Shown: piece after piece, positions 1 through 64,000 of the stretch
Layout: each line of letters starts with the position of its first letter
Position numbering within the stretch: position 1 is the first letter of the stretch
Origin: Gemmatimonadetes bacterium T265
GTDB taxonomy: Bacteria; Gemmatimonadota; Gemmatimonadetes; Gemmatimonadales; Gemmatimonadaceae
Length of the DNA stretch: 64,000 nt
Direction of reading: 5' to 3'
Assembly (NCBI GenBank): GCA_019973575.1
Contig: BPUI01000002.1
Span: forward strand, 682,001-746,000
Notes under the pieces: model-generated
What the model saw: the letters and a program-made list of their open reading frames with translations, nothing else
Told to the model about the DNA's origin: nothing
Database searches by the model: none
Program-made: the position numbers and the translations under genes

Positions 1-1964
1 GGAAAGAACCGCTCGCGCGAGATCACCCACGACGCCTGCGCCTGCGGGAAGTAGCTCAGGCCGCCCGAGAGCCCGCTGTTGTTGTCAGCGCGGAGGGCGC
101 CGGAGAGGAAGAGCTTGTCCGCGTACGCGAACTCCTGCCGTGCGAACCCACCGACCGTCTTGAAATCGGAGAACGGCTCCTGCACGGCGAACTGCGTCGC
201 GGTCGCACTGCACGACGAGAGCCCGGAGGGGATCGCGACGCCGTAGCAGTACACGCCGGTGAGCGCGTCCTCCTGGTAGATCGTGCCGACGGTCGACGTC
301 GACTGGAGGTCGTGCGCCAGGGTGAAGGTCCCCGTCGCCGACGCGTTCGCCGTGTAGACGTGCTCCGAGCTGCGCTGCGCCTGGCGGAAGCCGCGGATGT
401 AGTCCTGCGTCAGCGGGATCTGGAACTTCGGGTCGAGCGTCTGCTGGTCGAGGGTGTTGACGTTGTCCAGCCCGACGTTGCCGTTGATCCGCAGCCAGCT
501 CAGCGGCGTGTAGTTCCCCTGCGCGCTGACGATGAAGCGGTCGATGCCCTGGTTGACAGTGACGTTGCGGAAGTCGGGGTTGCTGTAACCGAAGAACGCG
601 CCCAGGCGGTTGCCGGGGGTGCCGACGGTGTCGGACTCCATGCCCGTGATGTACTGCGCGGGCCCGAAGTATCCGCTGAGGATGGGGCTGAAGAGGCTGT
701 TGTCGTTGTTGATCCGGACCGTGCTACTCGTGACGTAGTTCGCCTGCACCGTCACGTTCGCGTTCGGGCCGACGCGCGCCGTGAGGTTCGTGCGCAGGTT
801 GGTCCGGTCGACGTCGTTAGGCCGGAGCACGCCGAAGTTGCGGGCCTTGTCGGCGCTCAGGAAGTACGTGAGGGCGTTGTTGCCGCCCGACACGCTCAGC
901 CCGGCGGTCGACAGGCTCCCCGTCTGGAACGGCGTCGTGCGCGAGTCGCGCAGCTGGTTAAAGGTGAGCACGACGTCCTGCTTGCACGCGCCCGTCGCCG
1001 CCTTGTAGTTGGGGCAGATGTCGTACGGTGCGCTCGAGCCGAGAATCGAGCGGATGTTCAGGATCCCACCATCCGGGACGTCGTAGTACGGCTGCCCGGC
1101 CGTGTACGTCGTCAGCGCGGCGTAGTTGATCGGGTAGGTGTTCTTGTCGCTGACCGGGCCGCCCTCGAGGAACGCGCGGTACTGCGGGGCGCCGTCCCGG
1201 CCGTGCTTGGTCGTGATGAGGATGACGCCGTTCGCCGCGGCGCTCCCGTAGATGGCCGAGGCGGCGGGGCCCTTCAGGACCTCGACGTTGTCGACGTCCT
1301 CGAAGTTGATGTCGTTGAGCCGCGTGTAGTCCTGCCCGCCGACGTCGAAACCGGTCTTGTTGTTGGACGCGAGCACGCCGTCGATGTAGATCAGCGGCTC
1401 GTTGGAGAGCGAAAGGCTGTTCGCGCCGCGGATCTGGATGCGCTGCCCGGTGCCCACGCTGCCCGAGGCGTCCTGCAGGTTCACGCCCGCGACCTTACCC
1501 TGGAGGACGTCGCTGAACTGCGTGATCGGGCCCTTGGGAAGGCTGTCGACGTTCACGCGACCGACGTTCGTCCCCGTCTCCAGGCGCTGCTGCCGCTCGC
1601 CGGTGATCGCGTTGACCGTCACTTCCTGGAGCTGCGTCGCCGCGGCCGCGACGGAAAGGTTCGCCGTGGCCGGCTCGGCTGCGGTCACGGCCACCGAGAC
1701 CGTCGTCGACGTGAATCCGACGCGCCGCACGCGCACCTGCTGCGTGCCCGCCGGCACGCCGACGATCCGGTAGCGTCCCTGCTGATCGGTGATCGCGCCC
1801 CGCTGTGTGCCGACGACCGAGACCTGCGCCTCCGCCACCGGGCGCCCGCTCGAGCGGTCCGTGACGACGCCGGTGATCACCCCGGCCGTCTGCTGTGCCG
1901 ACCCGAGTGCGGGCGTGATGGCGGCGACGAGAATCGCCGCGGCAGCTCCAACCTTCCTGGCCAT
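1..1964 (-). CDS. SusC/RagA-family TonB-dependent outer-membrane receptor, C-terminus cut by window edge
   Basis: Reads leftward from ATG 1964 and is still open at base 1, giving about 654 residues. A GGAGGAG Shine-Dalgarno precedes the start. Residues 1-24 form a Sec signal (hydrophobic AAAAILVAAITPALGSA). A carboxypeptidase-regulatory-like domain follows (about 27-105), containing GVVTDRSSGRPV and VGFTSTTV. The TonB plug domain has QIQIRGANS, PLIYIDGV, the paralog-typical VEVLKGPAASAIYG and GVILITTK. Barrel strands then run to the window edge. Family knowledge: SusC proteins form a TonB-powered channel capped by a SusD lipoprotein. The partner SusD would lie to the left, outside the window. 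Substrate is unknown. Confidence 0.95.
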   Translation of the reverse strand, partial: MARKVGAAAAILVAAITPALGSAQQTAGVITGVVTDRSSGRPVAEAQVSVVGTQRGAITDQQGRYRIVGVPAGTQQVRVRRVGFTSTTVSVAVTAAEPATANLSVAAAATQLQEVTVNAITGERQQRLETGTNVGRVNVDSLPKGPITQFSDVLQGKVAGVNLQDASGSVGTGQRIQIRGANSLSLSNEPLIYIDGVLASNNKTGFDVGGQDYTRLNDINFEDVDNVEVLKGPAASAIYGSAAANGVILITTKHGRDGAPQYRAFLEGGPVSDKNTYPINYAALTTYTAGQPYYDVPDGGILNIRSILGSSAPYDICPNYKAATGACKQDVVLTFNQLRDSRTTPFQTGSLSTAGLSVSGGNNALTYFLSADKARNFGVLRPNDVDRTNLRTNLTARVGPNANVTVQANYVTSSTVRINNDNSLFSPILSGYFGPAQYITGMESDTVGTPGNRLGAFFGYSNPDFRNVTVNQGIDRFIVSAQGNYTPLSWLRINGNVGLDNVNTLDQQTLDPKFQIPLTQDYIRGFRQAQRSSEHVYTANASATGTFTLAHDLQSTSTVGTIYQEDALTGVYCYGVAIPSGLSSCSATATQFAVQEPFSDFKTVGGFARQEFAYADKLFLSGALRADNNSGLSGGLSYFPQAQASWVISRERFF

Positions 1965-2116
1965 GCTGTCTCCTCCGTGGGTACGACGGGGTACGCCGGA
2001 CCGGCGCACGAGAGCAGCCGCACGCGCCGCGGAGCGACGCGGAGACGTTCGACTGCTCAAGAGTGGATCGACCTGCTTGCGCTGACGTGCGACGCGGGCC
2101 GGCCGCCTACGGGCGT

Positions 2117-2141
2117 ATGCGGGCACGCCCGCGTCCCGCAT
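2117..2141. other. Nested palindrome in the 394-bp spacer between divergent genes
   Basis: The spacer 1965-2358 separates the leftward SusC gene from the rightward barrel gene and holds no convincing ORF. Its one clear structure is an ATGCGGG...CCCGCAT inverted repeat that encloses GCGGG-cacg-CCCGC. It could be an operator for either divergent gene or a chance feature of GC-rich DNA. Confidence 0.3.
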
Positions 2142-2358
2142 CGGTGCTCGGCTCGGCGATCACCGGGTCACGTCCCGAGATCGACAAGCGCTGATCTTCT
2201 TTGAACTGAGGAAGACCCGGGCACGCGAAGCCGCGTCACACCCGCTGCGCCACATCGACGCGCAACGCTCAAATCGCCGCGCTCGCGAGCCGCGGCGCGC
2301 CGTCCGACTTCGTGCCGCGGCCCTCCGGTCGCGTACGGAGGTTGCATGGGCGCGACGC

Positions 2359-3093
2359 ATGCTCCACGACCGCTTCGGCCGTGTCCGCGCTCGTGCGACG
2401 GGCGCGGCGTTGTTCTACGTGCCCGTCCTCGGGACGCGCGCGCTGTCGGCCCAACTCCCCGGCCTCCCCGCCGCGCAGAGCGCCTTCCCGGCGCCTGGAC
2501 TCGCCGTCGGGTTCAACGCCGGCCACGGCGACGGGCGCACCGTCGCCGGTCTCGTCGGCGCGACCGGCGTCCGGCGTCTGCAGCTCACCGCCGCGATCGG
2601 GCTGCCGGGCGCCCTGTCCGGCTACGACCGCAGCGGCGTCTCGGGAGGCGCGCGGGTTTCCGCGCGACTCTACCGCACGACGCGCCTCGGCGTGAGTGCC
2701 TTCGCGGGGTACGGGGGCGAGCGCATGCGCCTGCAGCCGCTCGCCGCGACCACCGGGTCCGCGGACACGAGCACCGCGCGCCCGACCGGCCGGTTCACCC
2801 GGATCCCCGTCGGCGTGAGCGCCGGCGTGCGCGGGCTGTTCGGCGACCGGCCGTACGCCGTGTCGATCGCGCCGATGTACGCGTACTCGCGCTGGAAGAT
2901 CGCCGACACGAGCCGCACCCGCTCGGGCGCGCGCGTCGCCGCGCTCGCCGAGCTCGCGCTCACGCCGCGCATCGGCGCCGGCGTCGCGGCCGAGGTCGGC
3001 GGCGGCGGCCCGCCCGGAAGCCCGTACGCCCCGCGCGGCGCCGTGTTAGGCGTGGGACTTTCGTACGCGATCCACCGCGTCGTCGCGCGCTAA
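2359..3093 (+). CDS. Predicted small outer-membrane beta-barrel protein
   Basis: 244 residues, family not recognised. The N-terminus has a basic stretch (RFGRVRAR), a hydrophobic core and an ALSA-Q cleavage-like site near residue 31, so Sec export is likely. The mature part is a run of alternating short strands rich in Gly, Tyr and Arg (LGVSAFAGYGGERM, YAVSIAPMYAYSRW, GAVLGVGLSYAI) and ends in an aromatic/hydrophobic strand. This is the pattern of an 8-12 strand porin-like barrel. An ACGGAGG motif lies about 17 nt before this ATG, farther than usual, so the start is not fully certain. Next gene is 32 nt downstream. Confidence 0.7.
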   Translation: MLHDRFGRVRARATGAALFYVPVLGTRALSAQLPGLPAAQSAFPAPGLAVGFNAGHGDGRTVAGLVGATGVRRLQLTAAIGLPGALSGYDRSGVSGGARVSARLYRTTRLGVSAFAGYGGERMRLQPLAATTGSADTSTARPTGRFTRIPVGVSAGVRGLFGDRPYAVSIAPMYAYSRWKIADTSRTRSGARVAALAELALTPRIGAGVAAEVGGGGPPGSPYAPRGAVLGVGLSYAIHRVVAR

Positions 3094-3125
3094 CCGTTCG
3101 TCCCGTCACACCCGGAGTGCCACCG

Positions 3126-3560
3126 ATGTCGGACCCCGCCCGCCCCCCCGTGCTCGTCGTGGACGACAACCGCGACAACACCGAGATCATCTCCCGCTAC
3201 CTCGCGATCCGCGGCTACCCCGTGACCGTCGCCCACGACGGCGACGAGGCGCTCGCCATCTTCGAGCGCGACCGGCAGCGGCTCGTGCTGCTCGACGTGA
3301 TGATGCCCGGGCGCGACGGCTGGGAGGTCTGCCGGCTCATGAAGCAGCACCCGACCCTCGGCAAGCGTGTGCGGATCATCATGGTGACCGCGCTCGACGA
3401 GTGGGACGACAAGCGGCAGGCGCTGCAGACGGGCGCCGACGACTACGTGACGAAGCCCTTCGATCTTCCCAAGCTCGCCGCGGCCGTCGACCGCAACGCC
3501 GCGCTCGTCGCCGACCCGCCGGGCGCCGCCGCGGGCGGCGCGCCCGGGGTGGCCGCCTAG
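3126..3560 (+). CDS. Single-domain response regulator (REC)
   Basis: 144 residues consisting almost wholly of one CheY-like receiver. The acidic pair is DD13-14, the phospho-acceptor is Asp57 in LLDVMMPG, the switch Thr is Thr88 in IIMVTA and the conserved Lys is Lys110 in YVTKPF. No DNA-binding or enzymatic output domain is present; the last ~25 residues are an Ala/Gly/Pro-rich tail. A GGAG motif precedes ATG 3126. It lies 45 nt before a gene encoding an EAL-domain protein, so it may feed phosphorylation signals into c-di-GMP turnover. No histidine kinase is nearby. Confidence 0.93.
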   Translation: MSDPARPPVLVVDDNRDNTEIISRYLAIRGYPVTVAHDGDEALAIFERDRQRLVLLDVMMPGRDGWEVCRLMKQHPTLGKRVRIIMVTALDEWDDKRQALQTGADDYVTKPFDLPKLAAAVDRNAALVADPPGAAAGGAPGVAA

Positions 3561-3593
3561 CAGGGACGCGTAGGGATCGGTCCGGGCGCCGGT

Positions 3594-3600
3594 TAGCTTC
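3594..3600 (+). promoter_or_regulatory. TAnCTTn -7-like promoter element, near-leaderless
   Basis: TAGCTTC lies 12 nt (TA to ATG) before the EAL-protein start at 3606, which has no Shine-Dalgarno. Its form matches seven other sites in this window. Confidence 0.45.
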
Positions 3601-3605
3601 GCAGC

Positions 3606-5282
3606 ATGGTCGGTTCCCCCGCGCCGGACGTCGCGCCCGCGCAGTCTCCCCCGCAGTCGCCCGCGCAGTACGCGCCCGCCCTCCTCACCGACGACCCGGG
3701 CGACGCACTCGACGCCGCGGCCACCGCGCTCGGCGGGTGGCGCGTCGTCCGGGTCGCCGACCGCGCGCTCGCCGACGCCGTCGCGACGACCCCGGACGCG
3801 CGCGCGGTCGTCGTGACCTCGGAGAACCCGAACGCGCTCCGCGACGTCGCGGCCGCGGCGCGGCACGCGGGAGTGGCGGTGGTGGTCGGCTGCGTCGACG
3901 AGACCGGGCGCCGGCGCGCGGCCGAGGTGCACGCGGACGACTGGTTCCAGTACCCGGCGCCTGCGGACGAGCTGGCCGCGCGCGTGCGCACCGCGATCAC
4001 CCGCGCGCTCCCCGGTGGCGCCGCCGCGACCCTCGACCGCATCGAGCGCGCCGAGTACGAGCACCTGCTCTACGACCAGCGCACGGGACTGCCGACGCTC
4101 CCCGTCGCGATCGAGCGCTCCCGCGCGGCGATCAAGGAGCGCGGCGAGGTCGTCGTGCTCTACCTCAACTTCGTCCGCTACTCCAAGCTCGAAGAGATCT
4201 ACGGCTGGGAGAAGCTCGACGCGGTGCTCGAGACGACGGCCGAGGCGGTGCGCGAGTTCATCGAGGGGAGCGCGCTGTCGGGGTCGCGCGCGTTAGTCAC
4301 GTTCATGAACGACGCCGACGTCGTGCTCTTCCACGTGCCGCCCAAGGGGCGGGCGGCCGCGACCGACGCGGAGATCACCGAGCTCTCGGGCGGCCTCGCC
4401 GCGCACGTCGCGTCGCGGCTGGAGGCGGAGCACGGCGAGGACGTCTCGGCGCTGTTCGACATATACATCGGCGTCGCGCACGTCTACTACAACGCGAAGG
4501 TGCGGCTCGAGCGGCTCATCTACCGCGGCATCCGCGAGGCCGCGAACGCCGCGAAGAGCGTCGAGCAGCGCGAGCGGGCGCGCAAGGTCGCCGACCTGCG
4601 CACGAGCCTGCGCGACCGGCTCGTCTACGTCGACTACCACCCGATCGTCGAGGCCGCGACGAAGCGCGTCTTCGGCTACGAGGCGCTCGCGCGCGGGCGG
4701 ATGCGCTCGCTCCGCAGCCCGGAGGTGATGTTCGAGGTGGCCGCCGAGGCGGACCTGCTCTGGGAGCTGAGCCGGCTCTGCCGGACGCGCGCGGTCGAGG
4801 GCATGCACGACCACATGGCGGACGGCGAGCTCCTCTTCCTCAACGTCGACCCGCAGGACTTCGCCGACCCGGAGTTCACCGGGCAGGCGTTAGGCGTCGA
4901 CGACCCGCGGCGCGTCGTCATCGAGATCACCGAGCGCACCGCGATCAAGGACTACCCGAAGTTCCGCGGCCGGCTCAAGGCGTTCCGCGACGCCGGCTTC
5001 CGCTTCGCGGTCGACGACGCCGGGTCCGGCTACGCGGGGCTCGGCTCGATCGCGAACCTCGAGCCCGACTTCATCAAGCTCGACATGTCGCTCATCAACT
5101 GCATCGACTCCAACTTCATCAAGCAGAACCTGGTGGAGACGATGGTCCGCTTCGCCAACGACCAGGGGGCGATGGTGATCGCCGAAGGGGTCGAACGCGT
5201 CGAGGAGTTCGAGGCGGTGCGTGGGCTCGGCGTGCACCTCGTGCAGGGCTTCTACCTGCACCGCCCGGAGCCGCACGCCTAA
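3606..5282 (+). CDS. c-di-GMP phosphodiesterase: pseudo-receiver, degenerate GGDEF, EAL
   Basis: 558 residues. Residues 15-145 look like a receiver fold (LLTDDPG, then WFQYPAPADEL) but lack a phosphorylatable Asp. About 150-320 is a GGDEF-like cyclase fold beginning YDQRTGLP; the signature loop reads FMNDADVV near residue 233, so it should be inactive. About 335-558 is an EAL domain with the full catalytic set: E359 in YEALAR, LFLNVDP, EITERT, AVDDAGSGYAG, FIKLDM, IAEGVE and VQGFYLHRPEP. Family knowledge: EAL domains hydrolyse c-di-GMP to pGpG. The stop codon lies inside a GCCTAAC heptamer. It pairs with the receiver gene immediately upstream. Confidence 0.92.
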   Translation: MVGSPAPDVAPAQSPPQSPAQYAPALLTDDPGDALDAAATALGGWRVVRVADRALADAVATTPDARAVVVTSENPNALRDVAAAARHAGVAVVVGCVDETGRRRAAEVHADDWFQYPAPADELAARVRTAITRALPGGAAATLDRIERAEYEHLLYDQRTGLPTLPVAIERSRAAIKERGEVVVLYLNFVRYSKLEEIYGWEKLDAVLETTAEAVREFIEGSALSGSRALVTFMNDADVVLFHVPPKGRAAATDAEITELSGGLAAHVASRLEAEHGEDVSALFDIYIGVAHVYYNAKVRLERLIYRGIREAANAAKSVEQRERARKVADLRTSLRDRLVYVDYHPIVEAATKRVFGYEALARGRMRSLRSPEVMFEVAAEADLLWELSRLCRTRAVEGMHDHMADGELLFLNVDPQDFADPEFTGQALGVDDPRRVVIEITERTAIKDYPKFRGRLKAFRDAGFRFAVDDAGSGYAGLGSIANLEPDFIKLDMSLINCIDSNFIKQNLVETMVRFANDQGAMVIAEGVERVEEFEAVRGLGVHLVQGFYLHRPEPHA

Positions 5283-5318
5283 CGGGTCGCACGGGTTGCG
5301 GGTGATACGTCCCCCGTT

Positions 5319-5431
5319 GTCGCCCCGAGCGCAGCGAGGGACCTACCGTCCGGGGTGACGGGACGTCCGTGGTGCTCGCGACTCGGCCCCGTCACCGGGG
5401 CGAGTAGGTCCCTCGCTGCGCTCGGGACGAC
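5319..5431. repeat. Long inverted-repeat element between convergent genes
   Basis: Arms 5319-5346 and 5404-5431 match at 27 of 28 positions (GTAGGTCCCTCGCTGCGCTCGG core). The interior resembles that of the element at 8701-8825. It starts 36 nt after the EAL stop and faces the waaA stop, so it could serve as a bidirectional terminator. Confidence 0.85.
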
Positions 5432-5503
5432 AGTCTACCGCCGACGCCTCGCTCGAAGTCTCGGAGTCGTGGCAGCCGGTCGCTGGACGCCGTTCTGCCT
5501 GCC

Positions 5504-6790
5504 TCAACCGTCGCCGAGCAGCGCCGCGACTAACGCCCAGGTCCGCCGGTCCGCGCCGAGCCCGTCCTCGACCGCGCGACGCGCCGCGGCGCCCTCCCGC
5601 GCCCGGAGCGCGTCGCTCGTCCGCCAGCGCAGCAGCAGTTCGGCGAGCGAGCGCCCCGTCGGCGCGCTCGCGCCCCCGCCGGCCGCGAGCAGCAGTCCCG
5701 CGTCGCGGCTGTTCGCGTGCCGCGGCCCGAACGCGACCGGGACGCCGAACGCCGCCGGCTCGAGCACCGAGTGCAGCCCCGCCGCGTGGAACCCGCCGCC
5801 CACGAACGCCGCGTCCGCCGCCGCGTAGAGGTCGGCCAGCACGCCGACGCGGTCGACGAGGACCACGTCGGCGTCGCTCGCAGCGCCCGGAGCGTCCAGG
5901 AGCGCGGACCAGCGCGTGACGCGCAGCCGCTCCGCCGCCGCCCACCGCTCGAGCGGCGCGAGGTGCGCCGGCGTGGGCTCGTGCGGTGCGAGCACGAGGC
6001 GGGCGCGCGCGTCCTGCCGGCGCAGCGCCGCCCACGCCTCGCCGAGCGGGCCCTCGTCGGCCGGCCACGTCGAACCCGCGACGACGGTGAACCGCCGGCC
6101 CCCCGCGGCCGGCGACTCCGAGCCTAACTGTATGCCTAACCGAGCGCCCGCGAGCGCCGCGAGTGCGGCCGCCGCGTCGGGCGCGAGCGCGGACGCGTGC
6201 GCCCGTCGCCACACCTGGTCGTAGCGCGTGTCGCCCGTGACCTCGACCCGGTCGCGGCGCACGCCGAGCGCGACCAGCCGCTCCGCGTCGGCGGCGTCGA
6301 TCGCGCCGACGCGGTCGAGCGCGCAGTACGCGTCGCGCAGGAGCGCCGTCGCGACGCGCCCGCGCCGCCCCGCGCCGGGCGCGAGCGTCGCGCTGACGAG
6401 GCCGAGCCGCACGCCGCGGGCGGCGGCGCGGGCGACGAGCGTCGGCCAGACGTCGAGCTTGCTGAAGACGAGCGCCGTCGGGCGCAGCGCGTCGAGCAGC
6501 GCGTCGGCGTCCCCGCGCGTGTCGAACGGCAGTACGTCGGCGTGCTCGGCGAGCCCGCCCGCGACGAGGGTACGCGCGAGGCCCCCGGCGCTCGGTGAGT
6601 AGTACGTGTAGACGCGCTGTACGTCGGGCCGTTCGGCCCGCGCCAGCTCGAGCACCGGGCGGGCCTGCAGCCCCTCGCCAACGCTCGGCGCGTGGACCCA
6701 GAGCAGCGGGCGGTCGGCGTCGCGGTGCGCCGCGCCCCACGCGCGGTAGCGGGCGCGCACGCCGCGGCGCGCGCGGAGACTCTGCCGCAC
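5504..6790 (-). CDS. waaA: 3-deoxy-D-manno-octulosonic acid (KDO) transferase
   Basis: 428 residues from GTG 6790. Family knowledge: WaaA moves KDO from CMP-KDO to lipid A at the inner membrane. Visible features are the HAPSVGEG motif with the catalytic Glu39, the YTYYSPSA region, and the C-terminal donor-binding half with VAGSTWPADE, LVLAPHEP and AFVGGGFHAAGLHSVLEPAAFGVPV. The usual TELWP motif is replaced by SKLDVWP. Homologous-looking sequence continues 32 codons upstream of the GTG (PLRAAYAALGV... then a GGGK junction), matching the family's N-terminal membrane anchor, but that stretch contains no ATG, GTG or TTG. A CTG at 6886, 10 nt after the upstream stop, may be the true start. Same strand as the DsbA-like gene. 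Confidence 0.93.
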   Translation of the reverse strand: MRQSLRARRGVRARYRAWGAAHRDADRPLLWVHAPSVGEGLQARPVLELARAERPDVQRVYTYYSPSAGGLARTLVAGGLAEHADVLPFDTRGDADALLDALRPTALVFSKLDVWPTLVARAAARGVRLGLVSATLAPGAGRRGRVATALLRDAYCALDRVGAIDAADAERLVALGVRRDRVEVTGDTRYDQVWRRAHASALAPDAAAALAALAGARLGIQLGSESPAAGGRRFTVVAGSTWPADEGPLGEAWAALRRQDARARLVLAPHEPTPAHLAPLERWAAAERLRVTRWSALLDAPGAASDADVVLVDRVGVLADLYAAADAAFVGGGFHAAGLHSVLEPAAFGVPVAFGPRHANSRDAGLLLAAGGGASAPTGRSLAELLLRWRTSDALRAREGAAARRAVEDGLGADRRTWALVAALLGDG

Positions 6791-6896
6791 CTTGCCGCCC
6801 CCCGCGGGGGCGAGCGCCGCCGCGACGCGCGCCGCGACGCCTAACGCGGCGTAGGCGGCGCGCAGCGGGGCGGCCGCGTCCGTCAGCGGGCGCCGC

Positions 6897-7634
6897 TCAG
6901 CGGCCGCCGCTCGGCAGCGCGGGCGGGTTCGCCACCGCGGCGTCGAGCGCCTGGCGGAAGACGTCGACCGGCTGCGCGCCGGCGATCTGCTTGTTGGCGA
7001 CGTAGAACGTCGGCGTGCTGCGGACGCCGGCGCGCTCCATCCGCTCGCGGTCGGCCTCGACCACGGCGCGCATCACGTGCGAGCGCGTGCACGACCGGAA
7101 CTTCGCGACGTCCGCGCCGACCGACGTCGCGAGCGAGTCGAACGCCGGCGACTGGTCGCCCGGGCGCCCCCACTGCTCCTGCGTGCGGAAGAGCGCGTCG
7201 TGGTACTCCCAGAACTTGTGTTGCGCGGAGGCGCACATCGCGGCCTCTGAGGCCGCCATCGCCTGCACGTGCATGTCGAGCGGGAAGTTCACGTACGCCG
7301 CGCGCGCCTTGCCAGTCGCGATGTACTCGCGGCGGAGCGCGTCGTACGAGTCGTCGTGCCACATCTTGCAGTACGGGCACTGGAAGTCGCTCACCTCGAT
7401 GAGCCAGACCTTCGCGCCCGGCGTGCCCTGGATGCGGCCGCTGTCGGCCGCGGCGCGCAGCGCGACGGAGTCGGGACCGGGACGCCCGTCGCCGCCCGTC
7501 GCCGCGACGGCCGACGCAGCGCCTGCGCCCTTGCTCTCCGAGGCGGCCGCGCGGCACGCGACGACCGCGGCCGAGACGAGTAGGAGCGTGAGCGCGGGGA
7601 ACGCGACGGCACGTCGCGCGACGGACGGGATCAT
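6897..7634 (-). CDS. DsbA-like thiol-disulfide oxidoreductase, probable lipoprotein
   Basis: 245 residues. A signal peptide ends in a lipobox-like VVAC with Cys27, so membrane anchoring facing the periplasm is likely. The thioredoxin-fold domain begins near residue 72 (KVWLIEVSDFQCPYC) with redox motif C86-P-Y-C89. The cis-Pro segment STPTFYV and the helical insertion (EAAMCASAQHKFWEYHDALF) are typical of the DsbA/SCO1089-type family. Two further Cys pairs are present. Family knowledge: such proteins form or shuffle disulfides in exported proteins. It lies directly upstream of waaA on the same strand and is divergent from the TPM gene. Confidence 0.9.
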   Translation of the reverse strand: MIPSVARRAVAFPALTLLLVSAAVVACRAAASESKGAGAASAVAATGGDGRPGPDSVALRAAADSGRIQGTPGAKVWLIEVSDFQCPYCKMWHDDSYDALRREYIATGKARAAYVNFPLDMHVQAMAASEAAMCASAQHKFWEYHDALFRTQEQWGRPGDQSPAFDSLATSVGADVAKFRSCTRSHVMRAVVEADRERMERAGVRSTPTFYVANKQIAGAQPVDVFRQALDAAVANPPALPSGGR

Positions 7635-7695
7635 GGGCGGGACGACGAGAATGCCGAGGAGTGAACGGGGCGACACCGCGGGTGGACGCGGCCCG

Positions 7696-7705
7696 TATAA
7701 GATAC
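7696..7705. promoter_or_regulatory. AT-rich -10-like element between divergent dsbA-like and TPM genes
   Basis: TATAAGATAC is the only AT-rich stretch in the 78-nt divergent spacer. It reads as a -10-like box 17 nt before the TPM start, and its reverse (TATCTTAT) resembles the TATCCTT promoter type for the opposite gene. Confidence 0.4.
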
Positions 7706-7712
7706 ACGCCCG

Positions 7713-8660
7713 ATGACCCGATTCGCGTCCACGTTCCTCCTCGCGCTCCTCACGCTCTTCGGTCGACCGGTCGTCGGCCCGCGCGGCGTCGATGTCGCAC
7801 TCCCGGCACCGGCCGCGGCCCAGGGGACCGCGGTCGGCAGCGGCGTGCCCGCGACGGGTCCGCTCACGATCCCCGCGCCGCGCGGACTCGTCAACGACTT
7901 CGCGAACGTCATCCCGGCCGACCGCGCCGCGCGCATCGAGGCGATCGCGCAGGCGGTGCGCGACCGGTCGGGCGGCGAGATCGCGGTCGTGACGCTCCCC
8001 GACATCGGCGACCGCGACCCGGGCGACGTCGCGCTCCAGATCGGCCGCCAGTGGAAGGTGGGCGCCGCGGCGAAGATCGGCGACCGCTCGCGCAATGCGG
8101 GCACGGTGATCCTCGTCGTCCCGCGCCAGACGAGCAGCACCGGGCGCGGGCGCGTCTCGATCCAGACGGGGCAGGGCACCGAGGCGTTCGTCACGGACGC
8201 CGAGGCCGGCGACATCCGGCGGGAAGCGACGCCGCTGCTGCAGCAGGCCGATTACGGCGGCGCGCTCGAACTCATGACGCAGCGCGTCGCCGAACACTAC
8301 GCGCGCGAGTTCGGCTTCAGCCTCGACTCGCTCGGCGTGCAGCTGCCGGCAGCAACGGGACCACCAGCGTACGAGCGCGTGCCCCGGCGGGCGAGCGACG
8401 GCGGCGGCATCAGCCCGGTCGTCCTGCTCATCATCTTCTTCGTCGTCGTGAGCCTGCTTTCGTCGCTCGGCGGCCGCGGACGCCGCGGCGGCTGCGGCGG
8501 CTGCATCCCGATCTTCCTCCCGTTCGGAGGCGGCGGCGGCTCGTGGGGTGGTGGAGGGTGGGGTGGCGGCGGGAGCTGGGGCGGTGGGGGCGGGGGAGGA
8601 TTCGGCGGCTTCGGCGGCGGCGGCGGGTTCAGTGGCGGCGGCTCGAGCGGCGACTTCTAA
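7713..8660 (+). CDS. TPM-domain membrane protein with Gly-rich tail (YgcG-like)
   Basis: 315 residues. Signal peptide 1-37 (cleavage near AAAQ). The TPM domain spans about 55-205: GLVNDFANVIPADRAARIEAIAQ, then GGEIAVVTLPD and ALQIGRQWKVG, and a LVVPRQ strand. A transmembrane helix (VVLLIIFFVVVSLL) follows, then a Cys/Gly segment and a C-terminal tail of Gly, Ser, Trp and Phe repeats. Family knowledge: TPM domains are exported; some are linked to photosystem repair or phosphatase activity, but most bacterial members have no known role, and they often sit near lemA, as here. The tail is low complexity and probably disordered. Confidence 0.9.
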   Translation: MTRFASTFLLALLTLFGRPVVGPRGVDVALPAPAAAQGTAVGSGVPATGPLTIPAPRGLVNDFANVIPADRAARIEAIAQAVRDRSGGEIAVVTLPDIGDRDPGDVALQIGRQWKVGAAAKIGDRSRNAGTVILVVPRQTSSTGRGRVSIQTGQGTEAFVTDAEAGDIRREATPLLQQADYGGALELMTQRVAEHYAREFGFSLDSLGVQLPAATGPPAYERVPRRASDGGGISPVVLLIIFFVVVSLLSSLGGRGRRGGCGGCIPIFLPFGGGGGSWGGGGWGGGGSWGGGGGGGFGGFGGGGGFSGGGSSGDF

Positions 8661-8700
8661 TGTGCTTCAGGGAGTGCGAGTCACGCGTTGACGTCAGACT

Positions 8701-8825
8701 GTCGTCCCGACCCCGGGCTCGACCCGGGGGAGGGACCTGACGTCCGGGGTGACGGGACGTCTGTGGTACGCCCGACTCAGCCCCGTCGCCGAGGCGAGGA
8801 GGTTCCTCACTCCGCCTGGGACGAC
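8701..8825. repeat. Inverted-repeat element, same family as 5319-5431
   Basis: Imperfect arms (GTCGTCCC... and ...GGGACGAC). The interior shares the GTCCGGGGTGACGGGACGT stretch and following bases with the 5319-5431 copy. It begins 40 nt after the TPM stop. With the next repeat it fills most of the 417-bp gap 8661-9077, which has no gene. Confidence 0.75.
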
Positions 8826-8878
8826 GAGCGGGAACTGTCGCCCAAACTCCGCGAGGCACATCGATGTGCGACGGCAGC

Positions 8879-9007
8879 TGTCATCCTGAGCGCAGCGAAG
8901 GATCTTGCGTGCGGCACACGGCGTCGTGCGTCGTCGCGACGGCGCGTTCCTCGTCCGGACGTTCCCGCAGCGGGGACGCAAGATCCTTCGCTCCGCTCAG
9001 GATGACA
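8879..9007. repeat. Inverted repeat with CATCCTGAGCGCAGCGAAGG-type arms
   Basis: Left arm 8880-8910 and right arm 8976-9007 are nearly perfect complements, with a divergent interior of about 65 nt. One of seven copies of this arm type in the window. Confidence 0.88.
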
Positions 9008-9077
9008 TCTTACCGGTTGCGTCGCCGGTACGATCTCGTGCGGTGCGCGTGCAACCCCTGACCCCGGAGTGCGTAGG

Positions 9078-9827
9078 ATGCCAACGATGACGCTCGAGCG
9101 GATGACGGCCCAGCTCAAGGCCGCCTACGGCCGCGGGCTGCGTGCGGTCGTGCTCTACGGGTCGGCGGCGCGCGACGGCGCCGCCGGCGACGCGCCGCCG
9201 CGCGGCGGGTACGATCTGCTCGTCGTGGTCGAGGCGCTCGGCATGGACGAATTGCGCCGCGTCGCCCCGACGACGCGCGCGTGGATCGAGGCCGGCAACC
9301 GCGCCCCGCTCACGCTCACCGCGCTCGAATGGCGCGCCTCGGCCGACGTCTTCCCGATGGAATACGCCGACGTGCTCGACGCGCACCGCGTGCTCGCGGG
9401 CGCGCTGCCGCTCGAAGGGATCGCCGTCGACCGCCGCGACCTGCGGCGGCAGCTCGAACACCAGACGCTCGGCGCGCTGCTCCAGTTGCGCGCCGGCGTG
9501 CTCGCCTCCGGAAACGACGCCAACCGCCTGCTCGCGCTCCTCGAAGCGAGCCGCAGCACGATCCTCGTCCTCTTTCGCACGCTCGCGCGCCTGCACGGCG
9601 CGCCCGCGTCGGCCGACCCGACCGCGCTCGCCGAATGGGCGGGGACCGCGGCCGGCTTCGACGCGGCGCCGTTCGTGCGCGTGATCGCGCACGCGGCGGC
9701 GGGGACCACGGCGCGCGCCGTGCGACTCGCCGCGCCCGACGCCGGGACGGTCCTGACGGGGTACCTCGTCGGGCTCGAACGGTTGCTCGCGCACGTCGAC
9801 GCGGCGGGCATCGGCCCGGCGTCGTAG
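9078..9827 (+). CDS. Nucleotidyltransferase-fold protein, catalytic motif degenerate
   Basis: 249 residues. ATG 9078 is chosen because a GGAG lies 8 nt upstream; a GTG at 9069 overlaps that motif. The first 100 residues resemble the minimal nucleotidyltransferase (KNTase/MNT) fold: AVVLYGSAARDG, then GGYDLLVVVE. The GS motif and first acidic residue are present but the second Asp of the usual DxD is Leu, so metal-dependent transfer is doubtful. Residues 120-245 are helical, with AxxR- and LxxLL-like stretches as in HEPN/MNT-type C-termini. It precedes lemA by 89 nt. Function unknown. Confidence 0.75.
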   Translation: MPTMTLERMTAQLKAAYGRGLRAVVLYGSAARDGAAGDAPPRGGYDLLVVVEALGMDELRRVAPTTRAWIEAGNRAPLTLTALEWRASADVFPMEYADVLDAHRVLAGALPLEGIAVDRRDLRRQLEHQTLGALLQLRAGVLASGNDANRLLALLEASRSTILVLFRTLARLHGAPASADPTALAEWAGTAAGFDAAPFVRVIAHAAAGTTARAVRLAAPDAGTVLTGYLVGLERLLAHVDAAGIGPAS

Positions 9828-9916
9828 GATCGGCCGGGTGGCACCGGCCGAGTAGCACCGCCCGGCGGCGACGCCGGTACTTTGTTCCGATCCATTACGA
9901 ACCAGGAGCGTACTCC

Positions 9917-10588
9917 ATGTCGCGTCTTCGCTTGCAGACCCGTTTCACCGCGCGGACGGCCGTGCTCGTCGGCGTACTCGCCGCCGGCGGTCCGACCGGG
10001 TGCGGCTACAACTCCATTCAATCGCAGGACGAGCAGGCCGCGCAGGCGAAGCGGCAGATCGAAGTCCAACTCCAGCGCCGCGCCGACCTGATCCCCAACC
10101 TGGTCGCGACCGTGAAAGGCTACGCGAAGCAGGAGGAGACGATCTTCACGCGCGTCGCCGACGCGCAGCGCGGGCTGACGGGCGCGCTCGCGCGCCCGGG
10201 CGGCTCGAGCGCGGGCGAGCTGGCGCAGGCGAACGACAACCTGTCGCGCGCGCTCGTGCCGATGCTGACGCTCGTGCAGGCGTACCCGGACCTGAAGTCC
10301 AACCAGCAGTTCCTGCGGCTGCAGGACGAGCTGACGGGGACGGAAAACCGGATCGCCGTCGCGCGTACCGACTACAACGGCGCGGTGCAGACGTACAACA
10401 CGACGATCCGCACCTTCCCGACGGCGATCACGGCCAAGGTCACGGGGGCGAAGCCGCGGGAGTACTTCCAGGTGACGGACCCGGCAGCGCTGAGCGCGCC
10501 GAAGGTGGACTTCGGGGCGGGGGCGCCGGGGGCGGCGCCCTCCGCACCGGCCGCGGCGGCGACACCGGTGACGCCGACGACGCGCTAG
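9917..10588 (+). CDS. lemA: LemA-family protein
   Basis: 223 residues with an AGGAG Shine-Dalgarno 8 nt before ATG. The hydrophobic N-terminus ends in PTGC (Cys29), a weak lipobox followed by the family signature YNSIQSQDE; the usual Leu at -3 is Pro, so lipidation is uncertain. The helical bundle follows: QIEVQLQRRADLIPNLVATVKGYA, a central pair of helices, and the conserved ENRIAVARTDYNGAVQTYNTTIRTFPTAI region split across helices 3-4. The C-terminal 25 residues are Ala/Pro-rich. Family knowledge: LemA proteins are membrane-associated helical bundles of unresolved function, often beside TPM proteins. Followed by a strong terminator hairpin. Confidence 0.93.
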   Translation: MSRLRLQTRFTARTAVLVGVLAAGGPTGCGYNSIQSQDEQAAQAKRQIEVQLQRRADLIPNLVATVKGYAKQEETIFTRVADAQRGLTGALARPGGSSAGELAQANDNLSRALVPMLTLVQAYPDLKSNQQFLRLQDELTGTENRIAVARTDYNGAVQTYNTTIRTFPTAITAKVTGAKPREYFQVTDPAALSAPKVDFGAGAPGAAPSAPAAAATPVTPTTR

Positions 10589-10615
10589 GACCGCACCGGC
10601 GGACACGACGCTTGG

Positions 10616-10652
10616 AAGGGCCCGACGGACGCATACGCGTCCGCCGGGCCTT
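10616..10652 (+). terminator. Hairpin after lemA
   Basis: A 16-bp stem with one mismatch (left 10616-10632, right 10637-10652) and a 4-nt ATAC loop, 27 nt after the lemA stop. It ends in TT with no long T tract. Confidence 0.75.
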
Positions 10653-10790
10653 CGTGCCGTGCGGGGTCATCTCAGCGGTGAGCGAGTCGTGGACGACCGC
10701 CACCGCGAAAAAATGTTGCGTCGCCGCGATGACGCGACTTGAGATGTCGGGGTCTCAGAGAGCACATTCGGCGGCGCACCCGTCGACCGT

Positions 10791-10813
10791 GCCGACGAGC
10801 AGCGCTCGTCGGC
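10791..10813 (+). promoter_or_regulatory. Perfect 10-bp hairpin in the leader of SusC pair 1
   Basis: GCCGACGAGC, a 3-nt AGC loop, then GCTCGTCGGC, ending 85 nt before the SusC start. The rest of the 310-bp spacer 10589-10898 holds no gene. Lacking a T tract, it is more likely an RNA leader structure than a terminator. Confidence 0.45.
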
Positions 10814-10898
10814 GCCATACCGTGTTTCCGGGACTCCGCCTCCCGGCGCTACTCGGCCGTTCCCACCTCGGCCGAGCTCCTCCAACATTGGAGTGACG

Positions 10899-13800
10899 AT
10901 GAACAAGCAGTTCAGTCGTGCCCTCGCCATGGCCGCCGTCGGGATCGCGACGCCCGCCGTGGTCCGGGCCCAGACCGCCGCGACCGTCACCGGACGCGTG
11001 ACCACGAGCGACGGCGGCCAACCGATCATCGCCGCCAGCGTCTTCATCGCGACGCTCAACGTCGGCGCGACGACGCGCGAGGACGGCACGTACACCCTCG
11101 TGGTGCCAGCGGCGCGCGTGAACGGACAGGCCGTCAGCCTCTCGGTGCGACGGGTCGGGTATCGGAACACGACGGCCCAGATCACGCTGCGTGGCGGGAC
11201 GATCCGGCAGGACTTCAGCCTCACCGGGAACGCGCTGCAGCTTGGCGCGGTGGTCGTGACCGGCGCCGGGACGCTCTCGACGACCGAGCGCCTCGGTACG
11301 GCGCGCACGACGGTCGACTCGAACCTCATCGTCCGCTCCAACGAGGTCAATCTCTCGAACGCCCTCGGCGGCAAGGCGCCGGGCGTGTTCGTCCAGTCGA
11401 GCTCCGGCGAGCCCGGCGCGTCGACGCAGATCCGGCTCCGCGGCATCACCTCGCTCCAGGGGTCCGACGGGCAACCCCTCATCGTCGTCGACGGATCGCC
11501 GATCGACAACTCGACGAACTTCGAGGGCGGCGCCCCGGCGAACAGCGGTGCGGTCGCGTCGAACCGCCTGGCCGACATCAACCCGAACGACATCGAGAAC
11601 GTCGAGATCCTGAAGGGAGCCGCGGCGTCGGCGATCTACGGCTCGCGCGGCGGGCAGGGCGCGATCCTGATCACGACGCGCAAGGGGCGCGCGGGGGCGA
11701 CGCGCTACTCGCTGCGCTCGAACACGACGTTCGACGGTGTCACGCGGACGCCGGACCTCCAACGCCAGTTCACGCTCGGCAACCTCGGCTCGGACGGCGT
11801 CACCCCCGTCGGCGTCCGGTGCCGGTCGAGCGACTCGGTCTCGCTGCAGAACTGCTCAGTGGGCTTCGGGAACGCGGCGAGTTGGGGGCCCGCGATCCCC
11901 GCCGGGACCCCGACGTACGACCACGCGACCGAGATGTTCACGAACGGACACCAGTACGACAACACGATCTCGGTGTCCGGCGGCGGCGACCGCGCGAGCT
12001 TCTACGGATCCGGCGGCGCGCTCGACCAGCGCGGGATCATTACCGGGCCGAGTAACTACCTGCGCCGCTACACCGGGCGCGTGAACGCCAGCCTTCAGGC
12101 GAGCAGCCGCTTCAATCTCGGCGGCAACTTCTCGATCATCCAGTCGAACACCGGCTTCGTCCAGAGCCGCAACAGCGTGTCGAGCCTCCTCCTCGGCGCC
12201 TGGCGTTCACCGGCCGATTTCGACAACGAGCAATACATCGAGAACGGCGTCCAGCGGTCGTACCGCTTCCCGAACCCGACGCCGGCATCGGCGCTGCTGA
12301 CGCGCGGGTACGACAACCCGTTCTTCACCGCCAACGACGCGAAGTCCACCTCCGACGTAGGCCGCGCGATCGGCAACGTCAACGCCAACTACATCTTCAC
12401 CCCGTGGCTCCGCGCCAATTACGTCCTCGGCGCCGACTACAGCAACAACGAGACGCTCGACGGGCTGCCGTGGACCGCTTCCACCACGGCCGGAATCGGC
12501 GGCGTCTCGCCCGTCCAGGCGCCGGGGCAGGTAACGCGCGGGTACGCGAAGAACTTCCAGCTCGACCAGAACGTCACGCTCACCGCCGATTACACCCTTA
12601 GCTCGGTGTGGAAGGGCAACGCCACGCTCGGCCAGAACCTGAACCAACGCGTGTTCCGCACGGAGCAGGCGTTCTGCCAGGTGCTGCTGCAGCCGCAGCC
12701 GTACAACTGCGGCAACACGGCGACCCAGCTGCCGCCTAACGACTTCCGCTCGGTCATCAACGTCGACGGCTACTTCCTGCAGGGGACCGCCGACCTGTTC
12801 AGCCAGCTGTTCCTGACGGCCACGATCCGCAACGATGGCGCGTCGACGTTCGGGTCCAACAACCGGCGCGCGTGGTACCCGAAGGGGAGCGTCGCGTGGA
12901 ACGTCATCCGCCCCGACGCCTCGTCGTCGACGCCGGCGCTCGGCACGCTCAAGCTGCGCGCGGCGTACGGGCAGACCGGCACGCAGCCGCAGCCGTACCT
13001 CGTCTACCCGGGCTACAACACGCTCACGTTCGGCGACGGCTACATCGGCGGCGTGAGCACGTTGCAGAACGGCGCGGGCGGTCTCAACACGGGCGGGCGG
13101 CTCGCCAACCCCAACCTCAGCACCGAGCGCGTGGGCGAGCTCGAGGTGGGCGCGGACTTCTCCGCGTTCCGTGACATTCTGACCGGCCAGCTCACGTACT
13201 TCGACCAGACGACGAGCAACGCGGTGTTCGACGTGCCGGTCGCGGCGACGACCGGCTACACGGTCCAGGCGTTCAACGCCGGCCGCTTCTGGAACCGCGG
13301 CGCCGAGGTGGCGCTCACGGTGACGCCGATCAAGACGCAGCTGGTCAACTGGGACGTGACGCTGGGCTACACGCACCTGCGCAGCCGCGTGACGGACCTG
13401 CGCGGTGCGAAGTACGTCGACATGGGCGGCACCGGCGGCCTTGGCGGCATCACCGGCGCGGCGATCCAGGGCCAGCAGGTCGGCGTGTACTACGGCACCG
13501 ACTTCGTGCGGTGCGGCCGCGGCATCGTGCTCGCCGACGGCACGAACGTCGACAACACCTGCAGCCCGGCCGCGAACAAGGCCAAGGGGCTCTGGATCAG
13601 CTCGAACGGGTACCCGATTCTCGACCAGATCGGACAGTATGTGATCGGCGACCCCAACCCGAAGTGGACCGGTTCCGTCCGTAGCGGGCTGCGCGTCGGG
13701 AAGTTCTCGTTCTCGACCCTGGTCGAGACGTGGCGCGGCATCGAGAACTACAACGGGACGCGCGGCGCGCTCAACTACTTCGGCAAGTCGATGGAGACCG

Positions 13801-14210
13801 CGGTCAACCGCACGAAGGGCGCGACGTTCGTGTTCGGCCAGAACTACCTGCCGGGCGTCGTCGGCGGTCCAGGCGCGGGGACCAAGGTGCCGTTGGACCA
13901 GACCTGGTACCAGGGGGCGGGCGGCATCTTCAACGGGCCGGCGTCGCTCTTCATCGAGAACGGCAGCTTCACGCGTTGGCGCGAGCTCACGGTGGCGTAC
14001 CTGTTCGACGGCGCGATCCTCCGCCAGGCGACCGGCTTCTCGAGCATCGAACTCCGCGTGGCGGGCCGTAACCTCGGGCTGTCGACCAAGTACACCGGCG
14101 TCGATCCCGAGACGACGATCCTCGGCGCCGCGACGCCGATCCGCGGCATCGACTACTTCAACAACCCGCAGAGCCGCTCGTTCGTGATCGGCGTGACGGT
14201 GAACCGCTGA
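10899..14210 (+). CDS. SusC/RagA-family TonB-dependent outer-membrane receptor (pair 1)
   Basis: 1103 residues from ATG 10899, with GGAG 5 nt upstream. Signal peptide 1-25 (cleavage VRA-Q). The carboxypeptidase-regulatory-like domain (about 28-110) contains TVTGRVTTSDGGQPI and EDGTYTLVVP. The plug domain (about 115-245) contains QIRLRGITS, PLIVVDGSPI, VEILKGAAASAIYGSRGGQG and ILITTRKG. The barrel closes with a C-terminal FVIGVTVNR strand. Family knowledge: the receptor half of a SusCD importer. The stop overlaps an out-of-use ATG by one base and the SusD partner starts 32 nt later. Substrate cannot be deduced. Confidence 0.96.
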   Translation: MNKQFSRALAMAAVGIATPAVVRAQTAATVTGRVTTSDGGQPIIAASVFIATLNVGATTREDGTYTLVVPAARVNGQAVSLSVRRVGYRNTTAQITLRGGTIRQDFSLTGNALQLGAVVVTGAGTLSTTERLGTARTTVDSNLIVRSNEVNLSNALGGKAPGVFVQSSSGEPGASTQIRLRGITSLQGSDGQPLIVVDGSPIDNSTNFEGGAPANSGAVASNRLADINPNDIENVEILKGAAASAIYGSRGGQGAILITTRKGRAGATRYSLRSNTTFDGVTRTPDLQRQFTLGNLGSDGVTPVGVRCRSSDSVSLQNCSVGFGNAASWGPAIPAGTPTYDHATEMFTNGHQYDNTISVSGGGDRASFYGSGGALDQRGIITGPSNYLRRYTGRVNASLQASSRFNLGGNFSIIQSNTGFVQSRNSVSSLLLGAWRSPADFDNEQYIENGVQRSYRFPNPTPASALLTRGYDNPFFTANDAKSTSDVGRAIGNVNANYIFTPWLRANYVLGADYSNNETLDGLPWTASTTAGIGGVSPVQAPGQVTRGYAKNFQLDQNVTLTADYTLSSVWKGNATLGQNLNQRVFRTEQAFCQVLLQPQPYNCGNTATQLPPNDFRSVINVDGYFLQGTADLFSQLFLTATIRNDGASTFGSNNRRAWYPKGSVAWNVIRPDASSSTPALGTLKLRAAYGQTGTQPQPYLVYPGYNTLTFGDGYIGGVSTLQNGAGGLNTGGRLANPNLSTERVGELEVGADFSAFRDILTGQLTYFDQTTSNAVFDVPVAATTGYTVQAFNAGRFWNRGAEVALTVTPIKTQLVNWDVTLGYTHLRSRVTDLRGAKYVDMGGTGGLGGITGAAIQGQQVGVYYGTDFVRCGRGIVLADGTNVDNTCSPAANKAKGLWISSNGYPILDQIGQYVIGDPNPKWTGSVRSGLRVGKFSFSTLVETWRGIENYNGTRGALNYFGKSMETAVNRTKGATFVFGQNYLPGVVGGPGAGTKVPLDQTWYQGAGGIFNGPASLFIENGSFTRWRELTVAYLFDGAILRQATGFSSIELRVAGRNLGLSTKYTGVDPETTILGAATPIRGIDYFNNPQSRSFVIGVTVNR

Positions 14211-14242
14211 TGCCGGCGCTCCCCGCCGAGGAGACTCGCTCC

Positions 14243-15841
14243 ATGACCCGATTCCGCCGTCCCGTCCGCCGCGCCGCGGGCGCCGTCGCCTGCGGGCTCC
14301 TGCTCGCCGCCGGCGCGTCCGGGTGCCGCGACTTCATTTCGTCACAGACCGCGACGCGTTCGCCTAACACTTCGACGAGCGTGACCGACCCGGGCCCGAT
14401 CTACGTGTCGATGCAGGCCGGGCTCGCGATCACGTACGAGGGCCCGATCGCCCGCACGGCCGCGCTCTACATGCAGCACGTCGCCGGCATCGCGCGCCAG
14501 CAGCAGGGCTTCGATTTCTACAACGTCTCGACCTCCGACATCGACGGCGGCTGGCAGACGATCTTCGGCCAGGGCGGTGCGAGCGACGCGCGCACGGTGC
14601 AGACGATCGCCCGCGCGCAGAACGACTCGCTGTTCATCGGCGTCGGCAAGGTGCACGAGGCGATGCTCGTCGGCACGGCCGCCGACGTGTTCGGCGACGT
14701 CCCGTACCGGCAGGCGTTCAACCAGAGCAAGTACCCGAACCCCGTGTTCGACCCGCAGCTCCAGGTCTACGGGGACGTCCAGACGCAACTCGACTCGGCG
14801 ATCAACATCTTCTTGAAGGCGAAAGTCGGCGGCACGAACCTCGGCCCCACCGGGGCGCTCCCCCGCGGCACGGCCCGCAACTACGAGATCATCTACGCGG
14901 GACGCACGTCGGCGCAGATCGTGCGCACATATACGGCGGTGGCGAACACGCTCAAGGCGCGCTTCTACATGCACACTGCCGAGGTGAGCCAGAAGCTCTA
15001 CGGCTCGCCCACGGCGGCGTACGACAGCGTGCTGAAGTACGCGCAGCTCGGGATCCAGTCGCCCAGCGACGATTACCTCACGTTCCACGCGTCGAGCCCG
15101 AGCGGATCCAACAACGTGTGGGCACAGTTCCAGGGCGCGCGCGGCGACCTCGGTCCGGGCGCGGCGATCATCAACTTGATGACCGCCCGCATCAAGGCGG
15201 GGCTCGATACGACAGACCGACTCGCGTATTACTTCAGCGACGCGTGCGGCGGCGACGGCACCGACCCGGGCGACTACGGCGGGTACCGCCCCGGCGCGAA
15301 CACGGCGCTCCCGGGCGGACAGGGCGCGCCGAACTGTGCCGGCGGTTACTCCGACTTCAACGCGTTCTACGCGCCAGATCTGCGCAACCCGGTCGTGACC
15401 TACACCGAGACGCAGCTCCTGCTCGCCGAGGCCAGCTACCAGAAGGCGGGCGGCGGCGCAGCCGGGATCGCGGCGGCGCAGACGTACCTCGATAACGTGC
15501 GCGGGAACGAAACGTACGGCGCCACGGGCGCCGGCATCACGACCTTCGCCCCGCAGAAGAGCGTGCCGGCGACGCTCGACAACATCATGCAGGAGAAGTA
15601 CATCGACCTGTACGGGAGTGTGGAGGTGTGGAACGACTACAAGCGCACCTGCCTCCCGCCGCTCGCCGCCGCGCCGACGAGCACCACGTCGACCCAGCCC
15701 CGGAATGAGATCCCCGGCCGCCTCCCGTACGGGCAGTCGGAGATCAACGCCAACCGCAGCACGCCCACCGTGCCCGCGAACGGCCGGAACGCGAACGACC
15801 CGAACGCCTGCCCGTCGTACACGTACCCGACCGCCTTCTGA
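14243..15841 (+). CDS. SusD/RagB-family nutrient-binding lipoprotein (pair 1)
   Basis: 532 residues. ATG 14243 is preferred over ATG 14210 because GAGGAG lies 9 nt upstream and the signal peptide then starts directly (MTRFRRPVRRA, hydrophobic core, lipobox ASGC with Cys28). The SusD fold appears in its TPR-like helices: ARTAALYMQHVAGIARQQQG, the GKVHEAMLVGTAADVFGDVPYRQA signature, TLKARFYMHTAEVSQK and the C-terminal MQEKYIDLYGSVEVWNDYKRT block split by a loop. Family knowledge: SusD caps the SusC channel and binds the ligand at the cell surface. A 16-bp terminator hairpin follows. Confidence 0.94.
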   Translation: MTRFRRPVRRAAGAVACGLLLAAGASGCRDFISSQTATRSPNTSTSVTDPGPIYVSMQAGLAITYEGPIARTAALYMQHVAGIARQQQGFDFYNVSTSDIDGGWQTIFGQGGASDARTVQTIARAQNDSLFIGVGKVHEAMLVGTAADVFGDVPYRQAFNQSKYPNPVFDPQLQVYGDVQTQLDSAINIFLKAKVGGTNLGPTGALPRGTARNYEIIYAGRTSAQIVRTYTAVANTLKARFYMHTAEVSQKLYGSPTAAYDSVLKYAQLGIQSPSDDYLTFHASSPSGSNNVWAQFQGARGDLGPGAAIINLMTARIKAGLDTTDRLAYYFSDACGGDGTDPGDYGGYRPGANTALPGGQGAPNCAGGYSDFNAFYAPDLRNPVVTYTETQLLLAEASYQKAGGGAAGIAAAQTYLDNVRGNETYGATGAGITTFAPQKSVPATLDNIMQEKYIDLYGSVEVWNDYKRTCLPPLAAAPTSTTSTQPRNEIPGRLPYGQSEINANRSTPTVPANGRNANDPNACPSYTYPTAF

Positions 15842-15876
15842 CGCGCGGTCTCGTTAGGCGGCATCAACCGATGGTG

Positions 15877-15918
15877 CGCGGGGCGGCACGGGGCAGCGGC
15901 CCGTGCCGCCCCGCGTCG
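15877..15918 (+). terminator. Perfect 16-bp terminator-like hairpin after SusD pair 1
   Basis: Arms 15877-15892 and 15900-15915 are exact complements with a 7-nt loop, followed by TCGTT. It lies 35 nt after the SusD stop and 35 nt before the next start. Confidence 0.8.
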
Positions 15919-15952
15919 TTCGTCCGGTGACCGGACGGGAGGAGAGCTCGGA

Positions 15953-16420
15953 ATGAACGGTAGACAGTGGATCCGGCGCCGTCGCACGGCGTGCTTCGGC
16001 CTGGCGGCGGTCGTGTCCGCGAACGCGTGCTACACTTTCGTCCCGGTGCGGGACGGGATCGGCGCGAACGCGGGGGACGCAGTCGAGCTGGAGCTGTCGG
16101 ACGCCGGCGCCGCCCGACTGACGCCGGTGTTCGGGCCACGCGTGCGACTCGTCACCGGCCGCGTGACGTCGGCCGGGGATTCGGGCGTGGTGGTCGCCGT
16201 AGCCGAGCTCGCGCGCGGTACCGGCGGCACGGAGCGGTGGAACGGCGACACGGTGCGTTTCGCCAGAACCGACGTCAGCCAGCTGTCGCGTCAGCAGCTT
16301 GCCCGCGGGACGACGATCGTCCTCGTCGCGGCGGGCGCGGCGGGCGTGATCCTCGGCGGGCGTGCGCTCGGCGGGAGCAACGGGGGGACGAAGACCGGTA
16401 CCAACGTCGGACGTCAGTAA
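15953..16420 (+). CDS. Small exported protein of unknown function
   Basis: 155 residues with a strong GGAGGAGAG Shine-Dalgarno. The N-terminus is Arg-rich (RRRR), then hydrophobic and ends SANAC (Cys26), so it may be a lipoprotein. The body is a short beta-rich domain: DAVELELSDAGAARLTPVFG, RLVTGRVTSAG, VVVAVAEL and VRFARTDVSQLSRQQ. A hydrophobic stretch (TIVLVAAGAAGVILGGRAL) suggests a C-terminal membrane segment, so both termini may touch a membrane. No family recognised. A terminator separates it from the SusCD pair upstream. Confidence 0.75.
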   Translation: MNGRQWIRRRRTACFGLAAVVSANACYTFVPVRDGIGANAGDAVELELSDAGAARLTPVFGPRVRLVTGRVTSAGDSGVVVAVAELARGTGGTERWNGDTVRFARTDVSQLSRQQLARGTTIVLVAAGAAGVILGGRALGGSNGGTKTGTNVGRQ

Positions 16421-16474
16421 CGAGGTTCGCCGGCAGTTTCCCCGGGAACGTGCGCGACCGGGCCGACCGGATCG

Positions 16475-18040
16475 TCAGGCCGTAGGTGCCGGCGCGGCGT
16501 CCCGCGGAAAGAGCGCCGCCCCCTTCCGCACCCGCCACCCCGCCGGGTCGAGCCCGTCCATCGCGGCGAACCGCTGCGCCTCGACCTCGCCCGGCCCGCC
16601 GAGTTGCGCCCACAGCTCCGCCGCCTTGCGCGGCAGAACCGGCCACACGCACACCGCCGCGACCGCGAGCCGGCGGACGGCCGAGTGGAGCACCGCGTCC
16701 AACTCCGCGGCACGCGCCGGGTCCTTCGCGAGCGTCCACGGCTGCCGCTCCTGCACCTCCGCGTTCGCGCGCCCGACCACGCGCCAGAGCGCCGCGAGCG
16801 CCTCGTGCGGCACGTACCCGCGCGTGCCGTCGAACGCGGCGTGGTACGCCGCCAGGTCCGCCGCGTCCGCCGCGCGCGACGCCCCGACCTCGTCGGGCGC
16901 GGCAGCCGGCACCTCGCCCCCGCGGTACCTCTCGACCATCGCGACCGTGCGGCTCGCGAGGTTGCCGAACGCGTTCGCGAGGTCCGCCGTGTAGCGCTCG
17001 GTGAACCGCTCCCACGAGAAGTCGCCGTCGCCGTTGAACGGGATCTCGCGCAGGAGGTAGTACCGCAGCGCGTCGGGGCCGTAGCGCGCGATTGCGTCGT
17101 CCAGTTCGACCCAGACGCCCGCGCTCTTGCTGAACCGCTGGCCGTCGACGGACATGAACCCGTGCGCCCAGACCCGCTCCGGGAGCGGCAGCCCCGCGGC
17201 CTCGAGCATCGCCGGCCAGATCACGCAGTGGAAGCGCGTGATGTCCTTGCCGACGACGTGGAGCTGCGCGGGCCAGCGGCCCTCCGGCGCCTCCCACGCG
17301 CCGTCCGGAAAGCCCGTCGCGGTCAGGTAGTTCGGCAGCGCGTCGAACCAGACGTACGTCGCCTGCGTCTCGCCGTCGCTCGTCGCGCGCGGGAACGGGA
17401 CGCCCCACGCCAGCCGTGCGCGGCTCGCCGACACGTCTTCCAGCCCCTGCGCGAGCAGGCCTAACAGCTCGTTGCGGCGGCTCTCGGGCTGGCAGAACGC
17501 CGGGCGCTCGCGCAGCAGGCGCTCGATGAACGGCTGGTAGCGCGACAGGCGGAAGAACCAGTTCCGCTCGGCCGTCCACTCGAGCGTGCGCGTCGGGTGC
17601 AGCTCGCAGCGGCCGTCGACGATCTCCTCGTCGGTCTTGAACGCCTCGCAGCCCACGCAGTACCAGCCCTCGTAGGCGCGCTCGTAGAAGTCGTCCGGGT
17701 TGCGGTCGAAGATGCGGTCGACGAGCGCGCGCACGCCGCGCTGGTGGTGGGGGTCGGTGGTGCGCACGAACTGGTCGTAGCGCACGTCGAGCGACGCCCA
17801 CGCGCGCTCGAAGGCCGCCGCGACCTCGTCGACCAACTGCTGCGGCGACACGCCGCGCGCCTCCGCCTCCTGCTGCACCTTCTGCCCGTGCTCGTCCATC
17901 CCCATCGTGAAGTGGACGGTGCGCCCGGCGAGGCGGTGGTAGCGGGCGATCGCGTCGGCGCCGACCTTCTCGAGCGCGTGGCCGAGGTGCGGGTCGCCGT
18001 TGGCGTAGTCGATGGCGGTGGTGACGTAGAATGGTCGCAT
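16475..18040 (-). CDS. metG: Methionine--tRNA ligase
   Basis: 521 residues. Class I synthetase with the HIGH-type motif as H18-L-G-H21 in YANGDPHLGHA, the CP domain with a zinc-type CVGC...CELH knuckle, the WF(D)ALPNYL methionine-pocket segment and the KMSKS loop as RFSKSAG. The anticodon-binding helical domain follows (DLANAFGNLASRTVAMVERY, RANAEVQERQPW). Family knowledge: it charges tRNA-Met in the cytosol. The length matches single-subunit forms lacking the C-terminal tRNA-binding appendix. No Shine-Dalgarno is evident. It lies 79 nt downstream of ricT on the same strand and converges on the small exported gene. Confidence 0.97.
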   Translation of the reverse strand: MRPFYVTTAIDYANGDPHLGHALEKVGADAIARYHRLAGRTVHFTMGMDEHGQKVQQEAEARGVSPQQLVDEVAAAFERAWASLDVRYDQFVRTTDPHHQRGVRALVDRIFDRNPDDFYERAYEGWYCVGCEAFKTDEEIVDGRCELHPTRTLEWTAERNWFFRLSRYQPFIERLLRERPAFCQPESRRNELLGLLAQGLEDVSASRARLAWGVPFPRATSDGETQATYVWFDALPNYLTATGFPDGAWEAPEGRWPAQLHVVGKDITRFHCVIWPAMLEAAGLPLPERVWAHGFMSVDGQRFSKSAGVWVELDDAIARYGPDALRYYLLREIPFNGDGDFSWERFTERYTADLANAFGNLASRTVAMVERYRGGEVPAAAPDEVGASRAADAADLAAYHAAFDGTRGYVPHEALAALWRVVGRANAEVQERQPWTLAKDPARAAELDAVLHSAVRRLAVAAVCVWPVLPRKAAELWAQLGGPGEVEAQRFAAMDGLDPAGWRVRKGAALFPRDAAPAPTA

Positions 18041-18119
18041 CGTGCGATGAACTGGCCTCGTCGAGGCGACGCGCGCGGCCGCCCCCGTCGTGGTCGCCCC
18101 ACGCGGGGACGACGCGTCG

Positions 18120-19409
18120 TTACGGACCGCCGCGCCCGCGCCGGCCGCCGCGGCGGCCGCGGCGGCGCGCGGGGCCCGCCTCGTTCGCGGGCGCGTCGCC
18201 GCCGGGCGGCGCGGGCGCGGCCTCGGCGGCCGGGGTCTCCGCGGCGGGCGTGGCCACGTCGACGTCGGCGACCTCGATCGTCGTGACCGTCGCCGCCGCG
18301 ACCTGGACGACGACGTCAGACGGGACGACCTCGGTTGCCGCGACGTCCGACACCACGACGTCCGACACCACGACGTCCGACACCACGACGTCCGACACCA
18401 CGACGTCCGACACCACGACGTCCGACACCACGACGTCCGACACCACGACGTCCGACACCACGACGTCCGACATCGCGGGACCGTCCGGCGCAGCGCCCGC
18501 GGCCGTCGACACGTGCTCGGGTGCCGGCGCGGACGACGCGTCAGCGACCTCGCGCCGCAGCTCGTCGAGCGGCACGACGCGCGTCTCGCCGTCGAGCCCG
18601 CGCAGCGTGACGCGCTCGCGGAAGATGTCCGTCGCGACGACCTTCTCCTCCCCGTGCGCGGTGGCCAGCACGCGCCCCTCCTTGGGGAAGCGCTTGCGCT
18701 GCTGGACGTAGAACTCGTGTTCGTAGCGGAGCGAGCACATGAGGCGCCCGCACGCCCCCGAGATCTGCGTCGGGTTGAGCGACAGCCGCTGGTCCTTGGC
18801 GACGGTGAGGTTCACCGGGCGGAGCTCGGGGAGCCACGTCGCCGAGCAGTACTCGCGTCCGCAGCGCCCCACGCCGGTGAGGCGCTTGGCCTCGTCGCGG
18901 ACGCCGATCTGCTTGAGTTCGATGCGCGCGCGGAAGATCGCCGCGAGGTCGCGGACCAGGGCGCGGAAGTCGACCCGCTTCTCCGCCGTGAAGTACAGCG
19001 TCAGCTTGCGCCGGTCCCACTGCCACTCGGCGTCCGTCAGCTTCATCGCGAGCCCGTGCGCGCGCACGCGGGCGATCGCCGTCCGCCGCGCGTCCTCGTC
19101 GAGCGCGGGCAGCTCGCCGGCCCGCGCGAGCTCCTCCGCGGTCGCCGCGCGGAGCACGCGCTTGGACGGGGCGGCCTCGCCCGACGCGACACCCGCGGGG
19201 GCGCCGTCGACGACGAGCGCGAGCGCGCCGTGCGCGACCCCCGCGTACCGCTTGGCCGCGAGCGCGCCCGTCGCGTGCACGCGGCCGAGGTCCTCGCCGC
19301 GGTCGCCCTCGACGATCACCGCCGCGCCGACGGCGGGCGGATCGTCGGCGGACCAGGCGTAGAACTCCTTCCGGTTCCCCTTGAACGCGACTTCGACGAG
19401 GTGTGCCAT
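18120..19409 (-). CDS. ricT: PSP1/RicT (YaaT)-family protein with repeat-bearing acidic and RGG-like tail
   Basis: 429 residues. Residues 1-265 are the PSP1 domain: MAHLVEVAFKGNRKEFYAW, the KLTLYFTAEKRVDFRALVRDL strand-helix, and the Cys-rich core with C183, C188, C220 and C225 (GRCGREYC, ISGACGRLMC). Family knowledge: in Bacillus RicT joins RicA and RicF in an iron-sulfur complex that guides RNA processing by RNase Y; here the role is inferred. Residues ~312-356 are eight tandem SDVVV pentapeptides plus a partial copy, encoded by an exact 15-bp repeat. The last 15 residues are Arg/Gly-rich (RRRGRRGGRRGRGG). The start is supported by a promoter-like TATCCTTC 6 nt before ATG. Confidence 0.93.
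   Translation of the reverse strand: MAHLVEVAFKGNRKEFYAWSADDPPAVGAAVIVEGDRGEDLGRVHATGALAAKRYAGVAHGALALVVDGAPAGVASGEAAPSKRVLRAATAEELARAGELPALDEDARRTAIARVRAHGLAMKLTDAEWQWDRRKLTLYFTAEKRVDFRALVRDLAAIFRARIELKQIGVRDEAKRLTGVGRCGREYCSATWLPELRPVNLTVAKDQRLSLNPTQISGACGRLMCSLRYEHEFYVQQRKRFPKEGRVLATAHGEEKVVATDIFRERVTLRGLDGETRVVPLDELRREVADASSAPAPEHVSTAAGAAPDGPAMSDVVVSDVVVSDVVVSDVVVSDVVVSDVVVSDVVVSDVVVSDVAATEVVPSDVVVQVAAATVTTIEVADVDVATPAAETPAAEAAPAPPGGDAPANEAGPARRRGRRGGRRGRGGP
18341..18472. repeat. 15-bp tandem repeat inside ricT
   Basis: Eight perfect copies of CGACGTCCGACACCA (18341-18460) followed by a partial ninth. On the minus strand each unit encodes one SDVVV pentapeptide. The unit length keeps the frame, so copy number can change without breaking the protein. 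Confidence 0.97.
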
Positions 19410-19415
19410 CCTGAG

Positions 19416-19423
19416 GAAGGATA
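19416..19423 (-). promoter_or_regulatory. TAnCTTn-like element of ricT
   Basis: TATCCTTC on the minus strand lies 6 nt before the ricT ATG (TA to ATG 14 nt). No properly spaced Shine-Dalgarno is present. Confidence 0.45.
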
Positions 19424-19475
19424 ACCACTTCGGCGGCGCAGACTTAGCCCGTCGTCGCGCGGAGTGGACGTCGCG

Positions 19476-19607
19476 TGTCATCCCGAGCGCAGCGAGGGAT
19501 CGCTGTCCGGCGAGGGATCGCTGTCCGAGGCGACCAAAACAGCGGAGCCGGGCTTCGAGGCGGTATCGTCCCAGGGAGAGCGATCCCTCGCTGCGCTGGG
19601 GATGACA
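19476..19607. repeat. Inverted repeat with CATCCTGAGCGCAGCGAAGG-type arms (variant)
   Basis: Arms 19476-19504 and 19579-19607 (CATCCCGAGCGCAGCGAGGG type) lie between accA (stop 38 nt away) and ricT. The left part repeats GGCGAGGGATCGCTGTCC internally, so the arm end is duplicated. Confidence 0.87.
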
Positions 19608-19645
19608 ACCGCGGCTCGCGGCGCCGCCGACCTGGCGCTCTTCCC

Positions 19646-20611
19646 TTACCCCGCCACCCGCCCCATCCGCAGGAACTTCTCGCGCCGCCGCCGGACGAGC
19701 TTCTCGGGCTTGTAGCGGCGTAACTCGTCGAGCTGGCGCACGAGTACCTCCTTGAGCCGCGCCGCGGTCATCTCCGGATCGGCGTGCGCGCCGCCCGGCG
19801 GCTCCGGGACGATCTCGTCGATCACGCGCAGCTCGTACAGGTCGGGCGCCGTGATCTTGAGCGCGTCGGCGGCGCGCGCGCGCGTCTCGGGGCTCTTGCC
19901 GTCCTTCCAGAGGATCGCCGCGCACCCCTCGACCGTGATCACCGAGTAGACCGCGTTCTCGAGCATCAGCACCCGGTCCGCCACGCCTAACGCGAGCGCG
20001 CCGCCCGAGCCGCCCTCCCCGATCACGGTCGCGACGATCGGCACGGTGAGCCCGGCCATCTCGAGCAGGTTGCGCGCGATCGCCTCGCTCTGCCCGCGCT
20101 CCTCGGCCCCCATCCCGGCCCACGCGCCCGGCGTGTCGATGAGCGTGACGACGGGTACCTCGAACTTCTCCGCCAGCTTCAGGAGCCGGAGCGCCTTGCG
20201 GTAGCCCTCGGGGTGCGCCATGCCGAAGTTGCGGCGCAGGTTCTCGCGCGTGTCGCGCCCGCGCTGGTGGCCGATCACCATCACGCTCTCGCCGTCGAGG
20301 CGCGCGAAGCCGCCGACGATCGCCTCGTCGTCGCGGAACGCGCGGTCGCCGTGCAGCTCCACCCAGTCGGTGAAGATCATCCGCACGTAGTCGAGCGTGA
20401 ACGGCCGCTTCGGGTGCCGCGCGACCTGCACGCGCTGCATCGGCGTGAGGTTGCGGTAGATGTGGACGCGCAGGTCGGAGAGCTTGCGTTCGAGCGGCGC
20501 GATCTCGTCCTGCACGTCGAGGGCGCGGTCGTCGGCGACGCGTTTCAGGTCGTCGATCCGCTGCTCCAACTCGGCGAGCGGCTTCTCGAAATCGAGGACG
20601 GGGGTGGCCAT
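19646..20611 (-). CDS. accA: Acetyl-CoA carboxylase carboxyltransferase subunit alpha
   Basis: 321 residues, the usual length. Visible features are the N-terminal coiled segment ([15 protein letters not shown]), [41 protein letters not shown], and the oxyanion/biotin-binding glycine loops [35 protein letters not shown] and [16 protein letters not shown]. Family knowledge: AccA pairs with AccD to transfer the carboxyl group from carboxybiotin to acetyl-CoA, the first step of fatty-acid synthesis. It lies between dnaE and ricT on the same strand, flanked on both sides by inverted-repeat elements. No clear Shine-Dalgarno. Confidence 0.97.
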
Positions 20612-20658
20612 GTCTATCGGGAATCAAAAAAACGCGGGGCGGCCGTCACGAGCCGGCT

Positions 20659-20738
20659 GTCATCCTGAGCGCAGCGAAGGATCGGCGCGCGTGGCAAAGC
20701 GATCCTTCCCCTTCGCTCCGCTCAGGGTCAGGATGACA
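20659..20738. repeat. Inverted repeat with CATCCTGAGCGCAGCGAAGG arms
   Basis: Arms 20659-20683 and 20701-20738, the right arm carrying a short insertion. It lies 32 nt after the dnaE stop and upstream of accA. Confidence 0.87.
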
Positions 20739-20770
20739 CACGTCCGCGCGTCGTGTCCGGTCGGCGGCGC

Positions 20771-23700
20771 TCACGACCCCCGCACCAGCTTCACCCGCTC
20801 GTCGCCGAGCAGGGCGCGCAGCTCGCCTAACGCGGCGTTGGACGCGGCGACCGTGAGCGAGCGCGAGCGGAACCGCGCGGTCCCGCCGCCGCGGCCGTCG
20901 CGCCAACGCAGCTCCAGCGGCGCCGTCCCGGGATAGTGGTCGCACGCGGCCCGCACGTCGGCCATCACGCCGGGCGTCAGGTCCGCCCCCGCCGCGAGCT
21001 CGATCGCCACCGCGACCGCGCCGTCGACCCGCTTCTCGGCCAGCCGCGTCACCTTTTCGACGATGAACGTCGGCGTCTCCGCGTCCTGGTCGCGCCGCGA
21101 GTAGCCGCCCTCGACGAGCACCGGCACGTCCGTCTTCACCTGCTCGGCGAGCACGCTCCACGCCTCGGGGAAGACGAGCACCTCGGTGGCCCCCGAGAAG
21201 TCTTCGAGCACGAGCCGGGCGAACTCGGAACCGCTCCGCTTGCTGATCTGCCGCTTGCACGACGTAACCACGCACGCGAGCACGATCTTGTTCGGCGTCC
21301 AGCTCCCGAGTTCGGCGATCTTGTGCGTGCCGAACAGCTCCGCTTCGGCGCGGAACGGCTCCAGCGGGTGCCCCGAGACGTAGAAGCCGAGGATCGCCTT
21401 CTCCGCGGCGAGCCGGTCGCTCTCGCTCCACGGCGGGAGGTGGGGCAGGGTGGGGCGCGGCGCGGGCTTCGCGCTCGCCGCGTCGCCGCCCAGCAGCCCG
21501 AAGAGCGAGCCCTGCCCGGTCGCCGCCTCCTGCTGCTTGAGCGAGGCCTCCTGCATCGCGTGGTCGAGGGCGGCGAGGTACTGCGCGCGGTGCCCGCCGA
21601 CCGTGTCGAGCGCGCCCGCGTGGATCAGCGCCTCGAAGACGCGCTTGTTGCACGCGCGCAGGTCGACGCGCTCGACGAAGTCGAAGAAGTCCTGGTAGGA
21701 GCCGTCCGCGTCGCGCGCGCCTAACACCGACTCGACCGCGCCCTCGCCGACGTTGCGCACGGCGCCGAGGCCGAAGCGGATGCGGTTGTCGGCGATGACG
21801 GTGAACTTGTAGCCGCTCTCGTTCACGTCCGGCGGCAGCACCTCGAGCCCCATCTCGCGCGCCTCGGCCACGTACTTCACCACACTGTCCGTGTCGCCGA
21901 TGCAGCTCGAGAGCAGCGCGGCCATGAAGTCGGCCGGGTGGTTCGCCTTGAGGTAGGCGGTCTGGTACGAGAGGACCGAGTAGGCGACGGAGTGACTCTT
22001 GTTGAAGCCGTAGCGCCCGAACGTCTCGATCTGCCCCGCGAGGTCCTCGACGACGGCGCGCCCGTGCCCCTTGGCGATCGCCTTCTCGCTGAACTTGCCC
22101 AGCTCCTGGCGGATGAGCTCCGCGTCCTTCTTCCCCACCGCCTTGCGCAGCACGTCCGCCTCGGCGAGCGAGATCCCCGCCAGCGTCTGCGCGATGCGCA
22201 TCACCTGCTCCTGGTAGGTGATCACGCCCTGCGTCTCGCGCAGGATCGGCTCGAGCTCGGGGAGCGCGTACGCGACCGGCTCCTCGCCGCGCTTGCGCCG
22301 GATGTAGACCTTGTGCATGCCCGTGTCGAGCGGGCCGGGGCGGAGCAGGGCGTTGGACGCGACGAGGTCGTCGAAGCGATCGCAGCGCATCTGCCGCAGC
22401 ACGTCGGTCGCGAGCGGCGACTCGAACTGGAAGACGCCCGCCGTGCGCCCGGAGCGCAGCATCTGGTACGTCTTCGGATCGTCGAACTCGAGCGCGTCGA
22501 GGTCGAGCGCTTTCCCCGTGCGCCGCTCGATCGAGACGATCGCGTCGTGGATGACCGTGAGCGTGGTCAGGCCGAGGAAGTCCATCTTGAGCATGCCCGC
22601 CTTTTCGAGCGCGGTCATGTCGTACTGCGCGACGGTCACCTTCTCGTCGCCGTCGCCGCCCCCCGCGCCCTTGCTGGCCTGCGTACAGACGGGGACGAAC
22701 TCGTGCACCGGGCCGGGCGCGATCACGACGCCGGCCGCGTGCACGCCGGTGTGCCGCGACAGCCCTTCGAGCGCGACGGCGTAGTCGAGCAGCTCGCGGT
22801 AGCGCGCGTCCTCCTTGTAGAGCCGCGCGACGTCGGGGACCTGCTCGATCGCCTCGGCGACGGTGAGCGAGTAGTTGGGCGCGTTCGGGATGAACTTCGC
22901 GAGCGCGTCCGTCTCCGCCGGCGTGAAGCCGAGGACGCGGCCGACGTCCTTCACCGCGGCCCTGGACTTCATCGTCCCGAAGGTGACGATCTGGCAGACG
23001 CTCTCCTTGCCGTACTTCTGCCGCACGTAGTCGATGACCTCGCCCCGGCGCTCGAAGCAGAAGTCGACGTCGACGTCGGGCATCGACACGCGCTCCGGGT
23101 TCAGGAAGCGCTCGAAGAGCAGGTCGAACTTGAGCGGGTCGACGTTCGTGATGCCTAACGCGTAGGCGACGAGCGAGCCCGCCGCCGAGCCGCGCCCCGG
23201 GCCGACGGGGATGCCGCGCTCGCGCGCGGCGGCGATGAAGTCGGCCGTGATGAGGAAGTAGCCCGCGTACCCGGTCTGCAGGATGACGCCGAGTTCGTAC
23301 TTCAGCCGCTCCTCGACGTCCTCGCGCAACGTCGCGCCGTACCGCGCGTGCGCGCCCCCGGTGGCGAGCTTGACGAGCAGGTCGTTCTCCGTCTCGACCC
23401 CGGGCGGGAGCGGGAAGCTCGGCACGTGGTACTTCTTGCCGAACACGACGTCGACCTCGTCCGCGATGCGGAGCGTGTTCTCGAGCACGTCCGGCCGTTC
23501 GGCGAAGCGCTCGGCCATCTCCGGGCGGCTCTTGAAGTAGAGTCCCCGGTCGTAGTGCATGCGGTTCGCGTCCTTGACGTCCTTGCCGATCCCGATGCAG
23601 AGCAGGACGTCGTGCGCGTCGTGGTCCGTCTCCTTCAGGAAGTGCGCGTCGTTGGTCGCGACGACCGGGAGCCCGAGGTCCGCGCCTAACTTGAAGATCT

Positions 23701-24265
23701 GCGCGTTGAGCCGCGCCTGCCCCTCGGAGTCGTGCGCCTGGACCTCGAGGTAGTAGCGGTCCTGGAAGACGTTCGCGTACCACTCGGCCGCCTCGCGCGC
23801 CGCGTCCCAGCGGTCCTCCATGAGGTGCCCGGCGACCTCGCCTGCGAGGCACGCGCTCGAGACGATGATCCCCTCGCTGTGCGCGGCGAGCAGCTCGCGG
23901 TCGACCCGCGGCTTCACGTAGAAGCCCTCGAGGTAGGCGAGCGACGAGAGCTTGACGAGGTTCTTGTAGCCGACCGCGTCGCGCGCGAGCAGCACGAGGT
24001 GGTGGTACGGCTTGGCCCCGGGCGCGGGGCGGGCGCGGTCGTGACGCGAGCCCGTCGCGACGTACGCCTCCATGCCGAGGATGGGCTTGAGGTTCGCCTT
24101 CTTCGCGTGCTCCTGAAATTCCCACGCCGCGTGCATGTTGCCGTGGTCGGTCACGGCGAGCGCCGGCATCTCGAGCTCCTGGGCCCGGCGGATCAGCGAA
24201 TCGATCCGGTTCGCGCCGTCGAGGAGCGAATACTCGGAGTGGCAGTGCAGGTGTACGAAGCTCAT
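20771..24265 (-). CDS. dnaE: DNA polymerase III subunit alpha
   Basis: 1164 residues. The PHP domain opens with FVHLHCHSEYSLLDG and contains TDHGNMHAAWEF and VGYKNLVKLSS. The palm carries the catalytic carboxylates Asp399 and Asp401 (MPDVDVDF) and Asp562 (LKMDFLGL). The fingers/HhH region includes YQEQVMRIAQ and FNKSHSVAYSVLSYQTAYLKANHP in pieces. The C-terminal OB domain (about 1000-1080) includes ILACVVTSCKRQISKRSGSE-like sequence. Family knowledge: the main replicative polymerase; proofreading is by a separate epsilon subunit. Divergent from the aminopeptidase gene across 77 nt, with a TAACCTTC element 7 nt before its ATG. Confidence 0.98.
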   Translation of the reverse strand: MSFVHLHCHSEYSLLDGANRIDSLIRRAQELEMPALAVTDHGNMHAAWEFQEHAKKANLKPILGMEAYVATGSRHDRARPAPGAKPYHHLVLLARDAVGYKNLVKLSSLAYLEGFYVKPRVDRELLAAHSEGIIVSSACLAGEVAGHLMEDRWDAAREAAEWYANVFQDRYYLEVQAHDSEGQARLNAQIFKLGADLGLPVVATNDAHFLKETDHDAHDVLLCIGIGKDVKDANRMHYDRGLYFKSRPEMAERFAERPDVLENTLRIADEVDVVFGKKYHVPSFPLPPGVETENDLLVKLATGGAHARYGATLREDVEERLKYELGVILQTGYAGYFLITADFIAAARERGIPVGPGRGSAAGSLVAYALGITNVDPLKFDLLFERFLNPERVSMPDVDVDFCFERRGEVIDYVRQKYGKESVCQIVTFGTMKSRAAVKDVGRVLGFTPAETDALAKFIPNAPNYSLTVAEAIEQVPDVARLYKEDARYRELLDYAVALEGLSRHTGVHAAGVVIAPGPVHEFVPVCTQASKGAGGGDGDEKVTVAQYDMTALEKAGMLKMDFLGLTTLTVIHDAIVSIERRTGKALDLDALEFDDPKTYQMLRSGRTAGVFQFESPLATDVLRQMRCDRFDDLVASNALLRPGPLDTGMHKVYIRRKRGEEPVAYALPELEPILRETQGVITYQEQVMRIAQTLAGISLAEADVLRKAVGKKDAELIRQELGKFSEKAIAKGHGRAVVEDLAGQIETFGRYGFNKSHSVAYSVLSYQTAYLKANHPADFMAALLSSCIGDTDSVVKYVAEAREMGLEVLPPDVNESGYKFTVIADNRIRFGLGAVRNVGEGAVESVLGARDADGSYQDFFDFVERVDLRACNKRVFEALIHAGALDTVGGHRAQYLAALDHAMQEASLKQQEAATGQGSLFGLLGGDAASAKPAPRPTLPHLPPWSESDRLAAEKAILGFYVSGHPLEPFRAEAELFGTHKIAELGSWTPNKIVLACVVTSCKRQISKRSGSEFARLVLEDFSGATEVLVFPEAWSVLAEQVKTDVPVLVEGGYSRRDQDAETPTFIVEKVTRLAEKRVDGAVAVAIELAAGADLTPGVMADVRAACDHYPGTAPLELRWRDGRGGGTARFRSRSLTVAASNAALGELRALLGDERVKLVRGS

Positions 24266-24272
24266 CGTCCGC

Positions 24273-24280
24273 GAAGGTTA
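24273..24280 (-). promoter_or_regulatory. TAnCTTn-like element of dnaE
   Basis: TAACCTTC on the minus strand, TA 15 nt before the dnaE ATG. No Shine-Dalgarno. Confidence 0.45.
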
Positions 24281-24331
24281 GCGCGCCGGGCGGCGCGCCG
24301 CCATGCCCGCCTGATCGCGCGGTCAGTCTCG

Positions 24332-24339
24332 TAACGTTC
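24332..24339 (+). promoter_or_regulatory. TAnnTTC-like element of the aminopeptidase gene
   Basis: TAACGTTC, TA 11 nt before ATG 24343, only 51 nt from the opposing dnaE element. No Shine-Dalgarno. Confidence 0.4.
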
Positions 24340-24342
24340 TAC

Positions 24343-25482
24343 ATGGCAACAGCTTACGTTCGCACGCGGCGGGCGCGCGTCCTCCGGGCACTCGCCGGGC
24401 TGGCCGCGCTGGTCCTGCTCGCCCTCGTCGCCACGGCCGACGGCCGCTGGTTCCTCCGCGCCGCCTGGGAGGAGGGGCGCATCCTCGTCCGACGCCGCCC
24501 GATCGTCGCGGTCGCGGCGGCGCAGACGGCGAGTCCGGCGGACGTCCGCACCCGCGGCAAGCTGCAGCTCGTCCTCGCCGCGCGCGCCTACGCCGCCGAC
24601 TCGCTCGACCTCAAGGCGGGGCACAGCTTCGAGTATTACACCGACATTGGGCGCGACACCCTACTCCTCCTCCTGAGCGGCGCGCGGCGCGACACGCTGG
24701 CGGCGGTGACGTGGTGGTTTCCGGTCGTCGGGCGCGTGCCGTACAAGGGCTTCTTCGACGCTGCGGCGGCGCGCCGCGTGCGCGACGGGCTCCTTCGCGA
24801 CGGCTACGACGCCTACCTCCGCCCGTCGTCCGCGTTCAGCACGCTCGGCTGGTTCGACGACCCGCTGCTCAACACCGCGCTCGTCGGCGACTCGGTCGAC
24901 CTCGCGAACACGGTCATCCACGAGCTGACGCACAACACGTTCTACGCGCCGAGTCAGGCCGCGTTCAACGAGAGCTTCGCGAGCTTCGTCGGGGCGCGCG
25001 GGGCCGCGCGCTTCTTTCGCGCGCGCGGCGACACGGCGTCGGCCGCCGCGGCCGAGCGGCGGTGGGCGGACGAGCGCACGCTCGGGGAGTTCTGGGCGGC
25101 GCTCGGTCGCGCGGTCGACTCGGCCTACGCCGCGCACCCGGGCAGCGATTCGACGGCCCGCGCCGCGCGGCTCGTGGCGCGGGCGGCGGTCACCGTCGCC
25201 GCGCGTCGATTCCTGGCGGACAGCGTCGTGCCGCGGCTGCAGGACCCGCGGCGGACGCGCGGCGGCCCGGCGGCGCTGGCGCGCTGGGCGGCGCGCACGC
25301 CGCTCGACAACGCGGCGCTGCTCGCGCGGCGGACGTACGCGCGCGAGCTCGGGCTGTTCGACGCGGTGTACGCGCGCGAGGGGGAGGACCTGGGGCGGAG
25401 CGTGGCGCGGCTGATCGCGCTGGCGAAGTCGGACCCGAAGGACCCGTACGGGGCGGTGCGGCGGTGGGTGGGGTGGTGGTGA
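24343..25482 (+). CDS. Predicted zinc aminopeptidase (COG4324 type)
   Basis: 379 residues. An N-terminal membrane anchor (ALAGLAALVLLALVATA, about 16-33) precedes a soluble domain. It has the zinc-protease motif H193-E-L-T-H197 and a downstream NESFASF with Glu210 as likely third ligand. Flanking blocks TDIGRDTLLLLLSGA and WWFPVVGRVPYKGFF match the predicted-aminopeptidase family (PF10023) as I remember it. The active domain would face the periplasm. Catalytic activity is inferred from the motif only. Followed 31 nt later by an inverted-repeat element shared with the converging oxidoreductase gene. Confidence 0.85.
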   Translation: MATAYVRTRRARVLRALAGLAALVLLALVATADGRWFLRAAWEEGRILVRRRPIVAVAAAQTASPADVRTRGKLQLVLAARAYAADSLDLKAGHSFEYYTDIGRDTLLLLLSGARRDTLAAVTWWFPVVGRVPYKGFFDAAAARRVRDGLLRDGYDAYLRPSSAFSTLGWFDDPLLNTALVGDSVDLANTVIHELTHNTFYAPSQAAFNESFASFVGARGAARFFRARGDTASAAAAERRWADERTLGEFWAALGRAVDSAYAAHPGSDSTARAARLVARAAVTVAARRFLADSVVPRLQDPRRTRGGPAALARWAARTPLDNAALLARRTYARELGLFDAVYAREGEDLGRSVARLIALAKSDPKDPYGAVRRWVGWW

Positions 25483-25513
25483 CGCGGTAAGGAGGAGGCG
25501 TGGGGAGGAAGGG

Positions 25514-25626
25514 TGTCATCCTGAGCGCAGCGAAGGATCGCCCACCCTGAGACGACTCCTCGCGGACCCGTACACCTCTGAGGTGGCCGCCTTGGACAGC
25601 GATCCTTCGCTGCGCTCAGGATGACA
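25514..25626. repeat. Inverted repeat with CATCCTGAGCGCAGCGAAGG arms between convergent genes
   Basis: Arms 25514-25540 and 25600-25626 are near-perfect complements. It lies 31 nt after the aminopeptidase stop and 22 nt after the oxidoreductase stop. Confidence 0.9.
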
Positions 25627-25648
25627 CGGCCTTCCCCATTCTCTCGCT

Positions 25649-26323
25649 TCAATCTCGGCCGCCCCGCTTTTTCGACTCGTTCCGTAACGAATTCACCATC
25701 CACTGCGCGAACCCCGACGGCTGGTGGCGTTCCTCGCGCCACGGGTCGCCGTGGTCGTGGTAGCCGTTCTGTTCCCAGAACCCCGGCGCGTCGCTCCGCC
25801 GCAGTTCGATCCCGGTCACCCACTTCGCGCTCTTCCAGAAGTACAGGTGCGGCACGACGAGCCGCACCGGGCCGCCGTGCTCCGCGCTCAGCGGCGCGCC
25901 GTCGTGCGCCCAGGCGAGCAGGTTCTCCGGCCGGTCGAAGTCGGCGAGCGGGAGGTTCGTCGTGAACCCCTGCGCCGCCTTCACGAGCACGAAGGCCGCG
26001 TCGGCCGTCGGGCCGGCACGCCGGAGCAGCGCCTGCACGCTCACGCCGGTGAACTGGTTGTCGAGCCGGCTCCAGCGCGTCACGCAGTGGATGTCGCACA
26101 CCATGTCCTGCGTCGGCATCGCGCGCAGCTCGTCGAGCGACAGCCGGAACGGCGTCGTGACGAGGCCCGTGACCTCGAACCGCCAGGCCGCCGGATCGAC
26201 GGCCGGCACGTCGCCGTAGTGCAGCACCGGCCACTTCGCCGTGCGGACCTGGCCGGGCGGGATGCGGGGGACGTCGCGCGGGCGAGCGTCGATCGTCGCG
26301 GTGTGTGTCACGTCGTCAGACAT
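25649..26323 (-). CDS. Molybdopterin-dependent sulfite-oxidase-like oxidoreductase
   Basis: 224 residues from ATG 26323. The oxidoreductase molybdopterin-binding fold shows HYGDVPAVDPAAWRFEVTGLV, LDELRAMPTQDMVCDIHCVTRWS, with Cys80 as the probable Mo ligand (CVTxWS as in the YuiH-like branch of COG2041), then VLVKAAQGFTTNLPLAD, LAWAHDGAPLSAEHGGPVRLVVP and YFWKSAKWVTGIEL. There is no signal peptide and no dimerisation domain, so it is a short cytosolic-looking member. Substrate unknown. Divergent from the DUF4337 gene. Confidence 0.9.
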   Translation of the reverse strand: MSDDVTHTATIDARPRDVPRIPPGQVRTAKWPVLHYGDVPAVDPAAWRFEVTGLVTTPFRLSLDELRAMPTQDMVCDIHCVTRWSRLDNQFTGVSVQALLRRAGPTADAAFVLVKAAQGFTTNLPLADFDRPENLLAWAHDGAPLSAEHGGPVRLVVPHLYFWKSAKWVTGIELRRSDAPGFWEQNGYHDHGDPWREERHQPSGFAQWMVNSLRNESKKRGGRD

Positions 26324-26375
26324 CGGGGTGGTAAGGGTGGCGGAACCGACGTACGCTGCGCGCGAGGCCGCTCCC

Positions 26376-26470
26376 GTCACCCCCGCGCAAGCGGGGGTCC
26401 ACCCGTCCGGGGAGGGGAGCGGACCCGGTCGCGACGGTCGGATGCACCTCGACTTGCGCGGGGGTGACGA
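26376..26470. repeat. Second inverted-repeat family (GTCACCCCCGCG type)
   Basis: Left arm 26376-26402 (CCCCCGCGCAAGCGGGGGTCC) and right arm 26451-26470 (GACTTGCGCGGGGGTGACGA) flank about 48 nt in the divergent spacer 26324-26492. The arms are unlike the CATCCTGAG family. Only one copy is seen here. Confidence 0.7.
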
Positions 26471-26479
26471 CCCGGGCCT

Positions 26480-26486
26480 TAGCTTC
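26480..26486 (+). promoter_or_regulatory. TAnCTTn element of the DUF4337 gene
   Basis: TAGCTTC, TA 13 nt before ATG 26493. No Shine-Dalgarno. Confidence 0.45.
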
Positions 26487-26492
26487 TCTCGC

Positions 26493-27080
26493 ATGCCCGA
26501 AGAAGCCGAAGTCGACCTCGACGCGCTCCACGAGCGCGTGCACGAACAGGCCGAGCACGAGGGTGCGGGGCTGACCCGCCGGATCGCGCTCTCGACCTCC
26601 ATCCTGGCCGCCCTCGCCGCCGTGAGCTCCCTGCAGGCGGGCGGCACCGTGAACGAGGCGCTCGCCCTGAAAACGGAAGCGACGCGGTTGCAGGCCGAGG
26701 CGTCCGACCAGTGGTCGTACTATCAGGCGAAGGGGATCAAGGCCGCCGTCGCCCAGGCCGCGGCCGCGTCGTGGCAGGCCGCAGGCAAGGAAGCGCCCGC
26801 GGCCTTCGCCGCCGCACCGGCGCGCTACGCCCGCGACCAGGACAGCGCCCGCACGGCCGCGCTCGGCAAGGAACGCGCGCGCGACGAGGTCTCGCGCGAG
26901 GCCGACGTGCTCATGGAGAAGCACCACGGCTATGCCTACGCCGTGGCCCTCTTTCAGGTTGCGATCGCACTGGGCGCGGTCGCGGCGCTCACGCGAACGC
27001 GCGTCGTCTGGGTCGCGTCGCTCGCGCTCGGCGCCGCCGGGGTCATCATGGACCTCGTCCCGCTCCTGCGACGCGGGTAG
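26493..27080 (+). CDS. DUF4337-family membrane protein
   Basis: 195 residues from ATG 26493. Residues 1-28 are acidic (EEAEVDLDALHERVHEQAEHEG). A first transmembrane helix (IALSTSILAALAAVSSL) is followed by the family-typical DQWSYYQAKGIKAAV segment, a long helical middle portion, and two C-terminal transmembrane helices (YAVALFQVAIALGAVAALT and VVWVASLALGAAGVIMDL). Family knowledge: DUF4337 proteins are small bacterial membrane proteins with no assigned function. The coiled middle would lie on one side of the membrane. Followed 71 nt later by a lipoprotein gene with its own promoter-like element. Confidence 0.88.
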   Translation: MPEEAEVDLDALHERVHEQAEHEGAGLTRRIALSTSILAALAAVSSLQAGGTVNEALALKTEATRLQAEASDQWSYYQAKGIKAAVAQAAAASWQAAGKEAPAAFAAAPARYARDQDSARTAALGKERARDEVSREADVLMEKHHGYAYAVALFQVAIALGAVAALTRTRVVWVASLALGAAGVIMDLVPLLRRG

Positions 27081-27139
27081 CCGTGTACCGGCGGCGCCGC
27101 ACCGGCCGCGCGCCGTCCCGGCTTGCGCGTGCGCGGCGC

Positions 27140-27147
27140 TAACTTTC
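27140..27147 (+). promoter_or_regulatory. TAnCTTn element of the DUF4397 gene
   Basis: TAACTTTC, TA 12 nt before ATG 27152, with a TTG 14 nt farther upstream. It is the closest match in the window to the Bacteroidota-type TAnnTTTG. Confidence 0.5.
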
Positions 27148-27151
27148 CTGC

Positions 27152-27952
27152 ATGCGCTTCCTCTCTCGCTCCCTTCGCCTCGCGCTCGTTGGCGGCCTCG
27201 CGGTCGCCGGGACGGCGTGCCTCTCGTCCTCGGACACAGTCACCGGGAACAACAACACGAGCTACTCACTCGTTCGCCTGGTGCAGGCGATGAGCGATAC
27301 GAGCGTCACCTTCTCGTTCGGGTCGGGCCAGGCGTCAGGCGCGCTCGCGTTTGGGACGTACGTGCCGGCCAGCGGTACGATCTGCTCGTCCTACACGAAC
27401 TACTGCCAGATCACCGCCACCCCGCCGCTCATCGCCACCGCGACGGGAACGTCGGCGCCGTTCTACAACCAGACCGCGTCGTCGATCGCCGCCAACGGCG
27501 CGTTCACGGTCATCGCGCTCGGCCACGTCGCCTCGGGGGCGACGCCGGCCGCGACGGTCGCGATCATCGCCGACACGACCGGCGTCTCGTCGTCGACGAA
27601 CGCTCTCGTGCGAGTGTTCAACGCCCTCGACTACGTGAAGTCCAGCGCGACGGGGACTCTGGTCGACGTGTACATCTACCCCGAGGGCGGCACGCGCCCC
27701 GCTTCGCCCGCCGATACCAGCCTCCGCGCGCTCGCCTGGAACACCCGCTCGGCGTACGTCAGCAGGGTGCCGGCGGACCTCGTCGTCGACGTATTTGCCG
27801 CCGGCGCCCCGAGCACCGGGACGCCGCTGTTCAGCACGACCCTCACCAGCCTCTCGGCGAACACGATCCGCACGCTCGTCCTCGCGAACCCGGGCGCCGG
27901 CGCGGCCGCGGGGACCGCGGGGACGGTGATCACGCTGAGCGACCAGAACTGA
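27152..27952 (+). CDS. DUF4397-like exported lipoprotein
   Basis: 266 residues. The signal peptide ends AGTAC (Cys23). The mature part is Ser/Thr/Ala-rich and beta-stranded: LVRLVQAMSDTSVTFSFGSGQ, FTVIALGHVA, then a second similar unit from ALVRVFNALDYVKSSATGTLVDVYIYPEG to SANTIRTLVLANPG. Two repeated Ig-like units of about 110 residues fit DUF4397, which is common in secreted FCB-group proteins. I assign the family on strand pattern rather than on a diagnostic motif. Surface or periplasmic; role unknown. Converges on lipB with 46 nt between stops. Confidence 0.78.
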   Translation: MRFLSRSLRLALVGGLAVAGTACLSSSDTVTGNNNTSYSLVRLVQAMSDTSVTFSFGSGQASGALAFGTYVPASGTICSSYTNYCQITATPPLIATATGTSAPFYNQTASSIAANGAFTVIALGHVASGATPAATVAIIADTTGVSSSTNALVRVFNALDYVKSSATGTLVDVYIYPEGGTRPASPADTSLRALAWNTRSAYVSRVPADLVVDVFAAGAPSTGTPLFSTTLTSLSANTIRTLVLANPGAGAAAGTAGTVITLSDQN

Positions 27953-27998
27953 CCCGCCGCCGCGATCGCCCCGCACCCACGCCGCGCGCTCCGGCCCG

Positions 27999-28781
27999 TT
28001 ACGGCGCGGCGGACCTCGCCTCGAGACGGTCGCGGAGCTCCGCCGCCTCGGTCGCGACCGGGCGCAGGTCGAAGAAGCGGCCGAGCGCGCCGGCGACCGC
28101 GTCGGCGACGTGCGCGACGGTCACGCCGCCCGCGCGCGCGGCCGGCGCCTCGCGCGCGACGGCCGTCATCTCGACGCCGTCGATGCCGCACGGCACGATC
28201 AGGTCGAAGTAGCCGAGCGGCTCGGGGGTGACGTTGAGGGCGAAACCGTGCGAGGTCACCCAGTCGCGCGCGTGGACGCCGATCGAGGCGAGCTTGCGCA
28301 GCGCGGGCGGTGTGTTAGGCAGCCCCGCACTCCCGGGCGGGCCCGGCCCGCCGCCCGACGTCTCGGGGTCGGTCCAGACGCCCGTGTAGGGCGGGTTCCG
28401 CCCGGCCGCGACGCCGAACTCGGCCACCGCGTCGATGAGCGCCTGCTCGACCCGGCGCAGGTACCAGTGCAGGTCGCGGCGGTGCCGCTTGAGGTCGACG
28501 ATCGGGTAGCCGACGAGCTGCCCCGGGCCGTGGAACGTGCTCCCCCCGCCGCGCTCGACCTCGTGCAGCTCGACGCCGCGCGCGGCGAGCAGGGCGGGCG
28601 CGGCGAGCAGGCGGTTGTCGGCGGCTCGGCGGCCTAATGTGAGGACGGGCGGGTGCTCGACGAGCAGGAGCAGGTCCTCGCCGAGCGCGCCCGCCGCGCG
28701 CGCCGCCGCGGCGGCGCGCATGAGGGCGAGCGCGTCGGCGTAGGGCGTGAGGCCGAGCGGCGTGACGAGGAGGTCGGGCAT
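27999..28781 (-). CDS. lipB: Octanoyl-[ACP]:protein N-octanoyltransferase
   Basis: 260 residues. Family knowledge: LipB moves octanoyl from ACP to apo lipoyl domains, the substrate LipA then sulfurates. Visible motifs are EHPPVLTLGRRA, the substrate loop RGGGSTFHGPGQLVGYPI, catalytic Lys163 (RKLASIGVHARDWVTSHGFALN region) and catalytic Cys198 (IVPCGI). Residues about 139-161 are an unusual Gly/Pro-rich insertion between the YTGVWTD strand and the catalytic Lys, which makes the protein longer than the usual 210-230. It lies downstream of lpdA on the same strand with a repeat element between. Confidence 0.96.
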   Translation of the reverse strand: MPDLLVTPLGLTPYADALALMRAAAAARAAGALGEDLLLLVEHPPVLTLGRRAADNRLLAAPALLAARGVELHEVERGGGSTFHGPGQLVGYPIVDLKRHRRDLHWYLRRVEQALIDAVAEFGVAAGRNPPYTGVWTDPETSGGGPGPPGSAGLPNTPPALRKLASIGVHARDWVTSHGFALNVTPEPLGYFDLIVPCGIDGVEMTAVAREAPAARAGGVTVAHVADAVAGALGRFFDLRPVATEAAELRDRLEARSAAP

Positions 28782-28849
28782 GGGCTGTGGTTCGCGACGG
28801 TGCGATCGTTACCCGGGGCGCCTCAGCGTGTCGTCCGGGCGTAGCAGCG

Positions 28850-28979
28850 TGTCATCATGAGCGCAGCGAAGGATCTTGCGTGCCGTTCGGAGAGCCGTAC
28901 GCGGTCGGGACAGTCCGTCCGAGCGGTGCGTGTCTCCACGTGCCGCACGCAAGATCCTTCGCTGCACTCAGGATGACAC
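28850..28979. repeat. Inverted repeat with CATCCTGAGCGCAGCGAAGG-type arms between lpdA and lipB
   Basis: Arms about 28850-28882 and 28945-28979, extended by a shared CTTGCGTGC/GCACGCAAG segment. It starts 37 nt after the lpdA stop. Confidence 0.88.
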
Positions 28980-29016
28980 GGCTGCGAGCGGACGGCCTCT
29001 CGACCGGTCGACGCAC

Positions 29017-30423
29017 CTACGCGTGGATCATTTTCCCCATCGAGTCCAGCGCCGCCTCGGCGATCGCCTCGGAGAGCGTCGGGTGCGCGTGGACCGCGAG
29101 GTCGATCTCCTCGACCGTGAACTCGTTCTCGCGCGCGACGACGAGCTCGTGGATCATCTCGGTCGCGTGCGCGCCGACGATGTGCGCGCCGAGGATCTCG
29201 CCGTATTTCTTGTCGCGGAGGATCTTTACGAAGCCGTCCGTCTCGCCCGACGTGCGCGCGCGCCCGTTGGCCGAGAAGGGGAACTTGCCGACCGTGTAGT
29301 CGAGCTTGCGTTCCTTGACCTGCGCCTCGGTGAGGCCGATCGAGGCGACCTCGGGGTGGCAATAGGTGCAGTTCGGCACGTTGGCGTAGTTGACCGGGTG
29401 CGGGTGCTGCCCGGCGATGAGCTCCGCGAGCACGTGCCCCTCGCGCGAGCCCTTGTGGGCGAGCATCTGGTTGCCGGCCACGTCGCCGATCGCGTAGACG
29501 CCCGCGACGCTCGTCCGGAACTGGTCGTCGATCTTCACGAAGCCGCGCTCCGTGAACTGAACGCCCGCCTCCTTGAGCCCCGCCGTGTCGGTGTTCGCCG
29601 TGCGCCCCGCGGCGACGAGCACCTTGTCGACGGTCAGGTCGCGCTTCTCGCCCGCGGCCTCGACGGTGAGCGAGACCGACTCGGGCCCGACCTTGACGTT
29701 CGACATCTTGGCGCCGGTGAGGATCTCGATGCCGCGCTTCTTGAACGCCTTCGCCACCTCGGCCGCGCTGTCCGCGTCCTCGAGCGGGAGGATCTGCGGC
29801 GCGACCTCGACGATGGTGACCTTCGTGCCGTAGGCGTTGAACACGTCGGAGAACTCGCAGCCGACCGCGCCGGCGCCGACGACGAGCATCGTCTTGGGCG
29901 CCTTCTCGAGGACGAGCACGTCGTCGCTCGAGAGCACGGTGGTCTTGTTCAGCTCGAGCCCGACCTGCGGTAGGCCGCGCACGCGCGACCCGGTTGCGAC
30001 GACGACGGCCTTGCGGGCGTCGTGCGTGTCGGTCTTGCCGTCGGGCGTCTTGACGACGATCTGCTTGCCGCCCTTGCCGAGCTTCGCCTCGCCCTTGAGG
30101 TAGATGATCTTGTTCTTCTTGAAGAGGAACTCGACGCCTTTGGAGTTCTGCTGGCTGACGGCGCGCGAGCGCTTCATCGCGGGCGTGAAGTCGAGCGAGA
30201 CATGGCCGAGGGTGATGCCGTGTTCGCCGGCCTTCGCGAGGTGGGTGGCGAGGTTGGCGCTTTCGAGCAGCGCCTTGGCCGGGATGCAGCCCCAGAGGAC
30301 GCAGGTGCCGCCGAGCGCCTCGCGCTCGACGACGGCGGTGGCGAGGCCGAGCTGGGCGCAGCGGATGGCACACACGTACCCGGCGGGGCCGCCGCCGAGG
30401 ATGATAACGTCGTAGGAAGCCAT
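29017..30423 (-). CDS. lpdA: Dihydrolipoyl dehydrogenase (E3)
   Basis: 468 residues. FAD-binding Rossmann motif IILGGGPAGYVCA. Redox disulfide C41-VLW-G-C46 in GGTCVLWGCIPAK, where most family members have Asn-Val/Arg in the middle. The NAD site is MLVVGAGAVGCEFSDVF, the second FAD segment is VYAIGDVAGNQMLAHKG, and the C-terminal dimer domain carries the active His in HAHPTLSEAI. Family knowledge: E3 reoxidises dihydrolipoamide on PDH E2 and GcvH. No separate E3 gene sits in the pdh cluster here, so this copy probably serves both complexes. A TACCTTTC element lies 24 nt upstream of the start. Confidence 0.97.
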   Translation of the reverse strand: MASYDVIILGGGPAGYVCAIRCAQLGLATAVVEREALGGTCVLWGCIPAKALLESANLATHLAKAGEHGITLGHVSLDFTPAMKRSRAVSQQNSKGVEFLFKKNKIIYLKGEAKLGKGGKQIVVKTPDGKTDTHDARKAVVVATGSRVRGLPQVGLELNKTTVLSSDDVLVLEKAPKTMLVVGAGAVGCEFSDVFNAYGTKVTIVEVAPQILPLEDADSAAEVAKAFKKRGIEILTGAKMSNVKVGPESVSLTVEAAGEKRDLTVDKVLVAAGRTANTDTAGLKEAGVQFTERGFVKIDDQFRTSVAGVYAIGDVAGNQMLAHKGSREGHVLAELIAGQHPHPVNYANVPNCTYCHPEVASIGLTEAQVKERKLDYTVGKFPFSANGRARTSGETDGFVKILRDKKYGEILGAHIVGAHATEMIHELVVARENEFTVEEIDLAVHAHPTLSEAIAEAALDSMGKMIHA

Positions 30424-30447
30424 GAAAGCGCGTTGAGGTTGGTCGGG

Positions 30448-30455
30448 GAAAGGTA
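30448..30455 (-). promoter_or_regulatory. TAnCTTn-like element of lpdA
   Basis: TACCTTTC on the minus strand, 24 nt before the lpdA ATG, giving a longer leader than the other sites. The rest of the divergent spacer 30424-30718 shows no clear structure. Confidence 0.4.
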
Positions 30456-30718
30456 GCGACGCCGTCCCCGCGGCCGTGGCGCGCGCCGAGCTCGTGCGTG
30501 CGGCGAGTTGCGAAATGGTTTCACGTCGACGAGCTTCTTCGCGCGGTTTTTACGCGCCCGCGTGCTTCAGCCGCGGGCGCGACTTCCGCCGAACGTCCGG
30601 TCCCACCCCCCGCGGCCGTCGATCCCACTCGGCCGCCTGTTCGGCCGTGAGCCCCGCGAACCACCGCCCTTCCCAACGCGGTCCACGCGGTGCGTCGCCC
30701 CTCCTTCACCCCACCCGT

Positions 30719-33700
30719 ATGCCCCCCACTTTCGGACGCCTGCTGACCGCAGGTGCCGTCGCGGCGGCGTTCGCGCCGGCCGCCGTCCAGGCGCAGCAGA
30801 CGGCGACCGTGACCGGCCGCGTCACGACCGCCGGGACCGGAGCGCCGGTCGCCGCCGCGCAAGTCTCCATCGGCGGGTCCGGCACCGGCGCGGTCACGCG
30901 CGAGGACGGCACGTTCTCCTTCACTGCGCCGGCCCGCCTCGTCGGAACCGCGGTCACGGTCACGGTCCGCCGCATCGGATTCCAGTCCGTGAGCCAGCAG
31001 ATCACCCTCCGGGCGGGCGCGAACGCGGCGAACTTCACGCTCACCGGCACGACTACCCAGCTCACCGGGGTCGTCGTGACCGCCCTCGGTGAACAGCGCG
31101 AAAAGAGCACCCTCGGCACCGCGCAGACGCAGGTCTCGTCCGAGGAGCTGAACACGACGTACGACCCGAACATCGTCAACCAGCTCGCCGGCAAGGTCTC
31201 GGGAGTGCAGATCACGGGCGCCGGGACGCAGGGCGGCTCGTCGGCGATCCGGATCCGCGGCGTCACGTCGCTCACGGGCAATAACTCGCCGCTGTTCGTC
31301 GTCGACGGTATCCCGGTCTCCAGCAACAGCCGCGGCGGCGACCCGAGCGGCAGCACTGCGACCACCGACCCGCGCGGTGCGGACTACGGCTCGGTGATCC
31401 AGGACATCAACCCCGACGACATCGCGACGCTGACGGTGCTCAAGGGCCCGAACGCCGCCGCGCTCTACGGGTCGCGGGCGGCGAACGGCGCGATCCTCAT
31501 CACCACCAAGAAGGGGCTTAACGGGCGCACGGGCGTGCAGGCCACGTCGAACGTGACGTGGGACCGGCCGTCAATCCTCCCGAAGTACCAGAACCTCTAC
31601 GCGCAGGGCTCGAGCGGCGAATTCCAGTTCGTCGACGGCGCCGGCGGCGGCACGCAGGACGGCAACGACCAGAGCTACGGGCCGCGCATGGACGGCCGCA
31701 CCACCGGCTGCATCTTCGAGCGCGACGCGCAGGGCAACGTCGTCACGAACGAGTCCGGCAACCCGATCTACGACAAGACGCAGCCCTGCACGGAATTCAA
31801 CTCCAACGGGAAGGGGGTGCCGCTCGTCCCGCACCCGGACAACGTCTACTCGTTCTTCAACACCGGCCGGACCACCGAGGGGGACGTCGCGTTCTCGGGC
31901 GGCACGAGCCGGTCGCAGGCGCGCGTCTCGATCGGGGCGCAGAACGTCGACGGCATCATCCCGAACTCGTATCTCGCCCGCATCACGACGCTCGCCAACG
32001 GGGCGATCGACGTCACCGACCAGCTCAGCGCGACGGCGTCGCTCTCGTACATCCGGAACACCGGCCAGAACCGTCCCGGCACGGGCTACAACACGGGCAT
32101 CCTGGAGCAGTTCGTGTGGTTCGGGCGCCAGGTGGACATGAACGCACTCCGGACCTATTACCAGCCCGACGGCAGCCTCTACAACTGGAACTACAACTAC
32201 CACAACAACCCGTTCTGGCAGCAGTACGCGAACCCGCAGAATGACGAGCGCAACCGCGTGATCGCGAGCGGGACCGTGCAGTACAAGTTCGCCGACTGGC
32301 TCAACGCGACGCTCCGCTCCGGGGTGGACAACTACCGGTTCGGCGTCAATGCCGATTACGCGAAGGGGAACCTTAACTTCGGCAATCTGAGCTACAACGG
32401 CGCGTTCGCGGACTTTCAGGACACGTACAACGAGACGAACACCGACCTGATCCTCAACGCGTCGCACTCGTTCCTCGGCGACCGCTTCGCGGTGACCGGG
32501 CTGGCCGGCGGCAGCCAACGCCGCCTCAACCAGGGCTTCTCGAGTGTGTCCGTGAACGGCCTCTCGGTCCAGAACATCTATAACGTCTCGAACGCCGCGA
32601 TCGCGCCGCAGAACGGCCAGAACCAGTCCGTGAGCCGGATCAACGGCGTGTACGGGTCCGGGGCGGTCACCTACAACCGGTGGTGGACGCTGGAGGGGAC
32701 GGCCCGGAACGACTGGTCGTCGACGCTCCCGAAGGGCGCCAACTCGTACTTCTACCCGTCGGTGAGCACGTCATTCGTGTTGACCGAAGTCATGCCGGCG
32801 CTGCGGAACTACGGGGTGAGCTTCGCGAAAATCCGCGGCGGGATCGCGCGCGTCGGCAACGCCGCCGACCCCTACTCGCTTTTCACGACCTACACCGGGA
32901 GTTCGTCGCAGTTCGCTGGCCTTCCGCTCTACTCGCTCGGCAACACGCTCGCCAACGCGACCCTCAAGCCCGAGCTGACGACCTCGCGCGAGGTCGGCGC
33001 GGAGCTGGCGTTCCTCGACAACCGCATCACGTTCGACGCGAGCTACTACCACAAGTTCACTCGCAACCAGCTCATCAACATCGTCGTCTCGCAGACCTCC
33101 GGCTTCACCAACAAGGCGATCAACGCCGGCGAGCTGTCGAACCACGGCTTCGAGGCGCTGCTCTCGACGACGCCGGTCCGCCAGCGGGACTTCGAGTGGA
33201 CCTCGGCGTTCAACTACTCGTTCAACCGCGCCGTCGTCACGCAGCTCTACCCGGGGCTCCAGACCATCGTACTCGGCGGCACGTGGAACGCCACCGTCGA
33301 AGCGCGCGTGGGCGAGCCGTACGGGACGATCCGCGGCTACACCATCCTCAAGGACCAGGCCGGTAACTGGCTCCTCCAGGACGGGCTGCCGCAGCGCGGG
33401 CCGCTCGCGGTGCTCGGCAACGTGCAGCCGAAGTGGGTCGGCGGCTGGAACAACACGTTCCGCTACAAGCGGTTCTCCTTGAGCGCGCTCGTCGACATGC
33501 ACATCGGCGGCAACATCTTCTCGGTGACCAACATGTTCGGCGAGTACACCGGCGTCCTCGCCAACACCACCAAGGGGCGCGAGGTCGACTGGAACAACCC
33601 AGGGATCGTCGTGAAGGGGATCGACCAGGCCACGGGCAAGCCCAACACCGTCAACGTCACGGCGGAGAACTATTACCAGTCGTTCTTCGAGCTGAACGAG

Positions 33701-33955
33701 CGCTACGTCTACAGCGACACGTGGTACAAGCTCCGCGAGCTCCGATTCGCCTACGACCTGCCGCCCTTCCTCACGCGGCGGCTGCGCGCGCAGTCGGCGA
33801 ACGTCGCGTTCGTCGGCCGCAACCTGCTGACCAGGACGCACGTGCCTAACATCGACCCCGAGTTCGCCTACACGACGGGCAACTACCAGGGGATGGAGTT
33901 CGCGGCGCTCCCGAACGCGCGGAGCCTCGGCTTCAGCATCCGCATCACCCCGTGA
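30719..33955 (+). CDS. SusC/RagA-family TonB-dependent outer-membrane receptor (pair 2)
   Basis: 1078 residues. ATG 30719 is chosen because it directly precedes a clean signal peptide (LLTAGAVAAAFAPAAVQA-Q); there is no Shine-Dalgarno and the upstream leader is C-rich. The regulatory-like domain has TVTGRVTTAGTGAPV and EDGTFSFTAP. The plug has AIRIRGVTS, PLFVVDGIPV, LTVLKGPNAAALYGSRAANG and ILITTKKG. The barrel ends with SLGFSIRITP. Family knowledge: SusCD importer. The SusD gene starts 14 nt after the stop. Pair 3 follows in tandem, so two importers may be co-expressed. Confidence 0.96.
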   Translation: MPPTFGRLLTAGAVAAAFAPAAVQAQQTATVTGRVTTAGTGAPVAAAQVSIGGSGTGAVTREDGTFSFTAPARLVGTAVTVTVRRIGFQSVSQQITLRAGANAANFTLTGTTTQLTGVVVTALGEQREKSTLGTAQTQVSSEELNTTYDPNIVNQLAGKVSGVQITGAGTQGGSSAIRIRGVTSLTGNNSPLFVVDGIPVSSNSRGGDPSGSTATTDPRGADYGSVIQDINPDDIATLTVLKGPNAAALYGSRAANGAILITTKKGLNGRTGVQATSNVTWDRPSILPKYQNLYAQGSSGEFQFVDGAGGGTQDGNDQSYGPRMDGRTTGCIFERDAQGNVVTNESGNPIYDKTQPCTEFNSNGKGVPLVPHPDNVYSFFNTGRTTEGDVAFSGGTSRSQARVSIGAQNVDGIIPNSYLARITTLANGAIDVTDQLSATASLSYIRNTGQNRPGTGYNTGILEQFVWFGRQVDMNALRTYYQPDGSLYNWNYNYHNNPFWQQYANPQNDERNRVIASGTVQYKFADWLNATLRSGVDNYRFGVNADYAKGNLNFGNLSYNGAFADFQDTYNETNTDLILNASHSFLGDRFAVTGLAGGSQRRLNQGFSSVSVNGLSVQNIYNVSNAAIAPQNGQNQSVSRINGVYGSGAVTYNRWWTLEGTARNDWSSTLPKGANSYFYPSVSTSFVLTEVMPALRNYGVSFAKIRGGIARVGNAADPYSLFTTYTGSSSQFAGLPLYSLGNTLANATLKPELTTSREVGAELAFLDNRITFDASYYHKFTRNQLINIVVSQTSGFTNKAINAGELSNHGFEALLSTTPVRQRDFEWTSAFNYSFNRAVVTQLYPGLQTIVLGGTWNATVEARVGEPYGTIRGYTILKDQAGNWLLQDGLPQRGPLAVLGNVQPKWVGGWNNTFRYKRFSLSALVDMHIGGNIFSVTNMFGEYTGVLANTTKGREVDWNNPGIVVKGIDQATGKPNTVNVTAENYYQSFFELNERYVYSDTWYKLRELRFAYDLPPFLTRRLRAQSANVAFVGRNLLTRTHVPNIDPEFAYTTGNYQGMEFAALPNARSLGFSIRITP

Positions 33956-33969
33956 AGAGGCCCTCCGTC

Positions 33970-35559
33970 ATGCACCCAAAGAAGCAGCGCGCGTCGGCCC
34001 TCGCGGCCGCCGGCCTCGTCCTGGCCGGCGCCCTCGGCGCCTGCAACAACGACAACCTCACCGCGCTCAACACGAACCCCAACGCGCCGACGAGCGCGCC
34101 GGCCGGCCCGCTGTTCACCGCCGCCGTCGTCGGCGTCCCCGGCGTCTCCACCGGCGCCGGCCCCCGCATGGTCGGGAACGGGTTCGACCTGCGGCAGATG
34201 GAGTTCCTCGTCCAGCACCTCGCGGAGGTGCAGTACCCGGACGAGGACCGGTACGCCCGCATCCGTGCCCCCGACGTGCAGAACACGTTTATCGGCCCGT
34301 ACAGCAGCGAGCTCGAAGACTTCAAGAACGTCTACCGACAAGGGCAGGCGCAGAAGGAGGCCGGGATCTGGGCGCCCGCCGACGTCATGACGCAGTGGGA
34401 GTTCGACTACATCACGGCCGCGTGGGGCGACATTCCCTACTCGCAGGCGCTCGCCGGCGATTCGACGGGCGGGAGCCTAACGCCGACGTACGACGCGCAG
34501 AAGGACGTCTACGCCGGGATGCTCTCCAGGCTGACGGCGGACGCGCAGGCGCTCGCGAGCGCGACCGGTTCGCTCGGCGGCGCGGACCCGATCTACGGCG
34601 GGAATACGGCGAACTGGGCGAAGTTCGCCAACTCGCTCCGGCTACGCCTGGCCATCCAGCTCGTCAACGCCGACCAGGCGACGGCGGACGCGCAGATCAA
34701 GGCCGCGCTCGCGGACCCGGGCGGCGTGTTCGCGTCGAATGCCGACAACGCCGCGCTCGCGTACCCGGGCGACGGCGTGTTCAACAACCCGTGGTCCGAC
34801 AACTTCACGTCGCGCGACGACCACCGAGTGTCGAAGACGCTGATCGACGTGCTACAGGGCTACAACGACCCGCGCCTGCCGATCTACGCGTCGCCGACGA
34901 TCAACTACCAGAACGGGAAGCCGGGGGCGCCGGAGTACGCGGGCCAGCCGAACGGCCTCACGGCCGCCGACGCGGGCCAGTATTTCAACACCGCCTCGCG
35001 CGTCGGGACGTTCATCTACCCGGCGGTGACGCCGTTCGGGAGCTTCCCGGGCCTCGGCACGAAGCAGAAGGCCAACCTGCTCACGTACGCCGAGGTCAGC
35101 TTCATCGAGGCCGAGGCGGCGGAGCGCGGCCTCGGCGGCCTAACGCCCGGCCAGGCGAAGGGCTTCTACGACGCGGCCGTCGGCGCGTCGATCAGCCAGT
35201 GGGCGGCCGCGTCCGGCACGGCGGTCGCGAGCTCCGACGTCACCGCGTACCTCGCCCAGCCGGGTGTGGCCTACGTCGGCGGCACGGCCGGCCTCAAGCA
35301 GATCGCGCTGCAGAAGTGGGTGGCGCTCTTCCTCGACGGCGCGCAGGCGTGGTTCGAGTGGCGCCGCACCTGCGTCCCGGCGCTCAAGCCCGGGCCGGCC
35401 GCGATCTTCTCGACGGTCCCCCGCCGGCTCGAGTACCCGGTCGCGGAGGCGTCGGTGAACGGCATCAACCTCGCCGCGGCGGTCGCCCGGCAGGGCGCGG
35501 ACAACATGCAGACGTCGATCTACATCGACAAGCAGGCCAACGCGCCGACCTGTCACTGA
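33970..35559 (+). CDS. SusD/RagB-family lipoprotein (pair 2)
   Basis: 529 residues from ATG 33970; a GTG at 33952 overlapping the SusC stop is the alternative. A perfect lipobox LGAC puts the lipidated Cys at 25. SusD-fold segments include QMEFLVQHLAEVQYPDEDRY, DVMTQWEFDYITAAWGDIPYSQALAGD, NWAKFANSLRLRLAIQLVN and KQIALQKWVALFLDGAQAWFEWRR (partly quoted). This form is closer to the SusD-like_2 branch. It is the surface ligand-binding partner of the preceding SusC. A terminator-like hairpin lies 36 nt after the stop. Confidence 0.94.
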   Translation: MHPKKQRASALAAAGLVLAGALGACNNDNLTALNTNPNAPTSAPAGPLFTAAVVGVPGVSTGAGPRMVGNGFDLRQMEFLVQHLAEVQYPDEDRYARIRAPDVQNTFIGPYSSELEDFKNVYRQGQAQKEAGIWAPADVMTQWEFDYITAAWGDIPYSQALAGDSTGGSLTPTYDAQKDVYAGMLSRLTADAQALASATGSLGGADPIYGGNTANWAKFANSLRLRLAIQLVNADQATADAQIKAALADPGGVFASNADNAALAYPGDGVFNNPWSDNFTSRDDHRVSKTLIDVLQGYNDPRLPIYASPTINYQNGKPGAPEYAGQPNGLTAADAGQYFNTASRVGTFIYPAVTPFGSFPGLGTKQKANLLTYAEVSFIEAEAAERGLGGLTPGQAKGFYDAAVGASISQWAAASGTAVASSDVTAYLAQPGVAYVGGTAGLKQIALQKWVALFLDGAQAWFEWRRTCVPALKPGPAAIFSTVPRRLEYPVAEASVNGINLAAAVARQGADNMQTSIYIDKQANAPTCH

Positions 35560-35594
35560 CGGCCGCTCGGCGCCGCTGCAAAGATTTCCTTACG

Positions 35595-35628
35595 CCCCGC
35601 CGAGTGACCTCGGCTCACCACGGCGGGG
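35595..35628 (+). terminator. Hairpin after SusD pair 2
   Basis: CCCCGCCG (35595-35602) pairs with CGGCGGGG (35621-35628), with an inner GTGA/TCAC pairing in the loop. No T tract follows, so termination may be partial. Confidence 0.5.
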
Positions 35629-35705
35629 GCTTCACCAGAAGGCGGACGTGCGTCCGGCGAGCTGCGGTCTTGGCTCGCCGGCGCAGAGTTCGTTGGTAGC
35701 CCACG

Positions 35706-35737
35706 GACCGCGCGCCCGGCACTGCCGGCGCGCGGTC
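35706..35737 (+). promoter_or_regulatory. Leader hairpin upstream of SusC pair 3
   Basis: A 14-bp stem with one bulged base (35706-35720 with 35724-35737, 3-nt loop) ends 39 nt before the GTG start. It may control readthrough or translation of the downstream pair. Confidence 0.5.
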
Positions 35738-35766
35738 GTCCGGCGCGCCGCATCCATACACCCCGT

Positions 35767-35780
35767 AGGAGGACATGTGA
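35767..35780 (+). promoter_or_regulatory. AGGAGG ribosome site with an ATG-TGA start-stop overlapping the GTG start
   Basis: AGGAGG (35767-35772) is followed by ACATGTGA. ATG 35775 is immediately followed by TGA in its frame, while GTG 35777 opens the SusC frame. The two starts overlap by one base and share the ribosome site. Confidence 0.7.
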
Positions 35781-38773
35781 GGCAACTCCGTACGCTGCTC
35801 CCCACCGCAGCGGCCCTGGTCGCCAGTGCGGCGGTCGCGCGGCAGGCGCAGGCGCAACGCCGGGTGACCGGAACCGTCACCACCGCAACCGGCGAGGGGA
35901 CCCCTACGCCCCTCGCGGGCGCCACGGTGCAGATCGTCGGGACGACGATCGGGACGTACACCAACGACGCGGGGCGCTTCACGGTGCAGGTGCCGGCCGG
36001 CGCGCAGGTCATCCGCATCCGGCGGATCGGGTACCAGGCGCGCACCATCCCGGTGGCAGCCGCGGTCACCGACCTCGGATCAGTCTCGCTCGCGAAAGAC
36101 GTGCTGCAGCTCGAGACGCAGGTCGTCACCGGCCAGGCGACGTCGGTGTCGAGCCGGAACGTCGCGAACGCGGTGACCGTGGTGCAGGCCGCGGAGGTGA
36201 ACCGGGTCGCGCAGCCGACCGTCGAGAACGCACTCCAGGGCAAGGTCCCGGGCGCGGTCATCACGCAGAACGGCGGCGCGCCGGGCGGCGGCGTCCAGGT
36301 CCAGATCCGCGGCAGCAACACGGTCAACGGCAACTACCAGCCGTTGTACGTGGTCGACGGCGTCATCGTCAGCAACGACGCGATCCAGACCGGCCTCAAC
36401 TCGATCACGGGCGCCGGCACCGGCGTCGTCACGAGCCAGGACCAACAGGTCAACCGCATCGCCGACCTGAACCCGCAGGACATCGAGTCGATCGAGATCC
36501 TCAAGGGGCCGTCCGGGGGCGCGATCTACGGCTCGCGCGGCGCCAACGGCGTCATCGTCATCACGACGAAGCGCGGCCAGTCCGGAACGCCCGCCGTCGA
36601 CGCGATCGGGCGGCTCGGCACGCAGTCGCTGGCCAACAAGTACGACATGCGCTGCTTCACGTACGACCAGGCGGTGGCGGAGGCGAAGGCGGACTTCAAC
36701 ATCACCCTCACGCCGCAGGACTACGCCGGGTGCGTCGACCCGCAAGAGACCCTGTACGGGAACCACTACACGTCGTACGAGGCGTCCGGCCAGGTCCGCG
36801 GGGGCAGCCCGACGACGACCTACTTCGTCTCGGGGTTGGCCAAGCGCGACGCCGGCCTGGCGACCAACACCGGGTTCGACAAGCAGTCGCTGCGCCTCAA
36901 CCTGACGCAGGCGCTCGGCACGTCGGTCAACCTGCGGGCGAGTTCCGAGATCCTACACACGCTCACCGAGCGCGGGATCTCGGGCAACGACAACAACAAC
37001 ATCGCGCCGTACACGATCCTCGGGCAGACGCCGACGTACTTCGACTACCGCCGCCGCGACGCGCTGACCGGCCAACTGGTCAGCGACCCGTTCGTGGGCG
37101 GCGGCGCCAACGCGCTGCAGGACCAGCAAGCGATCCAGACGCCGGAGAACGTGTACCGCCTGATCGGCAACGCGTCGGCCGACTGGTCGATCCTCGCCCG
37201 CGAGAAGCAGACGCTCAGCTTCAACGTGCTGGGCGGCATCGACGCATACGCGGACCGCGGGCGCATCTACTCGCCCCCCTTCACGTACATCGAGCAGAGC
37301 AAGAACATCAGCCCGTACCCGGGCACCGTCGTCGAGAACAACAGCAACGTCGCCAACGCGAACCTCAACGCGTCGCTCGTCCACCGCGCCGTCCTCGGCT
37401 TCGCGACGGCGACAACGTCCGTGGGCACGCGTGACGAGTACGGCGACTTCCGCCAGGCCACGAACCTCGGCCGCGGGCTGCTGACCGGGGTCACCAACTT
37501 CACGACCGCCATCCAGACGAACGCGTACCAACAGCAGACCACGCAGCGGACGTTCTCCTTCTACGCGCAGGAGGAGTTCCTGACCGCCGCCGAGCGCCTG
37601 CTGCTGACGGCGGCGGTGAACGGGGAGCGGTCGAGCACCAACGGCGACAGCGCGAAGTTCTACTACTACCCGAAGTTCTCGGCGTCCTACAACCTGCCGT
37701 TCCTGCCGCACGGCGTCGACAACTTCAAGCTGCGGCTCGCGTACGGTCAGGCCGGCAACCGCGTGCCGCTCAACTACAAGTACACGTTCCTCCAGCAGCT
37801 ACCGGAGAACGGGATCGTCGGCCTGCGGCCGGCGGCCACGATCGGTCTGTCGACGATCTTCCCCGAGGTCACGACCGAGACCGAGGGCGGGTTCGACGTC
37901 CAGTTCTTCGGCGGGCGCGCGGGCGGCGACTTCACCCTGTACCACAAGGTCACGCACGACCTCGTGCTCCAGACCGGCCTCGCGCCGTCGACCGGCTTCA
38001 CGCTCCTCGACATCAACGGCGGCCGCCTGCGCAACAACGGCGTCGAGGTCGGCCTCAACCTGCTGCCGGTGCAGAGCAAGGCGTTCACCTGGCAGTCGCG
38101 CACCACGTTCTCGCGGAACCGCAGCTTCGTACTGTCCCTGCCGGTGCCGGCCTTCAACACCGGAAGCGGCTTCGGCGAGCGCACCGCGGTGGTGAAGGTG
38201 CAGCAGGGGTACCCCGTGGACGGGGTGTACGCCTACAACGGGTTCAACGCCAACGGCTCGCGGCACGAGCAGTACTTCGGCTCGGCCAGCCCCGACTTCA
38301 CGATGGGCTTCTCGAACGACTTCACGTTCGGCCCGGTGCGCCTGTCCGCCCTGCTCGACTGGCGCAAGGGCGGGTACCTCGCGAACCTCAGTCAGACGTA
38401 CCTCGAACAGGGTGTCAACGGCCAGAGCGGCATCACGGGCGGCAACTTCGCCGACACCGCGATGAACAACCGGGATCAGCTCGCCTACAAGAACGGGATC
38501 CCGGCGTTCCTCGAGCACGGCAGCTTCGCCAAGCTGCGCGAGGTGACCGTGAGCTACGCGCTGGGCAAGCGCGTGTCGAACACGCTCTCCCGCGGGCTCG
38601 CGCGCGACGTCCGCCTCGAGCTGAGTGGCCGCAACCTCGCCACGATCACGCACTACCGCGGCCTCGATCCGGAGGTGTCGAACTTCGGGAACTCGCCGCT
38701 CAACCGACTGTGGGACCTCGCGCCCTACCCGCCGAGCCGGCAGTTTTTCTTCTCGGTCAACTCCTCCTTCTGA
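35777..38773 (+). CDS. SusC/RagA-family TonB-dependent outer-membrane receptor (pair 3)
   Basis: 998 residues, shorter than the other two complete copies. GTG 35777 is 4 nt after AGGAGG and is the only start that gives a proper signal peptide (LRTLLPTAAALVASAAVARQAQA-Q). The regulatory-like domain has VTGTVTTATGEG and TYTNDAGRFTVQVP. The plug has VQIRGSNTVNG, PLYVVDGVIVS, IEILKGPSGGAIYGSRGANG and VIVITTKRG. The barrel ends RQFFFSVNSSF, with the terminal Phe typical of BAM substrates. The SusD gene follows after 18 nt. Confidence 0.96.
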   Translation: MRQLRTLLPTAAALVASAAVARQAQAQRRVTGTVTTATGEGTPTPLAGATVQIVGTTIGTYTNDAGRFTVQVPAGAQVIRIRRIGYQARTIPVAAAVTDLGSVSLAKDVLQLETQVVTGQATSVSSRNVANAVTVVQAAEVNRVAQPTVENALQGKVPGAVITQNGGAPGGGVQVQIRGSNTVNGNYQPLYVVDGVIVSNDAIQTGLNSITGAGTGVVTSQDQQVNRIADLNPQDIESIEILKGPSGGAIYGSRGANGVIVITTKRGQSGTPAVDAIGRLGTQSLANKYDMRCFTYDQAVAEAKADFNITLTPQDYAGCVDPQETLYGNHYTSYEASGQVRGGSPTTTYFVSGLAKRDAGLATNTGFDKQSLRLNLTQALGTSVNLRASSEILHTLTERGISGNDNNNIAPYTILGQTPTYFDYRRRDALTGQLVSDPFVGGGANALQDQQAIQTPENVYRLIGNASADWSILAREKQTLSFNVLGGIDAYADRGRIYSPPFTYIEQSKNISPYPGTVVENNSNVANANLNASLVHRAVLGFATATTSVGTRDEYGDFRQATNLGRGLLTGVTNFTTAIQTNAYQQQTTQRTFSFYAQEEFLTAAERLLLTAAVNGERSSTNGDSAKFYYYPKFSASYNLPFLPHGVDNFKLRLAYGQAGNRVPLNYKYTFLQQLPENGIVGLRPAATIGLSTIFPEVTTETEGGFDVQFFGGRAGGDFTLYHKVTHDLVLQTGLAPSTGFTLLDINGGRLRNNGVEVGLNLLPVQSKAFTWQSRTTFSRNRSFVLSLPVPAFNTGSGFGERTAVVKVQQGYPVDGVYAYNGFNANGSRHEQYFGSASPDFTMGFSNDFTFGPVRLSALLDWRKGGYLANLSQTYLEQGVNGQSGITGGNFADTAMNNRDQLAYKNGIPAFLEHGSFAKLREVTVSYALGKRVSNTLSRGLARDVRLELSGRNLATITHYRGLDPEVSNFGNSPLNRLWDLAPYPPSRQFFFSVNSSF

Positions 38774-38791
38774 GCCGACGGCGTCCTACCC

Positions 38792-40198
38792 ATGATGAAG
38801 AAGACGATCGCGGCGCTCGCGAGCACGCTCGTGCTCGCCGGCGCCTGCAAGGAGCCGCTCGGCGCGCCTAACGAGGACGCCCCGGTACTCGGCGCGCCCG
38901 TCACCGCGCAGAACCTCGTCGGCGGCGTGGTCTCGCAGGGCCGCGTCAACGGCAGCTCCTTCGCGTACCTCCTGTTTCCCGAAGGATTCGCGCGCAACGC
39001 GCTTCGGACCGACCCGAATGAGGGGCGGTACGTGGGGGAACTCATCGCCGTCCCGTTCGATCCGAGCGACTTCATCGGCGCGTCGGGGTGGACCGGATTC
39101 TTCCAGGGGATCCGCTCGGCGAACCAGGCCATTGCCAATCCGGCGATCACGGGGCTCCAGGCCGGGGACCGGAACGCGGTCGTCGGTCTGGTGCAAACGT
39201 TGAAGGCGCTCGAGTATATCCGTGCGCTGCAACTCCGCGATACGCTCGGGATCCCGATCCAGACGGCGGCGATCAAGCCGCCGGATCCGCTCCGGACGAA
39301 GACGTCGGTGCTCACGTTCGTGTCGGCGCTCCTCGACTCCGGCTACGCCAATCTGACGGCGGGCGGCGTTGATGCCACGATCCCGGTCTCCCTCCCGTCG
39401 GGCTACACGCTGCACGGCGATTTCACGCAGACCGCGAACCTGGCGCTGTTCAACCGCGGGCTGAAGGGTGAGGCCGAGGTCTACCGACTGCTCGACCACC
39501 AGTCGCCGTGCGCGACGTGCGCGCAGACGGCGATCACCGCGTTGACGACGGCGATCGGCGGCACGACGGCGACGGCGAGCGGCCTCGCGTTCGGGCCCTA
39601 CTACGAGTACAACCCGAACGCGCCGGAGTCTTTCGCGAGGCCGCTGGCGGACAACAAGATTTATGTGACGGACAACTGGGTGCAGTCGATCCAGACTGGC
39701 GACGCGCGGGCGGCGAAGGCGGTGAAGTCGAGCACTCCGTCCGCGACTAACGTCTTGCTGACCCCGCTAACGTACCAGAGTCCGCTGACGAACCCGAGCG
39801 ACCAGACCAGTCCACTCCCGATCCGACGGGCGGCGATGTGGTACCTGCTGCGCGCGCAGGCGGAGGCAGAGTCCGGCCAGCTCGCCGCAGCCACGGCGGA
39901 CGTCAACGTCGTGCACACGGGCGAGGGTAAGCTCGCACCGATCGCCCCCCTCGCGTCGGTGGCCGCGGCGCACGCCGCGATCCTCTACGAATACCGCTAC
40001 TCGTTTCTGTTCGAGGGGCCGCACCACCTGACGATGTTGCGGGCGTACTCGGGACTCACGAAGGCGTACGTGACCCAGCCGGGGATGCCGACCGCCACAG
40101 CCGACCCGACCCACGCCACCGACCCGCTGTCGTCGGCGCTGCCCATTCCAATCGCCGAGCAGCTGGCGCGCAACAACAACACCACGCCGATCCCGTAA
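38792..40198 (+). CDS. SusD/RagB-family lipoprotein (pair 3)
   Basis: 468 residues, starting MMKK; either of two adjacent ATG codons fits. The lipobox region LVLAGAC gives Cys19. The body is helical with TPR-like units: SGWTGFFQGIRSANQAIAN, VVGLVQTLKALEYIRALQLRD, NLALFNRGLKGEAEVYRLLD and AILYEYRYSFLFEGPHHLTMLR. It lacks long loops seen in pair 1 and 2 proteins and contains a CATC Cys pair. Partner of the SusC just upstream. A terminator hairpin with flanking GTTAGGC follows. Confidence 0.92.
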   Translation: MMKKTIAALASTLVLAGACKEPLGAPNEDAPVLGAPVTAQNLVGGVVSQGRVNGSSFAYLLFPEGFARNALRTDPNEGRYVGELIAVPFDPSDFIGASGWTGFFQGIRSANQAIANPAITGLQAGDRNAVVGLVQTLKALEYIRALQLRDTLGIPIQTAAIKPPDPLRTKTSVLTFVSALLDSGYANLTAGGVDATIPVSLPSGYTLHGDFTQTANLALFNRGLKGEAEVYRLLDHQSPCATCAQTAITALTTAIGGTTATASGLAFGPYYEYNPNAPESFARPLADNKIYVTDNWVQSIQTGDARAAKAVKSSTPSATNVLLTPLTYQSPLTNPSDQTSPLPIRRAAMWYLLRAQAEAESGQLAAATADVNVVHTGEGKLAPIAPLASVAAAHAAILYEYRYSFLFEGPHHLTMLRAYSGLTKAYVTQPGMPTATADPTHATDPLSSALPIPIAEQLARNNNTTPIP

Positions 40199-40242
40199 CG
40201 GCTGTCGTGTGGCGGCCCGTTAGGCTGGTGCGAGGGTAGAAG

Positions 40243-40284
40243 GCGAGCCGGACGCGCGTACTGCGCGCTCCGGCTCGCGCGTTT
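40243..40284 (+). terminator. Hairpin after SusD pair 3
   Basis: GCGAGCCGGACGCGC (40243-40257) pairs with 40263-40278, with one extra base on the right and a 5-nt loop, then GTTTGT. About 45 nt after the SusD stop. Confidence 0.7.
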
Positions 40285-40317
40285 GTCAAACCGCCGACCC
40301 CGGAATCGAGGGTACCC

Positions 40318-40752
40318 ATGACGACACGACGAAAGCGGATCGCGCGGCGCGGGGCGGTCCTCGCAGTCGCGATCGCGCTCGGCCTCGCCGGCTGCGCGGG
40401 GCACACGGCCTCCCGGCAGGCGCCGCAGGTCGACCGGAACACGATCACCACGAACGAGATCGCGTCGGCGAACGTCGCCACCGCCTACGATCTGATCCGC
40501 AAACTCCGGCCGCAGTTCCTCGTCGGCCGCGGCCAGCTCACGCTCGACCCGTCGCGCGCCGCGTCGACCGCCCCGGGCTCGTCGTCGCCGCGCGTCTACG
40601 TCGACGAACAGCTGTACGGCGACGTGACGACCCTACGCGGGATCGTCACCGGCGCGATCGAGTCGGTGCGCTTCTACTCCGGGTCGTCCGCGCAGCAGAA
40701 GTACGGGCACGACAACGCCGCCGGCGTGATCGCGATCGTGACGAAGCACTGA
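40318..40752 (+). CDS. Small lipoprotein resembling the end of a TonB-receptor plug domain
   Basis: 144 residues. The signal peptide ends in a clean LAGC lipobox (Cys26). Residues 30-75 (ITTNEIASANVATAYDLIRKLRP) resemble helical start motifs of plug proteins. Residues 90-144 follow the plug signature: RVYVDEQLYGDV, GAIESVRFYSGSSAQQKYG, then GVIAIVTKH, as in SusC VEVLKG-AAAIYG-GVILITTK. It has no barrel and no TonB box I can identify. A GAGG lies 7 nt upstream. The gene sits just after SusCD pair 3 behind a terminator. Possible role: accessory or decoy for receptors; this is inference. Confidence 0.75.
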   Translation: MTTRRKRIARRGAVLAVAIALGLAGCAGHTASRQAPQVDRNTITTNEIASANVATAYDLIRKLRPQFLVGRGQLTLDPSRAASTAPGSSSPRVYVDEQLYGDVTTLRGIVTGAIESVRFYSGSSAQQKYGHDNAAGVIAIVTKH

Positions 40753-40759
40753 GACCTCA

Positions 40760-40795
40760 CGCGGGCGGCGATCGATTGGACAATTCTCGCCCGCG
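40760..40795 (+). terminator. Weak hairpin between the plug-like lipoprotein and vapB
   Basis: CGCGGGCG (40760-40767) pairs with CGCCCGCG (40788-40795) across a 20-nt loop, 8 nt after the stop. It could instead be part of the VapBC operator region. Confidence 0.35.
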
Positions 40796-40855
40796 GGAAC
40801 CGGCGGAGTCACGCCGGCGCGAGTAGTTTCCTGCGTCTAGCGATTGGGGGCTACA

Positions 40856-41200
40856 GTGACTACGCCCGTCGGAAAGGTTCGCAAGAGTGTCCGCATCGAT
40901 CCGGCCGTGCTCGATCGCGCGCGCGCAATCCTCGGGACGACGACGGATTCGGAAACGATCGAGCACGCGCTCGATCTCGTCGCGTTTAAGCGGGAGGTGA
41001 TCGCGGGGATACACGCAGTCGCCGGGAAGAATCTCTGGACCGACGTCTTCGGCGACGGGACCGCCCGATCGAGCACGGGGCACGGAATCGTGGCCCTCGC
41101 CGGCACGATTCCGCCGGAGGATCTTCGGCGCATGGAGCAAGCCGTCGAGGAGGGGTGTGAGCGAGTCGACGAATCCGGGTGGGACGCTCCCGAGTTTTAG
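40856..41200 (+). CDS. VapB-type antitoxin
   Basis: 114 residues from GTG 40856, preceded by a G-rich ribosome-like site; TTG 40844 is the alternative. The N-terminal half has a short DNA-binding-like segment (VRKSVRIDPAVLDRARAIL) then the TDSETIEHALDLVAFKREV helix common to antitoxins paired with PIN toxins. The C-terminal half (GNLWTDVFGDG-like to EEGCERVDESGWD) would wrap the toxin. It overlaps the toxin gene by 44 nt, which implies translational coupling. Family knowledge: VapB neutralises VapC and represses the operon. Confidence 0.85.
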   Translation: MTTPVGKVRKSVRIDPAVLDRARAILGTTTDSETIEHALDLVAFKREVIAGIHAVAGKNLWTDVFGDGTARSSTGHGIVALAGTIPPEDLRRMEQAVEEGCERVDESGWDAPEF

Positions 41201-41588
41201 GTTCCTCCTCGACACCGATATCCTGATCGCCGCACTGGGCGAAGATCCGGTCGTCCTCGACGCCATCGCGCGAAGTGACGAGGTGTTCATCCCTGCGACC
41301 GCACTCGGCGAGTTGGATTACGGCGCAGCCCATTCGGCCCGCCCGGAGCAGAATGTTGACCGTGTAACTTCGCTCGCCGCCGGTCAAGTTGTGCTCGGGA
41401 CCGACGACCGTACGGCGCTGGAGTACGGGCGGCTCAAAGCGGACCTACGCCGACGCGGTCGACCGATCCCCGACAACGATCTGTGGATCGCCGCACTCGC
41501 CGTGCAGCACGACCTCACGCTCGCGACCCGGGACGCGCACTTTGCGCCCGTGACGGACTTGCGCATCGTGCGCTGGGAGAACGCCTAA
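41157..41588 (+). CDS. vapC: VapC-type PIN-domain toxin (predicted RNase)
   Basis: 143 residues from GTG 41157, with GAGG 6 nt upstream. The PIN-domain acidic residues are all visible: Asp19 and Asp21 in LLDTDILI, Glu52 in LGELDYG, Asp108 in IPDNDLWIAALA and Asp126 in LATRDAHF. Family knowledge: VapC toxins are Mg-dependent endoribonucleases, often cutting tRNA or rRNA loops. The overlap with the antitoxin gene and the complete catalytic set suggest a functional pair. The stop codon lies within a 27-bp palindrome that starts in the last codon but one. Confidence 0.93.
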   Translation: MSESTNPGGTLPSFRFLLDTDILIAALGEDPVVLDAIARSDEVFIPATALGELDYGAAHSARPEQNVDRVTSLAAGQVVLGTDDRTALEYGRLKADLRRRGRPIPDNDLWIAALAVQHDLTLATRDAHFAPVTDLRIVRWENA

Positions 41589-41639
41589 CGCGGTGCGGGG
41601 GCCGGGCGATCGTCGCCCGGCCCCCGCACCGCGTTAGGC
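41583..41639. terminator. 27-bp perfect palindromic hairpin between vapC and pdhC
   Basis: Left arm 41583-41609 and right arm 41613-41639 are exact complements with a 3-nt loop. Each end is a GCCTAAC/GTTAGGC heptamer. It covers the vapC stop and lies 12 nt from the pdhC stop, so it suits a bidirectional terminator. Confidence 0.9.
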
Positions 41640-41651
41640 ATCTCGTGCCGG

Positions 41652-43172
41652 TCAGAGCAACATCAGCGGGTTCTCGACCAGCCGCCGGAGCGTCTGCAGG
41701 AACTTCGCCCCGGTCGCCCCGTCGATGATCCGGTGGTCGCAGCTCATCGTGACGCGCATGCGCTTGCGCACGACGACCTGGCCGCCCTCGACGACCGCCT
41801 TGTCCTCCCCCGCACCGACCGCGAGGATCCCGGCCTCGGGCGGGTTGATGATCGCCGTGAACTGGTCGATCCCGAACATGCCGAGGTTGCTCACGGAGAA
41901 AGTCGACCCCGTGTACTCCTCCGGCTTGAGCTTGCGGTCGCGCGCGCGCCCGGCGAGCTCCTTCGCCTCGCGGCCGATCTGCGCCAGCCGCTTCGACTGC
42001 GCGTCGCGGATGACGGGCGTGATGAGCCCGTCCTCGATCGCGACCGCCATCCCGAGGTGGACGGTGTCGAAGTAGCGGATGCCGTCGCCGAGCCAGTGCG
42101 CGTTGACCTCGGGGTGCATCGAGAGCGCGACGGCCGTGGCCTTGAGGATCACATCGTTGACCGACGCCTTGTACTCGTCGCCCATCGCCGCGAGCTGCTG
42201 ACGCAGCTCCATCACCTTGCCGAGGTCGAACTCGGCCGTGAGATAGAACGTCGGCACCGGCCCAATCGACTCGGCCAGCCGCCGCGCGATCGTCTTGCGG
42301 ATGGAGGTGAGTGGGACGTCGCGGAAGCCGGCGCCGGCGGGAGCAGAAGAGGGCGGGGGCGGCGCGCTCGGCTGCGCTGGTGCCGCGGGCTGGGCCGCGG
42401 CGGCCGGCTGCGCTGGTGCCGCGGGCTGGGCCGCGGCGGCCGGCTGCGCGGCGGCGGGCTGCGAGGCCGCGGCCTCGACGTCGCGGCGGACGACGCGCCC
42501 GTTAGGCCCCGAGCCGCGGAGCCGGTCGATCTCGAGCCCGCGCTCGCTCGCCAGCCGGCGCGCGAGTGGCGAGGCGAGCACGCGGCCGCCGTTGTTGTCG
42601 GCCGTGTCGCGCGGCTGGGTCGGCTCGCCGTCGTGCCCGGCCGCGGCGACGTCCTGCGGGTCGCCGGCGACCTTCTCCTGCGGCGGCATCGACGCCTCGC
42701 CCTGCTGCTGGTCGGGCGTCTGGGGGATGCTCGACGCACCGGCCTGCTCGCGGGCGCCGCCCGCGCCGGCGAACACCTGCGCGGCGGGGGTCGTCGACGG
42801 CTTGGCCGCCTCGCGCATCCCGCTCACCGACAGCTCGAGCGCGCCGCCCGGCGCGGGGCCGGACTCGGTGCGGGCGCCCGACGCGGCGGCGGGTGCCGGT
42901 GCGGCGCCGCCGGTCAGCGCCGTCACATCCTCGTCGGCGGTGCCGATGACCGCGATCGTCTGCCCGACGGGGACGGCCGTGTCTTCGGGGATCAGGCGCG
43001 CGCGCAGGACCCCGTCGCCGCGCGCGACGAGCTCCATGATCGCCTTGTCGGTCTCGACCTCGGCGAGCGTGTCGCCGGTTTTGACCGCGTCGCCCTCGTT
43101 CTTGAGCCACTTCACGAGGCGCCCCTCCTCCATCGTCGGGGAGAGGGCCTCCATCATCACTTTCGTCGCCAT
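41652..43172 (-). CDS. pdhC: Dihydrolipoyl acetyltransferase, pyruvate dehydrogenase E2
   Basis: 506 residues. One lipoyl domain at 1-80 with lipoylated Lys43 (VETDKAIME). A first flexible linker follows, then the peripheral-subunit-binding domain (about 200-240: ASPLARRLASERGLEI, GPNGRVVRRDVEA). A second Ala/Pro/Gln linker is partly a 36-bp tandem repeat. The catalytic domain (about 285-506) has the active site H480...D484 (CDHRIIDGATGAKFL) and IINPPEAGILAVG. Family knowledge: E2 passes the acetyl group from lipoamide to CoA. Last gene of lipA-pdhA-pdhB-pdhC. A GCCTAAC lies just before its start; no Shine-Dalgarno. Confidence 0.97.
   Translation of the reverse strand: MATKVMMEALSPTMEEGRLVKWLKNEGDAVKTGDTLAEVETDKAIMELVARGDGVLRARLIPEDTAVPVGQTIAVIGTADEDVTALTGGAAPAPAAASGARTESGPAPGGALELSVSGMREAAKPSTTPAAQVFAGAGGAREQAGASSIPQTPDQQQGEASMPPQEKVAGDPQDVAAAGHDGEPTQPRDTADNNGGRVLASPLARRLASERGLEIDRLRGSGPNGRVVRRDVEAAASQPAAAQPAAAAQPAAPAQPAAAAQPAAPAQPSAPPPPSSAPAGAGFRDVPLTSIRKTIARRLAESIGPVPTFYLTAEFDLGKVMELRQQLAAMGDEYKASVNDVILKATAVALSMHPEVNAHWLGDGIRYFDTVHLGMAVAIEDGLITPVIRDAQSKRLAQIGREAKELAGRARDRKLKPEEYTGSTFSVSNLGMFGIDQFTAIINPPEAGILAVGAGEDKAVVEGGQVVVRKRMRVTMSCDHRIIDGATGAKFLQTLRRLVENPLMLL
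42370..42450. repeat. 36-bp tandem repeat in the E2 linker
   Basis: Two exact copies (42370-42405, 42406-42441) and the start of a third encode the AQPAAPAQPAAA-type flexible linker. The Ala/Pro character is normal for E2 proteins. Confidence 0.9.
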
Positions 43173-43200
43173 GAGCCTAACTCTTTGGACGGGGGAAGGC

Positions 43201-43268
43201 TGTCATCCTGAGCGCAGCGAAGGATCGGCGTGTGCGGCGGAGCGATCCTTCGCTGCGCTCAGGATGAC
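43201..43268. repeat. Compact inverted repeat with CATCCTGAGCGCAGCGAAGG arms
   Basis: Arms 43201-43228 and 43242-43268 with only 13 nt between, the shortest loop of the family here. It lies 20 nt after the pdhB stop and 28 nt before pdhC. Confidence 0.9.
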
Positions 43269-43288
43269 GCCGAATCGCTCGGTCTGAC

Positions 43289-44269
43289 TCATTCGAGGTA
43301 GAGGACCTTCTTCACCGCCGCGATCGTCTTGGGCACGTCGGGCTTGGCGAGCTTCTCGATCTGCTTCGCGTAGGGCATCGGCACGTCCGCCTGGTGCACG
43401 CGCAGCACCGGCGCGTCGAGGTGGTCGAAGCAGTCGCGCTGCACGTAGTCGACCACCTGCGCGCCGACGCCGCAGAGTTCCCACCCCTCCTCGACCACCA
43501 CGCAGCGGTTGGTCTTGCGCACGCTCGCGTAGACGGCCTCGGTGTCCATCGGGCGCACGGTGCGCAGGTCGACCACGTCGACGCGGAGCCCCTCCTTCGC
43601 GAGCTGGTCGGCGGCCTGCATCGCGACGAGGACCATCTTGCCGTGCGTGACGATCGTCGCGTGGTCGCCCTCGCGCTTGAGGTCGGCCTTGCCGAGCGGG
43701 ACGACGTAGTCGTCGTCGGGCACCTCGCCCTTGGTGTTGTAGAGCATCTCGCCCTCGAGCACGCACACCGGGTTGTCGTCGCGGATGGCGGCCTTGAGCA
43801 GCCCCTTGGCGTCGTAGGGCGTGCCGGGCGCGACGACCTTAAGCCCCGGGATGTGGGCGAGCCAGCTCTCCCACGCCTGCGAGTGCTGCGCGGCGAGCTG
43901 CAGCGCGGTGCCGTTGGGCCCGCGGAAGACGATCGGGACGTTGAACTGGCCGTTCGACATGTAGAGCGTCTTGGCCGCGGAGTTCACCACCTGGTCGAGC
44001 GCGAGGAGCGCAAAGTTCCAGGTCATGAACTCGACGATCGGGCGCAGCCCCACCATCGCCGCGCCGACCCCCAGCCCGGCGAAGCCGAGCTCGGTGATCG
44101 GCGTGTCGACGACGCGCATCGGGCCGAACTCCTGTAAGAGTCCTTTCGAGACTTTGTAGGCGCCGTTGTACTCCGCGACCTCCTCGCCGAGGAGGAAGAC
44201 GCGGTCGTCGCGCTGCATTTCTTCACGCAGCGCCTGGCCGAGCGCGTCGCGGTAGGTGAGGACGGGCAT
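43289..44269 (-). CDS. pdhB: Pyruvate dehydrogenase E1 component subunit beta
   Basis: 326 residues. Transketolase-type pyrimidine domain with LTYRDALGQALREEM, FLLGEEVAEYNGAYKVSKGL, VVDTPITELGFAGLGVGAAM and IVEFMTWNFALLALDQVVNSAAK, including the Glu that activates thiamine diphosphate (GEEVAEYNG). The C-terminal domain has VVDLRTVRPMDTEAV and VVEEGWELCGVGAQV. Family knowledge: pairs with the alpha subunit as an alpha2beta2 E1 that decarboxylates pyruvate. The start lies 5 nt after the pdhA stop, so they are co-translated. Confidence 0.97.
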   Translation of the reverse strand: MPVLTYRDALGQALREEMQRDDRVFLLGEEVAEYNGAYKVSKGLLQEFGPMRVVDTPITELGFAGLGVGAAMVGLRPIVEFMTWNFALLALDQVVNSAAKTLYMSNGQFNVPIVFRGPNGTALQLAAQHSQAWESWLAHIPGLKVVAPGTPYDAKGLLKAAIRDDNPVCVLEGEMLYNTKGEVPDDDYVVPLGKADLKREGDHATIVTHGKMVLVAMQAADQLAKEGLRVDVVDLRTVRPMDTEAVYASVRKTNRCVVVEEGWELCGVGAQVVDYVQRDCFDHLDAPVLRVHQADVPMPYAKQIEKLAKPDVPKTIAAVKKVLYLE

Positions 44270-44274
44270 CGGAC

Positions 44275-45321
<1,047 letters not shown>

Positions 45322-45352
45322 AGCGTGTCGAATGGGCCAGGAATCAGTGAGA

Positions 45353-45487
45353 TGTCATCCTGAAGAGCGCAGCGACGAAGGATCTTGTGTGCGGTCCGAG
45401 GAGTGGATTGCCGTCAGGCGGGCACCGCCGCGTCCCGTACGTCCCCACAACCGGGAGAGAAGATCCTTCGCTACGCTCAGGATGACA
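45353..45487. repeat. Inverted repeat with CATCCTGAGCGCAGCGAAGG-type arms between lipA and pdhA
   Basis: Left arm 45353-45387 carries small insertions (AAG, ACG); right arm 45461-45487. It lies 49 nt after the lipA stop. Confidence 0.82.
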
Positions 45488-45536
45488 TGGGGCGATCAGG
45501 AGGACGGACAGCGCACACCCACACCTCGCGCGAACT

Positions 45537-46454
45537 TCAGGCCACCGCGCCCTGCGCGGCCTGGACCTGCTCCCACGCGTGATAGCTGGAGCGCACGAGC
45601 GGCGCGCTCTCGACGTGGCGGAAGCCGAGGTCCATGCCGACCTCGTAAAACCAGCGGAAGTCCTCGGGCGTGACGTAGCGGTCGAGCGCGACGTGCCCGT
45701 CCGACGGGCGCAGGTACTGGCCGAGCGTGAGGATGTCGACGTCGACGGCGCGCAGGTCGCGCATCACGGCGACGACTTCCGCGTTGGTCTCGCCCATGCC
45801 GAGGATGATCCCCGTCTTGGTCGGGATGTCGGGAGCGAGGCGCTTGCTCGCGCGGAAGATCCCCATCACGCGCTCGTACCGGCCGCCGGGGCGGCACTTC
45901 TTGTAGAGGCGCGGGACGGTCTCGGTGTTGTGGTTGTAGATGTCCGGCCGCGCCTCGAGCACCGCGGCGATCGAACGCTCGCGCCCCTGGAAGTCGGGCA
46001 CGAGCACCTCGACGCTCGCCTCGGGCAGCCGCGCCTTGATCTCGCGCACGGTCTCCGCGAACGCCCACGCGCCGAAGTCGGGGAGGTCGTCGCGGTCGAC
46101 CGACGTCAGCACGACGTGCCGGAGCCCCATCTCCGCGCACGCCTCGGCGACGCGCGCCGGCTCGGCCGGGTCGAACTTGGGCGGCCGGCCGTGCGCGACG
46201 GCGCAGTACGCGCAGTTCCGCGTGCAGACGTCGCCGAGGATCATGAACGTGGCCGTGCCGTGCTCCCAGCACTCGCCGACGTTGGGGCAGCGCGCCTCCT
46301 CGCACACCGTGTGGAGGTCGAGCTGCCGCATCAGCTGCTTGAGCCGGAGGTAGTTCGGCCCGCCCGGCGCCTTCACCTTGAGCCATCCCGGCTTGCGCAC
46401 CGGCACGGGCTCGGCGCGGTGGCGCCCCATGATCTGGTACAGCGTGTCGGCCAT
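45537..46454 (-). CDS. lipA: Lipoyl synthase (radical SAM)
   Basis: 305 residues from ATG 46454. The auxiliary cluster ligands are C51-x4-C56-x5-C62 (CEEARCPNVGEC) and the radical-SAM cluster is C77-x3-C81-x2-C84 (CTRNCAYC). Further family blocks are VVLTSVDRDDLPDFGA, IYNHNTETVPRLYKK, TKTGIILGMGETNAEV and LTLGQYLRPSDGHVALDRYV. Family knowledge: LipA inserts two sulfurs into octanoyl-protein to make lipoyl groups. It heads the pdhA-pdhB-pdhC strand, so cofactor synthesis is linked to its main consumer. A TAGCTTTC element lies 74 nt upstream. Confidence 0.97.
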   Translation of the reverse strand: MADTLYQIMGRHRAEPVPVRKPGWLKVKAPGGPNYLRLKQLMRQLDLHTVCEEARCPNVGECWEHGTATFMILGDVCTRNCAYCAVAHGRPPKFDPAEPARVAEACAEMGLRHVVLTSVDRDDLPDFGAWAFAETVREIKARLPEASVEVLVPDFQGRERSIAAVLEARPDIYNHNTETVPRLYKKCRPGGRYERVMGIFRASKRLAPDIPTKTGIILGMGETNAEVVAVMRDLRAVDVDILTLGQYLRPSDGHVALDRYVTPEDFRWFYEVGMDLGFRHVESAPLVRSSYHAWEQVQAAQGAVA

Positions 46455-46528
46455 GCGCGGGACGAAGCGGAACGGGTGCGGTGACGCGTCGTGGTCGCGC
46501 GTCGCGGTCGCGATTCGCGACCCTGGGC

Positions 46529-46536
46529 GAAAGCTA
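46529..46536 (-). promoter_or_regulatory. TAnCTTn element upstream of lipA
   Basis: TAGCTTTC on the minus strand, 74 nt before the lipA ATG, so the mRNA would have a real leader. Confidence 0.35.
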
Positions 46537-46672
46537 CGATCGCCCGGAATCCTCAGCCAAGAAACGTAACCACGCACCGGAACGCCGGCCGGTGCGGCGG
46601 GTCGCGAAACCCCGCGCGGTGCCAGGGCGTAAGGCGTGGCAGACGCCATCACCCCCCTTCTGCACCCCGGCC

Positions 46673-46906
46673 ATGTTCCGCAACGTCTTCGCCCTCGGCC
46701 TCTGCGCCATCATCGGCGTCGTCGCGCTCAAGTTCGCCTTCGGCATCGCGGGCGGTCTGCTCGGCGCCGCTTTCGGCCTCTTCTTCTGGCTGCTCGGGCT
46801 CGCCGTCCGGCTACTCGTCGTCGCGTTCGTCGCCTACCTCGTCCTGCTCGTCGTCAGCCCGCAAACGGCGCGGCGGGTCCGCTCCCGCGTCAGCGACATG
46901 TTCTGA
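46673..46906 (+). CDS. Small membrane protein of unknown function
   Basis: 77 residues. Nearly all hydrophobic: helix 1 about 5-22 (VFALGLCAIIGVVALKFA), a Gly-rich FGIAGGLLGAAFG turn or helix, and a long second helix about 38-62 (FFWLLGLAVRLLVVAFVAYLVLLVV). A short basic tail (ARRVRSRVSDMF) would lie in the cytoplasm. No Shine-Dalgarno and no recognised family. Divergent from lipA and followed by a hairpin shared with the converging DUF3108 gene. The residue pattern, not homology, supports it. Confidence 0.6.
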   Translation: MFRNVFALGLCAIIGVVALKFAFGIAGGLLGAAFGLFFWLLGLAVRLLVVAFVAYLVLLVVSPQTARRVRSRVSDMF

Positions 46907-46942
46907 CCGGATGTTCTCACCGGCGGACGTCGGCCGCGCCGT

Positions 46943-46972
46943 GCGCGAGATACCCGTGTGGGTGCCTCGCGC
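46943..46972. terminator. Hairpin between the small membrane gene and the DUF3108 gene
   Basis: GCGCGAG-at-ACCC, GTGT loop, GGGT-gc-CTCGCGC: 11 bp with a 2x2 internal loop, ending 1 nt before the DUF3108 stop. Suits convergent termination. Confidence 0.55.
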
Positions 46973-46973
46973 C

Positions 46974-47843
46974 TTACGGCGTGCCCGTGTGGCCGTCCTG
47001 CCGGTTGCGGAGCTGCATGGTCAGTGAGCCGAACGACAGCGACGACCGCACCTGCAGCACGACGCGCGCTTCGTCGTCGGAGAACCACACCTCCGCGCGA
47101 CCGCCTTCCCCGAAGATGCCCTTGGTCTTGACCGTGGGCTGGACGACGATCGCGTTGAACGTGCCGGCGGGGACCCGGATCTGTTCGCGGCGCACGACGC
47201 GGATGCGCACCGGGTTCCGGTCGGGCTTGTAGTACCGATTGAGCTCGTATACATCGCCGGTGCGCAGCGGGAGCGTCCGCACCGCGTAAAGCAGCGACCC
47301 GTCGTCGAGCGGGTCGGCGACCGACCGCTCTTCGGGCTTGTCGCCGTCCTGGTACGTCTCCCGCTCGGGGAAGATCTCGTACCGCTTATTACGCGACTTG
47401 CCGCCCTCGAGCTGCGTCTGGTAGAAGCGCAGCGAGGCGAGCGTCGCGGTGTCGATCCAGCTCTCGTACGTGTCGTCGACGTGGTAGAAGAACGTGCCGC
47501 CGCGGACGTGAAAGATCGCGTGGTACGCTGGGCGGCCGCGCACGTCGACGATCTCGGGGACGGACAGGGTGGCGCTCCCCGCTTTGAGGATCCCGAACTT
47601 CACGTCGTAGCCGAGCCGCTCGCCGACGCCCCAGGGCACCGGCGCGGCCGCACGCGTCGAGTCGTGGACGACAGCGTCCTGCGCCGCGCGCGCGGATCGC
47701 GCCGGGAACGCGGGTGCGCGCGTGGCGCCGAGGGAGGTCACGGCGCCGAGGGCAGTGACGGCGCCGGAAAACCGGCGATGCCACGCCGCGGGCGCCGCGC
47801 GAGGCGCGGTGGAGCTGCTCCGCGCGGTGAAACGATCGGTCAT
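46974..47843 (-). CDS. DUF3108-family exported protein
   Basis: 289 residues. A long N-terminus with a hydrophobic stretch (FSGAVTALGAVTSLGATRA) suggests Sec export. The DUF3108 domain spans about 72-280: GERLGYDVKFGILKAGSATLSV, HAIFHVRGGTFFYHVDDTYESWID, TLPLRTGDVYELNRYYKPDRN, RVPAGTFNAIVVQP and AEVWFSDDEARVVLQV. Family knowledge: DUF3108 is a lipocalin-like beta fold in the periplasm of Gram-negatives, with unknown ligand. Its ATG overlaps the TGA of the upstream glycosyltransferase by 4 nt (ATGA), so expression is coupled to it. Confidence 0.88.
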   Translation of the reverse strand: MTDRFTARSSSTAPRAAPAAWHRRFSGAVTALGAVTSLGATRAPAFPARSARAAQDAVVHDSTRAAAPVPWGVGERLGYDVKFGILKAGSATLSVPEIVDVRGRPAYHAIFHVRGGTFFYHVDDTYESWIDTATLASLRFYQTQLEGGKSRNKRYEIFPERETYQDGDKPEERSVADPLDDGSLLYAVRTLPLRTGDVYELNRYYKPDRNPVRIRVVRREQIRVPAGTFNAIVVQPTVKTKGIFGEGGRAEVWFSDDEARVVLQVRSSLSFGSLTMQLRNRQDGHTGTP

Positions 47844-49147
47844 GAAGGAGGTTGGTCTGGGGGCGCGCCGTGCCAGGTCGCAGGGTCGGCGTCCGCATCT
47901 TCCGGTGGTACCCCAGTCTGGTCGCCGGAGCCGCGCGCGCGCCGTCGCGCGCCGCCGCGCCGACGTCGACGCTTTGGTGCCGGTTCCACGTCGGCGGCAG
48001 CGTCCGACGGCCCGTGAGACGCCGCGGCGTCCGACGCGTTATCGTCCGGCGCCGCGGCGTCCGGCAATGCGGCGTCCGGTGCGGCGGTTTCGGGCGCGAC
48101 GGTCGCGGCCTCGGTCTCGACATCGAGTGCGGCGTCGGGCGCAACGCTCACGGCGCCCGACCGGCCGCGACTCCGACGCCGCCGCGACGGGCGGCGTCGG
48201 GCGCCCGACGGGTTCCCCGTCGCGTCGGTCGGCCCCGCTCCGACGTCGTCGTCGTGCGTGCCGCCCAACTCCGGTTCGTGGACCGCGACGCCGTGCACTC
48301 CGACGTGCTCCGGCCCTTCGCCACGTTCGCCTGGTGGGCGGACGGGCGCTTCGACCACGGCGCCGACCGCGGTGCCCTGTGAGGGCCGCCGCCCGGCGGC
48401 GCGGTTCTGCCAGAGCATCGTCGCGACCGCCCGCAGTTCGCGCACCCAATCGATGCGCGACGGGCGTGTGCGAACGTCGTAGCACGCGGGCGCGTCGATG
48501 CGCTCGATGCGGCGCGCGAACGGCGCGGTCCGCACGACCAGCTCGGCCGTCCCCGCCCACCCGCGTGCGGTGAGAAGGGGCGCGTGTCCCGCCGTGAGGA
48601 GCGCGTCGCGGAGCACCGCGACGCGGAACAACCGCAGCCCATTCAGCAGGGCGGCCGGATCGCGCGCGGTCGTGTCGCGCACGGCGGGGCGCACGAGTGG
48701 CGGCAGCAGGAGCGGCGCGGCGCGACGCAGGCGCCGTTCGGCGAGCGGCTGGTCGGCCGCGTGCGGCCGGCGGGTGAGCACGAGGTCCGCCCCGGCGTCG
48801 AAGCGGGCGAGCAACTCGGGCAGCCGCTCGGGCGCGTCGGTGTAGTCCGCCTGCATGAGGACGACCGCGTCGCACTCCGGCGCACGCGAGCGCTCGACGA
48901 CGTGTCGTACGAGCCGTTCGACGGCCGCCGACTGCCCGACGCGCCGTTCGCCCCGTAGCAGCTCGAGCGGAAGAACGCGGGCGTACGGCGCGAGCACGTC
49001 CGGCGTCGCGTCGGTGCTCGCGTCGTCGTAGACAACGACCTCGTAGTCGCGCCCGGCGGCCTGCTCCCGGAACATCGTCCGCAGGCGCCAGAGGAGCACG
49101 CCGACGGTGACGGCCTCGTTGTGGGTCGGGATGCAGACGTAAAGCAC
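47840..49147 (-). CDS. GT2-family glycosyltransferase with long acidic and Arg-rich tail
   Basis: 435 residues from GTG 49147; no ATG or Shine-Dalgarno is available. About 1-235 is a GT-A domain: YVCIPTHNEAVTVGVLLW, EVVVYDDASTDATPDVL, LMQADYTDAPERLPELLARFDAGADLVLTRR, then a helical segment and TRGWAGTAELVVRT. It resembles dolichyl-phosphate-sugar synthases, with no membrane helices. The C-terminal ~150 residues are low complexity: an Arg-rich patch (RRRPSRRRRSRGRSG), an Asp/Ala-rich linker and a second patch ([15 protein letters not shown]). Donor and acceptor are unknown. Coupled to the DUF3108 gene. Confidence 0.87.
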   Translation of the reverse strand: MLYVCIPTHNEAVTVGVLLWRLRTMFREQAAGRDYEVVVYDDASTDATPDVLAPYARVLPLELLRGERRVGQSAAVERLVRHVVERSRAPECDAVVLMQADYTDAPERLPELLARFDAGADLVLTRRPHAADQPLAERRLRRAAPLLLPPLVRPAVRDTTARDPAALLNGLRLFRVAVLRDALLTAGHAPLLTARGWAGTAELVVRTAPFARRIERIDAPACYDVRTRPSRIDWVRELRAVATMLWQNRAAGRRPSQGTAVGAVVEAPVRPPGERGEGPEHVGVHGVAVHEPELGGTHDDDVGAGPTDATGNPSGARRRPSRRRRSRGRSGAVSVAPDAALDVETEAATVAPETAAPDAALPDAAAPDDNASDAAASHGPSDAAADVEPAPKRRRRRGGARRRARGSGDQTGVPPEDADADPATWHGAPPDQPPS

Positions 49148-49222
49148 GGTGGCGCTGGCGTGAACGTGGCGCCAGGACGGCCGCCGTGCGCCGCCGCGCG
49201 CGGATGGCGGGGCGACACGCCG

Positions 49223-49230
49223 CAAAGTTA
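49223..49230 (-). promoter_or_regulatory. TAACTTTG -7-like element upstream of the glycosyltransferase
   Basis: Exact match to TAnnTTTG on the minus strand, 75 nt before the GTG. The 298-nt divergent spacer 49148-49445 shows nothing else clear. Confidence 0.45.
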
Positions 49231-49445
49231 GACGGCGCGAGGCCGCGCCCGCCACCGAACGCGCGTGACCGAACGCGCTCGGCGTCGCGCGCCCGGTCCC
49301 CACGCTGCCGACGCGCCGGCCCCGTGGGTAAGCTTCGTCGCGGGGCGCGCCACTCGATCCCCCCACCCGCTGCTCGGTACCGTGTGACGCAGTCACCTCG
49401 TGACTGTTCGCGCGTCGCTGTGCCGTCCTCCCCCCGCTCTCACCC

Positions 49446-49955
49446 ATGTTGTTCGACCAGCTTCGTTCCTCGCTGCGAGGCGCGCTCGATCCCGACCGGT
49501 CGCCCGGCGACCGCCGCGCGGCCGTGGCGGCCATGCGCGACGCCCTCGTGGCGGCGCGGGTCGGCGTGGACGATCTGCGCCGCGGCCTCGACGAGGTGCG
49601 CGGGCGGGTGGACGCGGCACGCACCGAGCTCGAGACGACGCGCCGCCGCGGGCGGCTCGCGGCGGACGTGCACGACGCCGAGACGGTCGCCGTGGCCGAA
49701 CGATTTGCGGCGTCGCAGGCGGAGCGCGTCGGGGTGCTCGAGGCCAAGGTCGACGTGCAGACGCGCGAGCTCGCGCTCGCCGAGCGCGAGCTGACGCAGA
49801 TGACGGCGGAGTACCGCCGGCTCGCCGCGACGGGGCAGATGGACGCATCGCCGGGCGGTGAGGCGGGTGCCATGGACGCGCGCGATGCCGAGGCGCCGAC
49901 GCGGGCCGACCCCGACGCGCTCCTCGCGGCGTTGAAGCGGCGGATGGGCAAGTAG
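49446..49955 (+). CDS. Coiled-coil protein of unknown function
   Basis: 169 residues, no signal peptide and no membrane segment. Residues 20-128 are almost entirely heptad-like charged helix: AMRDALVAARVGVDDLRRGLDEV, AARTELETTRRRGRLAADV, then VQTRELALAERELTQMTAEYRRL. The last 40 residues are acidic/Ala-rich and end in a basic LLAALKRRMGK helix. Its stop is directly followed by the ATG of the Omp85-like gene with no gap, so the two are translationally coupled. It may be a cytoplasmic partner, but nothing shows this directly. Confidence 0.78.
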   Translation: MLFDQLRSSLRGALDPDRSPGDRRAAVAAMRDALVAARVGVDDLRRGLDEVRGRVDAARTELETTRRRGRLAADVHDAETVAVAERFAASQAERVGVLEAKVDVQTRELALAERELTQMTAEYRRLAATGQMDASPGGEAGAMDARDAEAPTRADPDALLAALKRRMGK

Positions 49956-51815
49956 ATGCGCGCTCCGCGCGTGACGGGGCGTGCGGCGGCCCGACTCGGC
50001 GGAACCTGCATGATCGCGGTGGCGGCGCGTGGGGCGGCCCAGCCCCCGACGACGGTCCCGCTCCCGGCGCCGCCGCCGGGGCCGACGGTGCGCGCGACGC
50101 CCCCGGCGCCGCCCGACACCGGGGTGCGCCGGTTCGACGGGCGTCCGCTCGTCGCCTGCCGGGGCCAGCCGATCCACGAGATCGTCGTCGACGCGAACCC
50201 GCCGCTCGGCAACCAGCACGTGCCACGGCGGCTGAAGAAGCTCGAACGCCACATCACCGCGGTGCACGCGACCACGCGCGAGGGCGTCATCCGGCGCTTC
50301 CTGTTGCTGCACGAGGGCGACCCGTGCGACGAGCTGCGGCGGTCGGAGTCGGAGCGCGTCCTGCGCGCGCAACCGTTCCTCGTCGACGCCCGGGTGCGGC
50401 CCTACGCGGACAGTGCGGGCGGCGTGATCCTGCTCGTCAGCACGCGCGACGAGTTCTCGCTGCTCGTCGCGCTCGCCGCATTCACGGGCGGCGGGGCGCC
50501 CCCGGTAAGCACGGTCCGCCTGGGCGAGGCGAACCTGATGGGACAGGGCATCTACGCCTCGGCGGAATGGTACTGGGGCGGCGTCGGCTACCGCGACGGC
50601 TACCTCTCGAGGGTCACCGACTACCAGTTCCTCGGGAAGCCGTACCAGTTCTCGGTCGTCGGCGAGCGACGCGACGTCGGCGGGCAGTGGGCGGCCGACC
50701 TCAGCCATCCGTTCTACACCGACCTGCAGCGCGTCGGGTGGCGGACCTCGGCCGGCGACGCGCACCAGTACCTCGAACTCCTGCGGCCGGGTGGGAGCCC
50801 GAACGCGCTCTTTTACGACCGGCGCTACGCGAACGTGGGCGGGATCGTGCGGCTCGGCGTGCCGGGGCGCCTGAGCCTATTCGGCGCGTCGGCGTCGTTC
50901 GAGCGCGCGTCGACCGCGGACCGCGTCCGGGTCCTCAGCGACACGGGGGTCGTCCCCGACGGCGTCGGCCCGCCGTTAGGCTTTCCGCCGTCGCGCCGCT
51001 TCCCGGGGCAGAACGTCGCCCGGCTCAACGCGCTGTGGGGCGTGCGCGACGTGACGTTCGAGCGCGTGACCGGCTTCGACGCGCTCACCGGCACGCAGGA
51101 CGTCCGGCACGGCTTTCAGGCGAGCGTCCTGCTCGGGCGGAGCGTGCCGGTGCTGAACTCGCACGACGACGACTACTTCGTGTCCGGCGACGGGTACGCG
51201 GGCGCGGGCACCGCGCGCTCGTTCTTCGCGGCCGAGATGCGCGGCGAGGCGCGGCGGGACAACGCGCTCCGGGCGTGGGACGGCGTGATCGTCGGCGGGC
51301 GCGGCGCGTGGTACCTCGTGCCGAACGCGCGCTTCCGCGTCGTGTCGAGCGTGGAGTACGGCGGCACGCGGCGCCCGCGCATCCCGATGCAGCTTTCGTT
51401 AGGCGATCGCGACGGCGGCGTGCGCGGCTACGACGGGAGCACGGTCGCGGGGGCGGCGCGGGCGGTCGCGCGCGTCGAACCGCGCGTCGTCTTCGGCCCG
51501 AAGTTCGGGCTCGGGGAGTTCGGCGCGGCGGCGTTCGCCGACGTCGGGCGGTTGTGGGCCGGGGACGCCCCCTACGGCGTCACGACCCCGCCGCGCGCGG
51601 CGGTGGGCGTCGGGCTGCTCGGCGCGTTCCCGCCGGGTTCGCGGCGGCTCTGGCGCGTCGACCTCGCCAGGCCGCTCACGCGGGAGCCGGGAGCCCCCAA
51701 GTTCCGCCTCATCTTCGACAACCGGGACATGACGCGCACGTTCTGGCGCGAACCCGGCGACGTCAGTAACGGACGCGAACGCTCGGCCCCCGCAAGCCTT
51801 TACAACTGGCCGTGA
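49956..51815 (+). CDS. Omp85-superfamily-like outer-membrane protein with POTRA domain
   Basis: 619 residues. Residues 1-28 are a possible signal, followed by a Pro-rich linker (PTTVPLPAPPPGPTV). One POTRA-like unit spans about 65-160: HEIVVDANPPLG, TREGVIRRFLLLHEGDPCD, ESERVLRAQPFLVDARVRPY and GGVILLVSTRDE. The remaining ~450 residues are barrel strands (ASAEWYWGGVGYRDGY, YQFSVVGERRDVGG, GFQASVLLGRSV, and FRLIFDNRDMTRTFW near the end). It resembles short BamA/TamA relatives with a single POTRA. Role could be insertion of outer-membrane proteins or lipids; this is inference. Confidence 0.82.
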   Translation: MRAPRVTGRAAARLGGTCMIAVAARGAAQPPTTVPLPAPPPGPTVRATPPAPPDTGVRRFDGRPLVACRGQPIHEIVVDANPPLGNQHVPRRLKKLERHITAVHATTREGVIRRFLLLHEGDPCDELRRSESERVLRAQPFLVDARVRPYADSAGGVILLVSTRDEFSLLVALAAFTGGGAPPVSTVRLGEANLMGQGIYASAEWYWGGVGYRDGYLSRVTDYQFLGKPYQFSVVGERRDVGGQWAADLSHPFYTDLQRVGWRTSAGDAHQYLELLRPGGSPNALFYDRRYANVGGIVRLGVPGRLSLFGASASFERASTADRVRVLSDTGVVPDGVGPPLGFPPSRRFPGQNVARLNALWGVRDVTFERVTGFDALTGTQDVRHGFQASVLLGRSVPVLNSHDDDYFVSGDGYAGAGTARSFFAAEMRGEARRDNALRAWDGVIVGGRGAWYLVPNARFRVVSSVEYGGTRRPRIPMQLSLGDRDGGVRGYDGSTVAGAARAVARVEPRVVFGPKFGLGEFGAAAFADVGRLWAGDAPYGVTTPPRAAVGVGLLGAFPPGSRRLWRVDLARPLTREPGAPKFRLIFDNRDMTRTFWREPGDVSNGRERSAPASLYNWP

Positions 51816-51831
51816 TCGCGGCGCGCGGGCG

Positions 51832-53406
51832 TTATTCCGCCCGCGCCAACATGCGCCGGACCGGGGCGACCAGCGCGGCGAGCGCCGCGGCCGCGACGAG
51901 GAGCGCGACCGTCGTCCACAGGAAGAGCGCGGGCGTCTGGGCGAGCTTCTCCGGGTCCACGCTCCCGCCGACGAGCCCGGCGATGAGGTTCCCGACCGAG
52001 AGCGCGAGGAACCAGACGCCCATCATCTGCCCGACGTAGCGCCGCGGCGAGAGCTTGGTCATCGACGACAGACCGACCGGGCTCACGCACAGCTCGCCGA
52101 CGCTCTGGAAGCAGTAGCTGGCCGTCAGCCATAACGGGCTGACCTTGAGCGCGCCGCCGCTCGCGACGAGCGCGCGCGCGGGCACGATCATCAGCCCGAA
52201 GCCGGCGGCCGCGGCGAGCAACCCGAGCACGAACTTGGCGGGCGCCGACACGTCCCGACCCGCGCGGCCGAGTCGTTCCCAGATCCCGGCGAACACTGGG
52301 GCGAGCAGCACGATGAACATCGAGTTGATCGACTGGAACGCCGACGCGGACACCTCGAACCCGAAGATGTGGCGTTCGGTGAAGTCCTTCGCGAACAGGT
52401 TGAGCGACGTCGGCGCCTGCTCGAACGCGGCCCAGAAGACGGCGGCGAACACGAACAGCACGAAGACGACGAGCACGCGCTTGCGCTCGTCCGGTACGAG
52501 GCCGCCGAGCGCGAACAGGTAGCCGAAGTAGAGCACCGTCGTCCCGCCGAGGACGTACACCATGCTCTTCGCGATCGTCTGCGGGTCGAGCGAGACGACG
52601 CCGGACGCCGCGAGCCCGAACGCGGCGGCGAGCACGACGACGCCGGCCGCGAGCGCCCGCGCCGCCCCGCGGCGGCGGGCGGCGTCGACCGCAGGGTCCG
52701 GGTGCTGCGACGGCGCCGTCCCGAGCGTGCCTAACGTGCGCGGCGCGCGCAGCGCGTACGTGATCAGGCCGATCAGCATGCCGAAACCGGCGATGCCGAA
52801 CCCCCAGTGCCAGCCCACCTGCTCGCCGAGCTGCCCGGCGACGATCTGGCCGACGATCGCGCCGGAGTTGATCCCCATGTAGAAGATCGAGAATCCCGCG
52901 TCGCGCCGCGCGCCCCCCTCGGGGTACAGGTCGCCGACCATGGCCGACGCGTTAGGCTTGAGGAGCCCCGTGCCGAGCACGATGAGCACGAGCCCGAGAA
53001 AGAACGGCGTCTTGCTGACCGCGAAACCGGAAAGCCCGATCGACAGGTGCCCCAGCGTGATGAGCACCGCGCCCGCGAGGACCGCGCGCCGCAGCCCGAG
53101 GACGCGGTCGGCGACCCACCCGCCGGGCAGCGAGGCGAGGTAGACCGACGCGGCGTAGATGCCGACCACCGCCGAGGCCTGGGGGCGCGTGAACCCGAAC
53201 CCGCCCTGCGCGAGCGCGGCCGACATGAACAGCACGAGGAGCGGGCGCAGCCCGTAGTACGAGAAGCGCTCCCACAGCTCGGTGAGGAAGAGCGTGGCCA
53301 GCCCGCGCGGGTGGCCGAAGAACGAGTGGTCGGCCCAGGGGGGCGTGGCGTCGACGGCGGTGGTGCCGACGTCGACGGGCGCGGGGGTGCGGAAGGTGGA
53401 GGCCAT
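51832..53406 (-). CDS. POT/PTR-family proton-coupled peptide transporter
   Basis: 524 residues. The proton-coupling ExxER motif is E43-LW-E46-R47-F-S-Y-Y, followed by the PTR2 signature region (GIYAASVYLASLPGGWVADRVLG). About 14 hydrophobic segments are visible, including LGLVLIVLGTGLLKPNASAMVGDLY and the FYMGINSGAIVGQ block. Family knowledge: imports di- and tripeptides with protons across the inner membrane. It lies 57 nt downstream of the peptide ABC ATPase gene on the same strand, but a hairpin at 53429-53452 may separate the transcripts. Confidence 0.95.
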   Translation of the reverse strand: MASTFRTPAPVDVGTTAVDATPPWADHSFFGHPRGLATLFLTELWERFSYYGLRPLLVLFMSAALAQGGFGFTRPQASAVVGIYAASVYLASLPGGWVADRVLGLRRAVLAGAVLITLGHLSIGLSGFAVSKTPFFLGLVLIVLGTGLLKPNASAMVGDLYPEGGARRDAGFSIFYMGINSGAIVGQIVAGQLGEQVGWHWGFGIAGFGMLIGLITYALRAPRTLGTLGTAPSQHPDPAVDAARRRGAARALAAGVVVLAAAFGLAASGVVSLDPQTIAKSMVYVLGGTTVLYFGYLFALGGLVPDERKRVLVVFVLFVFAAVFWAAFEQAPTSLNLFAKDFTERHIFGFEVSASAFQSINSMFIVLLAPVFAGIWERLGRAGRDVSAPAKFVLGLLAAAAGFGLMIVPARALVASGGALKVSPLWLTASYCFQSVGELCVSPVGLSSMTKLSPRRYVGQMMGVWFLALSVGNLIAGLVGGSVDPEKLAQTPALFLWTTVALLVAAAALAALVAPVRRMLARAE

Positions 53407-53428
53407 GGGCGGGTAGGATAGGCCCCCA

Positions 53429-53452
53429 CGCGGGGTGCTACGAGCCCCCGCG
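53429..53452 (-). terminator. Hairpin between the peptide ABC operon and the POT gene
   Basis: CGCGGGG (53429-53435) pairs with CCCCGCG (53446-53452), 11 nt after the ABC ATPase stop. Short and without a T tract, so partial termination at most. Confidence 0.4.
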
Positions 53453-53463
53453 CCTTACGCCGC

Positions 53464-54557
<1,094 letters not shown>

Positions 54558-54561
<4 letters not shown>

Positions 54562-55631
54562 CGCGCGGCCGCGAGCGGGAGGTGGCGGCCGGCGCGGCGC
54601 GCGGGCTCGTCGACGAGGTGGCAGCGCGCGGCGTGGCCGCGCTCGGCCCCGCTCCGACCGACCGCTTCGTACAGGGGCGGGTGCTCGCGCTCGCAGCGGT
54701 CCCACGCGTACGGGCAGCGCTCGCGGAAGCGGCACCCGGTCGGCCACGCCGTCGCGGGCGGTACGGTGCCGGGAATCGTCGCGAGCCGTTCGCGCGCCTC
54801 GCCGAGGCGCGGCACGGCGGCGAGCAGGCCCTCGGTGTAGGGGTGTTGGGGCGCGGCGAAGAGCGCGTCCGCGGTCGCTTCCTCGACGACCTCGCCCGCG
54901 TACATGACGACCACGCGCCGCGCGACCTCCGCGACGACGCCCAAGTCGTGCGTGATGAGGAGGATCGCCGTGCCGAGCCGCTGCTGCATTTCGGCCAGCA
55001 GCTCGAGGATCTGCGCCTGGATCGTGACGTCGAGCGCGGTGGTCGGCTCGTCGGCGATGACGACGGCGGGGTTCATGACGAGCGCCATCGCGATCATCAC
55101 GCGCTGGCGCGTGCCGCCGGAGAGCTGGTGCGGGTACTCGCCCGCGCGGCGCGCCGGGTCGGGGATGCCGACCGCGTCGAGCATCTCGACGGCGCGCGCC
55201 CACGCGGCCTTCCGTCCCAGCCCCGCATGCACCCGCGGCACCTCGGCGATCTGCTCGCCGACGGTCAGCACGGGGTTGAGCGCGGTCATCGGCTCCTGGA
55301 AGATCATCGCGATCCGGTCGCCGCGGACGGCGCGCAGCTCGCGCTCGCGCAGCGCGAGCAGGTCGCGGCCGTCGAAGCGGATCTCGCTCCCGGGCTCGAT
55401 GCGGCCGGGCGGGCGGACGAGCCGCAGGACGGAGAGCGCGGTGACGCTCTTGCCGCAGCCGCTCTCGCCGACGACGCCGAGCGTTTCGCCGGGCATGACG
55501 TCGAAGGAGACGCCGTCGACCGCACGCGCGGGCGCGTCGCCGCCGTGGAACCAGGTACGCAGGTTGCGGACGGAGAGGACGGGGGGCACGTGCGTTAGTC
55601 TAGGGGTCGTGACGTTCTCACGCGTGCTCAT
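54558..55631 (-). CDS. Oligopeptide ABC transporter ATPase (OppD/DppD type)
   Basis: 357 residues from ATG 55631, which overlaps the permease stop by 4 nt. Walker [10 protein letters not shown]-loop [19 protein letters not shown], signature [15 protein letters not shown] (Thr where Met or Gln is usual), Walker [13 protein letters not shown] and H-loop [12 protein letters not shown]. The C-terminal [20 protein letters not shown] Cys region is family typical. Heterodimer partner of the next ATPase. Confidence 0.96.
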
Positions 55632-56560
55632 CGGTCGCCGCGGGCGCGGTCGCCCGCCCAGTCGCCGAGCACGCTCGCGGCGAGCACGCAGAGGACGACG
55701 CACGCCGTCGGCGCCGCGACGGTCCACGGCGCGTCGGCGACGTACCCCGCGCCGTCCTGCACCATGCTGCCCCAACTCGCGTCGGGGGGGCGGACGCCGA
55801 GTCCGAGGAACGAGAGCCCGGCCTCGAGGGCGAGCAACTCGCCAAAGAGGAGCGTGGCGGCGACGCCGACCGTGCCGACGACGTGCGGCGGGAGGTGGCG
55901 GAACAGCACGCGTGCCGGCGACGCGCCGAGCGCGCGCGCGGCCTCGACCCACTCCGCACGGCGCACGGCGGCGACGCGGGCGCGGACGAGGCGGCTCGTC
56001 CCGGGCCACGCCGTGAGCCCGAGGACGACGGCGAGCACGGGCGAGGCGATCTGCGCCCAGAGCGCGACCACGGCGAGCAGGAGCAGCACGCGCGGGACGC
56101 CGAGCACCGCGTCGACCGTGCGCATGAGGAGGCGCTCGGTGCGGCCGCCGAGCGCGCCGGCGACGCCGCCGACGAGCACGCCTAACGCGGTCGCGACGGC
56201 GGCGGCGAGCGCGGCCACGCCGAGCGAGGTGCGCGCGGCGTAGAGCGTGCGGCTCAGCACGTCGCGGGCGAACGGGTCGGTGCCGAACGGGTGCGCGGCC
56301 GACGGCGCGCGGTTCTGGAGCGCGACGAGGTCGAACTGGCGCGCGGGGTCGTACGGCGCGAGGCGCGGCGCGAGGAGCGCGACGGCGGCGAACGCGGCCA
56401 GCGTTCCGCCCGCAAGCCACACGGTCCACGGCAGGCGGGGGAGGCCGGCGGCGCGCATGCGGAACGATGGCCGCGCGCGCGCCGCGGCCGCCAGCCGGGG
56501 AACGCGCCCGGCGAACGGCGGCGCGAGGGCCGCGCGCGGGACCGTCGGGGTCGGCGTCAC
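55628..56560 (-). CDS. Oligopeptide ABC transporter permease (OppC/DppC type)
   Basis: 310 residues from GTG 56560 (4-nt overlap with the upstream permease). A Pro/Ala/Arg-rich cytoplasmic N-terminus is followed by the first helix ([21 protein letters not shown]) and the family block [24 protein letters not shown]. Four or five more helices contain the EAA loop [24 protein letters not shown]. The C-terminus ends [13 protein letters not shown]. Inner-membrane channel subunit with the OppB-like protein. Confidence 0.94.
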
Positions 56561-57543
56561 GCCCCGTCCTCCGCGCTCGCGCCGAGCCGCGGGTCGAGCC
56601 ACGCCTGTAGCAGTTCGGCCAGCAGCCCGCCCGCGGCCACGGCCGCGCTGCCCACCACGACCGCGCCCGTGACGAGCGCGTAGTCGCGCGCGCCGACCGC
56701 CTGCGTGGCGAGCAGTCCCATCCCCGGCCAGGCGAACACGCTCTCGGTCACGACCGCGCCGCCGACGAGCGCGGGGAGCGCGAGGCCGAGCAGCGCGACC
56801 GTAGGCGCGAGCGCGGCGCGCAGCGTGTGGCGGACGAGGACGGCGCCCTCGGCGACGCCTTTCGCGCGCGCCGTACGGACGAAGTCGCCGCGCGCCACGT
56901 CGCCCACGGCCGCCCGCTGGTGGCGCGCGACGATCGCGGTCCAGCCTAACGCGAGCGCCGTGGCCGGGAGGACGAGGTGGCGCAGGCGGTCGGCGACGCG
57001 CTCGGGGGCGGAGAGGAGCGAGTCGGCGACGGGGTCCGCGTAGCCGCCGGCGGGGAGGAGGCCGTAGCGGAGCGCGACCACAGCGACGAGCGCGAGGCCG
57101 ATCACGAACTCGGGTGCGGCGTGCAGCACGACGGCCCCGCCGACGAGCGCGCGCGCGAGCGGATGCCGCGGCCGCCACCCCGCGAACGCGCCGCTCGCCA
57201 CGCCGGCGACGAACGCGAGCAGGAGCGCCGTGCCGACGAGCAGTGCGGTGCGCGGCAGCGCGTCGGCGAGCACCGCCGCGACGGGCCGCTGTTGCGTGAG
57301 CGACCAGCCGAGGTCGCCATGCAGCGCCGCGCCGATCCAGCGCGCGTACTGCTCGGCGACCGGCCGGTCGAAGCCGAAGCGGGTGCGGAGGGCCGCGCGC
57401 GTCGCCTCGCTCATCGTCGGCTGGTCGAGCATCGCACTCACCGGGTCGCCCGGCGCGAGGTGGAGCAGGAGGAAGCTCGCGGTCGCCGCGACGAGCACGG
57501 TCGCGGCCGCGTGCAGCAGACGACGGAACGCGAGGCCTAACAC
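56557..57543 (-). CDS. Oligopeptide ABC transporter permease (OppB/DppB type)
   Basis: 328 residues from GTG 57543; the first codons are GTG-TTA-GGC, part of a GTTAGGC heptamer. Helix 1 is [29 protein letters not shown], followed by the conserved [16 protein letters not shown] and [14 protein letters not shown] blocks. The EAA-type loop [26 protein letters not shown] precedes [12 protein letters not shown] and GARDYALV. Inner-membrane channel subunit. Starts 41 nt after the binding-protein gene. Confidence 0.94.
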
Positions 57544-57584
57544 GAGGGATGGCCGGGGAAGGAGCGGGACGACGCCGGGCGTGC

Positions 57585-59321
57585 CTAGCGCAGGCCGACG
57601 CGGTCGCGGCGGATCCGCTCGCGGGCGGGGACGGACCAGTCGCCGAGGCGCGTCCACCAGCCGTCGGCGCGGAGGCCGACGACGCGGACGCGCCGGTGGA
57701 CGCCGGCGACGAGGCGCGGCTCGAACAGCCACACCGCCGGCGCGTCGTCGACGATCGTCTGGTAGGCGCGCAACCAGTGCGGGCGCGCCTTCGCCGGGTC
57801 GCTCGTGAAGAGCGCGCTGTCGATCTGCGCGTCGAACGCCGGGCTCTCGTAGCTGCCGAAGTTGGACCCGCCCGCGACGCGCGAGCCGGCGGTCCCCCAG
57901 GTCTGGCGGATGCTCACCGGGCTCGGGTCGGTGTGCCAGCCGCCGACGACCGCGTCGAAGGTGCGCGCCCGCTCGCGCTCGCCAAAGGCGCCGAGGTCGA
58001 GCGGCTCGACCGTCGTGCGCGCGCCGACGACGCGGAACTGCTCCTGCAGCAGCACGGCGAGGCGCTGGCGCACGAGGCTCGAGGTGGGAACGAGGACGGT
58101 GAAGGCGAGCGGGACGCCGCCCTTCGCGCGCACCCCGTCCGGCCCCGCGCGCCAGCCGAGCGAGTCGAGCAGCGCGCGCGCGGTCGCGACGTTGTACGGC
58201 AGCTGACGGAGGCGCGCCCAGTCGGGGAAGAGCGCGCGCGGCACGGGCCCGACCGCGACGTCGGCGAGCGAGTCGAACGCGTTGCGGACGATGCGCTCGC
58301 GGTCGACCGCGAGCGTCAGCGCGCGGCGGAGGTCCCGGTCGGCGAAGAGCGGGTGGGGGCGCGCGGAGCCGTCGGCGGCGCGCAGGTTGAACTGCAGGAA
58401 GCCGTAGTCGAGCGACGGGTACGGCACGAGCCGCACCGTGCGCAGGCGCGCCGTCTGCCCGAATGACTCGGGGCGGAGGTTCTCGAAGAAGTCGGCGTCG
58501 CCGGCGAGCAGTTGGATCGTCGCGGTGCCGAAGTCAGGGGCGACGTTCCAGACCACCCGGTCGAGCTTCGGGCGGCCGCGGTAGTTGTCCGCGTCGGCGG
58601 TGAGCTCGAGGCGTTGCGCGGGCGTCCACGACGCGAAGCGGAACCGTCCGCTCCCGATCGGGTGCCGCGCGAACTCGGTCTCGGCGAGGCGGTCGCGCGG
58701 CGCGCGCGCGAGCAGGTGCTCGGGGAGGACGTACAGGTTGTACGTGACGTCGAAGAACTGGGTCGGGAAGCGGCGCTTGTACCAGAACGTCGCGGTGAGC
58801 GAGTCGGTCGCGGTCACCGAGTCGACGTTCGAGAGCAGCGGCGCGAGCGGGCTCGCCGTTGCGGGGTCGGTGTAGAGCGCGAAGCTGAACGCGACGTCGC
58901 GCGCGCGCACGGGTACGCCGTCGTGCCAGCGCGCGCCCGGGGCAAGGTGGAAGCTGACCGACAGCGAGTCCTTCGCCCACGTCCATCGGTCGCTGAGGCG
59001 CGGGCGGAAGCCGCGGTCGCCGAACGTGTTGAGCGAGTCGCCGAGGTCTGCGAGGCGGTCGAAGACCTGATCGATGGCGGCGCTGGCCTGCGTCGACCCG
59101 GCGAGCGGCGGGAGCAGAACGCCCGGGTCGGCCGCGGTCGCGATGATCACGGTCCCGCCGACGTCGCCGGCGGTCGTCGCGGCGGCCGAGGCGCGCGGCT
59201 CGGCGTGACAGCCCGCCGCGGTCGCGAGCGTCAGGCCGGCGACGGCGCGGCCGATCGCGCGACGCAGGCTGGCCCGGCGTCGGCGCGCGGGGGCGTGGAG
59301 CGTTAGGGGGCAGTCGAGCAT
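57585..59321 (-). CDS. Peptide ABC transporter substrate-binding lipoprotein (SBP family 5)
   Basis: 578 residues. An Arg-rich N-terminus and hydrophobic core lead to lipobox AAGC (Cys38). SBP-5 blocks are GTVIIATAADPGVLLPPL, DRLADLGDSLNTF, RWTWAKDSLSVSFHLAPGARWHDG, HPIGSGRFRFASW, LFADRDLRRALTLAVDRERIV and VATARALLDSLGWR. Family knowledge: delivers peptides (sometimes nickel or sugars) to the OppBC channel. First gene of the sbp-B-C-D-F set. No promoter-like element stands out upstream. Confidence 0.94.
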   Translation of the reverse strand: MLDCPLTLHAPARRRRASLRRAIGRAVAGLTLATAAGCHAEPRASAAATTAGDVGGTVIIATAADPGVLLPPLAGSTQASAAIDQVFDRLADLGDSLNTFGDRGFRPRLSDRWTWAKDSLSVSFHLAPGARWHDGVPVRARDVAFSFALYTDPATASPLAPLLSNVDSVTATDSLTATFWYKRRFPTQFFDVTYNLYVLPEHLLARAPRDRLAETEFARHPIGSGRFRFASWTPAQRLELTADADNYRGRPKLDRVVWNVAPDFGTATIQLLAGDADFFENLRPESFGQTARLRTVRLVPYPSLDYGFLQFNLRAADGSARPHPLFADRDLRRALTLAVDRERIVRNAFDSLADVAVGPVPRALFPDWARLRQLPYNVATARALLDSLGWRAGPDGVRAKGGVPLAFTVLVPTSSLVRQRLAVLLQEQFRVVGARTTVEPLDLGAFGERERARTFDAVVGGWHTDPSPVSIRQTWGTAGSRVAGGSNFGSYESPAFDAQIDSALFTSDPAKARPHWLRAYQTIVDDAPAVWLFEPRLVAGVHRRVRVVGLRADGWWTRLGDWSVPARERIRRDRVGLR

Positions 59322-59371
59322 CGATTACGAGGACCGAAGAGGGCGCGCCACCGACGCACGTGGCGCGCGGC

Positions 59372-60184
59372 TCATCGTCGCCACGTCCACGTCGACTCGG
59401 TGTAGCGGGGCAGCAACCGTGCGACCTCGGCACGGAGCGCCGGGTCATCGGCCAGCGCATCGGGATCGATCGCGACGACCGGCAAGTCGAGCGATTCGGC
59501 GAGTCGGCGCGCGGCGTCGAGCACGGCCACGGCGACCTCGTCCGTCGCGGGGGCGCGTCCGAGGAGTGCGTGGAGGGTCGCGGGCGGGGCAAACGGCGGA
59601 ATTGGCCCCCGCGCACAGCAGGCGAGGAGGCCCTGATCGTCGTCGATAAGGATCGAGCCGTGTTGCAGCAGCGCGCCACATTCACGCCACTGGGCCGATC
59701 CGACGAGTTTGCGCGCGTCCGCCCCCGCGACGAGTTCGCCGGCAGCGGGCGCCTCAAAGCATGGCACACCGTCGGGGCGCCGCGCCCGCCCGTGTGCGAT
59801 GGCGGGTGCCGCCGCGACGCCGAGCGCGCTGAGCGCGTCCGCGAGCATCGAGTTGATGCGTGCGTACGCCGCGCGCGGCGACGCGCCGGCGGGGGAAAGG
59901 GCAGCGGACGGCGCCGTGACGCTGTACGTGACCTCGCGCCAGTGGAGGACCGCGCGCCCACCAGTCGGCCGGCGCACCACGTCGATGCCGTGCGCCGCCG
60001 CACGTGCGGCGTCGTAGACGCCGCGCGCCGCCTGGTGCCGCCCGAGCGAGAGCGTCGGGCGCGTCCACCTGTAGACGCGCACGACAATCTCGCCGGTGCG
60101 GCGGGCGCGTGCGAGGAGAGCCTCGTCGAGCGCCATGTTCGTCGCGCCGTCGAGCGGTGGCGTGGAGAGCAGGCGGAGCGGCAT
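59372..60184 (-). CDS. Lipoate-protein ligase / octanoyltransferase (LplA/LipM family)
   Basis: 270 residues. BPL/LPL catalytic fold: LDGATNMALDEALL, YRWTRPTLSLGRHQ, DVVRRPTGGRAVLHWREVTYSV, then CFEAPAAGELVAG with Cys142 and ARKLVGSAQWRECGALLQHGSILID with Lys159. A Cys placed before EAP fits the LipM-type transferase, where it carries the octanoyl group; LplA-type ligases keep the Lys but use ATP. Both residues are present, so the chemistry is not settled. Divergent from gcvP across 69 nt, with back-to-back promoter-like elements. Possible target: GcvH. Confidence 0.88.
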   Translation of the reverse strand: MPLRLLSTPPLDGATNMALDEALLARARRTGEIVVRVYRWTRPTLSLGRHQAARGVYDAARAAAHGIDVVRRPTGGRAVLHWREVTYSVTAPSAALSPAGASPRAAYARINSMLADALSALGVAAAPAIAHGRARRPDGVPCFEAPAAGELVAGADARKLVGSAQWRECGALLQHGSILIDDDQGLLACCARGPIPPFAPPATLHALLGRAPATDEVAVAVLDAARRLAESLDLPVVAIDPDALADDPALRAEVARLLPRYTESTWTWRR

Positions 60185-60190
60185 TGCTGC

Positions 60191-60198
60191 GCAAGCTA
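60191..60198 (-). promoter_or_regulatory. TAnCTTn element of the LipM/LplA-like gene
   Basis: TAGCTTGC on the minus strand, TA 14 nt before ATG 60184, without a Shine-Dalgarno. Confidence 0.45.
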
Positions 60199-60239
60199 AG
60201 TACGCGCGGCGCGCGTCCGCGAACCGATTCCAACGCCGA

Positions 60240-60247
60240 TAGCTTTA
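60240..60247 (+). promoter_or_regulatory. TAnCTTn element of gcvP
   Basis: TAGCTTTA, TA 14 nt before ATG 60254, without a Shine-Dalgarno; faces away from the element at 60191. Confidence 0.45.
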
Positions 60248-60253
60248 CTCGCC

Positions 60254-63187
<2,934 letters not shown>

Positions 63188-63246
63188 CGCCGGGGTGTTA
63201 GGCCGTACGGGGCGGGGGGCGCGCCGCCCGCGCGCGGCTCCCGCCG

Positions 63247-63870
63247 TCAGTTCCGGAGCCGTGTGATCGCCGAGTCGATGCGGGGCAGCAGCGTGTCGTA
63301 CGCGGCGAGGATCTGCGGCTCCTGGTAGGTCGCCGCGTCGACGGTGTACGCTTGCAGCGTCCTCGCGAGAGGCAGCGGGTCGTTTTGCCCGAGGGCGGTG
63401 GGGCTGACCACGTTCTGCAGCGTGATGTCGCCGTAGCGTGCCAGCGACTCCTGGTTCTCGTACAGGTCGGCGATGGCGAAGGCGAGCGACGGCTCGAGGT
63501 ACGTCAGCGACTGGTTCCCGAGCGCGAGCTGCCACGCCGCGTGGCGGAACGTGGACGGGCTCAGCCCGTTGAGGTGGACGCGCGCGGCGAACTCGTTGGT
63601 CGTCTTCGGGGGTCTCCCGCTCGCGTTCAGCGCGGCGATGTCGTCGCGCAGCGCGGCGTGGACCGCGTGCGTGGTGCGGAGCCGCGCCCGGTTGCGCCGG
63701 ATCTCGTCGCGGAAGTTGAGGAGCGTCGCGCGCGCCGCCTCGCGGTGGCTGCGCTCCTCCTTCCACGCGTCGGCGCGGTTGCCGAGGTACACGCCGGCCG
63801 CGACGAAGAAGAGCTGCGCGACGAGGGTGCCCGCGCGCTCGAGCAGGCGCCACTCGGACGCGCGCGACAC
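63247..63870 (-). CDS. Membrane-anchored protein of unknown function (DUF6090-like N-terminus)
   Basis: 207 residues from GTG 63870, 17 nt after the gcvH stop. One N-terminal transmembrane helix (GTLVAQLFFVAAGVYLGNRADAW) then KEERSHREAARATLLNFRDEIRRNRARL, a helix pattern seen in DUF6090-type proteins. The remaining ~140 residues are helical (ALRDDIAALNASG, YLEPSLAFAIADLYENQESLARY, ILAAYDTLLPRIDSAITRL). No catalytic motif seen. Probably co-transcribed with gcvH. Confidence 0.72.
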   Translation of the reverse strand: MSRASEWRLLERAGTLVAQLFFVAAGVYLGNRADAWKEERSHREAARATLLNFRDEIRRNRARLRTTHAVHAALRDDIAALNASGRPPKTTNEFAARVHLNGLSPSTFRHAAWQLALGNQSLTYLEPSLAFAIADLYENQESLARYGDITLQNVVSPTALGQNDPLPLARTLQAYTVDAATYQEPQILAAYDTLLPRIDSAITRLRN

Positions 63871-63887
63871 GCGGCTGTTAGGCCCCG

Positions 63888-64000
63888 ACGAGCTGCCCGT
63901 ACGCCGCCGCGTCCATGAGGGCCGAGCGGTCCGCGTCGCCCGCGACGCGGACCTTCACCATCCAGCCGTCGCCGTACGGGTCGCCGTTCACGAGGGCCGG
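63888..64000 (-). CDS. gcvH: Glycine cleavage system H protein, C-terminal end only
   Basis: Only the last 37 codons are inside the window; the start lies beyond base 64000. The residues [17 protein letters not shown] and [11 protein letters not shown] are the conserved C-terminal end of GcvH, after the lipoylated Lys domain. Family knowledge: the lipoyl carrier of the glycine cleavage complex, partner of GcvP and LpdA. The stop TAA is part of a GCCTAAC heptamer, as for the EAL and vapC genes. Confidence 0.93.

Follow-up and report, generated by a model that had tools for sequence, protein, structure and literature searches.

A small gene in the 64,000-nt stretch of Gemmatimonadetes bacterium T265 DNA analysed here (the window) is the third gene of a conserved SusC-SusD-miniplug cassette, and its 144-aa product is, judged from sequence comparison and a predicted structure, a lone, shortened plug of the TonB-dependent-receptor type that takes up the whole mature part of the protein and has no barrel. 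Plug domains are treated as inseparable from their barrels. The mini-plug family appears to be undescribed, the plug domain class itself being known; our search of the open-licence literature, which is weak evidence, found no description of a barrel-less lipid-anchored plug family or of a plug as the third member of a SusCD cassette. Barrel-less, lipid-anchored plugs across a whole phylum would offer a natural experiment on the function of a plug by itself, and the branch tied to SusCD a component that may act in trans in TonB-dependent import. We favour the reading that the protein is an accessory subunit of this SusCD importer, located at the outer membrane and facing the periplasm, and consider the chances of its being right and wrong about evenly balanced. 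When isolated, the plug of FepA behaves like an unfolded protein (Usher et al. 2001, as cited in PMC11658791).

The plug gene follows the SusC and SusD genes on the + strand, with a gap of 119 nt between the SusD stop at 40198 and the start of the plug ORF (Table 1). The signal consists of an Arg/Lys-rich n-region and a hydrophobic stretch followed by LAGC, of which Cys26 is the expected lipidation site on sequence grounds. The ORF with its LAGC lipobox, reported in an earlier note on this DNA, is present exactly at 40318-40752, and the membrane lipoprotein which that note had read from the clean lipobox agrees with the wider family, where the strict lipobox pattern is found in 79 of 108 members and in more by eye. 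A VapBC-like toxin-antitoxin pair lies directly 3' of the cassette (window 40859-41588; PIN domain E 2.5e-14).

Table 1. Features of the SusC-SusD-miniplug cassette, with positions in the window.
Feature	Position	Strand	Description and basis
SusC partner	35648..38773	+	Has a complete plug of its own; start may be at 35777; TIGR04056 E 1.4e-133, Pfam Plug E 6.7e-16
SusD partner	38792..40198	+	Lipobox GAC-KEP, acidic after Cys; SusD family, weak Pfam match
Hairpin between susD and plug gene	40243..40278	+	Strong, terminator-like; RNAfold; similar hairpins after SusD in relatives
Barrel-less plug lipoprotein CDS	40318..40752	+	144 aa, ATG start; ORF calling, phylum homologues, codon score (coding)
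Type II signal peptide, residues 1-25	40318..40392	+	Predicted cleavage before Cys26 (LAGC); sequence, family lipobox pattern
Lipidated Cys26 (expected) and linker	40393..40437	+	Lacks a TonB box and any acidic residue at +2 to +6
Mini-plug domain (predicted), residues 41-144	40438..40749	+	Without two plug loops; alignment, profile, hhalign, structure matches

Taken singly, the window's mini-plug aligned in register with the SusC_RagA signature (residues 114-143 against profile positions 2-31 of 31, 14.8 bits, E 0.018) and gave no match to Pfam Plug above the Pfam cut-off. This single-sequence match is weak, so the plug reading needed testing at the level of the family. Pfam Plug was matched individually by 14 of 28 aligned members, with a best E of 2.1e-12. 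Among PDB sequences, the profile of the family alignment (A1, 28 full-length proteins aligned over their length) matched BtuB residues 13-132 end to end (E 5.3e-7) as well as Cir and SusC chains, and hhalign of the family against four SusC plugs of the window gave a probability of 96.8% (E 2.4e-10). The earlier note had placed a SusC plug pattern in the C-terminal half; the motifs do stand at the C-terminal end and in register, but the plug spans about residues 41-143 and covers the whole mature protein. Two stretches of the SusC plug, one before the IRG strand and one after the VDG strand, are absent from the mini-plug in the profile comparison. The structure predicted from a five-sequence alignment (A4), none of whose sequences is a receptor, had a pLDDT of 77 and a pTM of 0.65. 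Its best structural match was the SusC protein BT1763 (Z 8.4, 2.9 Å over 93 residues), with other SusC and siderophore receptors ranking next (Foldseek, VIA-align), and the matches listed were all TonB-dependent receptors. A Z of about 8 is modest alone; the all-receptor matches listed and the sequence evidence agree on a plug fold for the predicted model, and an unrelated fold, which the earlier note would have counted against its reading, was not obtained.

The absence of a barrel and of a TonB box, both part of the same earlier description, was also borne out. No C-terminal beta-barrel follows, the ORF ending at 40752 ahead of a VapB-like ORF, and most relatives have open frames of 130-250 aa. 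A TonB-box-like motif was found in 0 of 108 family members by a pattern that detects 19 of 60 SusC frames, a limited sensitivity that makes the absence supportive rather than strict. Compared with a receptor plug (PF07715, SusC/RagA type), the mini-plug has the same predicted fold and motif order, with the VYVD/VVDG strand and the YG...GVI.I.T end; in contrast to it, the mini-plug has neither a barrel, a TonB-box-like motif nor the two plug loops, and it carries a lipid anchor.

The mini-plug family is spread through Gemmatimonadota and is under purifying selection. Homologues were found by tblastn in 40 of 59 related genomes, the three named homologue loci all belong to Gemmatimonadota, and 203 of 298 sampled Gemmatimonadota genomes contain a match (E 1e-12 or better), often several and mostly in short frames; the plasmid search found no match. 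The genome of the window has one family member and about forty other plug matches, most of them in long receptor-sized frames. Two proteins contain two mini-plug domains joined by a Pro-rich linker (L024:1075-1842 and L030:1048-1830, both on the - strand), and tandem gene copies occur in G001, G003, G041 and G157. The A1 consensus is DrNvIT..EI......NAYDaI..LRP..L..RG..S....VYvD....G....Lr.I....i.eIR......A..R.G.....GvI.v.T. The signature of the family relative to SusC plugs, with positions counted back from the aromatic-Gly pair, comprises R at -11 (87 of 108 members; E in 27 of 39 SusC), mostly S, D or N at -8 (K in 37 of 39 SusC), an invariant A at -4, and R or K at -1 (105 of 108 members; I, L or V in 38 of 39 SusC). 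Between pairs of close relatives, dN/dS was 0.04-0.40. That the gene is a decaying fragment of a SusC gene, a reading that draws on homology to receptor plugs only, is extremely improbable: the spread through the phylum, a signal peptide and invariant motifs particular to the family, and a dN/dS far below 1 rule it out. The "domesticated remnant" of the earlier note, understood as decay, falls with it, and the lack of orthologues that would have marked a random decay product is contradicted by the homologues in 203 of 298 genomes.

The position just after a SusCD pair, which the earlier note had remarked on in the window alone, is conserved. Homologues of the SusD partner were gathered in 118 genomes of the family, and of the best 30, 28 had enough 3' sequence; a plug gene lies 66-281 nt downstream in 22 of these 28 (window included). 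Because the homologues were picked from the SusD side regardless of the plug, this count is free of selection on the plug. In G157, one of the 22, the plug matches are divided between two short frames, and the gene is possibly broken. Elsewhere in the window's genome, a paralogue with 46% identity to the SusD partner (G000:C2:342964-344343) has no plug gene of the mini-plug family. Starting from the plug instead, a same-strand SusD precedes 19 of the 108 members that have flanks, at gaps of 78-505 nt (within 520 nt); this proportion may be biased upward, because members were ranked by their score against a window-seeded alignment. Some four in five of the examined members have no SusCD next to them, which excludes SusCD as the family's sole partner. 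The suggested co-occurrence with SusCD thus holds for part of the family, but most members lie elsewhere in their genomes. Tandem plug copies aside, no neighbour family other than SusC/SusD recurs broadly, and the neighbours revealed no other broad partner; the remainder is lineage synteny.

In a tree based on few columns and with bootstraps not fully settled, the linked members cluster (7 changes versus 17.8 expected; 0 of 500 shuffles as low). Supported (starred) branches force at least four changes in SusCD linkage, which has therefore been gained or lost several times. The supported clade that holds the window's member comprises four linked members; one branch is thus old in its linkage, which appears separately in others (L109; L114/L128; L049/L091/L133). 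A replacement for a plug-less SusC was also considered and is ruled out, as the window's SusC has an intact plug of its own (Table 1); since this partner is complete, the mini-plug is an addition rather than a replacement.

Because most members are not beside SusCD, a broader envelope function is the main competitor of the accessory-subunit reading. The protein would then be a general periplasmic outer-membrane factor serving many TonB-dependent receptors, or the envelope, in trans, and adjacency to SusCD would be one location fixed in some lineages. The predominance of unlinked members, the tandem and two-domain forms and the dozens of receptors per Gemmatimonadota genome are consistent with such a factor, whereas the recurrence of SusCD linkage in separate branches and its retention in 22 of the 28 SusD homologues argue against it, and we regard it as possible, though rather unlikely.

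The sequence behind the lipidated cysteine bears on where the mini-plug works. In Bacteroidetes, a Lys/acidic export signal at +2 to +6 is present in surface lipoproteins and missing from periplasm-facing ones (PMC5080379). In the fetched Gemmatimonadota loci, D or E occurs within +2 to +6 in 38 of 39 SusD proteins versus 11 of 79 mini-plugs and 0 of 15 SusCD-linked mini-plugs. Because none of the linked mini-plugs is acidic there while nearly all SusD proteins are, the mini-plug probably faces the periplasm and SusD the outside, by analogy with an export rule that is proven in Bacteroidetes and may not hold in Gemmatimonadota. In a few relatives the lipobox is replaced by an ordinary secretory signal of the signal-peptidase-I type, with an AxAQ ending, and this too is in keeping with work in the periplasm.

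These signals weigh against a surface-exposed, SusE-like accessory lipoprotein that would bind substrate outside the cell, as does the absence of the plug loops in the alignment to SusC plugs. Although the lipid anchor and the gene's place after SusD, in the susE position, would suit such a role, the lack of the acidic export-like signal in linked members whose SusD partners have it makes this explanation improbable. Like the genes of SusE/SusF and other post-SusD lipoproteins, the plug gene encodes a lipoprotein directly 3' of susCD; unlike them, its product has a predicted plug fold, about 119 mature residues and no surface-export-like signal.

As the accessory subunit that we favour, the protein would be a stand-alone, shortened plug lipid-anchored in the outer membrane on the periplasmic side. 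It may dock onto SusC from the periplasm, at either the barrel or the plug. Once docked, it might, to give an example that is a guess, steady or re-seat the SusC plug between transport cycles; an alternative guess is that it might cover the pore while the plug is displaced. A detached plug could also act in trans as a second gate, the periplasm-facing, tethered mini-plug entering or underlying the SusC barrel when the barrel's own plug is displaced. This we find doubtful, and to our knowledge no detached second gate has been described for any TonB-dependent system.

Expression of the plug gene is probably lower than that of susCD, since the gene sits behind the terminator-like hairpin. The susD-plug gap gave an RNAfold z of -3.35, and a strong hairpin follows susD in most relatives too. 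Hairpins were found after 67% of SusD genes versus 11% of other genes, and also behind SusD homologues without a plug gene, while a stem score of 30 or more is rare (about 5%) upstream of unlinked mini-plugs. The hairpin is thereby ruled out as an element of the plug gene, being mostly absent at unlinked members and present behind plug-less SusD homologues; its frequency after SusD, plug-less cases included, marks it as an end signal or stabiliser of susCD. Its position between susD and the plug gene makes co-transcription uncertain. In many loci, the window included, only about 20-60 nt separate the hairpin from the plug start codon, a distance that hardly accommodates a promoter of its own; partial read-through of the susD hairpin is therefore the simplest reading of how the plug gene is transcribed.

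Barrel-less plugs of other kinds occur in the same genome. An M56 (BlaR1-like) peptidase has a C-terminal plug without a barrel (G000:C1:2578500-2582500; L037:2101-3864, - strand); this plug may be the domain of a sensor, and barrel-less plugs may thus serve in regulatory proteins. The peptidase lends some plausibility to a TonB regulator or competitor, an idea that the earlier note had raised and in which the mini-plug would titrate TonB or relay the transport state to a regulator. The TonB-box-like motif missing from all 108 members, as judged by the partly sensitive pattern described above, and the lack of a conserved regulator gene nearby speak against such a function, to which we assign little probability. 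The peptidase and the mini-plug have in common a plug without a barrel; they differ in that the peptidase's plug sits on a peptidase-type protein and is below family strength against the mini-plug profile. A second barrel-less plug lipoprotein (G000:C1:29500-32500; L034:734-1279, + strand), with a lipobox before CAS and a Pfam Plug E of 5.3e-9, belongs to a different, SusC-like plug branch. Another plug lies in a 156-residue frame with no barrel there (G000:C1:262500-265500; L035:1517-1984, - strand), which could belong to a longer or frameshifted gene.
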